Assembly: GCA_015488885.1 (NCBI GenBank) | Contig: WFMW01000003.1 | Coordinates: forward strand, 1-48,822 | DNA from: Gammaproteobacteria bacterium | GTDB taxonomy: Bacteria; Pseudomonadota; Gammaproteobacteria; SZUA-229 | Direction of reading: 5' to 3' | DNA: 48,822 nucleotides | In this document: positions 1-48,822 of the stretch, piece by piece | Layout of the letters: the number at the start of each line of letters is the position of its first letter | Numbering within the stretch: the stretch's first letter is position 1 | The notes under the pieces: model-generated | Told to the model about the DNA's origin: nothing | The model's input: only the letters and a program-made list of their open reading frames with translations | Databases searched by the model: none | Made by a program: the position numbers and the translations under genes

Positions 1-45
1 CCTTTTTACGGATTTACTGCAGATCAAGGGTTCTACTCCCAGCTG

Positions 46-79
46 GCATAGCTGCATTGGGTGCATAGCTGCATTGGGG
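46..79. repeat. 17-bp tandem direct repeat, two copies
   Basis: The unit GCATAGCTGCATTGGGT occurs at 46-62 and again at 63-79 with one mismatch in the last base. It lies in non-coding sequence at the left edge, just before the transposase fragment. It is one of several short tandem duplications in this window. Confidence 0.85.
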
Positions 80-192
80 TCGAACCATGATAAGTGATTG
101 AATAAAAATAAAAAATACTTAAAATAGGCATGAGTTTCAGGCTTAAACCGCCTGTTTTAGGGGTAAAACTACCGCTTTAAGGAGAGAAGCCA

Positions 193-354
193 ATGCCACG
201 GCCACGCGCCAATCGACATTTTTTGCCCGGTCATATCTGGCACATCACCCACCGCTGCCATAAGCAGGAATTTTTGCTGAAGTTTGTGAAATACCGCCAG
301 TGCTGGTTGCGCTGGTTGTTTGAGGCAATGGTCCGACCCAGTAACTGTGGGTAA
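193..354 (+). pseudogene. Truncated REP-associated (Y1/IS200-like) transposase
   Basis: This is a 53-codon open frame beginning MPRPRANRHFLPGHIWHIT, preceded by a GGAGAG ribosome-binding sequence 6 bases upstream of the ATG. The first 40 or so residues match the start typical of REP-associated tyrosine transposases (a HITHRCH-like strand followed by EFLLKF and a WLRWLFEA-like helix). The family is usually over 200 residues long, and its HUH metal-binding motif and catalytic Tyr lie further downstream. Here the frame changes character after FEAM and stops at 352-354, so both are missing. It is a 5' remnant, probably non-functional. The family call rests on recognition of the N-terminus only. 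Confidence 0.6.
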
Positions 355-388
355 ATGTTAAAAGCCTTTCCATCAAACGGTTTTGCTA

Positions 389-408
389 TTATATCAAACT
401 TGATATAA
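389..408. promoter_or_regulatory. Inverted repeat, likely HigA-type operator/promoter
   Basis: Arms TTATATCAA (389-397) and TTGATATAA (400-408) form a perfect 9-bp palindrome with a 2-base spacer, ending 18 bases before the toxin start. A -35-like TTTGCT at 382 and an AT-rich -10-like stretch near 404-410 overlap it. In HigBA-type modules the XRE antitoxin normally represses its own promoter by binding such a palindrome; its use here is inferred. Confidence 0.55.
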
Positions 409-426
409 ATGAAATAATGGACTATT

Positions 427-750
427 ATGAAAAAAGTAATATTTGAAGGCAATACACTGGATGTGATTAGATATCTGCCAGAAGACGTAAGACAGCGAAG
501 TGGCTATGAAATTGATCGCATTCAGAGAAATCTTGAGCCTGTTGACTGGAAACCCTTCCCGGCTATCGGCCCAGGAGTGCGAGAAATTCGTATTAAAATT
601 AACGGCCAATATCGAATTATTTATATGACTAAATTTGAGAACAAAGTCCATGTATTGCATGTGTTTAAGAAAAAAACACAGAAAACTCGTCATACAGATA
701 TCAATATTGCAAAAAGTCGTTTTAATGATGTTATCAGGAGATATAAGTAA
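427..750 (+). CDS. higB: HigB/Gp49-like RelE-superfamily toxin
   Basis: This 107-residue basic protein has the layout of phage-Gp49/HigB-like toxins of the RelE/ParE superfamily: an N-terminal strand and helix (MKKVIFEGNTLDVIRYLPEDV), a central REIRIKINGQYRIIYM strand pair, and the late VLHVFKKKTQKT segment that carries the basic and aromatic residues used in ribosome-dependent mRNA cleavage. Family members cut mRNA at the ribosome and stop translation. The gene comes first and overlaps the XRE-type antitoxin gene by one base (TAATG), the usual order for HigBA and the reverse of RelBE. A palindrome at 389-408 precedes it. The RelE-type fold is a strong call; the exact subfamily name is less sure. 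Confidence 0.85.
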   Translation: MKKVIFEGNTLDVIRYLPEDVRQRSGYEIDRIQRNLEPVDWKPFPAIGPGVREIRIKINGQYRIIYMTKFENKVHVLHVFKKKTQKTRHTDINIAKSRFNDVIRRYK

Positions 751-1031
751 TGACTAGTGCTGAATATAAAAGTGTCTGGGATGCGATTGAAACGAATCCT
801 GTGCAGGCCGCCAATTTAAAAATACGTTCGCGATTAATGATTGAAATATCAGCCTATGTAAAATATGCCGGTTTAACACAGGCAGAGGCGGCAAAAAGAC
901 TAGGGACAACACAACCCAGATTAAACGATGTTCTAAAAGGTAAAATTGAAAAATGTACAGTTGACCGGCTGGTCAATATGCTGGCGGCAATCGGTTGCGA
1001 AGTTAGCATGAAAATTTCTCATGCCGCCTGA
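750..1031 (+). CDS. higA: XRE-family antitoxin (HigA-like)
   Basis: This 93-residue protein carries a helix-turn-helix of the XRE/Cro type at about residues 40-80 (GLTQAEAAKRLGTTQPRLND, then a recognition-helix region and a C-terminal helix VDRLVNMLAAIG). It should neutralise the upstream RelE-like toxin and repress the shared promoter through the palindrome at 389-408. The ATG overlaps the toxin stop by one base, so translation is probably coupled, which keeps antitoxin in step with toxin. Length and order match chromosomal HigBA modules. The next gene lies on the other strand 206 bases away. Confidence 0.85.
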   Translation: MTSAEYKSVWDAIETNPVQAANLKIRSRLMIEISAYVKYAGLTQAEAAKRLGTTQPRLNDVLKGKIEKCTVDRLVNMLAAIGCEVSMKISHAA

Positions 1032-1071
1032 TTATTTCGTATCAGGTATTTGCACGTTTTATTAATGCACA

Positions 1072-1088
1072 AATTTATAGGACCCCCA
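1072..1088. repeat. Left copy of a 17-bp direct repeat flanking the tacAT pair
   Basis: AATTTATAGGACCCCCA here matches AATTTATAAGGCCCCCA at 2113-2129 in 15 of 17 positions and in the same orientation. The two copies bracket the GNAT/DUF1778 toxin-antitoxin pair. They may mark the ends of an inserted segment; the repeat is short, so chance is possible. Confidence 0.4.
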
Positions 1089-1236
1089 GTGCGCTGAGAA
1101 TAAGTTGCACTTGAAGCAACATCGTTTTACCAGTGTACGGTTCGTTGCGTTTGCCGCGCCTATCTGTGTGGGGTGGATAATGCAACAGGACAGAATCTCG
1201 ACCACCGTAAATGGTGGCTGGTATCGCGTATTCGGG

Positions 1237-1731
1237 TTAAAACTGTTGCCTTGCATCCTTGAGGGTAATCATTAAAACCATCGGATCTAATGGAGACTCT
1301 ATAAAACCACATTGACGATAAAATTTATGCGCAGCTTCCGATGGTGCGTGAACCAACAGGGCTTTAATACCGGCCTGTTTAGAAACACCCAATGTGCGCA
1401 GGATGGCATCGCGGAGTAGTCCACGACCAAGACCTGCAGACTGCAGCTTTTTGCTGACAGCCAATCTGCCTGGTATCATCACAGGAACAGGTTCAGGCAT
1501 ATTGCGCCGAACCTTACTGGGCGCGTGTTGATGCATCACGCTCCCAGTAGCCAGCGCGTAGTACCCGACGACTTTCTTATCCTGGCAGACAACAAAGGTA
1601 CGTGAAGCACCGGAGCCCTCATTCTTCAATGCTCGTTTCTTTAACCAATCATTGAGCACCGGCTCACCACAATCAAATTCATCTGTCACATGCGTTGCCA
1701 ACAATGGTGTTGGTGCAGAAAGATCTGCCAT
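1237..1731 (-). CDS. tacT: GNAT-family acetyltransferase toxin (TacT-like)
   Basis: The product is a 164-residue GNAT acetyltransferase of the toxin type (TacT/AtaT/KacT group). The start PTPLLATHVTDEFDCGEPVLNDWLKKRAL is the family signature, as are YYALATGSV, the acetyl-CoA binding segment VSKKLQSAGLGRGLLRDAI (about residues 92-110) and the late KFYRQCGFI motif with its conserved Tyr. These toxins acetylate the amino group of charged tRNAs and block translation. The gene follows the DUF1778 antitoxin gene by four bases, which is the standard order. Both genes read leftward, away from the PEP-CTERM gene. Nothing suggests truncation. Confidence 0.9.
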   Translation of the reverse strand: MADLSAPTPLLATHVTDEFDCGEPVLNDWLKKRALKNEGSGASRTFVVCQDKKVVGYYALATGSVMHQHAPSKVRRNMPEPVPVMIPGRLAVSKKLQSAGLGRGLLRDAILRTLGVSKQAGIKALLVHAPSEAAHKFYRQCGFIESPLDPMVLMITLKDARQQF

Positions 1732-1735
1732 CGGT

Positions 1736-2014
1736 CTAATTGTCCCATGGTGACTTTTGATTTAGCAAATAATGTAACTTCTTATTGTCAGCGACAGGGG
1801 CATCTAGTTGCGCCTGGAAGGCACTAAACGTCTCATCATCGACCAGAAATAGTCGTTGATCCAGCAATATATTCTCTGCTGCCTGGCAGGCCGCTTCTAG
1901 CATAAAGTCTGAACGTGTTTTGTTCAGGCTGGAAGCGGCTTTATCAATTAAAGCCCGCTGACCTTCCAGTGCGCGGATATTAATGGGTGCTATTTTATTT
2001 TGTGAGGTAGACAT
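1736..2014 (-). CDS. tacA: DUF1778 ribbon-helix-helix antitoxin (TacA-like)
   Basis: This 92-residue protein has the DUF1778 layout: an N-terminal strand (PINIRALEGQRALIDKAASSLNKTRSDFMLEAA, about residues 11-43) forming the ribbon-helix-helix DNA-binding part, then a toxin-wrapping C-terminus rich in the pattern LDQRLFLVDDETFSAFQAQLD. Such proteins bind the GNAT toxin and repress the operon. It is the first gene of the pair, read leftward. TATAC/GTATA inverted elements lie just upstream at 2044-2074. Confidence 0.9.
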   Translation of the reverse strand: MSTSQNKIAPINIRALEGQRALIDKAASSLNKTRSDFMLEAACQAAENILLDQRLFLVDDETFSAFQAQLDAPVADNKKLHYLLNQKSPWDN

Positions 2015-2043
2015 AATGGTGCCTTCTATTTTTCGTCAATACT

Positions 2044-2074
2044 GTATATCTATTAAATATACGACTTTGTATAT
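2044..2074 (-). promoter_or_regulatory. TATAC/GTATA inverted elements, likely TacA operator
   Basis: GTATAT (2044-2049), ATATAC (2057-2062) and GTATAT (2069-2074) alternate about one helical turn apart, 30-60 bases upstream of the antitoxin start. Ribbon-helix-helix antitoxins usually bind short repeated half-sites of this kind over their own promoter. The assignment is inferred from position and symmetry. Confidence 0.4.
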
Positions 2075-2112
2075 GTATCGTCTATAAATATTGCTTGTTT
2101 AACCGTAAAATG

Positions 2113-2129
2113 AATTTATAAGGCCCCCA
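2113..2129. repeat. Right copy of a 17-bp direct repeat flanking tacAT
   Basis: This is the partner of 1072-1088 (15 of 17 identical), lying 99 bases beyond the start of the antitoxin gene. Confidence 0.4.
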
Positions 2130-2143
2130 TAAACTTGCTCATA

Positions 2144-2231
2144 CGTTTGCAGGCGGATCTAATGAAATCTGCCGAGCTTATGCCAAACGTTATCACGAAA
2201 CTAATAAGGTCATAAAACTAATAGGGTCTTA
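2144..2231. repeat. Imperfect hairpin followed by a 17-bp tandem repeat
   Basis: In the tacA to PEP-CTERM gap, CGTTTG (2144-2149) pairs with CAAACG (2184-2189), and inside it GGCGGAT (2152-2158) pairs with ATCTGCC (2167-2173) with one mismatch. Directly after, AAACTAATAAGGTCATA (2198-2214) is repeated at 2215-2231 with two mismatches. No U-run follows on the minus strand, so a terminator for the PEP-CTERM gene is possible but weak. Confidence 0.4.
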
Positions 2232-2311
2232 TTTATCCAGGAGGTGTTCATCGTTGCATACCTTCCCTGGTTTTTGCAGTAGCGGCAGGGTTGGGTATTT
2301 TATAGCCGAAT

Positions 2312-3025
2312 CTATGATGATTTATATTGCCTTCGGCCCGTGGTAACCAGGCCTATCAAGCCGATTGACAACAGTGCCAGTATGCCTGGTTCGGGTACTG
2401 TTTCGTATTGAATTGCGCTGATATAGAATTGTTCACCAATAAGATTAGGTGATTGACCGTTAAAATATGAGATATTAAAGGAATTATTTCTGCTAACACT
2501 TGTATGTATATTATACAAAAAATCCGCGTTTCTTTTAGCGATGGCATCAGCAAGGGTGCCATTGCCACTACTGCGTGAGGCATCAAAGTTGCTGGCACTG
2601 AACGTATAATTAACGCCGTCAATATTTATTGTATTGCCTACAAGGCTGTAGTCAGAATCATGATTGTTATTAAACCAGATACCAGTAATCATGATATTGC
2701 TATCCCATTTCATATGAACCGATTCACCAGTCGCTACATTATCATCACTCGAAGGGTTGCACTGGTTGTTATTATTGATATCCATACAGGAACCTAAACC
2801 GCCATTGGCTACGCTTGCTCCATACTTCGAATCCATATAGGCATACTGATTTGGGTCATTATCTCTGGTAGATGAGGCGGTAATTTTCAGGCCCGGATAA
2901 TTGAGTGTGCTGTATCCTCTCTCATTAGAATTGGCGTCGGCTTTGAAGTCAATTAGTGTTGCATATGCCGAACCGGTTAGGGTAAACAGAAATGTAAAAA
3001 TAACAAATTTTTTAAGTTGTTTCAT
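2312..3025 (-). CDS. PEP-CTERM sorting-domain secreted protein
   Basis: This 237-residue exported protein has an N-terminal signal peptide (KKFVIFTFLFTLTGSAYA, cleavage after about residue 22). A Ser/Asn-rich, low-Cys body has little recognisable similarity to anything I know. At the C-terminus is a textbook PEP-CTERM tag: VPEPGILALLSIGLIGLVTT, then the basic tail GRRQYKSS. Exosortase recognises such tags, cleaves at or near the PEP motif and releases or anchors the protein at the cell surface together with exopolysaccharide. The exosortase gene is not in this window. A sigma-54 promoter lies 45-60 bases upstream (3070-3085), matching the known RpoN-dependence of many PEP-CTERM genes. The biological role of the body is unknown; biofilm or floc matrix is the usual guess. 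Confidence 0.88.
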   Translation of the reverse strand: MKQLKKFVIFTFLFTLTGSAYATLIDFKADANSNERGYSTLNYPGLKITASSTRDNDPNQYAYMDSKYGASVANGGLGSCMDINNNNQCNPSSDDNVATGESVHMKWDSNIMITGIWFNNNHDSDYSLVGNTINIDGVNYTFSASNFDASRSSGNGTLADAIAKRNADFLYNIHTSVSRNNSFNISYFNGQSPNLIGEQFYISAIQYETVPEPGILALLSIGLIGLVTTGRRQYKSS

Positions 3026-3069
3026 GATGTCGAGTCTTCATAAATTAATGTAATGATATATTGGTTGTA

Positions 3070-3085
3070 TGCAATCCATGTGCCA
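3070..3085 (-). promoter_or_regulatory. Sigma-54 (-24/-12) promoter of the PEP-CTERM gene
   Basis: Read on the minus strand the sequence is TGGCACATGGATTGCA. The consensus TGGCACG-N4-TTGCW is matched at every fixed position except the base after TGGCAC. GG and GC are exactly 10 bases apart. The predicted start of transcription gives an untranslated leader of roughly 30 bases before the ATG at 3025. PEP-CTERM systems often carry the PrsK/PrsR two-component pair, whose regulator acts with sigma-54, so this fits. Confidence 0.8.
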
Positions 3086-3187
3086 TTCTTTTTAGCGGCA
3101 TAATATAACTATAAAAAACAATGGCTTATGATATTATTCAATATTGAGTAATTATAAATTTTTCCTGAACTGTAAAAATCTATGACA

Positions 3188-3224
3188 CTGAATCATTGCT
3201 TAATGCAAGTAGTCATTCATTCAG
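3188..3224. promoter_or_regulatory. Nested inverted repeat, candidate activator site for the sigma-54 promoter
   Basis: CTGAAT (3188-3193) and ATTCAG (3219-3224) enclose TTGC (3196-3199) and GCAA (3205-3208). The element lies about 105-140 bases upstream of the -24/-12 site, the distance usual for an enhancer-binding protein. No known consensus was matched. The remaining bases between the PEP-CTERM gene and 3380 show no gene. Confidence 0.3.
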
Positions 3225-3379
3225 GATATGCGTATGGAGCTGATAAATGTATAACTATCAACAACTTATTATGTGGCGATGACTTACCCGGCTTGATGTA
3301 AAAAGCGTAATAAATATCGACATTTTTCATCAATCTGATACGCTACGAGATTACTGCTGATGCTTTGTTAAAATTCATT

Positions 3380-3423
3380 CCGGCTTTCAGCCGTAACACG
3401 AAGCCACCGTCTTTAGTCGGTGG
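3380..3423. repeat. Two adjacent hairpins at the 3' end of the glycosyltransferase gene
   Basis: CGGCT-TTC-AGCCG (3381-3393) and CCACCG (3404-3409) pairing with CGGTGG (3418-3423) are separated by 10 bases. The stop codon of the leftward glycosyltransferase gene sits in the loop of the second hairpin. There is no U-run on either strand. On the plus strand the arrangement resembles the 3' ends of IS200/IS605 elements and their associated RNAs, but no tnpA or tnpB coding remains are visible beside it. A plain transcription end for the glycosyltransferase gene is the simpler reading. Confidence 0.45.
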
Positions 3424-4570
3424 AGTATTCATTGCTGGTGGAAATTTTAACCAGCTGATTGTACAGTCGCTGGTAATTTTCTGCCGTTTGCCGGGAAGAG
3501 TAATGTTGCTTGACTCGATCAAAGGCATGCTGCGTTAGTTTCTGATGTTGTTTCGGGTGAGTAATCAGTTGCTGGATTGCTTCAGCAAATGTTTCCGGTT
3601 GATGTTCATGTATCAATATCCCGCATTTCCCCTGATCCAGTAAATGCGGAATGCCGCCCACTGCATGGGCAATAATGGCTGTTTTCAGATACATGGCTTC
3701 GAGCAGGATCATCGGCAGGCCTTCGTGGTCGGATGTCATCAGCAGTATATCCAGTGTCTGTAAAGCGGTAGCCATATCATCACAATGACCTTCAAAGTGG
3801 ATGTAATCGTCTGCCGATGCTGCGGTTACCTGTTGCTGCAGGGAATTTGACAATGGGCCATCGCCATAGATATAAAAATCAACCGATAATTCCGGGTGTT
3901 GTTGTTTGAGACAAACTGCGGCCTGAATAAACAGGTCCACACGCTTAACCGGTGCCAGTCTGCCGGCAATGCCTACGCGGTAATGTCGTTTGCCAGTTTC
4001 GTTGTTTGCTGATGTTGTCGCTGGCAAGGTGTCGGTATCAATACCATTTTCAATGGTTTTAATATGACTTTCCGGATATTTTCTGGCCAGTTTTTCTGCC
4101 AGATCCGCAGCAACAGCAATGATATAACGCTGGTAATAACGGCCACAAAGCCAGTCCAGAAAAAAGATAATATGTTTATGTAATTTGTACACTGCGGCGG
4201 GGTGTTCGGCGGCACCATGTTGTGTGCGCAGGGAAGGGATATGTCCACATCGCCAGGCAGCTATACTACCAAGGATATTTTCTTTTAGCCGGTGCGTATG
4301 GATAATGTCAGGTTGTATTGCACGCACGGTTTTTATCATCTGCCTGAGGATTTGTGCACTGTTTAAGCTTGCCTCGTCGATAACTGTTACATCAATACCT
4401 GTATCACGTAGCTTTTGTTCTAATTTTCCATGGTTGAGTAAGAGAATATGGACTATAGTTCCTGTATGTTTCCTGAGCGCACTGGCAAGCGTATAGAGCT
4501 GTACTTCAGCGCCTGCCCAGAGATCGCCGGAAGCAATATGTAATACCTTGACGGGGTGATTTTTATCCAT
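3413..4570 (-). CDS. GT4-family glycosyltransferase
   Basis: This 385-residue retaining glycosyltransferase has a GT-B fold. The N-terminal Rossmann half has the GAEVQLYTLA acceptor loop at about residues 20-29, and the C-terminal half has GRLAPVKR (203-210, donor phosphate binding) and the E-x7-E motif at Glu283 and Glu291 within HEGLPMILLEAM. It should move a sugar from a nucleotide donor to a lipid-linked or growing polysaccharide on the inner face of the membrane. It has no signal peptide or membrane segment. It is divergent from the GT2 gene at 4702, and the 131 bases between carry a 13-bp tandem duplication. Neighbouring GT2 and DegT genes suggest a small exopolysaccharide or surface-glycan locus. 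The donor and acceptor cannot be read from sequence. Confidence 0.9.
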   Translation of the reverse strand: MDKNHPVKVLHIASGDLWAGAEVQLYTLASALRKHTGTIVHILLLNHGKLEQKLRDTGIDVTVIDEASLNSAQILRQMIKTVRAIQPDIIHTHRLKENILGSIAAWRCGHIPSLRTQHGAAEHPAAVYKLHKHIIFFLDWLCGRYYQRYIIAVAADLAEKLARKYPESHIKTIENGIDTDTLPATTSANNETGKRHYRVGIAGRLAPVKRVDLFIQAAVCLKQQHPELSVDFYIYGDGPLSNSLQQQVTAASADDYIHFEGHCDDMATALQTLDILLMTSDHEGLPMILLEAMYLKTAIIAHAVGGIPHLLDQGKCGILIHEHQPETFAEAIQQLITHPKQHQKLTQHAFDRVKQHYSSRQTAENYQRLYNQLVKISTSNEYSTD

Positions 4571-4621
4571 AATGACTTATTTGTCGTCTCGTATTTGAGA
4601 GTATATGTAATACCATTCTGC

Positions 4622-4647
4622 TATATTAGCTGTGTATATTAGCTGTA
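4622..4647. repeat. 13-bp tandem duplication in a divergent promoter region
   Basis: TATATTAGCTGTG (4622-4634) is followed directly by TATATTAGCTGTA (4635-4647). It lies between the divergently read glycosyltransferase genes, where it could alter promoter spacing or give two copies of a binding site. Confidence 0.8.
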
Positions 4648-4701
4648 ATATAGTGGGCAGATTTTTATTTATTTTAGTTGAACCGACCAAAGGTTGCATT
4701 G

Positions 4702-5841
4702 ATGACAGTACTCTTTTTTCTACTTGGTGTGTTGTGCATCTACAGCTATTTTCTGTATCCGCTCATTTTACAGCTTATTCCCTCACGTCAGTTTGATTTT
4801 GCGGGTTCCCCGCCTGCGGATGATGAATGGCCGATGCTCAGTTTAATTATCACTGTCCATAATGAAGCGGCACGTATCCGGGAAAAGCTGGAGAACACGC
4901 TACTTATTGATTATCCGGCGGTATCACTGGAAATCATTATTGCTTCCGATTTTTCCACGGATGCCACCGAAGATATTGTGCAAGCCTACGCGGATAAAGG
5001 AGTGAAGCTGGTACGTGCGGATGAGCGTAAAGGTAAGGAATATGCCCAGCTGTGCGGGATTCGTGCCTCATATGGCGACATACTGGTATTTTCTGATGTG
5101 GCTACCATGATACCGGCTGATGCACTGAAACATCTTGCCTTGCGCTTTGCCGATAATCGCATTGGTGCTATCTCAAGTGAAGACCGTTTTTTGAGCCAGG
5201 ATGGCAGTATTGTTGGTGAGGGGGCTTATGTGAAATATGAGATGTGGCTGCGTCGGCAGGAGTCGGTTCGTGCCGGGCTGGTGGGATTAAGTGGGTCGTT
5301 TTTTGCAGCACGTCGTCAGGTTTGTGAACACTGGGATATCTATTGTCCCAGTGATTTTAATACTGCGCTGAATACAGCAAAATCGGGGATGGTTGCCATT
5401 ACCTGTCCGGATGTCATTGGTGAGTACCGGGATGTTCAGGATGCTTCACTGGAATACAGCCGTAAAATGCGTACTGTGATTCGGGGCATTACGGCTATCG
5501 CACGCCACCCCGAAGTATTGAATCCGGTTCGCATGGGATTGTTCGCCTTTCAGGTGTGGAGCCATAAGATTATGCGCTGGGGGGTGCCGTGGTTTATGCT
5601 GGGTTTTGCTGTCGTTACATTATGGTTGCAGGGGAAAGGGGTGATCTATTCGCTGGCGCTGTATGCACAACTGCTTTTTTACACGCTGGCACTGGCTGGC
5701 TGGTTGATTGCCGGGTTGCGCAAAAACACCCTGATTAAAATTATTTTCTTTTTTGTGCAGACCAATATTGCATTGGCTCAGGCCACCTTACAGTTTCTTA
5801 TGGGGAAGCGTATGACGGTCTGGGTGCCATCAAAACGCTAG
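4702..5841 (+). CDS. GT2-family membrane glycosyltransferase
   Basis: This is a glycosyltransferase of family 2 (GT-A fold), 379 residues from the ATG at 4702. That start is preferred because AAAGG lies about 8 bases upstream; a TTG at 4678 would add 8 residues but has no ribosome-binding site. A first membrane segment (residues 2-22) is followed by the catalytic domain: LSLIITVHNEAARI, a DFSTDATEDI loop near residue 83-92, and the metal-binding region VFSDVATM. Three hydrophobic segments close the C-terminus (about residues 275-365). Processive and lipid-linked GT2 enzymes of exopolysaccharide synthesis have this layout. The gene ends 6 bases before the DegT-family gene, so they are likely co-transcribed. 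Substrate is unknown. Confidence 0.88.
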   Translation: MTVLFFLLGVLCIYSYFLYPLILQLIPSRQFDFAGSPPADDEWPMLSLIITVHNEAARIREKLENTLLIDYPAVSLEIIIASDFSTDATEDIVQAYADKGVKLVRADERKGKEYAQLCGIRASYGDILVFSDVATMIPADALKHLALRFADNRIGAISSEDRFLSQDGSIVGEGAYVKYEMWLRRQESVRAGLVGLSGSFFAARRQVCEHWDIYCPSDFNTALNTAKSGMVAITCPDVIGEYRDVQDASLEYSRKMRTVIRGITAIARHPEVLNPVRMGLFAFQVWSHKIMRWGVPWFMLGFAVVTLWLQGKGVIYSLALYAQLLFYTLALAGWLIAGLRKNTLIKIIFFFVQTNIALAQATLQFLMGKRMTVWVPSKR

Positions 5842-5847
5842 GATTCA

Positions 5848-7041
5848 ATGTTTTATCAACTGCCGCCGGTAGGTAATCCGGTTCAACTCTATTCCCGGGA
5901 TAAAACCCCGCTGAATCGTGCCGCCAGTAATTTTCCGGCCGTTTTTCTTCACTGGGATATCCAGTTTTATGATTCGGGCACGTCGGCACTGGCCGCCGCC
6001 ATGATTGCGGCCAGAACAAAAAAATTCGGTACCGGTTATGCCGGGGATGCCGAGGTGATTATACCGGCTTATGGTTGCCCTGATCTGATCGCGGCTGCTG
6101 TGTATGCGGGGTTGAAGCCGGTGCTGGTCGATCTGCAAGCGTCACGTCCGTGGATGGATTTACAGGCGGTTGCTGATGCTGTTTCAGCAGCGACTGTGGC
6201 CATTATTGCGGTGGATTTATTTGGTATTCCCGAACGGCTGTCCCGGTTACGTCCGATTGCAGACAAGGCAGAAATCGTTCTTATTGAAGATAGTGCTCAG
6301 GGCTTTCCGGCGCAAGCCATGACCCGGCATGGTGAGGCATACTGGCAGGGAGATCTGGTGGTATTGAGTTTTGGGCGTGGCAAGCCGGTGAGTTTACTTG
6401 GCGGTGGTGCCGTATTGTCGCCGCAGGGAAATAATAGTATAAGTGCCTTATTACCTCAGTTGCCATCACCGAAAGACAATGCTATCCAGCGTTTACGTTA
6501 CCGCCTGAAAGCACAGTTGTATAATGTCATGCTTCATCCACGGCTGTACTGGTTGCCTGCTGCATTACCTTTTTTACATCTGGGGGAAACAGCCTATCAT
6601 CCCCTGTCGTCAATAGCGGGTCTGGACCGCTTGCGTAAAAAACTGTTGATGGCTAATATCCATGCCTATTATGGTTATGATGAACATGCTCTGGCGATAA
6701 ACCGGTACACACGTACAGCCTTGCAGGGTAATGAAAATATTATTAATCTGGCCGCGGTGTGTGAGCTGCCTGAAGCGCAGCGCCTGTTACGTTATCCACT
6801 GTTACTGCCCGCGTCTGAACGTGACCATGTGGTGCATTGCCTGAATCAGAACGGCAGAGGAGCATCCATTATGTATGCAGCAGCTATACCGGAAATACAC
6901 GGCCTGGAGCAGGTGCTTGATAAACAAAAACTGTTTCCCTGTGCGCGTGATTTTGCCGCCCGCCTGCTGACCTTGCCAATGCATGGCCTTGCCGCTGTGG
7001 ATGCAGTGGATGTTTTATCAGGGTGTTTACACAGTATTTAA
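5848..7041 (+). CDS. DegT/DnrJ/EryC1-family PLP-dependent aminotransferase
   Basis: This is a 397-residue fold-type I PLP enzyme of the sugar aminotransferase family. Visible motifs are YDSGTSALAAAM (phosphate binding, about 41-52), IIPAYGCPDLIAAAVYAGLKPVLVD (71-95), the VLIEDSAQGFPA motif with Asp148 and Gln151 that contacts the pyridine ring, and SFGRGKPVSLLGGGAV with Lys179 as the likely Schiff-base lysine. Classical members make amino sugars such as perosamine or QuiNAc4N for surface polysaccharides. The residues after position 200 are less typical, so substrate and even aminotransferase activity are inferred. It follows the GT2 gene by 6 bases. Confidence 0.82.
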   Translation: MFYQLPPVGNPVQLYSRDKTPLNRAASNFPAVFLHWDIQFYDSGTSALAAAMIAARTKKFGTGYAGDAEVIIPAYGCPDLIAAAVYAGLKPVLVDLQASRPWMDLQAVADAVSAATVAIIAVDLFGIPERLSRLRPIADKAEIVLIEDSAQGFPAQAMTRHGEAYWQGDLVVLSFGRGKPVSLLGGGAVLSPQGNNSISALLPQLPSPKDNAIQRLRYRLKAQLYNVMLHPRLYWLPAALPFLHLGETAYHPLSSIAGLDRLRKKLLMANIHAYYGYDEHALAINRYTRTALQGNENIINLAAVCELPEAQRLLRYPLLLPASERDHVVHCLNQNGRGASIMYAAAIPEIHGLEQVLDKQKLFPCARDFAARLLTLPMHGLAAVDAVDVLSGCLHSI

Positions 7042-7048
7042 ATTTGCA

Positions 7049-7378
7049 ATGGACAAGGTATCCGCTATGATTGGCGGTAGGTGTTGCCCTATCTCAGAAC
7101 GATATCCCATCCTGGTGCAAGCACGGGGCATGAGCTTTTACTTTCTGAAGAAGATGGTAGTATATTCAAATATTATGTTAAAAAATATTGAACAATCATT
7201 GAGCCTTTGTGAGAGTTGTGTTTACTTCCCTCCAAATCTTCCTTCTTGTGCCTATTCGCAGGAGGACTGGGCTATGTTGCAAAAGAAAAGTTGCTCGTTT
7301 GACTTTCAACCTGATGATACTGATTGTAAGATGACGAGGAAAACAAGTTGCCCACTTGTTGATACAGGGATGCCCTGA
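7049..7378 (+). CDS. Small Cys-rich hypothetical protein
   Basis: This is an open frame of 109 codons from an ATG 7 bases after the DegT-family stop; a later in-frame ATG at 7175 would give 67 residues. I do not recognise a family. The C-terminal part holds six Cys with the spacing C-x2-C-x9-C-x14-C-x10-C-x7-C in a hydrophilic context (starting LCESCVYFPPNLPSC), which suggests a metal-binding or redox module. No signal peptide or good ribosome-binding site is visible for either start. It could be a true small protein, best supported from 7175, or a chance frame between the DegT-family gene and comM. Confidence 0.4.
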   Translation: MDKVSAMIGGRCCPISERYPILVQARGMSFYFLKKMVVYSNIMLKNIEQSLSLCESCVYFPPNLPSCAYSQEDWAMLQKKSCSFDFQPDDTDCKMTRKTSCPLVDTGMP

Positions 7379-7421
7379 TAGTATTTTTGGATGAAAATGT
7401 AACTGAGCACTATCCTCTGTG

Positions 7422-8936
7422 TCAGGCATTAAAAAATCGGTCAAGACTGCGGTAGCTGATTGCTTCGGAGATATGCGGTATTTCTATATTGTCACTGTTA
7501 TCGATATCGGCAATGGTGCGGGCGAGTTTTAAAATACGATGATAGGCGCGGGCAGATAGTTTGAGCTTATCCATCGCCTTGTTTAATAATGCTTTCTGCG
7601 GCGTCTGTAAGGCACAGAATGTTTCAATTTCGCTGACACTGAGTTCGGCATTGCAATGCGGGCTTCTTGATAGCTGGCGCTGATAGGCCTGCCTCACGCG
7701 TTCTCTAATTATCTCACTGCTTTCACCTTTGGGGCTGTGGCTATCGAGGGCATTTTTGTCGATGCGCGGGACTTCGACGTGCATATCAATACGGTCGAGA
7801 AACGGGGCGGAAATTTTACTACGGTGTTTTTTCTGCTGATTGTAGCTGCACTGGCACAGGTCTTTACCGTTGCAGGCATACCCCTGTGGACAGGGGTTCA
7901 TCGCGGCGATAAGTTGAAAACGGGCGGGAAAATCGGCCTGGCGGCTGGCTCGGGAAATAGAGATACGACCGGTTTCCATGGGTTCGCGTAACACATCCAG
8001 TACGTGACGATCATATTCGGTGAGTTCATCTAAAAATAACACACCTTGATGTGCCAGTGAAATTTCACCCGGTGCGGGTTTGGAGCCACCACCAACCAGT
8101 GCCACACCAGAAGCGGTATGATGCGGATTTCTGAATGGCCGGGTTTTCCATTGGCTGATATCAAACCCCTGATGGCTGATAGAGCAGATAGACGCACTTT
8201 CCAGTGCCTGTTGTTCGGTCATGGGCGGTAAAATACTGGCCAGGCGACTGGCTAGCATGGATTTCCCGGTGCCGGGTGGTCCGACCATGAGCATATTATG
8301 GCGCCCGGCAGCGGCGATTTCCAGTGCGCGCCGAGCGTGATGCTGGCCGCGCACATCGGCCATATCCGGGAGTTGACGATCAATATGGTTAATAACAGTG
8401 CTTACATCGGCCACGGGAAGTGTGTTTAGCCCTTTGAGATGTTGGCAGACACTGAGCAGGCTGTCGGCGGATAATACCTGCACACCTTCAACCAGCGCAG
8501 CTTCATTGGCATTTTCCGGGGGCAGAATTAACTGCCGGTTGGCCTGTTTGCAGGCCAGTGCCACCGGCAGGCTGCCATTGACTTTGCGTAGCGCTCCCGA
8601 TAGTGCGAGCTCACCATGAAATTCATAATGTTCAAACTGATCGAGTTCCATCTGTTCTGAGGCAGCCAGAATACCCAGTGCAATCGGCAGGTCATAACGC
8701 CCGCCATCTTTGGGCAGGTCGGCGGGTGCCAGGTTAATGGTTATTTTTCGGGTGGGGAATTCAAAGTGTGAATTAATAATGGCGGCGCGTACCCGGTCTT
8801 TGCTTTCACGTACTGCTGCTTCAGGCAGGCCAACGATGGATAAAGCTGGCAGACCGTTAGAAATATGAACTTCAACGCTGACCTGAGGGGCGTGGATGCC
8901 GGTCAGCGCTCGGGTGTAGATAGTAGCGAGTTTCAT
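7422..8936 (-). CDS. comM: ComM/YifB-family AAA+ ATPase (Mg-chelatase-like)
   Basis: The product is 504 residues from the ATG at 8936, chosen because MKLATIYTRALTGIHAPQVSVEVH is the usual family start and AGGGAAAG precedes it; an upstream ATG at 8972 would add 12 atypical residues. An N-terminal Lon-protease-like fold domain comes first. The AAA+ core carries Walker A GPPGTGKS at about 219-226, Walker B VLFLDEL, and the Cys-rich MNPCPQGYACNGKDLCQC loop. ComM is a hexameric helicase that promotes branch migration during recombination of incoming DNA in natural transformation. It lies 67 bases downstream of ubiK on the same strand. Natural competence would fit with the type IV pilus genes at 44670-48598. 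Confidence 0.93.
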   Translation of the reverse strand: MKLATIYTRALTGIHAPQVSVEVHISNGLPALSIVGLPEAAVRESKDRVRAAIINSHFEFPTRKITINLAPADLPKDGGRYDLPIALGILAASEQMELDQFEHYEFHGELALSGALRKVNGSLPVALACKQANRQLILPPENANEAALVEGVQVLSADSLLSVCQHLKGLNTLPVADVSTVINHIDRQLPDMADVRGQHHARRALEIAAAGRHNMLMVGPPGTGKSMLASRLASILPPMTEQQALESASICSISHQGFDISQWKTRPFRNPHHTASGVALVGGGSKPAPGEISLAHQGVLFLDELTEYDRHVLDVLREPMETGRISISRASRQADFPARFQLIAAMNPCPQGYACNGKDLCQCSYNQQKKHRSKISAPFLDRIDMHVEVPRIDKNALDSHSPKGESSEIIRERVRQAYQRQLSRSPHCNAELSVSEIETFCALQTPQKALLNKAMDKLKLSARAYHRILKLARTIADIDNSDNIEIPHISEAISYRSLDRFFNA

Positions 8937-9003
8937 AAGGTCTTTCCCTGATAGTGATTCCTTTATATACAACGATTATACATAAAAACAGCATGGGCTT
9001 GTA

Positions 9004-9288
9004 TCAGTCAGGTGGATTATTTTCTGGTTTGTTATTTTCAGGTGTGTTCTCAGTGTTCCGGGTTAATGTTTCCAGCTGTTTTTCCAGGCGGTCAAGTTTT
9101 TCCCGGCTGCGTTGCAGTAAGGCAGATTGCAGGTCGAATTCTTCACGGCTCACAAGGTTGAGTTTATTGAATGTTTCCTGCACGAAAAGGTGAATACTGG
9201 TTTCTATATCAGCGCGTATACTCTCCGTGCCTTCAGGCAGTAAAGCGCCGATACGGTGACTGAGTTCATCGAAGAGTTTCTGTTTCAT
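9004..9288 (-). CDS. ubiK: Ubiquinone biosynthesis accessory factor UbiK
   Basis: This 94-residue protein of the BMFP (YqiC) family starts MKQKLFDELSHRIGALLPEG, followed by a long coiled-coil region (about residues 45-80, LQSALLQRSREKLDRLEKQLETL) and a short Asn/Pro-rich tail. UbiK helps the UbiJ lipid-binding protein and the Ubi enzymes in the aerobic synthesis of ubiquinone. In many gammaproteobacteria it is the neighbour of comM and glnK, as here. Length and architecture are normal. Confidence 0.9.
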   Translation of the reverse strand: MKQKLFDELSHRIGALLPEGTESIRADIETSIHLFVQETFNKLNLVSREEFDLQSALLQRSREKLDRLEKQLETLTRNTENTPENNKPENNPPD

Positions 9289-9359
9289 TCATTGTGTCCA
9301 GGAAAATTTACTGATGAAGGGTATTTTACCTCTAAATGCTTAGTTCCGGGATGTTTTGA

Positions 9360-9403
9360 TTAACCCGGATATTTCATGGGAATGCTATCAATATCCGGGT
9401 TAA
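9360..9403. repeat. Perfect 14-bp inverted repeat between ubiK and glnK
   Basis: TTAACCCGGATATT (9360-9373) and AATATCCGGGTTAA (9390-9403) pair perfectly with a 16-base loop. It stands just upstream of the NtrC-like sites and ends about 70 bases before the ubiK start region on the other strand. No U-run follows, so it is not a classic terminator. It may be a binding site, a mobile palindromic repeat or a stem-loop. Confidence 0.85.
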
Positions 9404-9406
9404 CGA

Positions 9407-9447
9407 TGCACCAAAATAAACACGGATAATTATGGGCGCACCAAAAT
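9407..9447 (+). promoter_or_regulatory. Two NtrC-like half-sites upstream of glnK1
   Basis: TGCACCAAAAT (9407-9417) and GCGCACCAAAAT (9436-9447) share the core GCACCAAAAT 30 bases apart, that is three helical turns. The NtrC consensus is close to TGCACCAAAATGGTGCA, so each is a good left half with a degenerate right half. They lie about 90-125 bases upstream of the sigma-54 site at 9533, a normal enhancer distance. Confidence 0.6.
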
Positions 9448-9532
9448 ATAGCGTTATCAGTGGCAAGATCAGGATGGATGGTGTAATTGTTTTAATAAGT
9501 ATTTGATAAATATAATTAAATTATAGTTGGTA

Positions 9533-9548
9533 TGGTATGTGCTTTGCA
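9533..9548 (+). promoter_or_regulatory. Sigma-54 promoter of glnK1-amtB1
   Basis: TGGTATGTGCTTTGCA keeps TGG, A and G of the -24 element and TTGCA of the -12 element, with GG and GC exactly 10 bases apart; two bases differ from consensus. It lies 156 bases upstream of the glnK start, so the leader is long and contains the 12-bp repeats. Confidence 0.7.
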
Positions 9549-9573
9549 GTAGGGGCATAGCAGTTTATAACTG

Positions 9574-9632
9574 ATTATATTTTATTTTAGATTATATTTT
9601 AGATTATATTTTAGATTATATTTTAGATTTTA
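9574..9632. repeat. 12-bp AT-rich tandem repeat in the glnK1 leader
   Basis: The unit ATTATATTTTAG occurs three times head to tail at 9591-9602, 9603-9614 and 9615-9626. A longer variant precedes (from 9574) and a partial one follows. It lies between the sigma-54 promoter and the glnK start, so copy number would change leader length and structure. Confidence 0.85.
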
Positions 9633-9691
9633 TTTTTTTAATTGTTATGGTTTTTTAGCTGTCGCCGATACCGGGGGCAGCATTATTTTGA

Positions 9692-10042
<351 letters not shown>

Positions 10043-10065
10043 GTTAACCATTGAGGAGATTTGAA

Positions 10066-11376
10066 GTGAAAAAATTTCGTAGATTATTTAACCTGCCGAT
10101 GGTGTTGACAACAGGCACGTTGGCATTACTGCCTTCACTGGCACAGGCAGCAGACAAACTGGATAGTGGTGATACTGCGTGGATGTTAACATCAACTTTG
10201 CTGGTTTTGTTGATGACCATTCCTGGCCTGTCGTTATTTTATGCGGGTATGGTGCGCTCTAAAAATGCACTGTCAGTGATGATGCAATGTTTTGCGATTA
10301 CCTGCATGGTAACGCTGATATGGGTAATATATGGCTATAGCATGGCATTCGGTGACGGCGGATCGATGAATTCGTTTGTTGGCGGTATGGGTAAGGCATT
10401 CATGGCTGGTGTCGGTGTCGATACATTGTCAGGCACGATTCCTGAAACCGTGTTCTCCATGTTCCAGCTTACCTTTGCCATTATTACCCCAGCTTTAATT
10501 GTAGGTGCTTTTGCCGAGCGCATGAAGTTTTCTGCCATGCTCTGGTTTATGGGTATCTGGGTCACTGTCGTCTATTTCCCGGTTTGTCACTGGGTGTGGG
10601 GTGGCGGCTGGCTGGCAGATAAAGGCGTTCTGGACTTTGCGGGTGGGACGGTTGTACACATTAATGCTGGTGTGGCTGCACTGATGGCTGCTCTGGTTAT
10701 TGGCAAACGCAAAGGTTATCCGGGCACCGCCATGCCTCCGCACAACTTGATGTTCACCGTTGTTGGTGCTGGTCTGTTGTGGGTAGGCTGGTTCGGTTTC
10801 AATGCCGGTAGTGAACTAGCTGCTGACGGCACGGCTGGTATGGCAATGGCAGTGACTCAGGTTGCTACGGCGGCGGCGGCTCTGGCGTGGATGTTTGCTG
10901 AGTGGATAGCTCACGGGAAACCAACAACGCTGGGTATTGCTTCAGGTGCGGTTGCTGGTCTGGTGGCTATTACCCCGGCATCGGGCTTTGTTGGCCCTAT
11001 GGGTGCGATTGCCATCGGCATAACAGCGGGTGTGGTTTGTTTCCTCTCAGCTACCAAGCTGAAACGTATAATCGGTTATGACGACAGTCTGGATGCGTTT
11101 GGTGTGCATGCTGTCGGCGGTATCATCGGTGCCCTGTTGACGGGTATCTTTGTTGCCTCTTCTCTGGGTGGTGTTGGCTTAAAAGAAGGTATCACAATGG
11201 CGCAGCAGTTTGGTACTCAGGTACTCGGCGTGAGCGCTACGATTGTGTATGACGCCATCGCAAGCTTTATCATTCTTAAAGTTATTGATGCTGTTATTGG
11301 TCTGCGTGTGACTGCGGATGAAGAAACAGAAGGTCTGGATCTGGTGTTGCACGATGAACGCGCTTATGACCTCTAA
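10066..11376 (+). CDS. amtB: Ammonium transporter AmtB (first copy)
   Basis: This ammonium channel of 436 residues begins with a signal peptide-like segment (PMVLTTGTLALLPSLAQA), followed by about eleven membrane helices. It is a homotrimer in the inner membrane. Pore features seen are the Phe-gate regions FQLTFA and WFGFNAGS, the Asp and His of FAGGTVVHINAG (first pore His) and the second His of FGVHAVGG. The C-terminal tail EETEGLDLVLHDERAYDL binds GlnK. Start chosen as the GTG at 10066, with GAGGAG 7 bases upstream; a TTG at 10051 would place the start inside that ribosome-binding site. A strong terminator follows at 11495. Confidence 0.95.
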   Translation: MKKFRRLFNLPMVLTTGTLALLPSLAQAADKLDSGDTAWMLTSTLLVLLMTIPGLSLFYAGMVRSKNALSVMMQCFAITCMVTLIWVIYGYSMAFGDGGSMNSFVGGMGKAFMAGVGVDTLSGTIPETVFSMFQLTFAIITPALIVGAFAERMKFSAMLWFMGIWVTVVYFPVCHWVWGGGWLADKGVLDFAGGTVVHINAGVAALMAALVIGKRKGYPGTAMPPHNLMFTVVGAGLLWVGWFGFNAGSELAADGTAGMAMAVTQVATAAAALAWMFAEWIAHGKPTTLGIASGAVAGLVAITPASGFVGPMGAIAIGITAGVVCFLSATKLKRIIGYDDSLDAFGVHAVGGIIGALLTGIFVASSLGGVGLKEGITMAQQFGTQVLGVSATIVYDAIASFIILKVIDAVIGLRVTADEETEGLDLVLHDERAYDL

Positions 11377-11494
11377 TCTGGTTATCTGTGGTGTTCTTTC
11401 AAAAGCACACGGATGTGCTGCTATTTAGCTGCAAACAGTATGAATATAACTATTTATAATTAAACAGCAATAACATATCCTTTGATAATGTATT

Positions 11495-11526
11495 GGCCGA
11501 GTACGTAAGTACCCGGCCTTTTTTTG
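11495..11526 (+). terminator. Rho-independent terminator after amtB1
   Basis: GGCCG-A-GTAC (11495-11504), a GTAA loop, then GTAC-C-CGGCC (11509-11518) form a ten-step stem with one A/C mismatch. A run of Ts (11519-11525) follows directly. Confidence 0.92.
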
Positions 11527-11589
11527 TTCAGCCAGGTATGAATATGCCGCCTGGTCATCACCACATCTATTTCATTCAGGTGCTGTTTT

Positions 11590-11631
11590 CACATTTTTGG
11601 TGCATATTTCATCTTGCACATTTTTGGTGCA
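11590..11631 (+). promoter_or_regulatory. Two NtrC-like sites upstream of glnK2
   Basis: TGCACATTTTTGGTGCA (11615-11631) is a full palindromic match to the NtrC type, and CACATTTTTGGTGCA (11590-11604) is a nearly complete one, 27 bases upstream. The last GGTGCA plus AGC at 11638 also has GG and GC ten bases apart, so a -24/-12 element may overlap the right site, but its bases fit the sigma-54 consensus poorly. No clearer promoter was found before glnK2 at 11700. Confidence 0.65.
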
Positions 11632-11672
11632 CTTTAAGCAAATGTGTGGTAAAAGATGTCTCTGAAATGTAA

Positions 11673-12038
<366 letters not shown>

Positions 12039-12070
12039 GTGGTTAATGATAAGTTGTTAAAGAGTAAAAA

Positions 12071-13366
12071 ATGATGAAAAAGATAAATAGTAAATATTTT
12101 CTGACGGCCTTATTGTTACTGGTGCCTCTGGCTGCTCAGGCAAAATCAGCGGATAGTGGTGATACGGCATGGATGTTAACATCTACGGCATTAGTGTTAT
12201 TTATGACATTGCCGGGGCTGGCATTATTTTATGGTGGGCTGGTACGGGGAAAAAATGTTCTCTCGGTATTAATGCAGTGTTTTGCTATTGCCTGCGCGGT
12301 GTCAATAGTATGGGTGGTTTATGGTTACAGCCTGGCATTCGGTGATGGCGGTAGTATGAATGCATGGATTGGCGGGCTACACAATGTTTTTCTGGTTAAT
12401 GTAGCACATGATAGTTTAACCGGCAGCTTGCCCGAATCGGTTTTTATTATGTTTCAGATGACTTTTGCCATTATTACGCCTGCGCTGATTATTGGCGGTT
12501 TTGCTGAGCGGGTGAAGTTTTCGGCCATGCTGGTGTTCAGCATTTTATGGTTAACCGTTGTCTATATTCCTGTTTGTCATTGGGTCTGGGGTGGTGGTTG
12601 GCTAGCAGATAAAGGGCTGCTGGATTTTGCTGGAGGAACGGTTGTGCATATAACCGCCGGGGTGTCAGCCGTTATCTGTGCCATAGTGATTGGTGAGCGT
12701 AAAGGTTTTCCTGCAACGCCAATGATGCCGCATAATATGACCATGACGGTCACCGGGGCAGGTATGCTCTGGGTAGGCTGGTTTGGTTTTAATGCGGGTA
12801 GTGCACTGGCAGCAAATACGGATGCCGGTATGGCCATGCTGGTTACCCATATCAGTGCTGCCTGTGGGGCGATGACCTGGAGTTTTCTGGAGTGGTATAA
12901 ATATGGTAAACCCAGCGCCCTGGGTCTGGTTACCGGTATGGTGGCTGGTCTGGGTACCATTACACCCGCATCCGGTTTTGTCGGGCCTGCAGCTGCCATG
13001 TTTATCGGTATGAGCGCGGGGATTATCTGTTTCTTTGCTACCGGATTTATTAAACAGTCACTTAAAATAGATGATTCACTGGATGTGTTTCCAGTGCATG
13101 GTGTGGGAGGGATGTTGGGAACCTTTCTTGCCGGTATATTTGTTGCCTCAAGTCTGGGTGGTACCGGTCTGGCGAACGGGGTAAGTATAGGTTCTCAGGT
13201 AACGGTACAGTTAACCGGTATCCTTGCCACGGCTATCTGGGCAGGCATAGCAACCTTTGTTTTGCTGAAGATTGTCGATGCCATAATCGGTTTGCGTGTT
13301 TCCAGTGAGGCAGAAACAGAAGGTCTGGATATTAGTGAACATGATGAAAGAGGCTATATTCTATAA
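12071..13366 (+). CDS. Ammonium transporter AmtB (second copy)
   Basis: This is a 431-residue Amt-family channel: signal-like N-terminus KYFLTALLLLVPLAAQA, about eleven helices, the first pore His in GGTVVHITAG, the second in VFPVHGVGG, Phe gate WFGFNAGS, and a GlnK-binding tail AETEGLDISEHDERGYIL. It differs from the first copy at many places, so the pair is not a fresh duplication. Two ATGs lie side by side at 12071 and 12074. It ends 62 bases before the convergently read small protein gene, with no clear terminator. Confidence 0.94.
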   Translation: MMKKINSKYFLTALLLLVPLAAQAKSADSGDTAWMLTSTALVLFMTLPGLALFYGGLVRGKNVLSVLMQCFAIACAVSIVWVVYGYSLAFGDGGSMNAWIGGLHNVFLVNVAHDSLTGSLPESVFIMFQMTFAIITPALIIGGFAERVKFSAMLVFSILWLTVVYIPVCHWVWGGGWLADKGLLDFAGGTVVHITAGVSAVICAIVIGERKGFPATPMMPHNMTMTVTGAGMLWVGWFGFNAGSALAANTDAGMAMLVTHISAACGAMTWSFLEWYKYGKPSALGLVTGMVAGLGTITPASGFVGPAAAMFIGMSAGIICFFATGFIKQSLKIDDSLDVFPVHGVGGMLGTFLAGIFVASSLGGTGLANGVSIGSQVTVQLTGILATAIWAGIATFVLLKIVDAIIGLRVSSEAETEGLDISEHDERGYIL

Positions 13367-13428
13367 GTTCGACATCGGCATGCATGTGGCTGGCGGTCTT
13401 GAATAAAGGGGGGCTTTAATATAGTTAC

Positions 13429-13614
13429 TTAAAATTTAACCGCTAAACCAGCAAATACTTCCCCCTGAGTCAGGAGCTGGCCGTTGACTGTCAGGGTGCA
13501 GCCACCCTGACAGAAAAGGCTGGCATTATTATTAACTGGCGTTATTTCGAGGGCATAACCGGGTTGGCTAAACAGGAGGGTGATAATAAAAAGGTTCTGG
13601 TTAAGGTGTTTCAT
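13429..13614 (-). CDS. Tiny secreted or periplasmic protein
   Basis: This 61-residue product starts at the ATG at 13614, two bases after the mutM stop. It begins with a clear signal peptide (MKHLNQNLFIITLLFSQPGYA) and leaves a mature peptide of about 40 residues with a single CQGGC pair, likely a disulphide, in a beta-like context (LEITPVNNNASLFCQGGC, then TLTVNGQLLTQGEVFAGLAVKF). I do not recognise a family. An upstream ATG at 13638 would overlap mutM and spoil the signal peptide. The coupling to mutM and the signal peptide support a real gene. Confidence 0.55.
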   Translation of the reverse strand: MKHLNQNLFIITLLFSQPGYALEITPVNNNASLFCQGGCTLTVNGQLLTQGEVFAGLAVKF

Positions 13615-13616
13615 GT

Positions 13617-14432
13617 TTATTGCTGGCAGATGGTGCAATAAAAGGTTGAGCGTTGCTGTTGAGTAATTTTTTTAACAGGGTGGCCGCAGTTGGGGCAGGC
13701 AACGCCGGTTTTTCCATATACCTTCAATTGCTGGGCAAAATAACCGGGTCTGCCGTCTTCGGCAGTAAAATCACGCAGAGTTGTACCGCCCTGTTTAATC
13801 GCTGCGGATAATATTTGCTGTATGGCTTCAATCAGACGCTGATAAGCTTGCAGTGACATATTGTCTGCCTGACGTTTGGGGTTGATGCCTGCTTTAAATA
13901 ACGCTTCGTTTGCATAAATATTGCCGATACCGACAACATTATGGCTGTTCATAATAAAAGCTTTAATCGTTATCTTGCGTTTGCGCGACAGCCTGTACAG
14001 ATAGTCGGCGGTCAAAGCATCGGACAGTGGTTCAGGCCCCAGATGGCTGAGTAAGCGATGTTGTTCAACAGGGTGAGCCGTCCATAATACACAGCCGAAT
14101 TTGCGTGGATCATGCAGGCGTAGGATTTTTTTATTTTCAAAGCAGAAATCAATATGGTCGTGTTTGTCGGCAGGCTGTTGGGCGGTGGTGATACGCAGGC
14201 TACCTGACATGCCGAGATGGATAATAATACTGCCGGTCTGTAATGTTAATATCAGATATTTTCCCCGGCGTAATACCTGGTTAACAGTCTGTGATTGTAC
14301 CGTATTGGGCAAGTGTACAGGGACAGGCCAGCGTAAGCGATGATTACGAATATGCACCGTATTTATTTTTTGCCGGATAATATGGGGTTCTATTCCCCGG
14401 CGGGTGGTTTCAACTTCGGGTAATTCAGGCAT
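13617..14432 (-). CDS. mutM: Formamidopyrimidine-DNA glycosylase MutM (Fpg)
   Basis: This 271-residue base-excision repair enzyme removes 8-oxoguanine and formamidopyrimidines and nicks the strand (AP lyase). The start MPELPEVETTRRGIEPHI gives the catalytic Pro1 and Glu2 after Met removal. The H2TH region is HNVVGIGNIYANEALFKAGINP, and the C-terminal zinc finger has Cys pairs in CPNC and CTIC. The motif FGRPGYF-like EDGRPGYFAQQLKVYG is in place. Length is normal. It is 54 bases downstream of the DUF4340-like gene and reads into the tiny secreted protein gene. Confidence 0.97.
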   Translation of the reverse strand: MPELPEVETTRRGIEPHIIRQKINTVHIRNHRLRWPVPVHLPNTVQSQTVNQVLRRGKYLILTLQTGSIIIHLGMSGSLRITTAQQPADKHDHIDFCFENKKILRLHDPRKFGCVLWTAHPVEQHRLLSHLGPEPLSDALTADYLYRLSRKRKITIKAFIMNSHNVVGIGNIYANEALFKAGINPKRQADNMSLQAYQRLIEAIQQILSAAIKQGGTTLRDFTAEDGRPGYFAQQLKVYGKTGVACPNCGHPVKKITQQQRSTFYCTICQQ

Positions 14433-14486
14433 ACGATTAAGATAGGTTCATTATTCAGGATAAGATTTTTTGTGAAGGTATCGCAT

Positions 14487-15332
14487 TTAATATTGTGCAA
14501 CTGGCTTGAATAATTGCTGACTGTTTTTTTTGTCCAGATGGTACTCAAGGTGTAAGGCTGGTCTGGCGAGAATAACCCAGGGTCTGGTTGATGTAATCTG
14601 AAAAATCAGTGGTTTTTTTTCTGTATCAAGAAAAACCTGTATTGTTCCCTGTGACGCTCGGGGCAGATATTGATGTACACCAAATGCCTGAATATTCTGC
14701 CATTGTTGTAGCGTGTTAATAATAGCATCAGTGGGCTGTTTGAGCGTGCTTTTCCATAAGCCCTTTGCGGTTTTGAAAATACGTTGTCCGGGTAATACCA
14801 GTTTTCTTATATGACTGTTATGAGGTAGTAATTCCAGTGCGACCAGGGTGCTGAAATTGGAATTAATTAAAGGAAAAAAAACATCCTGAATAAGATAAAC
14901 CCGGTTATGATAGAGGATGTAACGTAAACCGTTTAACGGGTTAATGATACCAAATTGAATACGTTGTTGATTAAATTCAATGCTGGTGTCTGCATGGGCC
15001 AGGCCGATGGTTTGCAGATTCATTTTTATTGTTTTGTATTGTGCATCGACCGGTGCATTTAATAAAGCCAGTAAAGCTTTTATCCGAAAATTATTCGCCG
15101 CAATGTTTATTGGTTGGGTAAATTGCCAGAAAGTCTGCTTGCCCTCGGTTTTTTTAATCAGTTTACTGGTGTGGCCATGATGTCGAATAATAATCTGCTT
15201 AATGGTTTCAGGCTGGATATGGGTGAGTGTATCAAGACGGTTATTTTCGGGTTTGGTATGTATGACCAGATAAATTAGCGTAATAACAATAATCAGTAAC
15301 AGCAGATTCAGTAAATTCTTTTTTAGCATCAA
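14487..15332 (-). CDS. DUF4340-like membrane-anchored protein
   Basis: This is a 281-residue protein with one N-terminal membrane segment (about residues 5-25, LLNLLLLIIVITLIYLVIHT). Behind it lies a hydrophilic domain with repeated strand patterns (IKQIIIRHHGHTSKLIKKTEG, then FWQFTQP; later FQITSTRPWVI). That pattern matches DUF4340, a family of unknown role often found next to gliding or polysaccharide genes and, in gammaproteobacteria, near mutM. No catalytic motif is visible. It sits between the SPFH gene (15 bases upstream) and mutM, so it is probably co-transcribed with both. Confidence 0.6.
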   Translation of the reverse strand: MMLKKNLLNLLLLIIVITLIYLVIHTKPENNRLDTLTHIQPETIKQIIIRHHGHTSKLIKKTEGKQTFWQFTQPINIAANNFRIKALLALLNAPVDAQYKTIKMNLQTIGLAHADTSIEFNQQRIQFGIINPLNGLRYILYHNRVYLIQDVFFPLINSNFSTLVALELLPHNSHIRKLVLPGQRIFKTAKGLWKSTLKQPTDAIINTLQQWQNIQAFGVHQYLPRASQGTIQVFLDTEKKPLIFQITSTRPWVILARPALHLEYHLDKKNSQQLFKPVAQY

Positions 15333-15347
15333 AGGTTCAGGTAAGTG

Positions 15348-16196
15348 CTATTTTGACAGGCTTATCATGCCTTTTAGTGCCTGCTGGATGTCAGCCGGGT
15401 AGACCAGAGTTTTGGTATTATCGGATGTAGACAGCTGGTTAAGTGAGGCAATATATTTTTCACCCAGTAGATACATCACCGGTAGATCCTGTTCAATCGA
15501 GTCAGATACTTTCTGGATGGCAGTAGCTGAGGCTTCAGCCAGTAATACGGTTGCTTCGGCTTCTTTGCGTGAGGCTTCAAGGTTGCCTTCTGCCTTCAGA
15601 ATAACCGCCTGTTTCTGGCCTTCAGCTGTGGTAACTGCGGCACGTCGCTGGCGTTCGGCAGCGGCCTGTTCTTCCATGGCTGCCTGCATGGTTGGGGATG
15701 GATTGATATCCTGAATTTCAACCGTTTTTAATACCACGCCCCAGTCTGAAATATCATCCGAGATAGATTCTTTGAGTCTGGCTTTAATTATTTCGCGCGA
15801 TGCTAGCGCTTCATCAAGTGTCATCGCACCAATAATGGAGCGCAATGAGGTTTGTACCAGAGTTTGCAGGGCAAAGCTGTAATCTTCCACGCCATAAACA
15901 GCTTTTTGTGGATCGACAACATTAATGTAGGCGACAGCATTGGTTTCAATCACCGCGTTATCTTTGGTAATGACTTCCTGAGCAGGGATGTTTAAAACCA
16001 GATCCTTGGTTATTACTTTAAAAGCAATCGAATCAATGTAGGGGAGGATAATATTCAACCCGGGCTTGAGGGTTTTATGGTATTTGCCCAGTCGCTGGAC
16101 AACATATTTTTTGCCCTGTGGCACAATGCTTACCCCCATCGCCATGGTGACAAAAACCACGCCCAGCAACGCCAGGATAATATATAAAGTGTGCAT
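15348..16196 (-). CDS. qmcA: SPFH/Band 7 membrane protein (QmcA-like)
   Basis: This is a 282-residue stomatin/prohibitin-type protein. It has one N-terminal membrane segment (about residues 3-23), then a PHB/SPFH domain (VPQGKKYVVQRLGKYHKTLKPGLNIILPYID and later VETNAVAYINVVDPQKAVY). An Ala/Glu-rich coiled coil (about 170-235, MQAAMEEQAAAERQRRAAVTTA) and the tail PADIQQALKGM complete it. Family members form large rings in lipid domains and chaperone membrane proteases. It lies 9 bases downstream of nfeD, its usual partner, with AGGAGC before the ATG. The name qmcA is the closest match; paraslipin is the alternative. Confidence 0.88.
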   Translation of the reverse strand: MHTLYIILALLGVVFVTMAMGVSIVPQGKKYVVQRLGKYHKTLKPGLNIILPYIDSIAFKVITKDLVLNIPAQEVITKDNAVIETNAVAYINVVDPQKAVYGVEDYSFALQTLVQTSLRSIIGAMTLDEALASREIIKARLKESISDDISDWGVVLKTVEIQDINPSPTMQAAMEEQAAAERQRRAAVTTAEGQKQAVILKAEGNLEASRKEAEATVLLAEASATAIQKVSDSIEQDLPVMYLLGEKYIASLNQLSTSDNTKTLVYPADIQQALKGMISLSK

Positions 16197-16205
16197 GATT
16201 AGCTC

Positions 16206-16667
16206 CTAAAGTTTATGTACGAGTAATTTATTGCCGAGTATTTCAGTAATTTTAACGCGATCACCGGGAATGACTTTATCATGGCAGATCATTGACCATT
16301 GCTCATTACCGAGAACCGGAACCGGGAACTTGATTTGTCCACTGTTAGCACCGGCATCGTAAAAAACCACCATTGCCTGCTGGCCTATTAAGCTTTCCAG
16401 TGCCATGCCGGCGTGGCTGCGTGTTCTAATGGCGGGGGAAATATATTTAAACCAGAGGAACAGGCAGATAATAGAAAGTAGCATCCATAAAATTAGCTGT
16501 TCATTAAAACTGATCGGGGTTAATGCCAGTGTCAGACCAACAATAATAGCACTAACACCTATCCACAGCAGGATGAAACTGGGTATAAACATTTCTGCTG
16601 CAGCAAGCAACAGGCCGGTTACAATCCAGTGCCAGTATTCAATATGCAAATTTAACCATTCAATCAT
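16206..16667 (-). CDS. NfeD-family membrane protein
   Basis: This 153-residue protein is of the short NfeD type (YbbK-like): about three membrane helices between residues 12 and 77 (WHWIVTGLLLAAAEMFIP, then SAIIVGLTLALTP, then LILWMLLSIICLFLWF), and a C-terminal OB-fold domain (GQQAMVVFYDAGANSGQIKFPV, then GDRVKITEILGNKLLVHKL). NfeD proteins pair with SPFH proteins, as here. The start region is odd: a 20-bp tandem copy puts a second ATGATTGA upstream (see the leader at 16664-16687). AAAGG 8 bases before the ATG at 16667 is the likely ribosome-binding sequence. Confidence 0.85.
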   Translation of the reverse strand: MIEWLNLHIEYWHWIVTGLLLAAAEMFIPSFILLWIGVSAIIVGLTLALTPISFNEQLILWMLLSIICLFLWFKYISPAIRTRSHAGMALESLIGQQAMVVFYDAGANSGQIKFPVPVLGNEQWSMICHDKVIPGDRVKITEILGNKLLVHKL

Positions 16668-16725
16668 AAATTTAACCTTTCAATCATAATGGGTGGCTCC
16701 TTTCTTAATGGGTGGCCCCTTCGTT
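16649..16725. repeat. Two adjoining tandem duplications (20-bp and 19-bp) at the nfeD start
   Basis: A 20-bp unit spans 16649-16668 and is repeated at 16669-16688 with one mismatch. It includes the nfeD start codon region. A 19-bp unit (AATGGGTGGCTCCTTTCTT, 16688-16706) is repeated at 16707-16725 with three mismatches and carries the reverse-strand AAGGAG motif. Both pairs lie head to tail. Confidence 0.9.
16664..16687 (-). CDS. Possible 7-codon leader peptide before nfeD
   Basis: The upstream copy of the duplicated start gives ATG at 16687 and reads MIERLNL, stopping at a TGA that overlaps the nfeD ATG (ATGA). It has the better ribosome-binding site, AGGAG 9 bases upstream. If translated it would couple to nfeD. 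It is too short to call from coding statistics. Confidence 0.4.
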   Translation of the reverse strand: MIERLNL

Positions 16726-16971
16726 ATTCGGGCTGGAGTTTATCATGCATGGTAATGATTCAGCGAGTAGCCAAAATTAAATGAGATCTGTTCCTGGGTA
16801 GATGCACGGTTTGGGGTGAATAGCGATTAAACTTAAAGTAAATTATTAGCTTAAATAATCAAGTTAATGATTTATCGGGTATATCTAAAAGTGCTTTCTC
16901 AGGTATTTTAAAATTGCTGGCTAAGTTACTGTCTGAGTTACCATTCTTAACATTTTTATGGGTAAAAACAC

Positions 16972-17045
16972 TTGACATAACAGGGGTAGAATACCTATAG
17001 TGTGGTTATGTGGGGGAAAGTGGTAGAAAGTGGGTTTTCCTGGGT
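16972..17045 (+). promoter_or_regulatory. dcw promoter and four-box MraZ operator
   Basis: TTGACA at 16972-16977 and TATAGT at 16996-17001 (18-base spacer) form a good sigma-70 promoter. Downstream lie TGGGG (17011), TGGTA (17021), TGGGT (17031) and TGGGT (17041), each starting exactly 10 bases after the last. MraZ is known to bind TGGGN repeats with 5-base spacers upstream of its own gene and repress the dcw operon, so this is a strong operator call. From 16726 to 16970 I see nothing else. Confidence 0.85.
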
Positions 17046-17072
17046 TTTCAGTATAGGCAATAATAATAAAAA

Positions 17073-17531
17073 ATGAATTTTCGTGGTATCAATAATGTTG
17101 CGCTAGATGCAAAAGGCAGAATGGCTATGCCAGCGCGTTATCGTGAGCGCCTGCTTGAAAGTTGCGGTGGTCGCCTGATTGTTACCGTCGATCGTGATCA
17201 TTGTTTGCTGGTTTATCCCCTCCCTGAATGGGAAATTATTGAAGCTAAATTAATTAAGTTGCCTGCATTGAACAAGCAGGCGCGCCTATTGCAACGTCTG
17301 TATATTGGCCATGCCACCGAGCTGGAAATGGATGCACAGGGCAGAATCCTGTTACCAGCTATGTTACGTGATTATGCCAGTTTAACAAAGAAAACAGTAT
17401 TAATCGGTCAGGGCAGAAAGTTTGAAATATGGGATGAGTCGGTCTGGAATGAAAGTCAGGAGATGTGGGTGGAGGCGGTTCAGGCCGATGGTGGTGAACT
17501 GCCATCGGCACTTGAAGATCTGTCTTTATAG
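17073..17531 (+). CDS. mraZ: Transcriptional regulator MraZ
   Basis: This 152-residue DNA-binding protein with two SpoVT-AbrB domains is the first gene of the dcw cluster. The paired DxKGR-type signatures are DAKGRMAMPARYR near residues 12-24 and DAQGRILLPAMLR near 86-98. It forms a ring-shaped oligomer that binds the TGGGN boxes upstream (17011-17045) and controls the division genes, with RsmH acting against it in E. coli. Its ribosome-binding site is weak (AT-rich, no clear GGAG), which may keep its level low. It precedes rsmH by two bases. Confidence 0.97.
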   Translation: MNFRGINNVALDAKGRMAMPARYRERLLESCGGRLIVTVDRDHCLLVYPLPEWEIIEAKLIKLPALNKQARLLQRLYIGHATELEMDAQGRILLPAMLRDYASLTKKTVLIGQGRKFEIWDESVWNESQEMWVEAVQADGGELPSALEDLSL

Positions 17532-17533
17532 CC

Positions 17534-18463
17534 ATGGTTGAGTTTGCGCATCAGCCGGTTTTATTAAATGAATCGCTGACAGCATTAAACATTCATGCTG
17601 ATGGCATTTATATTGATGCAACTTTCGGGCGTGGCGGACACAGCAGGGCTATCCTGAAACAGCTGAGTCAACAGGGTCGTTTATTTGGTTTTGATCAGGA
17701 TTTACAGGCAATAGCCTATGGTAAACAGCATTTTGCCGGGGAACCACGGCTGATTCTTGAGCACGGTAACTTCAGTCAGGTAAATCGCGTGATTGATAAA
17801 TATAAGCTGGTGGGAAAAATTAACGGTGTTTTGATGGACCTCGGGGTGTCATCGCCACAACTGGATGATGCCAGCCGAGGTTTCAGTTTTGCGCGTTCTG
17901 GCCCACTGGATATGCGCATGGATACCAGTCATGGCGAATCAGTCGCACAGTGGCTGGTGCATGTCGAATTCAATGAGCTTAGAAATGTACTTAAATGGTA
18001 TGGCGAAGAACGTTTCGCAAAACGTATTGCAACGGCCATTATTACTGAACGTGACAGGCAGACTATTGCGACCACCGATCAACTGGCGGCGATTATAAGC
18101 GATGCTATTCCGGTAAAAGAAAAACATAAACATCCGGCAACCCGTAGTTTTCAGGCTATGCGGATTTTTATTAATCAGGAATTAAAAGCCCTGGAAGAAG
18201 GGCTTGAAGCAGCTGTATCCGTACTGGCGACAGGTGGACGGCTGGCAGTGATTAGTTTCCATTCACTGGAAGATCGGATGGTAAAACGGTTTATGCGTAA
18301 CCACGTGAGTCGGCCACCTTTGCCGGTAGGATTGCCAGTAATGGAAGCGGATATCGAGGTGCCATATCGGTTGATTGGTAAACCGGTGGTCGCGGGTACA
18401 GAAGAACTGCAAAACAATATCAGAGCCAGAAGCGCACGTTTACGTGTACTGGAGAAAAAATAA
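17534..18463 (+). CDS. rsmH: 16S rRNA (cytosine-1402 N4) methyltransferase RsmH
   Basis: This 309-residue SAM-dependent enzyme adds the N4 methyl group to C1402 of 16S rRNA in the decoding centre. It has the family start HQPVLLNESLTAL, the SAM site YIDATFGRGGHSRAIL (about 27-42), FDQDLQAI, and the signature LMDLGVSSPQLDDASRGFSF. The late part has GGRLAVISFHSLEDRMVKRF and the RARSARLRVLEK tail. Length is normal. It ends in a one-base overlap with ftsL (TAATG). Confidence 0.97.
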   Translation: MVEFAHQPVLLNESLTALNIHADGIYIDATFGRGGHSRAILKQLSQQGRLFGFDQDLQAIAYGKQHFAGEPRLILEHGNFSQVNRVIDKYKLVGKINGVLMDLGVSSPQLDDASRGFSFARSGPLDMRMDTSHGESVAQWLVHVEFNELRNVLKWYGEERFAKRIATAIITERDRQTIATTDQLAAIISDAIPVKEKHKHPATRSFQAMRIFINQELKALEEGLEAAVSVLATGGRLAVISFHSLEDRMVKRFMRNHVSRPPLPVGLPVMEADIEVPYRLIGKPVVAGTEELQNNIRARSARLRVLEKK

Positions 18464-18744
18464 TGTCTACGCGACAAAGGTGGTTATTGTTACTGACTGT
18501 ATTGTATGTGCTGATGATGTCATCGGCTTTACTGCTGATTTACAGCAAGCATCAATCTCGCAGGCTGTTTGTTGATTTGCAGCAGTTAAAACAGCAGGTG
18601 GATGCGTTGAATACAGAATGGAGCCAGCTACAGCTGGAGCAGGGCACCTGGTCGGGGCATGCGAGGATTGAAAGTAAAGCACGAAAAGAACTGTCGATGA
18701 TCGTACCGCGTGATGATGATATTGTTTATATGAGGCTGCAATAG
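18463..18744 (+). CDS. ftsL: Cell division protein FtsL
   Basis: This is a 93-residue bitopic membrane protein. A short cytoplasmic start is followed by one membrane segment (about residues 8-27, LLLLTVLYVLMMSSALLLIY), then a periplasmic coiled coil (SRRLFVDLQQLKQQVDALNTEW). FtsL forms the FtsQLB complex, which activates FtsWI at the septum. The sequence is weakly conserved in this family, so the call rests on size, topology and position between rsmH and ftsI. Confidence 0.9.
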   Translation: MSTRQRWLLLLTVLYVLMMSSALLLIYSKHQSRRLFVDLQQLKQQVDALNTEWSQLQLEQGTWSGHARIESKARKELSMIVPRDDDIVYMRLQ

Positions 18745-18752
18745 GTGGAATA

Positions 18753-20591
18753 ATGAAGCCGCTTGGAAAAGCACAGAAACTGGGGCGTAAAGTTGCTGTG
18801 CATAAAAAATACACTGACCGTGCCGACAAAAAACCGCTAATGCCATGGCGTTGTCTGTCGGTATTTGTGGTGTTTGTGGCATTAATTCTGGTGCTGATTG
18901 GTCGGGCGCTGGATATGCAGGTATTGGATAGCGGTTTTTATCAACGACAGGGTGAAGCGCGGCAATTACGTACGGTTGCCATTGCGGCACACCGGGGTGA
19001 TATTGTTGATCGAAATGGTGAAGCGCTGGCAATAAGTGTGCCGGTTAAAAGTATCTGGATTAATCCAGGCGAGATGCAGGCTGATCTTGATAGATTGACA
19101 CCACTGGCAAAATTACTGTCATTGAATCCTAACCGGTTGCGCGCCAGGGTCAAACGTAATGCCAAACGTGAATTTATGTATATCAAGCGGCAGGTATCTC
19201 CAGAGCTGGCGGAGCGGGTAAAAGCCCTGAATATCCCCGGCGTGGCGATGCAGAATGAATACCATCGTTATTATCCGGGTGGTGAAGTCACTGCACACGT
19301 TCTGGGTTTTGTTAATATTGATGATAAAGGTCAGGAAGGTATTGAGCGAGCTTATGATAAAACATTAAAGGGTATCGCAGGTAAAAAAAAGGTATTGCGT
19401 GATCGATTTGGTCAGGCGTTTGAAGATGTAGAAAGGATTAGTCCGGTACAGCCGGGTCAGTCAATAATGCTTAGTATCGATAAGCGTCTGCAATATCTTA
19501 CTTATCGAACCTTGAAAGCAGCCGTGATTAAGCATAATGCAATCGCAGGTTCTGCTGTTGTACTGGATGTGAAAACAGGTGAAATACTGGCCATGGCCAA
19601 CCAGCCTTCATTTAATGTAAATGATAGAAAACAGATAACCCCTCAGGCAACGCGTAATCGTGCGGTGACGGATGTGTTTGAGCCTGGCTCTACCATGAAG
19701 CCAATCAGTATGGCTGCTGCGCTTGAAAGTGGCCGTTGGAAGCCGTTCTATAAAGTTAATACCTCACCGGGATATATGAAGGTGAACGGTAACCTTATTC
19801 GTGATGAAAGAAATTACGGCATCCTTGATCTTGGGGGCGTGATAGAAAAATCCAGTAATGTGGGAATCAGTAAAATTGTGTTATCTCTGGATGCTGAAAC
19901 ACAATGGAGTATGTATGAAAAAGTAGGGTTTGGTGTGTCAACGGCGAGTGGTTTTCCTGGTGAAGCTAATGGCAGACTTTCGTTTGCGGCGATGAATAAT
20001 GATTTTACCCGTGCCACCATGGCCTACGGTTATGGTTTGTCTGTTACCCCGTTACAACTGGCGCATGCTTATAATGTTATTGCCAGTGACGGGATAATGC
20101 GGCCAGTGAGTTTTTTACATAATCCTGATGCACAAAGCCAGGCGGGGCATAGAGTTATGTCGGTAAAAACGGCGCGTGAAATTCGTAAAATGATGCAGCG
20201 TGTACTGAGTGATAAAGGTACGGGTAAACGAGCCAGAGTCGCCAATTATTCGGTTGCAGGTAAAACCGGTACGGTACATAAATATATTACCGGCGGTTAT
20301 GCTAAAGACCGTTATATATCTATCTTTGCGGGTATGATTCCTGCGGATAAACCACAGCTGGTTATGGTGGTGGAAATTGATGAACCCAGAAAAGGTGAGT
20401 ATTTTGGTGGACTGGTTGCTGCACCTGTTTTCAGTAAGGTAATGGCTGGCGCTGTAAGGTTACTGGATATCGCACCAGATAAAGTAAACAAGCAGCAACT
20501 GATTTCGGCGAAAAAGCGCAAGCCAGATATCCATATCAAGCAGTTTATGCATGCTAAACAAGCTTCAGCCATTGCAGTAGGTCAGGTGTAA
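18753..20591 (+). CDS. ftsI: Septal transpeptidase FtsI (PBP3)
   Basis: This is a 612-residue class B penicillin-binding protein. A basic cytoplasmic tail, one membrane segment (about 33-55) and a periplasmic PBP-dimer domain (with RGDIVDRNGEALAIS) lead to the transpeptidase domain. Catalytic motifs are S313-TMK, S367-SN and K504-TGT. It cross-links new peptidoglycan at the division site together with FtsW. The C-terminal tail after the domain (about 35 residues, basic) is somewhat longer than in E. coli. ftsL ends 8 bases upstream; murE follows after 4 bases. Confidence 0.97.
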   Translation: MKPLGKAQKLGRKVAVHKKYTDRADKKPLMPWRCLSVFVVFVALILVLIGRALDMQVLDSGFYQRQGEARQLRTVAIAAHRGDIVDRNGEALAISVPVKSIWINPGEMQADLDRLTPLAKLLSLNPNRLRARVKRNAKREFMYIKRQVSPELAERVKALNIPGVAMQNEYHRYYPGGEVTAHVLGFVNIDDKGQEGIERAYDKTLKGIAGKKKVLRDRFGQAFEDVERISPVQPGQSIMLSIDKRLQYLTYRTLKAAVIKHNAIAGSAVVLDVKTGEILAMANQPSFNVNDRKQITPQATRNRAVTDVFEPGSTMKPISMAAALESGRWKPFYKVNTSPGYMKVNGNLIRDERNYGILDLGGVIEKSSNVGISKIVLSLDAETQWSMYEKVGFGVSTASGFPGEANGRLSFAAMNNDFTRATMAYGYGLSVTPLQLAHAYNVIASDGIMRPVSFLHNPDAQSQAGHRVMSVKTAREIRKMMQRVLSDKGTGKRARVANYSVAGKTGTVHKYITGGYAKDRYISIFAGMIPADKPQLVMVVEIDEPRKGEYFGGLVAAPVFSKVMAGAVRLLDIAPDKVNKQQLISAKKRKPDIHIKQFMHAKQASAIAVGQV

Positions 20592-20595
20592 TATC

Positions 20596-22149
20596 ATGCA
20601 AAAATCAATGCCACTGGATTTCCTGCTCGAAGGATTTATTAATGATGAACTGATTGATAAATGTAAAAATATCAAAATAAATGGCCTGGTGAGGGATAAC
20701 CGGAAAGTAAGAAAAGGCAATCTGTTTATTGCTCATCAGGGATTTAACACACATGGCCTGTTATATGCAGAAGATGCAGTAGCCAAAGGTGCTGCTGTGG
20801 TGTTATGGGATGGCGGGATAGATGAAGGTGATGAAACTCGACGTGATCAGATTCTGGCAAATATTTCAAAGCAGGTTTTATGCCTTCATTGTGACGGACT
20901 GAAACAGAAAGTGGGGCAGATTGCTTCACGTTTTTATGAGCAGCCTTCTTTATCACTGGATATGATCGGCGTTACCGGTACCGATGGTAAAACCAGTATT
21001 GCACATTTCCTGGCGCAATGTCTGGATGCCTATGATGTTCATTGTGGTGTGCTTGGCACGCTGGGAAACGGCTTTATCAATGATTTGCATCCAACCGGAT
21101 TAACCACTGTTGATGCCATTCAGATACAGAAAACACTGGCTGAGATTCATCAGGCTGGCGCTCGTCATGCGGTGATGGAAGTGTCCTCGCACGGACTCGA
21201 TCAGGGGCGGGTGAGTGGTGTTGCATTTACCACCGCAATATTCAGTAATCTGGCTTCTGATCATATGGATTATCATAAAACAATAGATAATTATGTGCAG
21301 GCAAAACGTAAACTGTTTTATACACCGGGATTGAAAGCGGCAGTCATTAATCTGGATGATGCTTTTGGCAGAGAGCTGGCAAAAGAATGTCGGCAGCATG
21401 TTTGTGTATGGGGTTACAGTATGCAGAAAGATGCAAAATCACTTGCCCCGTTTGCTGATTATCTAGTGCATACCACCCGGATAGAAGCCTATGAAACCGG
21501 ATTTAAGCTTGGTGTGCAGACACCAAAAGGTGCGGGTAATTTTGAAATACCGGTGCTTGGCAGATTTAATGTGTCGAATGTGCTGGCGGTACTGGCAACC
21601 CTTCTGGTTACACAGTCAAATTTTGATGATGCGGTAAAAAGTCTGCGTAATATTCATCCCGTTGATGGCAGGGTAGAGTTGATTGCAGCGGAAAACAAAC
21701 CTGTTGTCGTCGTGGATTATGCACACACAGAACAGGGTCTGGCAGCAGTATGCAGCTCTGTTCGAGAACATTTTAGCGGGCAGATGTGGTGCCTGTTTGG
21801 TTGTGGTGGTAACCGTGATCGCAGTAAACGCCCGCTAATGGCCAAAGTGGCTGAAAAATATGCAGATAAAATTATTGTGACCACAGATAACCCGCGCCAC
21901 GAAGATCCGCAAAAGATTATTGATGAAATTATGGCAGGGTTTGTTAACACTGAAAATGTCGAGCCGGTTATCAGTCGTCGCGAAGCCATAGAGATTGCAA
22001 TCCATAATGCACAGCCTGGTGATGTAGTATTAATTGCTGGTAAAGGCCATGAAACCAGTCAGATAGTCGGTGATGTGCAAATCGCGTTTGATGATCGCCG
22101 TGTTGCAGGTGAAGTACTGGCTGCCAGAGACAGCGGAGTTATCGCATGA
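20596..22149 (+). CDS. murE: UDP-MurNAc-L-Ala-D-Glu:meso-DAP ligase MurE
   Basis: This 517-residue ATP-dependent ligase adds the third residue of the stem peptide. The P-loop is TGTDGKT (127-133). The motif DNPR at 431-434 is the signature for choosing meso-diaminopimelate over lysine, so the wall is DAP-type. The EVSSHG and SDHMDYH segments are also in place. Start ATG at 20596 gives a slightly longer N-terminus than in E. coli. It overlaps murF by four bases (ATGA). Confidence 0.96.
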   Translation: MQKSMPLDFLLEGFINDELIDKCKNIKINGLVRDNRKVRKGNLFIAHQGFNTHGLLYAEDAVAKGAAVVLWDGGIDEGDETRRDQILANISKQVLCLHCDGLKQKVGQIASRFYEQPSLSLDMIGVTGTDGKTSIAHFLAQCLDAYDVHCGVLGTLGNGFINDLHPTGLTTVDAIQIQKTLAEIHQAGARHAVMEVSSHGLDQGRVSGVAFTTAIFSNLASDHMDYHKTIDNYVQAKRKLFYTPGLKAAVINLDDAFGRELAKECRQHVCVWGYSMQKDAKSLAPFADYLVHTTRIEAYETGFKLGVQTPKGAGNFEIPVLGRFNVSNVLAVLATLLVTQSNFDDAVKSLRNIHPVDGRVELIAAENKPVVVVDYAHTEQGLAAVCSSVREHFSGQMWCLFGCGGNRDRSKRPLMAKVAEKYADKIIVTTDNPRHEDPQKIIDEIMAGFVNTENVEPVISRREAIEIAIHNAQPGDVVLIAGKGHETSQIVGDVQIAFDDRRVAGEVLAARDSGVIA

Positions 22150-23612
22150 TGATGTTATCGCAGGCGGCTAAAGCCCTGAATACAGAAATTTGTGGGACAG
22201 ATGTCGGCTTCAGCGCGGTATCAAAAGATACTCGTCATTGTCATCCCGGTGATCTGTATATTGCGCTTAAAGGTGAGCATTTTGATGGCCATGATTTTAT
22301 TTCCCAGGCAGAACAGGCTGGCGCAGTGGCAGCACTGGTCAGCAAACAACAACGCGGTAAACTACCGCAGTTATGTGTTACGGACACACGTTATGCCCTG
22401 GGGAAGCTCGCTGCTTACTGGTTACAGCAATGGCGCCAGCCATTAACCGGGCAACCACCCGGGGCGTCAAATAACCCAGGTTTATCAAACCGCCCAGGTT
22501 TATTAACCCACAAACTTATTGCCATTACCGGAAGTAACGGGAAAACCACAGTCAAGGAAATGTGCCGGCATATTTTAACGCAGTATGCCGGTAGTGAAAA
22601 AGTTTTAGCGACACAGGGTAATTTAAATAATGATATAGGTATGCCGCTGACCGTGTTGGGTTTACGTGCATCACATCAATACGCTGTCATTGAAATGGGT
22701 GCCAGCCATATGGGTGAAATAAAAACGCTGTCTGCTATTGGTAAACCCGATATCGCCCTGATTACCAATGCGGCGGCAGCGCATCTTGAAGGCTTTGGCT
22801 CCATTGAAAATGTTGCCACTGCCAAAGCAGAAGTATTCAGTGGTTTGTCTGATGCTGGCGTGGCAGTCATCAATGCTGATGACCCGTATGCCGGTATGTG
22901 GCTTGAACAGACGGCCAGGAACAGACGGTTATTATTTTCAATAAAAAACAAACATGCTGATGTGTTTGCGGAAAAAATAACAGCAGATAGTTATCGCATT
23001 ATTACCACACAGGGTAATTTTGAAATGCAGTTGCTGGTACCGGGAAAACATAATGTCATGAACGCACTAGCGGCAACGGCAATCTGTTGCGCTATCGGTA
23101 TCGATTTAATAAACATTCGTCATGGTCTAAACAGCTTTGAAAATATAGCCGGTCGCCTGAAGATGAAAGTGACCACCAACGGTAGCCGCATTATTGATGA
23201 TAGTTACAATGCAAACCCGTTGTCAGTACAGGCAGCGATTGACGTACTGGTAGCGCAAACGGGGGAAAAAATTCTGGTGTTGGGCGATATGGCTGAACTG
23301 GGTAAAGCAGCCGCAAAATTACATACCCAAATTGGCGTTTATGCCCGTCAGGCCGGGATTGAAATTTTGTATGCGACAGGTAACAACAGTAAATATACTG
23401 TCGAAGCATTTGGTCAGGGTGCAAAATATTTTTCTACCCGCACTGCGTTGATACAATCCCTGCTTGCTGGTTTAACGGGTGATGAAATTATTCTGGTAAA
23501 AGGATCACGCAGTGCAGCAATGGATAAAGTGGTAACGGCGCTTTTAAGCGGTAATCACAACGATAACGGCAACAATAATACAGAAAAAGGTGATACGTGT
23601 TACTCACATTAG
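22146..23612 (+). CDS. murF: UDP-MurNAc-tripeptide:D-Ala-D-Ala ligase MurF
   Basis: This 488-residue enzyme adds D-Ala-D-Ala to the UDP-MurNAc tripeptide. The P-loop is GSNGKTT (129-135), and the conserved [10 protein letters not shown] and DDSYNANP follow. Residues 105-122, between the N-terminal substrate domain and the ATPase domain, hold a tandem repeat of PGxSNx-like units ([18 protein letters not shown]) coded by an 18-bp triplication at 22458-22511. It makes the linker about 20 residues longer than usual. ATGs lie at 22146, 22149 and 22152. It overlaps mraY by 16 bases. Confidence 0.95.
22458..22511 (+). repeat. 18-bp coding tandem repeat, three copies, within murF
   Basis: Units begin at 22458, 22476 and 22494, each starting CC(A/C)GG. 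The second and third agree most closely, sharing CCAGGTTTAT. All keep the reading frame and code for [12 protein letters not shown] and PGLLTH just before the P-loop domain of MurF. Confidence 0.85.
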
Positions 23613-24679
23613 CTCACTATCTGCAGCATTATGAAAGCGGGTTTGCCGTTTTTCAATACATCACCCTGCGTGCCATTCTGGGGGCGATTACGGCACTGGT
23701 TTTATCATTAATGGTCGGGCCGCTGGTGATACGCAAATTATCCAGTTATAAAATTGGTCAGCAGGTAAGAGACGACGGCCCTCAGTCGCATCTGTCCAAA
23801 GCCGGTACGCCGACCATGGGTGGAGCCTTGATTCTGGTGTCGATTACTATCAGCACCTTATTGTGGAGTGACTTAAGCAACCTTAAAGTCTGGGTGGTGA
23901 TGGGGGTGACCCTGTCATTTGGTTTAATTGGCGGTATTGATGATTATAAAAAACTGGTTTATGGCAATTCCCGCGGCCTGTCTGCACGGGCAAAATATTT
24001 CTGGCAAACCGTGTTTGGTCTGCTGGCGGCCATCATTATTTTTATGCATGCAAAAACCCCGATAGAAACCACGCTTATTTTCCCCTTTCTGAAAAATGTA
24101 TATTTACCGATGGGGTTATTTTTTATTGTCTTTGCCTATCTGGTTATTGTTGGCGCAAGTAATGCCGTTAATCTCACTGATGGGCTGGATGGGCTGGCTA
24201 TTATGCCAACGGTGATGGTAGCGGCAGCGCTGGGTATTTTTGCCTATGTCACTGGCCATACCACTTTTTCAGCTTATCTTGGCATCCCTTATGTGGCAGG
24301 TGTGGGCGAACTGACTATATTCTGTGGTTCTATGGTGGGGGCAGGCCTGGGGTTTCTCTGGTTTAACACTTATCCCGCACAGGTATTTATGGGTGATGTG
24401 GGTGCGCTGGCATTAGGTGCTGCACTGGGTGTGGTGGCGGTGTATGTTCGTCAGGAGCTGGTACTGGTCATCATGGGCGGTGTGTTTGTGATGGAAACTG
24501 TTTCGGTCATTATGCAGGTGGCATCGTTTAAATTAACCGGCAGGCGTATTTTTAAAATGGCACCCATTCATCACCATTTTGAATTAAAGGGCTGGCCGGA
24601 ACCCAGAGTGATTGTTCGCTTCTGGATTATTACCGTGGTACTGGTGCTGATTGGACTGGCATCGCTAAAGATTCGTTAA
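23597..24679 (+). CDS. mraY: Phospho-MurNAc-pentapeptide transferase MraY
   Basis: This 360-residue enzyme has ten membrane helices and moves phospho-MurNAc-pentapeptide to undecaprenyl phosphate to make lipid I. Catalytic Asp residues lie in GGIDDYKKL and in [13 protein letters not shown], and the cytoplasmic loop carries [13 protein letters not shown]. The start is a GTG at 23597 with AAAAAGG upstream; it is chosen because [21 protein letters not shown] aligns with the family start. The start lies 16 bases inside murF. Confidence 0.97.
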
Positions 24680-24697
24680 CAGGTTTCGCTGAAAATA

Positions 24698-26152
24698 ATG
24701 GGTACAGAGTTAATTATGGATACACACAATCATCAGTCAGTCTATACACTGATTGTCGGCCTGGGTAAAACCGGCCTGTCTGTGGTGGCGTATTTAACCG
24801 CATTAGGTGAAGCGGTGGTGGTGGTGGATAGTCGTGATATTCCTCCCGGCCTTAATCAGTTAAAAAATGATTACCCGAATGTTGCAGTTTATACCGGTAA
24901 GTTTAATACCGATTTATTTACCGGTGCGCATCGGATTATTGTCAGCCCTGGTGTACCCATGGCCACAGCCGCGTTACAGCAGGCAAAAAAGGCGGGTATT
25001 GAAATCTGCGGCGACATCGATTTATTTGCCCATGAAGCCACGCTACCGGTCATTGGTATTACCGGTTCAAACGGTAAAACCACGGTCACCACTCTGCTTA
25101 CTCAAATGGCCATTGATGCGGGTATTAATGCGGTTGCCGGTGGCAATATCGGTTTGCCGGTACTGGATCTGCTTAAAAAAACCGATGATGAACCTGCAAC
25201 GGAATTATTTGTTCTGGAGCTTTCCAGTTTTCAACTGGAAACCTTAAACCATCTGCCCATGCAGGCCGCTGTGGTATTAAATATCAGCCCGGATCACCTG
25301 GATCGTTATGAAAATCTGACGGCCTACGCATACAGTAAACAGGTTATTTACGATAATGCTGAACGCTGGGTGGTGAATGCCGATGATGCGCTGGCAGCGC
25401 CAGAGCAGACAGAAGATAAAAACTGTATAGCCTTTACACTGAAAGAGCCGGGTTCAGGGCAGTTTGGTCTGGCAGAAAAAAAGGGCAGCTTGCAACTCTG
25501 TTATGCAGACAGGGCTTTAATAGATGTTAACGATATCAAACTTAAAGGTAAACATAATTTGCAAAATGCGCTGGCTGCACTGGCGCTGGGAAAAGCAATG
25601 GGTTGGCCCGTTGACAGCATGTTGTCAAGTTTAAAACATTTTACCGGTTTAGCGCATCGTACGCAGTGGGTGGCCGAAATCAACGGGGTTAACTGGATTA
25701 ACGATTCCAAGGCTACCAATGTTGGTGCCGCCATTGCATCCATAAAAAGCCTGGCGGGTAAACAGGTGTTGCTTGCTGGCGGTGAAGCCAAAGGGGCGGA
25801 TTTTACCGAACTTGCCGCAGTGATTGTCAGTCACTGTCGTGCGGTTATTTTATTGGGTAAGGACGCGGCACTGATTGAATCGGCCATTGAGCAGGCAATG
25901 GAAGCAAAGCGGATGCAACCGGTTATTATTAAACGTGTTGTTGATATGCATGCGGCGGTTATTGCAGCCAGTGCTCTGGCTTTAGTCGGTGATAATGTGT
26001 TGCTTGCGCCGGCCTGCGCCAGTTTTGATATGTTCAATAGCTTTGAGCATCGTGGCGATGTGTTTATACAGGAAGTTCAGCAGCTGCAAGCCATGTTAGC
26101 GGGTGACGAAACCGTTGATACTTTGGTATCGGAAAAAGGCGACATAGGATGA
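24698..26152 (+). CDS. murD: UDP-MurNAc-L-Ala:D-Glu ligase MurD
   Basis: This 484-residue cytoplasmic ligase adds D-Glu to UDP-MurNAc-L-Ala. The N-terminal Rossmann domain has LIVGLGKTGLSVVAYL, and the P-loop is [15 protein letters not shown] near residue 122. Later NISPDHLDRYENL, GKHNLQNALAALAL and NDSKATNVGAA are all typical. The ATG at 24698 is used; one at 24716 would drop six residues and is equally possible. It overlaps ftsW by four bases. Confidence 0.95.
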   Translation: MGTELIMDTHNHQSVYTLIVGLGKTGLSVVAYLTALGEAVVVVDSRDIPPGLNQLKNDYPNVAVYTGKFNTDLFTGAHRIIVSPGVPMATAALQQAKKAGIEICGDIDLFAHEATLPVIGITGSNGKTTVTTLLTQMAIDAGINAVAGGNIGLPVLDLLKKTDDEPATELFVLELSSFQLETLNHLPMQAAVVLNISPDHLDRYENLTAYAYSKQVIYDNAERWVVNADDALAAPEQTEDKNCIAFTLKEPGSGQFGLAEKKGSLQLCYADRALIDVNDIKLKGKHNLQNALAALALGKAMGWPVDSMLSSLKHFTGLAHRTQWVAEINGVNWINDSKATNVGAAIASIKSLAGKQVLLAGGEAKGADFTELAAVIVSHCRAVILLGKDAALIESAIEQAMEAKRMQPVIIKRVVDMHAAVIAASALALVGDNVLLAPACASFDMFNSFEHRGDVFIQEVQQLQAMLAGDETVDTLVSEKGDIG

Positions 26153-27408
26153 ATATGCCCGCCACATTATTATTGCAGTTACCCCTGTTACGAGGTATCG
26201 GTAACTATGCATTAAAAGATATAGATCATGTTTTACTGCTTGCCGCAATGGCTTTATTAAGTCTCGGTTTTATTATGGTGGCATCCTCTTCAATAAGTAT
26301 TGCGGATAGAAATTTTTCCAATCCATTTTATTATTCTGAACGACAGTTATTTTTTATTGTAATTGGTGTGCTGGCGGCATTAGTAGTGTTCAATATACGT
26401 ATGGTGCAGTGGGAAAAATCCGGTATGGCATTACTGCTTTTTGCCATGTTTTTGCTGGTACTGGTGTTAATTCCAGGTGTCGGGAAAACGGTTAACGGTA
26501 GTACTCGCTGGTTGCCATTGGGGGTGTTTAATCTGCAGGTATCTGAGCTGGTCAAGTTTTTTATTGTGATTTATGTTGCCGGTTATCTGGTCAGGCATGG
26601 CAAAGCAGTACGTACCACGATGTGGGGCTTTTTAAAACCCATGTTAATGGTTGGTCTGGCCGGTCTGTTGCTGTTACTTGAGCCTGATTTTGGCGCTACG
26701 GTAGTGCTGATGGGTACGGTACTGGGGATGACGTATTTATGCGGAGCACGATTCAGCCAGTTTTTTTCTTTTGTTACGCTGTTTGCGGTGGCCGCATTAT
26801 TACTGGTGGTCACCTCACCTTATCGTATGCAGCGGCTGATTACTTTCGCTAACCCCTGGGCCGATCCTTTTGACAGTGGATTTCAGTTAACCCAGTCACT
26901 TATAGCGATTGGTACGGGCGGCTGGTTTGGCACTGGCCTGGGCGGTAGTGTGCAGAAACTTTTTTATCTACCTGAAGCGCATACTGATTTTCTGTTTGCC
27001 ATCCTGGCGGAAGAACTGGGCTTTGCTGGTGTTGTTCTGGTTATCGGGTTGTACACGATTGTTTTTTTTCGTGCGTTTCGTATTGCAAAGCAGGCGGAAC
27101 TGGCAGGTAACTATTTTGCTTCTTATCTTGCTTATGGCATTGGTATCTGGTTAGCCATTCAGGCAGTGATTAATATAGGCGTCAATATGGGGCTGCTGCC
27201 CACAAAAGGCCTGACTTTGCCATTAATGAGTTATGGTGGTAGTAGTCTGGTGGTTTGCTGCCTGGCAATCAGTTTATTAATGCGTATTCATTATGAAACG
27301 GTGAAGGTATCAAAACAGGCCGTTAATCGGTCCTCCAGGCAAAAAGCCAGAACAGGGAAAAAACCTGAAGCCGGGCTTAAACGTGGGCGGGTGAAGCGCC
27401 ATGTCTAA
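26149..27408 (+). CDS. ftsW: Peptidoglycan polymerase FtsW (SEDS)
   Basis: This 419-residue SEDS-family protein has about ten membrane helices. It polymerises lipid II at the septum in partnership with FtsI. Signatures seen are NGSTRWLPLGVFNLQVSELVK, LLLLEPDFGATVVL, the HTDFLFAILAEELGF loop and MGLLPTKGLTLPLMSYGGSSL. A basic cytoplasmic tail (KARTGKKPEAGLKRGRVKRH) ends it. It overlaps murD by four bases and murG by eight. Confidence 0.96.
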   Translation: MNMPATLLLQLPLLRGIGNYALKDIDHVLLLAAMALLSLGFIMVASSSISIADRNFSNPFYYSERQLFFIVIGVLAALVVFNIRMVQWEKSGMALLLFAMFLLVLVLIPGVGKTVNGSTRWLPLGVFNLQVSELVKFFIVIYVAGYLVRHGKAVRTTMWGFLKPMLMVGLAGLLLLLEPDFGATVVLMGTVLGMTYLCGARFSQFFSFVTLFAVAALLLVVTSPYRMQRLITFANPWADPFDSGFQLTQSLIAIGTGGWFGTGLGGSVQKLFYLPEAHTDFLFAILAEELGFAGVVLVIGLYTIVFFRAFRIAKQAELAGNYFASYLAYGIGIWLAIQAVINIGVNMGLLPTKGLTLPLMSYGGSSLVVCCLAISLLMRIHYETVKVSKQAVNRSSRQKARTGKKPEAGLKRGRVKRHV

Positions 27409-28483
27409 TAGTCAGCCAGTTTTAATTATGGCAGGTGGCACCGGTGGCCATGTTTTTCCTGCCTTAGCGGTTGCTGAACAGTTACGTCTGCATGGTGTAC
27501 CCGTTATCTGGCTGGGTACGCGAGCGGGTATCGAAGCCAGACTGGTACCTGCTGCAGGTTATCCCATTGAGTGGCTGAGTGTGACCGGTATTCGTGGTAA
27601 AAAAATGGTTACGCTGATATTAGCGCCACTAAAAATCATCCAGGCCTGCTGGCAGGCACTGTCGGTCATACGTCGCTACCAGCCCCGTGCGGTACTCGGT
27701 ATGGGGGGCTTTGCTTCCGGGCCGGGTGGACTGATGGCGTGGTTAATGCGCAAGCCTTTATTGATCCATGAGCAGAATGCCATCCCGGGTTTAACCAATC
27801 GTTTGCTGGCAAAACTGGCAATAAAAATTATGCAGGCATTTCCTTCCGCGTTTGGCAGTCGGGCACAGACTCTGGGTAACCCGGTAAGGAGAGAAATCTG
27901 TGAACTGGAACTGCCCGCACAGCGTCTGCCGTTACATCAGGGGCGTTTGCGTTTGCTGGTGGTCGGTGGCAGCCTGGGTGCTCAGCAACTTAATCAGTTA
28001 TTGCCTCAGGCCTTGCAACAGATGGATGTAACACTACGTCCTGAAGTACGTCACCAGACCGGTATAAAAAATCTCGAACTTACGCGTGAGTATTATCAGC
28101 GTTGTGGTGTGAATGCACAGGTTGATGCGTTTATCGATGATATGGCCAGCGCGTATGGCTGGGCCGATCTGGTTATCTGTCGTGCCGGTGCGATGACGGT
28201 TTTTGAACTGGCAGCAGCAGGTGTGGCTTCCATACTCGTTCCTTATCCCTATGCCGTGGATGATCATCAAACTGCAAATGCGATGTATTTATGTCATGCA
28301 GGTGCGGCCATACTCAAACAGCAGCAACAACTGGATCAGGGCTGGCTGGTACAGACACTCAGCGATTTAACAACGAATCGTGAACGCTTGCTGGAGATGG
28401 CCGAAGCCGCACGTACCCTGGCCATGCCGCAATCGGCAGAAAACATTGCCGCACTGTGTTTACAGGCAGGAGGGCAGTGCTAA
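27401..28483 (+). CDS. murG: Lipid II synthase MurG (GlcNAc transferase)
   Basis: This 360-residue GT28 enzyme adds GlcNAc to lipid I to form lipid II on the inner membrane face. The N-terminal loop GGTGGHVFPA at about 12-21, HEQNAIPGLTNR and GGSLGAQ are the usual nucleotide-sugar and membrane-binding elements, with CRAGAMTVFELAAAG in the C-terminal domain. It overlaps ftsW by eight bases and meets murC at TAATG. Confidence 0.97.
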   Translation: MSNSQPVLIMAGGTGGHVFPALAVAEQLRLHGVPVIWLGTRAGIEARLVPAAGYPIEWLSVTGIRGKKMVTLILAPLKIIQACWQALSVIRRYQPRAVLGMGGFASGPGGLMAWLMRKPLLIHEQNAIPGLTNRLLAKLAIKIMQAFPSAFGSRAQTLGNPVRREICELELPAQRLPLHQGRLRLLVVGGSLGAQQLNQLLPQALQQMDVTLRPEVRHQTGIKNLELTREYYQRCGVNAQVDAFIDDMASAYGWADLVICRAGAMTVFELAAAGVASILVPYPYAVDDHQTANAMYLCHAGAAILKQQQQLDQGWLVQTLSDLTTNRERLLEMAEAARTLAMPQSAENIAALCLQAGGQC

Positions 28484-29913
28484 TGCCTGAGATGATGTCA
28501 ATAGAATCGATTATGCGCCGTATTCGTAAAGTTCATTTTGTAGGTATTGGTGGTGCCGGAATGAGTGGTATTGCCGATGTCATGCATCACCTGGGGTATC
28601 AGATTAGTGGTTCAGATATTGCAGAAAATGCAGCTACTGAACATTTAAAGCTGGCCGGGGTAAAAATCTTTATGTCTCATCAGGCAAAGCATATTGAGGG
28701 TGTCGATGTCGTGGTCACGTCAACGGCCATTGATGACGATAATATTGAAGTGCAGACCGCGCAGGCTTTGCGTATTCCTGTGGTGCCGCGCGCTGAAATG
28801 CTGGCGGAGATTATGCGTTTCAGCCTGGGGATTGCGGTTGCCGGTACGCATGGTAAAACCACGACCACCTCATTGATTGCCAGTATTCTGGCAGAAGGCG
28901 GGCTGGATCCCACTTATGTCATTGGTGGTAAATTAAACAGTTCAGCAAAACATGCCCGCCTGGGTAAAAGTAAATATCTGGTGGCAGAAGCGGATGAAAG
29001 TGATGCCTCGTTTTTATATCTACAGCCTATTATTGCGGTGGTAACCAATATCGATGCTGACCATCTGTCAACCTATGGGGGTGATTTTAAGCGGCTGAAA
29101 CAAACCTTTATTGAATTTTTACATCACCTGCCTTTTTATGGTCTGGCGGTTATCTGTGTCGATGATGCGGAAGTTAGTAGTATATTGGCAGACATCAATC
29201 GTCCAGTTATTCGTTATGGTATTGAACAGGAAGCGGATATATCGGCGACAAATATCATTTTTAACGGTGAGCAAACACAGTTTGATGTTTTTCTGCCTGA
29301 GACTGAACAGGCTATACCTATTACCCTGAATATGCCGGGCAGGCATAATGTATTAAACGCACTGGCTGCCATCAGTGTGGCGAATGAGCTGGGCGTAACG
29401 ACCGCAGCCATACAGCGGTCACTGGCAGAATTTGCCGGTATTGGTCGGCGTATGCATCAGTACGGCAAAATCAGTCTGCATGAGAATGATCCGGCAGCCA
29501 GTATTATGCTGGTTGATGATTACGCACATCACCCGACTGAAATTGCTGCCACCCTTGCGGCAGTAAGAAGTGGCTGGCCGGATAAACGTCTGGTGGTAGC
29601 TTTTCAGCCGCATCGTTATACCCGGACGCGTGACCTGTTTGAAGATTTTTCGCTGGTACTTGCGGATATGGATGTGCTGATTTTAACTGAAGTTTATGCA
29701 GCTGGAGAGCAACCGATAGCGGGTGCAGACGGACGTGCTTTATGTGCTGCCATACGTGCTCGTGGCAAGGTGAATCCGGTTTTTATTGACGATGTGAATG
29801 ACCTGTGCGAAACCCTGAAAACTATTGTGCAGGCGGGTGATCTGGTGCTGACTCTAGGGGCAGGCAGTATCGGGCGGGTAGCGTCAACCTTAAAGCAGTT
29901 ATGCAAACGGTAA
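28483..29913 (+). CDS. murC: UDP-MurNAc:L-Ala ligase MurC
   Basis: This 476-residue product adds the first residue, L-Ala, to UDP-MurNAc. The ATG at 28483 is chosen because AGGAGG (28468-28473) lies 9 bases before it and it forms the TAATG joint with murG. A GTG at 28456 would read through that site. Motifs are VHFVGIGGAGMSGIADVM (UDP binding), VAGTHGKTTTTSLI (P-loop) and DDYAHHPTEIAATL. Confidence 0.96.
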   Translation: MPEMMSIESIMRRIRKVHFVGIGGAGMSGIADVMHHLGYQISGSDIAENAATEHLKLAGVKIFMSHQAKHIEGVDVVVTSTAIDDDNIEVQTAQALRIPVVPRAEMLAEIMRFSLGIAVAGTHGKTTTTSLIASILAEGGLDPTYVIGGKLNSSAKHARLGKSKYLVAEADESDASFLYLQPIIAVVTNIDADHLSTYGGDFKRLKQTFIEFLHHLPFYGLAVICVDDAEVSSILADINRPVIRYGIEQEADISATNIIFNGEQTQFDVFLPETEQAIPITLNMPGRHNVLNALAAISVANELGVTTAAIQRSLAEFAGIGRRMHQYGKISLHENDPAASIMLVDDYAHHPTEIAATLAAVRSGWPDKRLVVAFQPHRYTRTRDLFEDFSLVLADMDVLILTEVYAAGEQPIAGADGRALCAAIRARGKVNPVFIDDVNDLCETLKTIVQAGDLVLTLGAGSIGRVASTLKQLCKR

Positions 29914-29919
29914 CATGCT

Positions 29920-30843
29920 ATGTCGAGTGTTAACATGAAAGCATCAATACCACCAACGTGCCGGGTGATAAGAAATGAACCCATGTCGAGGCATACAAGC
30001 TGGCGTGCAGGTGGTTGTGCAGCATTTTATGCGCTACCGCAAACACTGGAAGCATTACAGTCGTTACTGCATCGTATCGATAAAACCGAAAAGATTGAAT
30101 GGCTGGGGCTGGGCAGTAATACCCTGGTTCGTGATGGCGGCTTTAATGGCTGGATTATCGCCACCCAGCATGTGATGAATGACATACACTGGCTGGATAA
30201 TAACCGGGTTTATGTCGGTGCCGGTGTTGCCGATGCCAAACTGGCGCGCATGTGTCAGCAGAAAGGTTTAACCGGTGCAGAATTTTTTGCGGGGATTCCC
30301 GGCCTTATCGGTGGTGCTTTAGCAATGAATGCCGGTGCCTGGGGCAGTGATACCTGGTCTCATGTTATTAACGTTGAAACGATGAATCGACAGGGTGAAA
30401 TTCGTCAACGTCAGCGTGATGAGTTTGCTGTCAGTTATCGTCATGTAGGAAATCGACAGGGTGAATGGTTCATTGGTGCCACCATGCAGTTTGATGATAA
30501 TAAAAATACAGTCGCCTGCGATTCAAACGAGGTCATTAATATCAGGCAACTGCTGGCACAGCGTGCTGACTCACAGCCGACAGGTATGGCCAGTTGTGGT
30601 TCGGTATTTCGTAACCCGGATGCGGATTATGCAGCACGTTTAATTGAAAGCTGTGGTTTGAAAGGCAAACGTTCAGGTGGCGCTGTGGTCTCGGAAAAAC
30701 ATGCAAATTTTATTATTAATGATCATCATGCCAGTGCCGGAGACATTGAATCACTGATTGAAACTATTCAGCAAACCGTGCAGCAACAGACAGGTATTAG
30801 TTTGCAGACCGAAGTTAGAATTATTGGTGAGCAGGCAAAATGA
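29920..30843 (+). CDS. murB: UDP-N-acetylenolpyruvoylglucosamine reductase MurB
   Basis: This 307-residue FAD enzyme reduces the enolpyruvyl group to make UDP-MurNAc, the first substrate of MurC. FAD-binding motifs are WLGLGSNTLVRDGG (61-74) and GIPGLIGGALAMNAGAWG; the catalytic Ser lies in CGSVFRNP and the late Glu in LQTEVRIIG. MurB genes are outside the dcw cluster in E. coli but sit here, between murC and ddl, in many other proteobacteria. It overlaps ddl by four bases. Confidence 0.96.
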   Translation: MSSVNMKASIPPTCRVIRNEPMSRHTSWRAGGCAAFYALPQTLEALQSLLHRIDKTEKIEWLGLGSNTLVRDGGFNGWIIATQHVMNDIHWLDNNRVYVGAGVADAKLARMCQQKGLTGAEFFAGIPGLIGGALAMNAGAWGSDTWSHVINVETMNRQGEIRQRQRDEFAVSYRHVGNRQGEWFIGATMQFDDNKNTVACDSNEVINIRQLLAQRADSQPTGMASCGSVFRNPDADYAARLIESCGLKGKRSGGAVVSEKHANFIINDHHASAGDIESLIETIQQTVQQQTGISLQTEVRIIGEQAK

Positions 30844-31805
30844 AGCAACGTCTGAATAAGCAGCTATTAAACAGAAGCTCATTAAAACAGCAGGCAGTAC
30901 GTATTGCTGTACTGATGGGCGGTGATTCTGCAGAGTCCGAAATTTCACTACAGGGTGGTCGTGCCGTACTTACTGCCTTGCAGTCAAAAGGTTTTAATGC
31001 AACCGCGATAGACGTTAAAGATAAAGGTATTAAACAACTGTGTGAAAAGGCGTATGACTGTGCCTTTATTATGCTGCATGGTCGTGGAGGCGAAGATGGC
31101 CTCATGCAGGGTCTGCTGGAAATGATGCAGATACCCTATACCGGTTCCGGGGTACTGGCATCGGCACTGGCAATGGATAAATTACGTACCAAACAGATAT
31201 GGCAGGCAGCCGGATTGCCAACACCGGTATATCAACAGATTAAAACCGAGCAGGATTGTGCGTTGGCATTACAGACAGTCGGCCTGCCCATGATTATAAA
31301 ACCGGTGCTGGAAGGTTCCAGTATTGGCATGAGTAAGGTTGAAGCCGAAGATGAGCTGATGCCTGCATGGGAGAAAGCTCGTCGTTGTGGCGGTGCAGTT
31401 ATTGCTGAAGAGTGGATCGAAGGAAAAGAATATACGGCGGCCATACTTGAGGAACAGGTCTTACCGGTCATTCGCCTGCAAACGCCGCGTAAATTTTATG
31501 ATTATGAAGCAAAGTATGCAGCCAGTGATACACAATACATCTGTCCATGCGGGTTGAATCAGGCGGATGAACAGTTAGTTGCTGAGCTGGTGAAAAAGGC
31601 TTTCTTTGCAGTAGGTGCAAGTGGCTGGGGTCGGGTTGATTTTATGATTGATAATGAAGACCAGCCCTGGTTAATTGAAGTTAATACCGTACCAGGTATG
31701 ACCAGTCATTCACTGGTGCCCATGGCAGCCGCACAGGCAGGTTTATCGTTTGATGAACTGGTCGTTGAAATTTTAAATACCGCTGCAGAAGGTTGTGAGC
31801 AATGA
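30840..31805 (+). CDS. ddl: D-alanine:D-alanine ligase Ddl
   Basis: This 321-residue ATP-grasp ligase joins two D-Ala for MurF. Seen are VAVLMGGDSAESEISL-like VLMGGDSAESEISLQGG, YTGSGVLASALAMDK, KPVLEGSSIGMSKVE (ATP phosphate) and IEVNTVPGMTSHSLVP (metal ligands). The N-terminus has about 15 extra basic residues before the core, KQRLNKQLLNRSSLKQQ. It overlaps both neighbours by four bases. Confidence 0.96.
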   Translation: MKQRLNKQLLNRSSLKQQAVRIAVLMGGDSAESEISLQGGRAVLTALQSKGFNATAIDVKDKGIKQLCEKAYDCAFIMLHGRGGEDGLMQGLLEMMQIPYTGSGVLASALAMDKLRTKQIWQAAGLPTPVYQQIKTEQDCALALQTVGLPMIIKPVLEGSSIGMSKVEAEDELMPAWEKARRCGGAVIAEEWIEGKEYTAAILEEQVLPVIRLQTPRKFYDYEAKYAASDTQYICPCGLNQADEQLVAELVKKAFFAVGASGWGRVDFMIDNEDQPWLIEVNTVPGMTSHSLVPMAAAQAGLSFDELVVEILNTAAEGCEQ

Positions 31806-32740
31806 GCAGAAAAAAACGCTCAACAAAAAAATACAAAAAAAATCTGTCAGTCAGGCTGGTGGTCAGGTGGCTGTCTTATGGTTTGATGGTTGTACTGTTA
31901 TCGGCTGGTTGGCTAGCCGTGAAAAAAGTACCCTTTAAAACGGTTTTACCGATAAGACAGGTTGTGGTGAAAGGTGATTTTCGGCATCTGAATCCAGTGC
32001 AGATTAAAGCGACCGTAATGAAAGATATAAAAGGAGGTTATTTTACTGTCAATTTAATGCATATCAGGCAACAGTTAATGACCGAAGCATGGGTAAAACA
32101 GGTTTCTGTCAGACGTCACTGGCCAGCACAGTTAATCGTTAATGTGGTTGAGAAAAAAGCAGTAGCTTACTGGAATGATACCGCGTTTATCAGCGCCGAG
32201 GGTAAGGTATTCAAGGCGAAAAATAATGTGATGACAGAGTTGTTACCGCATATGTATGGACCGGCAGGGCAGGCAAAAAAAGTGTGGATGTTTATGAATA
32301 AAATTTATCCACCACTGGCACAATTATCGTTAGAGGTGAAAGGGCTCTATATGGATGACCGACGTGCGTGGAAACTGGTATTAAATAACCTTGCAGTAGA
32401 GAGTCCGGTAGCAACAAAAACCCGTGCCACAGCCAGGTCTGTGGCAGGTGTAGCCACAACGAACAGATCCATAAAAAATATAGCGGTTGCAGGTACGGTG
32501 ATAGTGCGACTTGGGCGCTATGATACCGGGGCACGTTTTTCACGTTTTATTGATGTGTTCTCCAGAATAAATAGTCCGGATTTAAACCGGATAAAGGTGG
32601 TTGACATGCGCTACCCCAATGGTTTTGCGATTTTGAAAAATACGCCGCAGGATAAAAAAAGCAGCATAGGTATGCAACATAATGTAAAGCAGAATATAAA
32701 TATAAACATGGGTCAGGATAAAGGAAAGTTAATGTCATGA
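31802..32740 (+). CDS. ftsQ: Cell division protein FtsQ
   Basis: This is a 312-residue bitopic protein: a very basic cytoplasmic tail (RKKRSTKKYKKNL), one membrane segment (about 20-40) and a POTRA domain (RQVVVKGDFRHLNPVQIK, then YFTVNLMHIRQQL). The beta domain follows. It is longer than E. coli FtsQ (276). Two stretches account for this: a basic Ala/Thr-rich insert at about residues 200-228 (VATKTRATARSVAGVATTNR) within the beta domain, and an Asn/Lys-rich tail of about 30 residues. FtsQ recruits FtsL and FtsB and holds the septal synthase in check. It overlaps ftsA by four bases. Confidence 0.94.
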   Translation: MSRKKRSTKKYKKNLSVRLVVRWLSYGLMVVLLSAGWLAVKKVPFKTVLPIRQVVVKGDFRHLNPVQIKATVMKDIKGGYFTVNLMHIRQQLMTEAWVKQVSVRRHWPAQLIVNVVEKKAVAYWNDTAFISAEGKVFKAKNNVMTELLPHMYGPAGQAKKVWMFMNKIYPPLAQLSLEVKGLYMDDRRAWKLVLNNLAVESPVATKTRATARSVAGVATTNRSIKNIAVAGTVIVRLGRYDTGARFSRFIDVFSRINSPDLNRIKVVDMRYPNGFAILKNTPQDKKSSIGMQHNVKQNININMGQDKGKLMS

Positions 32741-33972
32741 CTAAAAAGTCAGATAAAAATATGTTAATCGGGCTGGATATTGGTACCTCAAAAGTTGTTG
32801 CCATTGTCGGTGAAGTGAATGATGACGGTGAAATTGAGATTATCGGTATCGGTTCTCATGTATCGCGTGGCCTGAAAAAAGGCGTGGTAGTTAATATTGA
32901 ATCCACCGTGCAATCTATTCAACATGCGGTTGAAGAAGCTGAATTAATGGCCGGCTGTGATATCAGCTCGGTTTATGCCGGTATCGCAGGTAGCCATATT
33001 CGCAGTTTGAATTCGCATGGTATTGTTGCGATTCGGGAACGGGAAGTCACGGAAAGTGACCTCGACAGAGTCATGGATGCAGCACGTGCGGTAGCGATTC
33101 CTGCTGATCAACGCGTGTTACACATTATTCCACAGGAATTTATTATTGATGATCAGGAAGGTATACGTGAACCGGTCGGCATGTCGGGTGTGCGTCTGGA
33201 AGCCAAAGTTCATCTGGTGACAGGGGCGGTGGGTGCCGCACAGAATATTATTAAATGTGTACGGCGTTGTGGGCTTGAAGTGGATGACATCATTCTTGAA
33301 CAACTGGCATCGAGTTATTCAGTATTAACCGAAGATGAAAAAGAACTCGGTGTCTGTCTGGTGGATATTGGTGGTGGTACCACGGACATTGCGGTTTTTT
33401 CTGATGGCGCCATTCGCCATACCGCCGTTATTCCTATTGCGGGCGATCAGGTCACCAATGATATTGCTGTCGCTTTGCGTACCCCAACACAATATGCTAA
33501 CGAAATAAAAATCAAATATGCCTGTGCCTTACGTCAACTGGCTAACCCTGAAGAAACCATTGAGGTTCCCAGTGTGGGTGACCGGCCGCCACGTAAGCTT
33601 TCACGCCAGACGCTGGCTGAGGTGGTTGAACCCCGTTATGAAGAATTGCTGACTTTGGTTCATGCCGAATTGCGCCGCAGTGGTTTTGAAGAAATTATTG
33701 CTGCCGGGGTCGTGTTAACCGGCGGCAGTTCAAAGATGGAAGGGGTGATTGAACTGGCGGAAGAAATTTTTCATGCACCCGTCAGACTGGGTCTGCCGCA
33801 GTATGTATCAGGGCTTTTAGATGTAGTCAGAAATCCCATTTATGCGACAGGCGTGGGTTTATTGTTATTTGGCAATAAGCATCGTGAATCCAGCACCAGC
33901 CACATTATGATGGAGGGAGGGGTCAAAAGTGTCTTGCAGAGAATGAAAAGCTGGTTTCAGGGTAATTTTTAA
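32737..33972 (+). CDS. ftsA: Cell division protein FtsA
   Basis: This 411-residue actin-like ATPase tethers FtsZ to the membrane and activates FtsW/FtsI. It has IGLDIGTSKVVAIVGEV, the 1C domain (residues about 85-165), VCLVDIGGGTTDIAVF, GVVLTGGSSKMEGV and the C-terminal amphipathic helix VLQRMKSWFQGNF that inserts into the membrane. It ends the tightly overlapping murE-ftsA run; ftsZ follows after 178 bases with its own leader. Confidence 0.97.
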   Translation: MTKKSDKNMLIGLDIGTSKVVAIVGEVNDDGEIEIIGIGSHVSRGLKKGVVVNIESTVQSIQHAVEEAELMAGCDISSVYAGIAGSHIRSLNSHGIVAIREREVTESDLDRVMDAARAVAIPADQRVLHIIPQEFIIDDQEGIREPVGMSGVRLEAKVHLVTGAVGAAQNIIKCVRRCGLEVDDIILEQLASSYSVLTEDEKELGVCLVDIGGGTTDIAVFSDGAIRHTAVIPIAGDQVTNDIAVALRTPTQYANEIKIKYACALRQLANPEETIEVPSVGDRPPRKLSRQTLAEVVEPRYEELLTLVHAELRRSGFEEIIAAGVVLTGGSSKMEGVIELAEEIFHAPVRLGLPQYVSGLLDVVRNPIYATGVGLLLFGNKHRESSTSHIMMEGGVKSVLQRMKSWFQGNF

Positions 33973-34150
33973 TAACACCTGAACCCACGGATTCAGGTAA
34001 CAGGTAGAGCGGGTAGTGGCAAAGTGAAAAACAGGTTGGTGGTTAAAGCGGTAGTAATAGTAATCGGGTAAGAGATGAAACAATACAGGTGAATCGTGTA
34101 GGACGATTTAATGAATAAAATTAACAGTAATACAATAGCGGAGAATAATT
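33973..34150 (+). promoter_or_regulatory. ftsA-ftsZ leader with a 7-bp hairpin
   Basis: ACCTGAA (33977-33983) pairs with TTCAGGT (33992-33998) directly after ftsA, with no U-run, so it may slow or stabilise mRNA rather than end it. GGAG stands 8 bases before the ftsZ ATG. An ftsZ promoter is likely in or before this gap but I cannot assign its boxes. Confidence 0.4.
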
Positions 34151-35326
34151 ATGCCTATGTTTGAATTGATGGATTCGGGTGCACAAGATGCAGTCATAAA
34201 AGTGCTGGGTGTTGGTGGCGGCGGTGGTAACGCAGTACAGCATATGGTGCGTAGTGGTATTGATAGTGTGGAGTTTATCTGCACTAATACGGATGCACAG
34301 GCACTCGGTAGAGTGGAAGGTGCGAAGTCATTGCAGATTGGCAGTAACATTACCAAAGGTCTGGGTGCGGGTGCGACACCGGACATTGGTCAGCAGGCGG
34401 CGCTGGAAGACCGTGAATTAATTCAGGAAGCCATTGAAGGTAGCGATATGTTATTTGTTACCGCCGGTATGGGTGGCGGTACGGGTACAGGCGCGGCCCC
34501 CGTCGTTGCTCAGGTGGCGCGTGAAATGGGTATTCTTGTTGTTGGTGTGGTGACTAAACCCTTTGGTTTTGAAGGCCCGGCGCGGATGAAGATTGCCCTG
34601 CAGGGTATCAAAGAGTTGAGTGGCCATGTGGATTCGTTAATTACTATTCCTAACGATAAATTAATGGATGTTTATGGTCGGGATTTTGACTTAATGAATG
34701 CTTTTAGCGGTGCCAATGATGTGTTATGCGGCGCGGTGCAGGGGATTACCGAGTTAATTACCCATCCGGGTGTTATCAATGTTGACTTTGCCGATGTTCG
34801 AACCGTAATGTCGAAGATGGGTATGGGTATGATGGGGTCGGGTAAAGCTATTGGTGAAACCCGGGCAAAAGAAGCAGCAGAAGCAGCCATCGCCAGCCCG
34901 TTACTGGAAGATGTTAATTTACATGGTGCGCATGGTATTCTGGTGAATGTTACCGGTGCGAATATGACGCTGGGTGAGTTTCAGGATATTGGTTCGGTGA
35001 TTAACAGTTTTGCCTCCGAAGATGCCACCGTGGTAATGGGAACTGCCATTGATGAATCACTGGAAGGTGAAATTCGGGTAACGGTTGTGGCAACCGGGCT
35101 AGGTCATGCATCAGCTATGCAGGCACCGGTTAAAACACCAGTACAACAATCACCGGCTACTATTAAGGTTGTTAAGCCTGAGCCAGAAGTTGATATTGAA
35201 GAACCTGCTCCAGTCGTACCCAGTGTTACACCGGCACGTCAGGCTGCCGATGCGGTAACTGCTGATGGTGGTTACGATGAAAAACTACTTGATATTCCAG
35301 CTTTTTTACGTCGTCAGGCCGATTGA
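34151..35326 (+). CDS. ftsZ: Cell division GTPase FtsZ
   Basis: This 391-residue tubulin-like GTPase forms the Z ring. The GTP-binding signature GGGTGTG is at 108-114, and the T7 catalytic loop NVDFADVRTVM is near 205. A variable Pro/Val/Glu linker (about 315-378) leads to the C-terminal peptide LLDIPAFLRRQAD that binds FtsA, ZipA and ZapD. ZapD is encoded further on at 43141. Length and motifs are normal. Confidence 0.98.
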   Translation: MPMFELMDSGAQDAVIKVLGVGGGGGNAVQHMVRSGIDSVEFICTNTDAQALGRVEGAKSLQIGSNITKGLGAGATPDIGQQAALEDRELIQEAIEGSDMLFVTAGMGGGTGTGAAPVVAQVAREMGILVVGVVTKPFGFEGPARMKIALQGIKELSGHVDSLITIPNDKLMDVYGRDFDLMNAFSGANDVLCGAVQGITELITHPGVINVDFADVRTVMSKMGMGMMGSGKAIGETRAKEAAEAAIASPLLEDVNLHGAHGILVNVTGANMTLGEFQDIGSVINSFASEDATVVMGTAIDESLEGEIRVTVVATGLGHASAMQAPVKTPVQQSPATIKVVKPEPEVDIEEPAPVVPSVTPARQAADAVTADGGYDEKLLDIPAFLRRQAD

Positions 35327-35506
35327 GGGGGCACAGATGATCAGCTAAAAGATTAAAGGTTATTGTATTAGTTTTTATGGATGCTAGCGTTACATCAATA
35401 CAGCCATACTGGTCAGTCGTGTAGATGAGCTTCCAATCTGGATGTTAATTATGTGATAATATAGAGAATTTTATCCATAAAAATACATTGTATCGGCAGA
35501 TTGTAG

Positions 35507-35532
35507 TCTATATCAGGTGGTTCTGATATAGA
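35507..35532. promoter_or_regulatory. Perfect 10-bp inverted repeat upstream of lpxC
   Basis: TCTATATCAG (35507-35516) and CTGATATAGA (35523-35532) are separated by six bases and lie 68-93 bases before the lpxC start. An extended -10-like TGTGATAATA is nearby at 35452. The geometry suits a dimeric repressor, but the binding protein is unknown. The rest of the 35327-35599 gap shows no gene. Confidence 0.5.
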
Positions 35533-35599
35533 TAGAAGGGATGGATACAGGAAATTATGTTGTTGATATGCATGAATTTTGCTATTAGATTAAGTGAAG

Positions 35600-36514
35600 A
35601 TGATTAAACAGAGAACATTAAAAAACGTGATTCGTGCCACGGGTGTTGGTTTACATTCCGGCGAGAAGGTTTACCTGACTTTGCGTCCGGCTTTACCTGA
35701 TACCGGGGTTGTGTTTCGACGTGTGGATCTAAATGAGCCGGTGGAGATAAAAGCTACCGCAATGAATGTGGGCGCGACCATGTTGTCCACAACACTGGAG
35801 CAAGATGGCATCTGTGTATCGACGGTTGAGCATCTATTGTCAGCAATGGCCGGTTTAGGTATTGATAATGCCTATGTCGATGTCAGTGCCGCAGAAGTGC
35901 CAATTATGGATGGTAGTTCAGGGCCCTTTGTTTTTTTGATACAGTCAGCAGGTATTGTCGAACAGGAAGCGCCAAAACGCTTTGTGCGCATTAAAAAATC
36001 GGTCATTGTTGAGGAGGAAGGCAAATGGGCGCGTTTTGACCCGTTTGACGGGTTTAAAGTCAGCTTTGCGATTGATTTTGATCACCCTGCGTTTAAAGAT
36101 TCACCGTGTACCGCAGAAATAGATTTTTCAACCACTTCTTTTGTAAAAGAAGTCAGTCGTGCCCGTACCTTTGGTTTTATGACGGATATTGAAGCCTTGC
36201 GTAAGAATAATCTGGCGCTGGGTGGCAGCATTGATAATGCCATTGTCGTCGATGAATATCGTGTGTTAAATGAAGATGGATTACGTTATGAAGACGAATT
36301 TGTTAAACATAAAGTGCTTGATGCCATCGGTGACCTGTATCTGTTAGGACATAGCTCTATCGGCGCTTTTTCCGGTTATCGCTCCGGGCATGCGCTCAAT
36401 AATAAATTATTAAAAGCTTTATGTGCTGATCCCGATGCCTGGGAAGAAGTAACCTTTGAAGATGACAAAGCGCTGTCACCCATCTCCTATACCCAGCCGT
36501 TACAAACCTTTTAA
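35600..36514 (+). CDS. lpxC: UDP-3-O-acyl-GlcNAc deacetylase LpxC
   Basis: This 304-residue zinc enzyme catalyses the committed step of lipid A synthesis. The start is taken as ATG at 35600, giving [21 protein letters not shown], which aligns with the family; a GTG at 35594 adds two residues. Zinc ligands are His78 in [10 protein letters not shown] and the His and Asp of [16 protein letters not shown]. Length matches the E. coli protein (305). The end is only six bases from the convergent DUF721 gene. Confidence 0.97.
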
Positions 36515-36520
36515 AGGCTA

Positions 36521-37033
36521 TTATCTACAATGCCGGGATAATTTACGTAAGGATTCACTGAGCTTGCCATCATTGATATAATCGGCACTTTGCGACAGTA
36601 ACTTACCCGCCTGTGGACTTAGCTGGCGTGGATAGTTCTGATGGTGTTCAGGGCTGGAACACGGTGTAGTAATTAGCTGACCAGGGCGGGTTAATACCTG
36701 AATATGCCTGATACCTGCTGGAATAAGCGTTTGTAGATTTATATTCGCCATATATTTATGATGTTTCTGGCCTGACCGGTTGATGCGTAAATGATTAATT
36801 AACTGGGGAGCCAGTTGACGCAATCGAGTTGCCCAGACCGGAGAATCTGTCACTATAAACAGGGTATGCTGATCCAGTTTTACCACATGGAAATGACCGT
36901 GCACCTGACCCGGTAAACAATCTGTTAACAGCTGGGTTAAGACGGACAGGTTTTTACTTCTGGCGAGCAGTCCGGGGCTTAATTGTTCAAAAATTGGTTT
37001 CATTATTCGGGGTTGTGCAAATTTTTCCGACAT
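36521..37033 (-). CDS. DciA-like protein (DUF721)
   Basis: This is a 170-residue protein. The N-terminal part (about residues 20-115) matches the DUF721/DciA fold, a KH-like domain: LSVLTQLLTDCLPGQVHGHFHVVKLDQHTLFIVTDSPVWATRLRQLAPQL is the usual pattern. DciA helps load the replicative helicase DnaB in bacteria without DnaC. The gene commonly stands between lpxC and an M23 peptidase gene in gammaproteobacteria, as here, and is divergent from that peptidase gene. Start could also be the ATG at 37003. A basic, poorly conserved tail follows. Confidence 0.75.
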   Translation of the reverse strand: MSEKFAQPRIMKPIFEQLSPGLLARSKNLSVLTQLLTDCLPGQVHGHFHVVKLDQHTLFIVTDSPVWATRLRQLAPQLINHLRINRSGQKHHKYMANINLQTLIPAGIRHIQVLTRPGQLITTPCSSPEHHQNYPRQLSPQAGKLLSQSADYINDGKLSESLRKLSRHCR

Positions 37034-37077
37034 TATTGACTATACTTAGTAGGCGATTATCTATCAACATAACATAT

Positions 37078-38001
37078 ATGAATATTATATTTTTGGGTAA
37101 ATTTAAATGCAGGCCGCTGCATTGTCAGTTAAAAACGACGAAACAGCTAGTGGTCTGCGGGGTTTTAACCAGTGTTGCCGCTGTATTATTGCTGGCGACA
37201 GGTTACTGGTATGGTAGCCAGCATAATCAGGGTTATCAACAGCGCAAAACCGGTAATTTAACGGCGCTGAAAAAAGATATTTCCATCCAGAAGGCACTGA
37301 TTAAGCAGGCACGTTTGAATACAGCGACCAACCTGGACGCCTTGACCGCACGTATCGGTAAAATGCAGGCTAATGTGATTCGCCTGAATGCTCTGGGTGA
37401 GCGGCTGGTTAAGGTGGCAAAATTAGATGCAAAAGAATTTGATTTCCGCGATCCGCCTGCTTATGGCGGGCCAGTGGAACAGGAAATGCCGGTTGCCATA
37501 GATTTTGGAAAGGTCATCAACGATTTAAATAATCAATTAGCGAGTCGTGAATCGCAGCTCGAGATCCTTGAAGATATTCTAATGAACAGGCAGCTTCATA
37601 AACAGACCACCCCTAGTGGACGGCCAATTTTAAAAGGCTGGACATCCTCCTATTTTGGTAAGCGCATTGATCCTTTCACGGGCAAGCTGGCCATGCATAA
37701 AGGCATGGATTTCGCCGGTAAGGAAGGCAGTACGGTGATTGCGGCGGCAGAAGGTGTGGTGACCTGGGCAGGGCACCGAAGTGGTTATGGAAATCTGGTG
37801 GAAATAAACCACGGCAATGGTTATTCCACCCGTTATGGGCATAATGAAAAAATCCTGGTTAAAGTGGGTGATATTGTTAAAAAAGGACAGACTATTTCAT
37901 TAATGGGTTCCACAGGGCGTTCTACCGGTCCGCATGTCCACTTTGAAGTGCTGAAGAATGAGCAGCAGATTAATCCGGCAAGATTTGTTGCTGCAAAATA
38001 G
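37078..38001 (+). CDS. M23-family (LytM-like) peptidoglycan endopeptidase
   Basis: This is a 307-residue envelope protein from the ATG at 37078, chosen because an earlier ATG at 36994 overlaps the divergent DUF721 gene and spoils the usual family start. A membrane anchor (about residues 23-44) is followed by a coiled coil (about 60-100, ending LNALGERL) and a C-terminal M23 domain with the zinc ligands HKGMDFAG and HVHFEV. Such enzymes cut stem-peptide cross-links or activate amidases. The position between lpxC/DUF721 and secA is conserved in relatives. Confidence 0.9.
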   Translation: MNIIFLGKFKCRPLHCQLKTTKQLVVCGVLTSVAAVLLLATGYWYGSQHNQGYQQRKTGNLTALKKDISIQKALIKQARLNTATNLDALTARIGKMQANVIRLNALGERLVKVAKLDAKEFDFRDPPAYGGPVEQEMPVAIDFGKVINDLNNQLASRESQLEILEDILMNRQLHKQTTPSGRPILKGWTSSYFGKRIDPFTGKLAMHKGMDFAGKEGSTVIAAAEGVVTWAGHRSGYGNLVEINHGNGYSTRYGHNEKILVKVGDIVKKGQTISLMGSTGRSTGPHVHFEVLKNEQQINPARFVAAK

Positions 38002-38048
38002 TCATCGCCTCTTCAAATCGTTTATAATCTACCTATTTCGATTTCTTT

Positions 38049-38071
38049 GCCCTGCCTGATTGTGGCAGGGC
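38049..38071. promoter_or_regulatory. 8-bp hairpin upstream of secA
   Basis: GCCCTGCC (38049-38056), a seven-base loop, and GGCAGGGC (38064-38071) form a strong GC stem 27 bases before secA. No run of Ts follows, so it is not a full terminator for the M23 gene. It may stabilise or regulate the secA mRNA. No secM-like coding frame was seen in this gap. Confidence 0.55.
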
Positions 38072-38097
38072 TAACTTACATCAGGTCATAGAAATAA

Positions 38098-40812
38098 ATG
38101 TTAGCAAATGTAGTGCGCAAGGTATTTGGTAGTCGCAACGACCGAATCATTAATAAACATCTAAAAACGGTTAAACTGGTTAATGTACTGGAACCTGAGT
38201 TTGAAGTATTAAGTGATGAACAGTTAGCCGCTAAAACTCGAGAGTTTCGTGAACGTCTGGATAAAGGTGAAACGCTTGAGCAGCTTCTTCCAGAAGCATT
38301 TGCCACGGTCAGAGAAGCTGGTCGTCGGGTTCTGGGAATGCGTCATTTTGATGTGCAGCTGGTTGGTGGCATGGTACTCGATAGTGGCAAAATTGCCGAG
38401 ATGCGTACCGGTGAAGGTAAAACCCTGGTAGCAACCCTGGCCTGTTACCTGAATGCGTTGCCGGGAAAAGGCGTGCATGTGGTGACGGTGAATGATTACC
38501 TGGCGAAACGTGATGCCGAGTGGATGAGTCAATTATATAACTTTCTTGGTTTAACCACGGGTGTCAGTATTGCTGGTATGGATCAGGTGGCAAAGAAACA
38601 GGCTTATGCCGCTGATATTACCTATGGCACCAATAATGAATTCGGGTTTGATTATCTGCGCGATAATATGGCATTTACTGCCGAAGATAAAGTCCAGCGT
38701 GAACTCAATTTTGCTATTGTGGACGAGGTTGACTCGATTTTAATTGATGAAGCCAGAACCCCGTTAATTATCTCCGGTGCCGTGGGTGAGAGTACCGACC
38801 TGCATAATCAGTTTAAGGATATTGTTACCCGGCTTGAGCAAGGTAGAAAGACTGAGAAAGATGAACCTGAAGAAGGTGATTTTTCCATCGATGAAAAAAA
38901 TCGCACCGTGCATATTACCGAGCAGGGCCATGAAAAAATTGAGCAGATTCTAATAGCAGAAGGCATTCTTGATGCAGACGACAGTTTATACAGTGCGGCA
39001 AATATTAATATGCTTCACTACCTGAGTGCGGCATTGCGTGCTCTGGTTCTGTTTCAGCGTGATGTTCATTATATTGTCAAAAATAATGAAATTATTATCG
39101 TTGATGAATTCACCGGGCGAACCATGGAAGGCCGACGTTGGTCTGATGGTTTGCATCAGGCGATAGAGGCAAAAGAAGGTGTTGAAATTCAACAGGAAAA
39201 CCAGACCCTCGCCTCGATTACTTTTCAGAACTACTTCCGGCTCTATGACAAACTTTCCGGCATGACCGGCACGGCTGATACCGAAGCGGAAGAGTTGTTA
39301 CAGATTTATAACCTTGAAGTCATCGTTATTCCCACCAATAAGCCGATGGCGCGTACCGACCATACCGATAAAGTATTTCTTTCCCCTGATGAAAAATTTG
39401 ATGCTGTCATCGAAGATATAAAAGATTGTATTAGTCGGCAGCAGCCTGTGCTGGTGGGTACCGCATCCATTGATGTTTCTGAGGTGCTGTCCAGAAAATT
39501 ACAGGCACAGAAAATTAAGCATAATGTACTTAATGCCAAACAGCACGAGAATGAAGCACATATTATTGAAGAAGCTGGTCGTCCTGGTGCGGTAACCATT
39601 GCCACCAATATGGCCGGGCGTGGCACCGATATTGTGCTGGGCGGTAATCTTGAAGCAGAACTGGCTGGTATTGAGGATGACGCAGAGCGTGCGTCTGTCC
39701 GTCGGCAATGGGAACAACGCCACCAGCAGGTTATTGATGCGGGTGGCTTACATGTGATTGGTAGTGAACGTCACGAATCCCGGCGTATCGATAATCAGCT
39801 GCGTGGTCGTTCGGGGCGTCAGGGCGATCCTGGTTCCAGTCGTTTTTACCTGTCTTTGCAGGACGATTTAATGCGTATTTTTGCCTCAGACAAAGTAGGT
39901 AGTCTGATGAAAAAACTGGGCATGGAAAAAGGCGAAGCCATTGAACACCCCTGGGTTAATCGAGCCATTGAAAATGCCCAGCGCAAGGTAGAAGGGCATA
40001 ACTATGATATACGCAAACAATTGCTGGAATATGATGATGTAGCTAATGACCAGCGGCGGGTAATTTATAAACAGCGTAATGACATGATGGCTGAAAATGA
40101 TCTGTCTGCAACCGCTGTCGCGATTCGAGAAGAAGTGATCAACAATACCATTACCCAGTATATTCCTCCCGGCAGTCTGGATGAACAATGGGATATTCCC
40201 GGACTGGAGGCCACTCTGGAAGAAGAATTTGGTTGTGCGATGCCAGTTGCCGACTGGCTGGAACAGGATAATGCGCTCAATGAAGATGGTTTACGCAAGC
40301 GTATCCTGCAGATGCTGGTGGATGAATATGAGGCCAAGGAACAAATTGTCGGCGCGGAAAATATGCGTGGCTATGAAAAACATGTCACCCTGAATGTACT
40401 AGATCGGCTGTGGAAAGAACACCTTGCAGCCATGGACTATCTGCGCAACAGTATTGGGCTGCGTGGTTATGCGCAGAAAGATCCAAAGCAGGAATACAAA
40501 CGTGAATCCTTTGAAATGTTTGCAGAAATGCTTGAACGCATGAAATACGAGGTAGTGACCATTCTGTCAAAAGTTCAGATCCAGGCCAGTGAAGAAGTGG
40601 AGCAACTGAATGCCAATGAGAATCCGCCGGTACAGAATGTAAGTTATCAGCACGCTGATGCACAGGCGTTGAATCAGGGTGAAGAAACACCAGATCAGGT
40701 TCCCGAAGTGCAACAGCCCTATCAACGCAGCCAGAAGAAAATTGGTCGCAATGAACCCTGCTTCTGTGGTTCAGGAAAAAAATACAAACATTGTCACGGT
40801 AAATTGAGTTAA
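38098..40812 (+). CDS. secA: Preprotein translocase ATPase SecA
   Basis: This 904-residue motor drives unfolded proteins through SecYEG. Walker A is MRTGEGKT (102-109) and Walker B VDEVD (around 209-212). The preprotein cross-linking domain, [30 protein letters not shown] and the second ATPase half ([14 protein letters not shown]) are intact. The C-terminus carries the zinc motif [14 protein letters not shown] that binds SecB. Length matches E. coli (901). Its Shine-Dalgarno sequence is poor. Confidence 0.98.
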
Positions 40813-40819
40813 CGTTAAC

Positions 40820-42049
40820 ATGGCTGTTGGTTTATCCGAACCCACTGATTTATTAGCCATTAAAGGCGTTAAGCTGGCGACGACAGCCTGTGGCATTAAA
40901 AAGCCGGTTGACGGGCAGCCGGCGCGTGATGATCTGGTGTTAATGACTTTTGCCGGGCACAGTGTTTGTGCGGTCACCTTCACCCAAAATGCTTTTTGTG
41001 CCGCACCGGTTAGCGTGGCTAAAAAGCATTTGCAGCAAACTGCACCACGTTGTTTTTTGATCAATTCAGGCAATGCCAATGCCGGTACCGGTCAGCAGGG
41101 TATGGATGACGCACAGCAAAGCTGCCGCTGGGTCGCAGAAAAATTAAACTGTGATGCAACGCAGGTATTGCCGTTTTCAACCGGAGTGATTGGTGAACCC
41201 CTGCCGCTGGAAAATTTGCATGCCGGTATCACACAGTTAATACCGGCACTGGATGCCAGTAACTGGTTAGCGGCTGCACATGGTATTATGACGACCGATA
41301 CCATTGCCAAGGCGGTATCCGAACAGGTGGTGCTGGAGGGTGAAACCATTACCCTTACCGGCATAGCCAAAGGCTCAGGGATGATAAAGCCGGATATGGC
41401 AACCATGTTATGTTTTATTGCTACTGATGCCAGTATTGAAGCCGATTTATTGCAGCAATATCTCAGTCGCGCCGTCGATAACAGCTTCAACAACATTACT
41501 GTCGATGGTGATACCTCAACCAATGATGCCTGTATGCTGGTAGCAACATGCCAGTCATCTTTTTCCGTCATTGCAGAAGATCCTGCCTCAGAACAGTTTT
41601 ATCAGGCACTTGAACGGGTTTGCCTGACGCTGGCGCAGGCCATTATTCGTGATGGTGAAGGTGCAACAAAATTTGTTACCATTAATATTGAACAGGCAAG
41701 ATCAATCACCGAAGCAAAAACAGTAGCTTATACGATTGCACATTCCCCGCTGGTAAAAACCGCGCTGTTTGCCAGTGACCCGAACTGGGGGCGTATTCTT
41801 GCTGCGGTTGGCCGTGCCGGTCTGGCTGATCTGGATATCAGCACGGTTAATATCTTTCTGGGCGATGTCTGTATTGTGCGTGCAGGTGCTAAAAGCCATA
41901 CCTATACCGAAGCGCAGGGGCAGGCGGTCATGAACCAGGCGGAGATTGATATTCGGGTTGAACTGGGGCGTGGTGAGCAGTGTGCAACCATCTGGACCAC
42001 TGATCTGTCCCATGACTATATCAGCATTAATTCAGACTATCGTTCCTGA
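40820..42049 (+). CDS. argJ: Bifunctional ornithine acetyltransferase/NAGS ArgJ
   Basis: This 409-residue enzyme recycles the acetyl group from N-acetylornithine to glutamate in arginine synthesis. It self-cleaves before a conserved Thr, here Thr195 in GSGMIKPDMATMLCF. Other signatures are LINSGNANAGTGQQG, STGVIGEPLPL and SDPNWGRILAAVGRAG. Whether it also makes N-acetylglutamate from acetyl-CoA cannot be read from sequence. A 12-bp palindrome, GTTAACGTTAAC, stands directly before the ATG and there is no Shine-Dalgarno sequence. Confidence 0.96.
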   Translation: MAVGLSEPTDLLAIKGVKLATTACGIKKPVDGQPARDDLVLMTFAGHSVCAVTFTQNAFCAAPVSVAKKHLQQTAPRCFLINSGNANAGTGQQGMDDAQQSCRWVAEKLNCDATQVLPFSTGVIGEPLPLENLHAGITQLIPALDASNWLAAAHGIMTTDTIAKAVSEQVVLEGETITLTGIAKGSGMIKPDMATMLCFIATDASIEADLLQQYLSRAVDNSFNNITVDGDTSTNDACMLVATCQSSFSVIAEDPASEQFYQALERVCLTLAQAIIRDGEGATKFVTINIEQARSITEAKTVAYTIAHSPLVKTALFASDPNWGRILAAVGRAGLADLDISTVNIFLGDVCIVRAGAKSHTYTEAQGQAVMNQAEIDIRVELGRGEQCATIWTTDLSHDYISINSDYRS

Positions 42050-42073
42050 AATTATTAACACACGGTTGAGCTA

Positions 42074-43135
42074 ATGGCTGTTGTTCATATTGCGGTTGCT
42101 GTTATTATCGATGCGCAGGACAGAGCTTTAATCAGCCTGCGCCGCAAGAATACCCATCAGGGCGGCCTCTGGGAGTTTCCCGGTGGCAAAGTCGAAGCGG
42201 GTGAAACAATTCGCCAGGCACTGTATCGTGAACTGCATGAAGAGCTCAATATTCTAATCCAGTCAGCCCGTCCCCTTATCACCCTGAGCCATGACTATAA
42301 CGATAAACAAGTCTGTCTGCATGTGTGGAACGTGCAGCAATATTGCTGTGAACCGGGTGTCAACCTGATGGGTAATCAAGGCGCGGAGGGGCAGGCGATT
42401 AAATGGCTGGATGTTAATAAACTCGATCCTGACGATTTTCCAGCGGCGGATAAAGCTATTATCAGTGTATTAAAACTACCTGACCGTTATTTAATTAGCG
42501 GTGAGTTCAGCTCACTGGAAGATTTTAAAAAACGCCTGTCTCATGCCGTTGAACAGGGTGTTCGCCTGCTTCAGCTAAGGCTGAAAACCTCGTGGGTAAA
42601 AGCTAATCGGCAACTAGCACAGCAGGTTGTAGAGCATGGCATAACACTGGCGTGCAACACAGCGGTGAGCCTGATGTTGAATATACCCGATGAATTAAGA
42701 TTAGCCATTTTAGACTCTGCGATTCTAGCAACAACAATATTAGAACCAGCGATTTTGTCGGAAGCCGTATCGGGACATATCAGCGGTGGCATTGGCCTGC
42801 ATTTTAATAGTGTGCAGTTAAATCAGCTCAGTGTGGGAAAAATACAGGCATACCGACAGAGCAGGCTTAACCCAGTCTGGTTGGCGGCTTCCTGCCATAG
42901 TCAGAGCGATCTTCAGCAAGCCCAAACGCTGGGGCTGGATTTTGCTGTATTATCACCGGTCAAAAAAACCACCAGTCACCCACTGGCAAAACCCATGGGG
43001 TGGTCAACTTTTCGCTCACTGGTCGAGCAAAGCTCGATACCGGTTTATGCGCTGGGAGGGATGAATGAAAAGGATATAATGTTGGCCCAGCAGGCTGGCG
43101 CGCAGGGTATTGCTGGAATAAGCTTTGGCTGGTGA
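42074..43135 (+). CDS. Nudix (MutT) hydrolase fused to a ThiE-like domain
   Basis: This is a 353-residue fusion. Residues 1-135 are a MutT-type Nudix domain with the box GGKVEAGETIRQALYRELHEEL (37-58), which cleaves oxidised nucleotides such as 8-oxo-dGTP. Residues about 138-353 resemble thiamine phosphate synthase (ThiE): RLLQLRLKTSW, GLHFNSVQL and GAQGIAGISFGW, but typical ThiE phosphate and catalytic residues are altered. This fusion is well known in gammaproteobacteria next to argJ. The ThiE-like half carries an extra Ile/Leu/Ala-rich stretch at about residues 204-236 that lengthens a loop. The function of that half is unproven. Confidence 0.88.
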   Translation: MAVVHIAVAVIIDAQDRALISLRRKNTHQGGLWEFPGGKVEAGETIRQALYRELHEELNILIQSARPLITLSHDYNDKQVCLHVWNVQQYCCEPGVNLMGNQGAEGQAIKWLDVNKLDPDDFPAADKAIISVLKLPDRYLISGEFSSLEDFKKRLSHAVEQGVRLLQLRLKTSWVKANRQLAQQVVEHGITLACNTAVSLMLNIPDELRLAILDSAILATTILEPAILSEAVSGHISGGIGLHFNSVQLNQLSVGKIQAYRQSRLNPVWLAASCHSQSDLQQAQTLGLDFAVLSPVKKTTSHPLAKPMGWSTFRSLVEQSSIPVYALGGMNEKDIMLAQQAGAQGIAGISFGW

Positions 43136-43140
43136 ATGCG

Positions 43141-43911
43141 TTAGATGGCACACATCTGTAATTGAAATTTGATATCTTCCTTACACTGTTCCGGTCTGAG
43201 TGCCGGGTCATTATTTTGCATAAAACGTATCGAGAAACGGTGTTTACCCGCGCTTATTTCCGGGTAATAGTGACTATGGGCAGGAATAGTAATACGTAAC
43301 AGTTGCATCGGCAGACTGGTGTCAATGGATTGCTGAAAGAAGCCGTGAGCGGCAACTTCATCACTGTTGTCAGTGCTGTGTCTAATCACATCAAGAATAA
43401 GCTGAATGGCTCGATCGAGATGACCAAACGGGCGAAACCATTTTTGCAGGTGTTTATGACGTTGCTCTTTGGGCTGATTCAGCCAGTGTTTCAGCGCCGG
43501 TAAATCAAAGTCACAGATACTGCCGGGCACAGAACTCTTTTGCCGAATCATGGTAATCAGCTCAACATTTTTTATTTCCTGACCGATATAGCCGCTGATA
43601 GCCTGTAGTTCACCTATACGTTGGTGGATATTTTTAAGAATGGATTTGAGTTGTTGCTGATCAATTTGCGGGCGTTTTACCAGGCTTTCCAGGCGAGCAT
43701 GCTGGCGTTTGAGTTCCTTCAGGACTTCCAGTTTAATATCGCTGCGGGAGGTAAAGGCTAAAATTTCGATAATGGAGTCAACAGCGACCATATTATTCCA
43801 GTCAGAGCCATGTTTTAAATGGAAGTTATACTGCTGGAAAAGTTTTTCCAGACGCAGAAAAGCTCTTATTTTTTCATTCAGCGGTTGTTCGTAGACCAGG
43901 TGACTGTTCAC
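43141..43911 (-). CDS. zapD: Cell division protein ZapD
   Basis: This 256-residue protein (YacF family) cross-links FtsZ filaments by binding their C-terminal peptide. The start YEQPLNEKIRAFLRLEKLFQQ, the helical core with DSIIEILAFTSRSDIKLEVLKELKRQ, and the beta part near AHSHYYPEISAGKHRFSIRFM are all typical. In E. coli coaE-zapD is followed by yacG; here no yacG lies downstream, and the convergent Nudix gene ends five bases away. It is 97 bases downstream of coaE. Confidence 0.95.
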   Translation of the reverse strand: MNSHLVYEQPLNEKIRAFLRLEKLFQQYNFHLKHGSDWNNMVAVDSIIEILAFTSRSDIKLEVLKELKRQHARLESLVKRPQIDQQQLKSILKNIHQRIGELQAISGYIGQEIKNVELITMIRQKSSVPGSICDFDLPALKHWLNQPKEQRHKHLQKWFRPFGHLDRAIQLILDVIRHSTDNSDEVAAHGFFQQSIDTSLPMQLLRITIPAHSHYYPEISAGKHRFSIRFMQNNDPALRPEQCKEDIKFQLQMCAI

Positions 43912-44008
43912 GTTGAGTAATGGATTAAGTAGAGTGAATTGCCTATTTTACACGTTTTTACCCAGCTTAATAATTACTCATGGAAATTATTGTGATTTCA
44001 GCCCAGGT

Positions 44009-44635
44009 TCAGACCGCTTCCAGGGAATATTTTTGATGCAAAGCATCTATTAATAGATAGAGATGCGCCAAATCATTATCATTCATCAATATATCGTCTG
44101 CCCGGTCAAAAGCGAGCGCCGGGTTTATCTGTGTGGAGATGATCTGTTTAATTTCTTTAATGTCGCGCTGATCCCGTTGTCTGACCCGGTTGATACGCTG
44201 GTTTTCATCGGCATAAATCAGCAGAATTTTATCGACCATAAATTCAAAGTGATTTTCAAATAATAAAGGGATAACAATCATGACATAATTTGCCTGCTGT
44301 CCAGCCTCTGGGTGAACGGGAGTAGCGTTAATTTGTGTCAGCTGGCGTTTGATTTCAGTATTGATTCGTGGATGCAGCAGGGTTTCGAGGATTTTTCTCT
44401 GTGCGCGGTGCTGAAAAATAATTCGGGCCAATGTCTGTCGATTTAAACGACCATCTTTATGCAGAACCTGCTTGCCAAAATGAGCGGTAATTAACTTTAA
44501 GGTTTCCGTGCCGGGTTTGACCAGTTTGCGAGCGATAATGTCAGTATCAATAATGGGTACGCCTAGTTGTGCAAAACGGGATGAAACCACCGATTTACCA
44601 CTACCAATACCGCCTGTTAGGCCGATTTTTAGCAT
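44009..44635 (-). CDS. coaE: Dephospho-CoA kinase CoaE
   Basis: This 208-residue enzyme phosphorylates dephospho-CoA, the last step of coenzyme A synthesis. The P-loop is GGIGSGKS (8-15), followed by IDTDIIARKLV and later HPRINTEIKRQ with a lid. VIPLLFENHFEFMVDKILLIYAD and RVRQRDQRD are in place. It lies between pilD and zapD, an order shared with many type IV pilus bearing gammaproteobacteria. Confidence 0.97.
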   Translation of the reverse strand: MLKIGLTGGIGSGKSVVSSRFAQLGVPIIDTDIIARKLVKPGTETLKLITAHFGKQVLHKDGRLNRQTLARIIFQHRAQRKILETLLHPRINTEIKRQLTQINATPVHPEAGQQANYVMIVIPLLFENHFEFMVDKILLIYADENQRINRVRQRDQRDIKEIKQIISTQINPALAFDRADDILMNDNDLAHLYLLIDALHQKYSLEAV

Positions 44636-44669
44636 CTTTATCCAGTTCGGAAAAGTATGAAATTGAAGG

Positions 44670-45554
44670 TTAAGGGTTAAGAAAAGTCAGGTAGATCTGG
44701 TTAATCTGTGCTCCCCATAATAAGGCAATCCATCCGGCAATAGATAGATATGGGCCAAAAGGAATGGGTTGCCGGGTTCGGCTACGGCCTGATATTATCA
44801 TCAAAATACCCATACTGGCACCAACGATAGAAGATAATAAAATAATCTGCGGCAGCAGTTGGTAACCACCCCAGGCACCTAGAGCAGCCAGTAATTTGAA
44901 GTCACCATAACCCATGCCTTCTTTACCGGTAACAAGTTTAAACAGCTGGTAAACACTCCATAAAATAATGTAACCGGCCATGGCACCTATTACACTACTT
45001 TCAAGGTCGGTAAACAGATTAAATAGTGCAAACAGCAAGCCTGCCCAGAGTAAAGGCAGGGTTAAATTATCGGGTAATAACTGTTTTTTCAGGTCAATCA
45101 AGGTTAAGGCAATTAATATCCAGCTGAATAATAAAGCTGCCAGGGTTTGCCAATGCGGCCCAAAACGCCAGGCAACAATGGCAGACAGCACGGCGGTTAA
45201 GGCCTCGACCAGCGGGTACTGGATAGCAATCGGCGCATGGCAGGCAGAGCATTTTCCACGCAGAAAAAGATAACTGAGCAGGGGGATATTTTCCCAAAAA
45301 CGTATTTTATGCCCGCAATGAGGGCAGGCCGAGGCCGGTAATGACAGGCTTAAGTTCTGTATGGTCGGATCCGGGGCAGGTGGCTCGAGCTCAAGAAAGG
45401 TATAACATTCCGCTTTCCAGTTACGTTCCATAATGACCGGCAGGCGATAAGCAACAACATTCAGAAAACTGCCAACACAAAGCCCGGTAAAAATAACACT
45501 GGTATAAAATAGCCAGGGACTGCTCTGAAAAACAGCAATAATATTTTCTAACAT
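44670..45554 (-). CDS. pilD: Prepilin peptidase/N-methyltransferase PilD
   Basis: This 294-residue inner-membrane aspartic protease trims type IV prepilins and methylates the new N-terminus. Cys77, Cys80, Cys102 and Cys105 form the cytoplasmic zinc-type loop (CPHC and CSAC), and catalytic Asp residues are Asp154 in TLIDLKK and Asp218 in GMGYGDFK. About eight membrane helices are seen. It lies five bases after pilC and is needed for pili and type II secretion alike. Confidence 0.96.
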   Translation of the reverse strand: MLENIIAVFQSSPWLFYTSVIFTGLCVGSFLNVVAYRLPVIMERNWKAECYTFLELEPPAPDPTIQNLSLSLPASACPHCGHKIRFWENIPLLSYLFLRGKCSACHAPIAIQYPLVEALTAVLSAIVAWRFGPHWQTLAALLFSWILIALTLIDLKKQLLPDNLTLPLLWAGLLFALFNLFTDLESSVIGAMAGYIILWSVYQLFKLVTGKEGMGYGDFKLLAALGAWGGYQLLPQIILLSSIVGASMGILMIISGRSRTRQPIPFGPYLSIAGWIALLWGAQINQIYLTFLNP

Positions 45555-45559
45555 AAACC

Positions 45560-46792
45560 TTATACCACCGAACCCATTTTGAATATAGGCAGATACATGG
45601 CAATCACCAGGCCACCAATAACCACGGCCAGGAAGGCCATAATCATCGGTTCCATTAATGCGGTGAGATTATCCACCGCGTTGTCAACGGCTTCTTCATA
45701 ATATTCGGCCACTTTATCCAGCATTTCATCCAGCGCGCCGGATTCTTCGCCAATACCCACCATCTGTATCAGCATATTCGGAAACAAATCCTTATTTTGT
45801 GCCAGACTGGCCTGTAACGTGGTGCCGGCTGCGACATCATCACGTATCTGTAAAATAGCTTTTTTATACACGCTGTTACCGGCAGCCCCGGCAACCGAGA
45901 CCATGGCTTCAACCAGGGGCACCCCGGCAGCAAACATGGTGGCCAGCGTTCTGGAAAAACGTGCAATCACACCATTGGTGGTCAGTTGGCCAATGGCGGG
46001 CAGTTTCAGGGACAGGCGATCTAAAAATTCACGAAAGCCTTTTGAGCGGAGTTTTGCCTGCTTGAAACTGTAAATAGCGGCAACAATAGCGCCGATAAAA
46101 AGCCAGACATTATTAACCAGAGCATTCGATAAACCCACTACAAACAGGGTGAAAGCTGGTAGTTCAGCGCCGAAATCTGCAAACATTTTGGCAAAGGTAG
46201 GTACTACAAAAATTAATAGAATGGCCGAAACCACAACCGCCACTACTAGCACCGTAATAGGATATGTCATGGCTTTTTTAACTTTTGTTTTTAATGCCTC
46301 GGTTTTTTCCTTATAAGTAGCCACTTTTTCCAGCAAAGTTTCCAGTGAACCGGATTGCTCACCGGCATCGACCAGATTAACGAATAAATCATCAAATTGT
46401 GCCGGGTGTTTTTTTAAAGCGCTGGCCAGTGTGCCACCTGCTTCAACATCCGCTTTAAGCTGATAAATAAGTTTTGCCATGGTTGGGTTTGAATGCCCCT
46501 GAGCTACAATATCAAAGGATTGCACCATGGGAACACCGGCCTTCATCATGGTCGCCAACTGGCGGCTGAACACCGCAATATCTTTAGTGGTAATAGGTTT
46601 TTTTCTGGGACTGAATAAGCCACTGCTTTTTTTCTTTATCTTGCCTTTCTTTGGCACCAGTCCCTGTTTGCGTAGTTCGGCTTTTACCAGATCAATGCTG
46701 GTGGCAGTGGTTTCACCTTTAATGGACTGGCCTTTTTTATTGGTGCCTTCCCAGGAATAGGTATACGTTTTTATTGTTTTTGCTTTAGCCAT
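45560..46792 (-). CDS. pilC: Type IV pilus inner-membrane platform protein PilC
   Basis: This 410-residue platform protein has two T2SF domains (about 70-195 and 275-395) and three membrane helices. The N-terminus reads YSWEGTNKKGQSIKGETTA, as in Pseudomonas PilC. Both domains carry FSRQLATMMKAGVPMVQSFD or FSRTLATMFAAGVPLVEAM. It couples PilB to pilin assembly. It stands between pilB (87 bases upstream) and pilD. Confidence 0.97.
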   Translation of the reverse strand: MAKAKTIKTYTYSWEGTNKKGQSIKGETTATSIDLVKAELRKQGLVPKKGKIKKKSSGLFSPRKKPITTKDIAVFSRQLATMMKAGVPMVQSFDIVAQGHSNPTMAKLIYQLKADVEAGGTLASALKKHPAQFDDLFVNLVDAGEQSGSLETLLEKVATYKEKTEALKTKVKKAMTYPITVLVVAVVVSAILLIFVVPTFAKMFADFGAELPAFTLFVVGLSNALVNNVWLFIGAIVAAIYSFKQAKLRSKGFREFLDRLSLKLPAIGQLTTNGVIARFSRTLATMFAAGVPLVEAMVSVAGAAGNSVYKKAILQIRDDVAAGTTLQASLAQNKDLFPNMLIQMVGIGEESGALDEMLDKVAEYYEEAVDNAVDNLTALMEPMIMAFLAVVIGGLVIAMYLPIFKMGSVV

Positions 46793-46843
46793 AAGCTTGT
46801 TCCAGTAATAAAACAGGTTGTTGTCTGATTGGGGATTGTTTTA

Positions 46844-46877
46844 TTGAATGATTTTATTTTTTGAATGATTTTATTAT
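46844..46877. repeat. 17-bp tandem repeat between pilB and pilC
   Basis: TTGAATGATTTTATTTT (46844-46860) is repeated at 46861-46877 with one mismatch, just after the pilB stop. It is one of the short tandem duplications found in gaps across the window. Confidence 0.85.
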
Positions 46878-46879
46878 GG

Positions 46880-48598
46880 TTAATCTTTGGTAACACGATT
46901 AATTTCTTCCAGAGAAGTCAGCCCGGCGATGACTTTTTTGATCGCCGATTGACGTAAGTCATCAATGCCTTCCCTGGCGGCCTGATCGGCGATATCAATC
47001 GCGGTGCCATTATCCATAATAATACGACCAATGGTTTCGGATATAGGCAGAACCTGATAGATACCTACCCGGCCTTTATAGCCATCGCTGCACTGGTCAC
47101 AACCTACTGCCCGGTATAAAACCGGGTTGGCATTAATTTGCTCTTCAGTAAAACCTTCTTCTTCCAGTGCGGTACGAGGGATATCCATTTTCTGCTTGCA
47201 GTGTTTACATAAGCGCCGGGCCAGGCGCTGGGCAATAATCAGGTTGACGGCTGAAGCGATATTAAATGGCGCTACCCCCATATTCACCAGTCGAGCCAGA
47301 GTTTGTGGGGCGTCATTAGTATGCAGGGTAGACATCACCATATGGCCGGTCTGGGCAGCCTTAATGGCGATCTCTGCCGTTTGCAGGTCACGAATCTCAC
47401 CTACCATAATAATATCAGGATCCTGGCGCAAAAAAGCCCGTAAAGCCGCTTCAAAGGTCAGGCCAACCTTGTCATTAACGTTCACCTGATTAATGCCTTC
47501 AAGGTTTATTTCAACCGGATCTTCAGCGGTGGAAATATTGGTATCGGGTGTATTGAGTATATTCAGGCCAGTATAAAGCGAAACGGTTTTACCACTACCG
47601 GTAGGGCCGGTCACCAGTATCATACCAAACGGGTTTTTTAAAGCTTGCATGTAGCGTTCTTTCTGAATGGGTTCATAGCCGAGTGCATCAATACCCATAC
47701 TGGCACTGGATGGATCAAGAATACGCAGGACAATTTTTTCGCCAAATAAAGTCGGGCAGGTATTCACCCGAAAATCGATGGTTTTATTTTTGGATATTTT
47801 TAGCTTAATTCGTCCATCCTGTGGCACACGCTTTTCTGCGGTATCCATGCGCGACATTACTTTTAATCGTGCTGCCAGTTTCATATTCATGACCACTGGC
47901 GGGGTGGCGACCACACGTAAGACACCATCAATGCGTAACCGAACCCGGTAGGCTTTTTCATAGGGTTCAAAGTGAATATCGGAAGCCCCTTTTTTAATCG
48001 CATCAAGTAGAATTTTATTAATAAAGCGCACCACCGGGGTATCATCAATATCGGCACCGGTATCTTCTTCTTTTCTGGTTTCTGCATCAGGGTCGGTAAA
48101 ATCCAGGTCTTCCAGATTTTCCAGATCATCACTCATCATTGAGCCGATGGCTTCATCCTGTTCTTCCAGCAGTTTATCCACCAGTGACGTCAGCTTGTCT
48201 TCTTCGATTAAAACAGCTTCAGTATTTACCCCGGTCTGGAACTTGATATCATCCAGTGCTGCCAGATTAGTTGGATCGGAGAGGCCGATATAAAGGCGAT
48301 GACCGCGCTTGAATAAAGGGAACACACGATATTTTTTTATCAGTTTGCTGTCCACCAGGTTATGCGGTACAGCTTCCATATCCAGTGCATCGGTATCAAA
48401 TAATGGCAGACCAAAAGCTGTGGATGCTTTGGTAGCAATATGATTTGCGGGCAGGATATTATTATTCACCAGATAACAGGTGAAGGTGACTTTATCATCA
48501 TGCGCACCTTTAATAGCCTTGCGCGCTATTTTTTCTTCTAATAGACCATCATTAACCAGTTTACCCGGTAGCCCTTTTAGTTTGGCCTGTGTTGTCAT
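46880..48598 (-). CDS. pilB: Type IV pilus extension ATPase PilB
   Basis: This 572-residue secretion ATPase powers pilus growth. The N-terminal MshEN-like domain lies at about 15-140. The core has Walker A GPTGSGKT (331-338), the Asp and His boxes (MVGEIRDLQTAEI, STLHTNDAPQTLARL) and the zinc site Cys464, Cys467, Cys500 and Cys503. An acidic linker at about 155-185 is unusually rich in Asp and Glu. pilA itself is not in the window. The upstream 48599-48770 stretch shows no gene. Confidence 0.96.
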   Translation of the reverse strand: MTTQAKLKGLPGKLVNDGLLEEKIARKAIKGAHDDKVTFTCYLVNNNILPANHIATKASTAFGLPLFDTDALDMEAVPHNLVDSKLIKKYRVFPLFKRGHRLYIGLSDPTNLAALDDIKFQTGVNTEAVLIEEDKLTSLVDKLLEEQDEAIGSMMSDDLENLEDLDFTDPDAETRKEEDTGADIDDTPVVRFINKILLDAIKKGASDIHFEPYEKAYRVRLRIDGVLRVVATPPVVMNMKLAARLKVMSRMDTAEKRVPQDGRIKLKISKNKTIDFRVNTCPTLFGEKIVLRILDPSSASMGIDALGYEPIQKERYMQALKNPFGMILVTGPTGSGKTVSLYTGLNILNTPDTNISTAEDPVEINLEGINQVNVNDKVGLTFEAALRAFLRQDPDIIMVGEIRDLQTAEIAIKAAQTGHMVMSTLHTNDAPQTLARLVNMGVAPFNIASAVNLIIAQRLARRLCKHCKQKMDIPRTALEEEGFTEEQINANPVLYRAVGCDQCSDGYKGRVGIYQVLPISETIGRIIMDNGTAIDIADQAAREGIDDLRQSAIKKVIAGLTSLEEINRVTKD

Positions 48599-48773
48599 GG
48601 TTTTGCTATTTATCCCCAGGGTAAATACCTAAAAATACGATAGAATCGTTAATTCAGGTGAGTGTATCTTTTTATCATGCTCCTTTCAGATAATAGCCTA
48701 ATTTTTTTATTATTGTTTGTTACCGGTTATAAGTAAATGCAAATTTTACTGGTATTTATTTTTTACAATATGA

Positions 48774-48809
48774 CGGGATCCCGCGCTCTGCGTGGTCACT
48801 CATACCACG
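48774..48809. repeat. REP-like palindromic element at the right edge
   Basis: CGGGATCCCG (48774-48783) and then CGTGG (48791-48795) with CCACG (48805-48809) surround GCTCTG, a layout like the scattered CACGCTC-GCGTGG repeats of many proteobacteria. It could belong with REP-associated transposases such as the fragment at 193-354. The window ends 13 bases later, so its full extent is not seen. Confidence 0.4.
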
Positions 48810-48822
48810 ATTTAAGATAATC

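Follow-up and report, generated by a model that had tools for sequence, protein, structure and literature searches.

Haft et al. (2006; PMC1569441) described an element ahead of proteobacterial PEP-CTERM genes that consists of a 17-nt motif ending in TTTACA (motif 1), a spacer and a sigma-54 motif (motif 2). The spacer measured 62.8 ± 10.6 nt (limits 32 and 92), motif 2 lay 23–221 nt from the start codon, and the element was present before 99 of 167 such genes. Its occurrence matched that of PrsR, PrsK and PrsT, and PrsR was proposed as the protein that binds it. For a related promoter, that of pepA in Aquincola tertiaricarbonis RN12 (PMC9850573), a need for RpoN was shown and TGGCAC/CTGCTT was mapped at the start site.

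The DNA examined here (“the window”) is the whole 48,822-nt stretch of contig C3, from an assembly of 2.63 Mb in 72 contigs. Ahead of a PEP-CTERM gene it contains a promoter that is very probably sigma-54-dependent and activated by PrsR (Table 1). This assignment to the regulon is well supported but not new, the promoter class having been described in 2006. The locus shares with the Haft element a 17-mer that ends in TTTACA (TGTCATAGATTTTTACA), the -24(GG)/-12(GC) of motif 2 (TGGCACATGGATTGCA), both distances (85 nt of spacer, 44 nt from motif 2 to the start codon), a position outside coding sequence, where a large intergenic region precedes a PEP-CTERM gene, and prsK, prsR and prsT in the genome. 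It differs in having a spacer well above the mean of 62.8 nt, A rather than G after the GTC of the box, and no exosortase that we could find. With Aquincola pepA it has in common a PEP-CTERM gene, a TGGCAC -24 element, a predicted upstream enhancer and PrsK/PrsR, a likeness claimed for the promoters only; for pepA both RpoN dependence and the start site come from measurement, whereas here they are predicted. An upstream activator box, a -24/-12 promoter and an AAA+ activator with a GAFTGA loop are shared with NtrC-type, enhancer-dependent sigma-54 promoters generally. Unlike in those, the box in promoters of the present type lies close to the promoter, and its spacings come in steps of about one helical turn.

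Table 1. Positions of the promoter elements, the downstream gene and neighbouring candidates in the window.
Feature	Positions	Strand	Basis or remark
PEP-CTERM surface/export protein	2312..3025	-	237 aa, N-terminal signal peptide
PEP-CTERM sorting signal (VPEPGILALLSIGLIGL...RRQ)	2330..2401	-	PF07589 match above cut-off, whole-genome search
Sigma-54 -24/-12 promoter TGGCACATGGATTGCA (motif 2 of Haft 2006)	3070..3085	-	Exact TGGCACN5TTGCW match, intergenic
Box-to-promoter spacer, 85 nt	3086..3170	-	In 83–88 class; within Haft 2006 range of 32–92
Candidate PrsR-binding box TGTCATAGATTTTTACA (motif 1 of Haft 2006)	3171..3187	-	15.0 bits, top in window
Inverted repeat CTGAAT-N25-ATTCAG, judged a chance feature	3188..3224	-	Shuffles; 0/112 related promoters
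Weak possible second box TGTCGATATTTATTACG	3306..3322	-	6.2 bits, rank 10 in window

Downstream gene

The protein encoded immediately downstream had been called PEP-CTERM in an initial annotation of this DNA, and it does match PF07589 (23.3 bits, above the cut-off), with the signal at its C-terminus. Its signal peptide was read by eye. Apart from these two segments the protein resembles no known family, and a scan of genome_contigs returned no relatives, so conservation was judged on the promoter element rather than on orthologous promoters. An otherwise unrecognised surface protein is assigned to a defined regulon, and the coordinates for a footprint are exact.

Regulators and regulon in the source genome

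The initial annotation proposed that the gene belongs to a PrsR regulon; in all likelihood it is part of a PrsK/PrsR regulon. Both regulators were found when searched for, together with prsT and rpoN: prsR, prsK and prsT, which score 711, 729 and 343 bits and are all above the curated cut-offs, lie next to one another on contig C18 beside polysaccharide export genes, and rpoN (491 bits) lies on contig C12. PrsR contains a GAFTGA loop and a Fis-type helix-turn-helix.

To count the element genome-wide, box and promoter were combined in a strict pattern, TTTACA-N58-88-TGGCA-N6-WTGCW, with the reversed pattern as control. Three matches were obtained in 2.63 Mb (contigs C3, C19 and C59), all of them before PEP-CTERM genes, for which the probability under random placement is roughly 2e-10; the reversed pattern gave none in this genome. 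A fourth PEP-CTERM gene, on contig C65, has a version truncated by the contig end, in which TGGCACACTAGTTGCT is preceded at 95 nt by TTTTACA, right where the contig stops; a fifth gene follows the fourth by 38 nt and is probably co-transcribed with it. Checking the other PEP-CTERM genes, as had been suggested, therefore gave a divided answer: four of the ten in the genome carry the element, a fifth probably shares a transcript with one of these, and the remaining five have no such element before them, which counts against the PrsR reading.

The same ten genes differ in their tails. Proteins with a VPVPAAxWLFGSG tail mostly lack the PrsR element; those with a PEPxILALLS tail all have it. The two tail types may possibly mark two sorting or regulatory classes.

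Note that about nine other proteins with sigma-54 activator domains are encoded in the genome, all scoring below the PrsR cut-off, and one of these roughly ten activators other than PrsR might drive a genuinely sigma-54-dependent promoter here. We consider this improbable, since the box beside the promoter is the PrsR-associated motif, all three of its genome-wide occurrences precede PEP-CTERM genes, and among relatives box matches follow the presence of PrsR. In 40 genomes (the source genome and its relatives), the 17 with PrsR had 32 pattern matches and the 23 without it had 7; the reversed pattern gave 2 matches over all 40.

Activator box and sigma-54 site

The motif 1 profile (consensus TGTCGNNNNNNTTTACA) was built from other species only. 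The site in the window was excluded, and one site from the source genome may be present only by way of the relatives' loci. Scored with this profile, TGTCATAGATTTTTACA was the best of all window positions on both strands. One position counts against the PrsR reading, namely the A that follows GTC, which in other species is usually a G. Other such promoters often have a second copy of the box upstream, on the same strand (34 versus a background of about 3), as Haft et al. (PMC1569441) had already noted; the candidate at 3306–3322 is not significant by itself and is too weak to be claimed as one.

The sigma-54 site proved to be as first described, one fixed position short of the longer consensus (TGGCACG, A for G) and covering nt 45–60 upstream of the ATG at 3025. 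To the shorter consensus TGGCACN5TTGCW it has zero mismatches and is the sole exact match in the window. In the whole genome there are ten exact matches, this one included, with six inside long ORFs and only four outside, so a sigma-54 site alone is weak evidence. When two mismatches were allowed, the number of matches in the window equalled that in shuffled sequences. Chance or codon-driven matches therefore do occur, and the site might be one of them, with the gene transcribed by other means. This is very improbable: the site is exact, intergenic, at the right distance from the ATG and accompanied by a box at a preferred spacing, and no sigma-70-like site was found upstream of the gene. The idea of a sigma-70 promoter was dropped on that ground, and an RNA element in the leader was dropped in the absence of any Rfam match in the window.

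The inverted repeat CTGAAT-N25-ATTCAG had been put forward as a candidate activator site and possibly as a PrsR site then thought unknown. The repeat itself exists, with its 25-nt loop and at a distance that would suit an enhancer, but a role as activator site is hardly credible and was dropped: perfect 6-bp inverted repeats with loops of up to 30 nt number 5 in the 260-nt region against 4.4 ± 2.7 after shuffling, and the 112 related promoters examined all lack the motif. The PrsR motif had in fact been defined by Haft et al. in 2006, and the candidate for it at 3171–3187 directly adjoins the 3′ arm of the repeat.

Spacing across species

For other species we used the pattern GTCGN6TTTACA-N58-88-TGGCAN6WTGCW, in which the range of spacings allowed is continuous. 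Of 369 genomes of the class, 41 contained it (control matches, 0). In the named genome collection it occurred in at least 120 stretches, most of them from Alpha-, Beta- and Gammaproteobacteria and some from Nitrospira and others. ORFs downstream of the element in other species matched PF07589 in 65 of 91 cases.

Spacings between box and promoter fall into classes of about 63, 74 and 85 nt, about 11 bp apart, and do so across phyla (loci L111–L190 and L231–L260). Among 112 sites, 65 are at 60–65 nt, 23 at 73–76, 22 at 83–88 and 2 elsewhere. The 59 sites from the 369-genome search, a set that overlaps partly with the 112, divide into 31, 13 and 15 in the three classes with none elsewhere. The best period is 11.2–11.3 bp, near one turn of DNA, and the observed periodicity was reached by none of 2000 uniform simulations. 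Promoters of the source genome fit the same phase (85 nt in the window; 62, 64 and 95 nt in its three sisters). Classes one turn apart suggest helical phasing. Haft et al. (PMC1569441) reported the spacing as mean, deviation and limits and did not mention phasing, and we found no other report of it, short of a full literature search. Quantised spacing is a strong constraint, and a testable one, on the way in which PrsR gets to RNA polymerase: the box has to be on one face of the helix.

Proposed mechanism

The sequence elements, their genome-wide co-occurrence, the presence of the regulators and the phasing were observed; binding, looping, the start site and the signal are inferred. PrsK would probably phosphorylate PrsR, an activator of the NtrC type that combines a receiver, an AAA+ part with GAFTGA and a Fis-type DNA-binding part. 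PrsR would then bind at 3171–3187, which is two turns of the helix upstream of the position seen most often, contact RNA polymerase–sigma-54 at TGGCACATGGATTGCA by way of a short loop of DNA on the same helix face, and open the promoter, with transcription predicted to start near 3059. Its expression would be turned on along with that of the PEP-CTERM genes carried by contigs C19, C59 and C65; a joint switch with three or four sister genes is most likely.

Exosortase

A search for an exosortase gene (EpsH/XrtA), also suggested initially, came back empty: the source assembly gave no PF09721 match, nor any hit at E<=10 when searched with a profile made from ten relatives. In the same search, 19 of 40 genomes had an exosortase. 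The result was counted against our preferred explanation as regards the sorting half of the system, and it raises the question of what handles the PEP-CTERM proteins in this genome. In relative G006 (locus L106) the gene order is prsT, sulfate adenylyltransferase, a WecA-like gene, exosortase. On contig C18 of the source genome (L063/L064), sulfate adenylyltransferase is followed by polysaccharide chain-length and export genes, with no contig break. It is possible that the gene was lost; it is also possible that it lies in an assembly gap elsewhere, given the 72 contigs.

Two relatives, G019 and G021, are likewise PrsR-positive with box matches and exosortase-negative. Tentatively, and as a rather unlikely possibility, the PrsK/R/T regulon may have outlived the loss of exosortase in these two genomes and in the source genome, the tails being processed by an unrecognised enzyme or serving as plain membrane anchors. 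For G019 and G021 “regulon” here means PrsR plus the box, PEP-CTERM genes having been counted only in the source genome.

Other features of the window

A perfect hairpin, GAAGCCACCGTCTTTAGTCGGTGGAG, is located at 3400–3425, as a single copy in the window with one similar hairpin in locus L242; we take it to be reminiscent of the ends of IS200/IS605 elements. At 193–360 there is a short, apparently truncated fragment like the N-terminus of an IS200-like (Y1/REP-associated) transposase. At 427–1031 a Gp49-like (HigB-type) toxin gene precedes a small ORF with a helix-turn-helix, a probable toxin-antitoxin pair. Two tandem ammonium transporter genes are found at 9695–13366, each behind an ORF of 111–115 aa that is possibly PII-like, by analogy with amt-glnK pairs.
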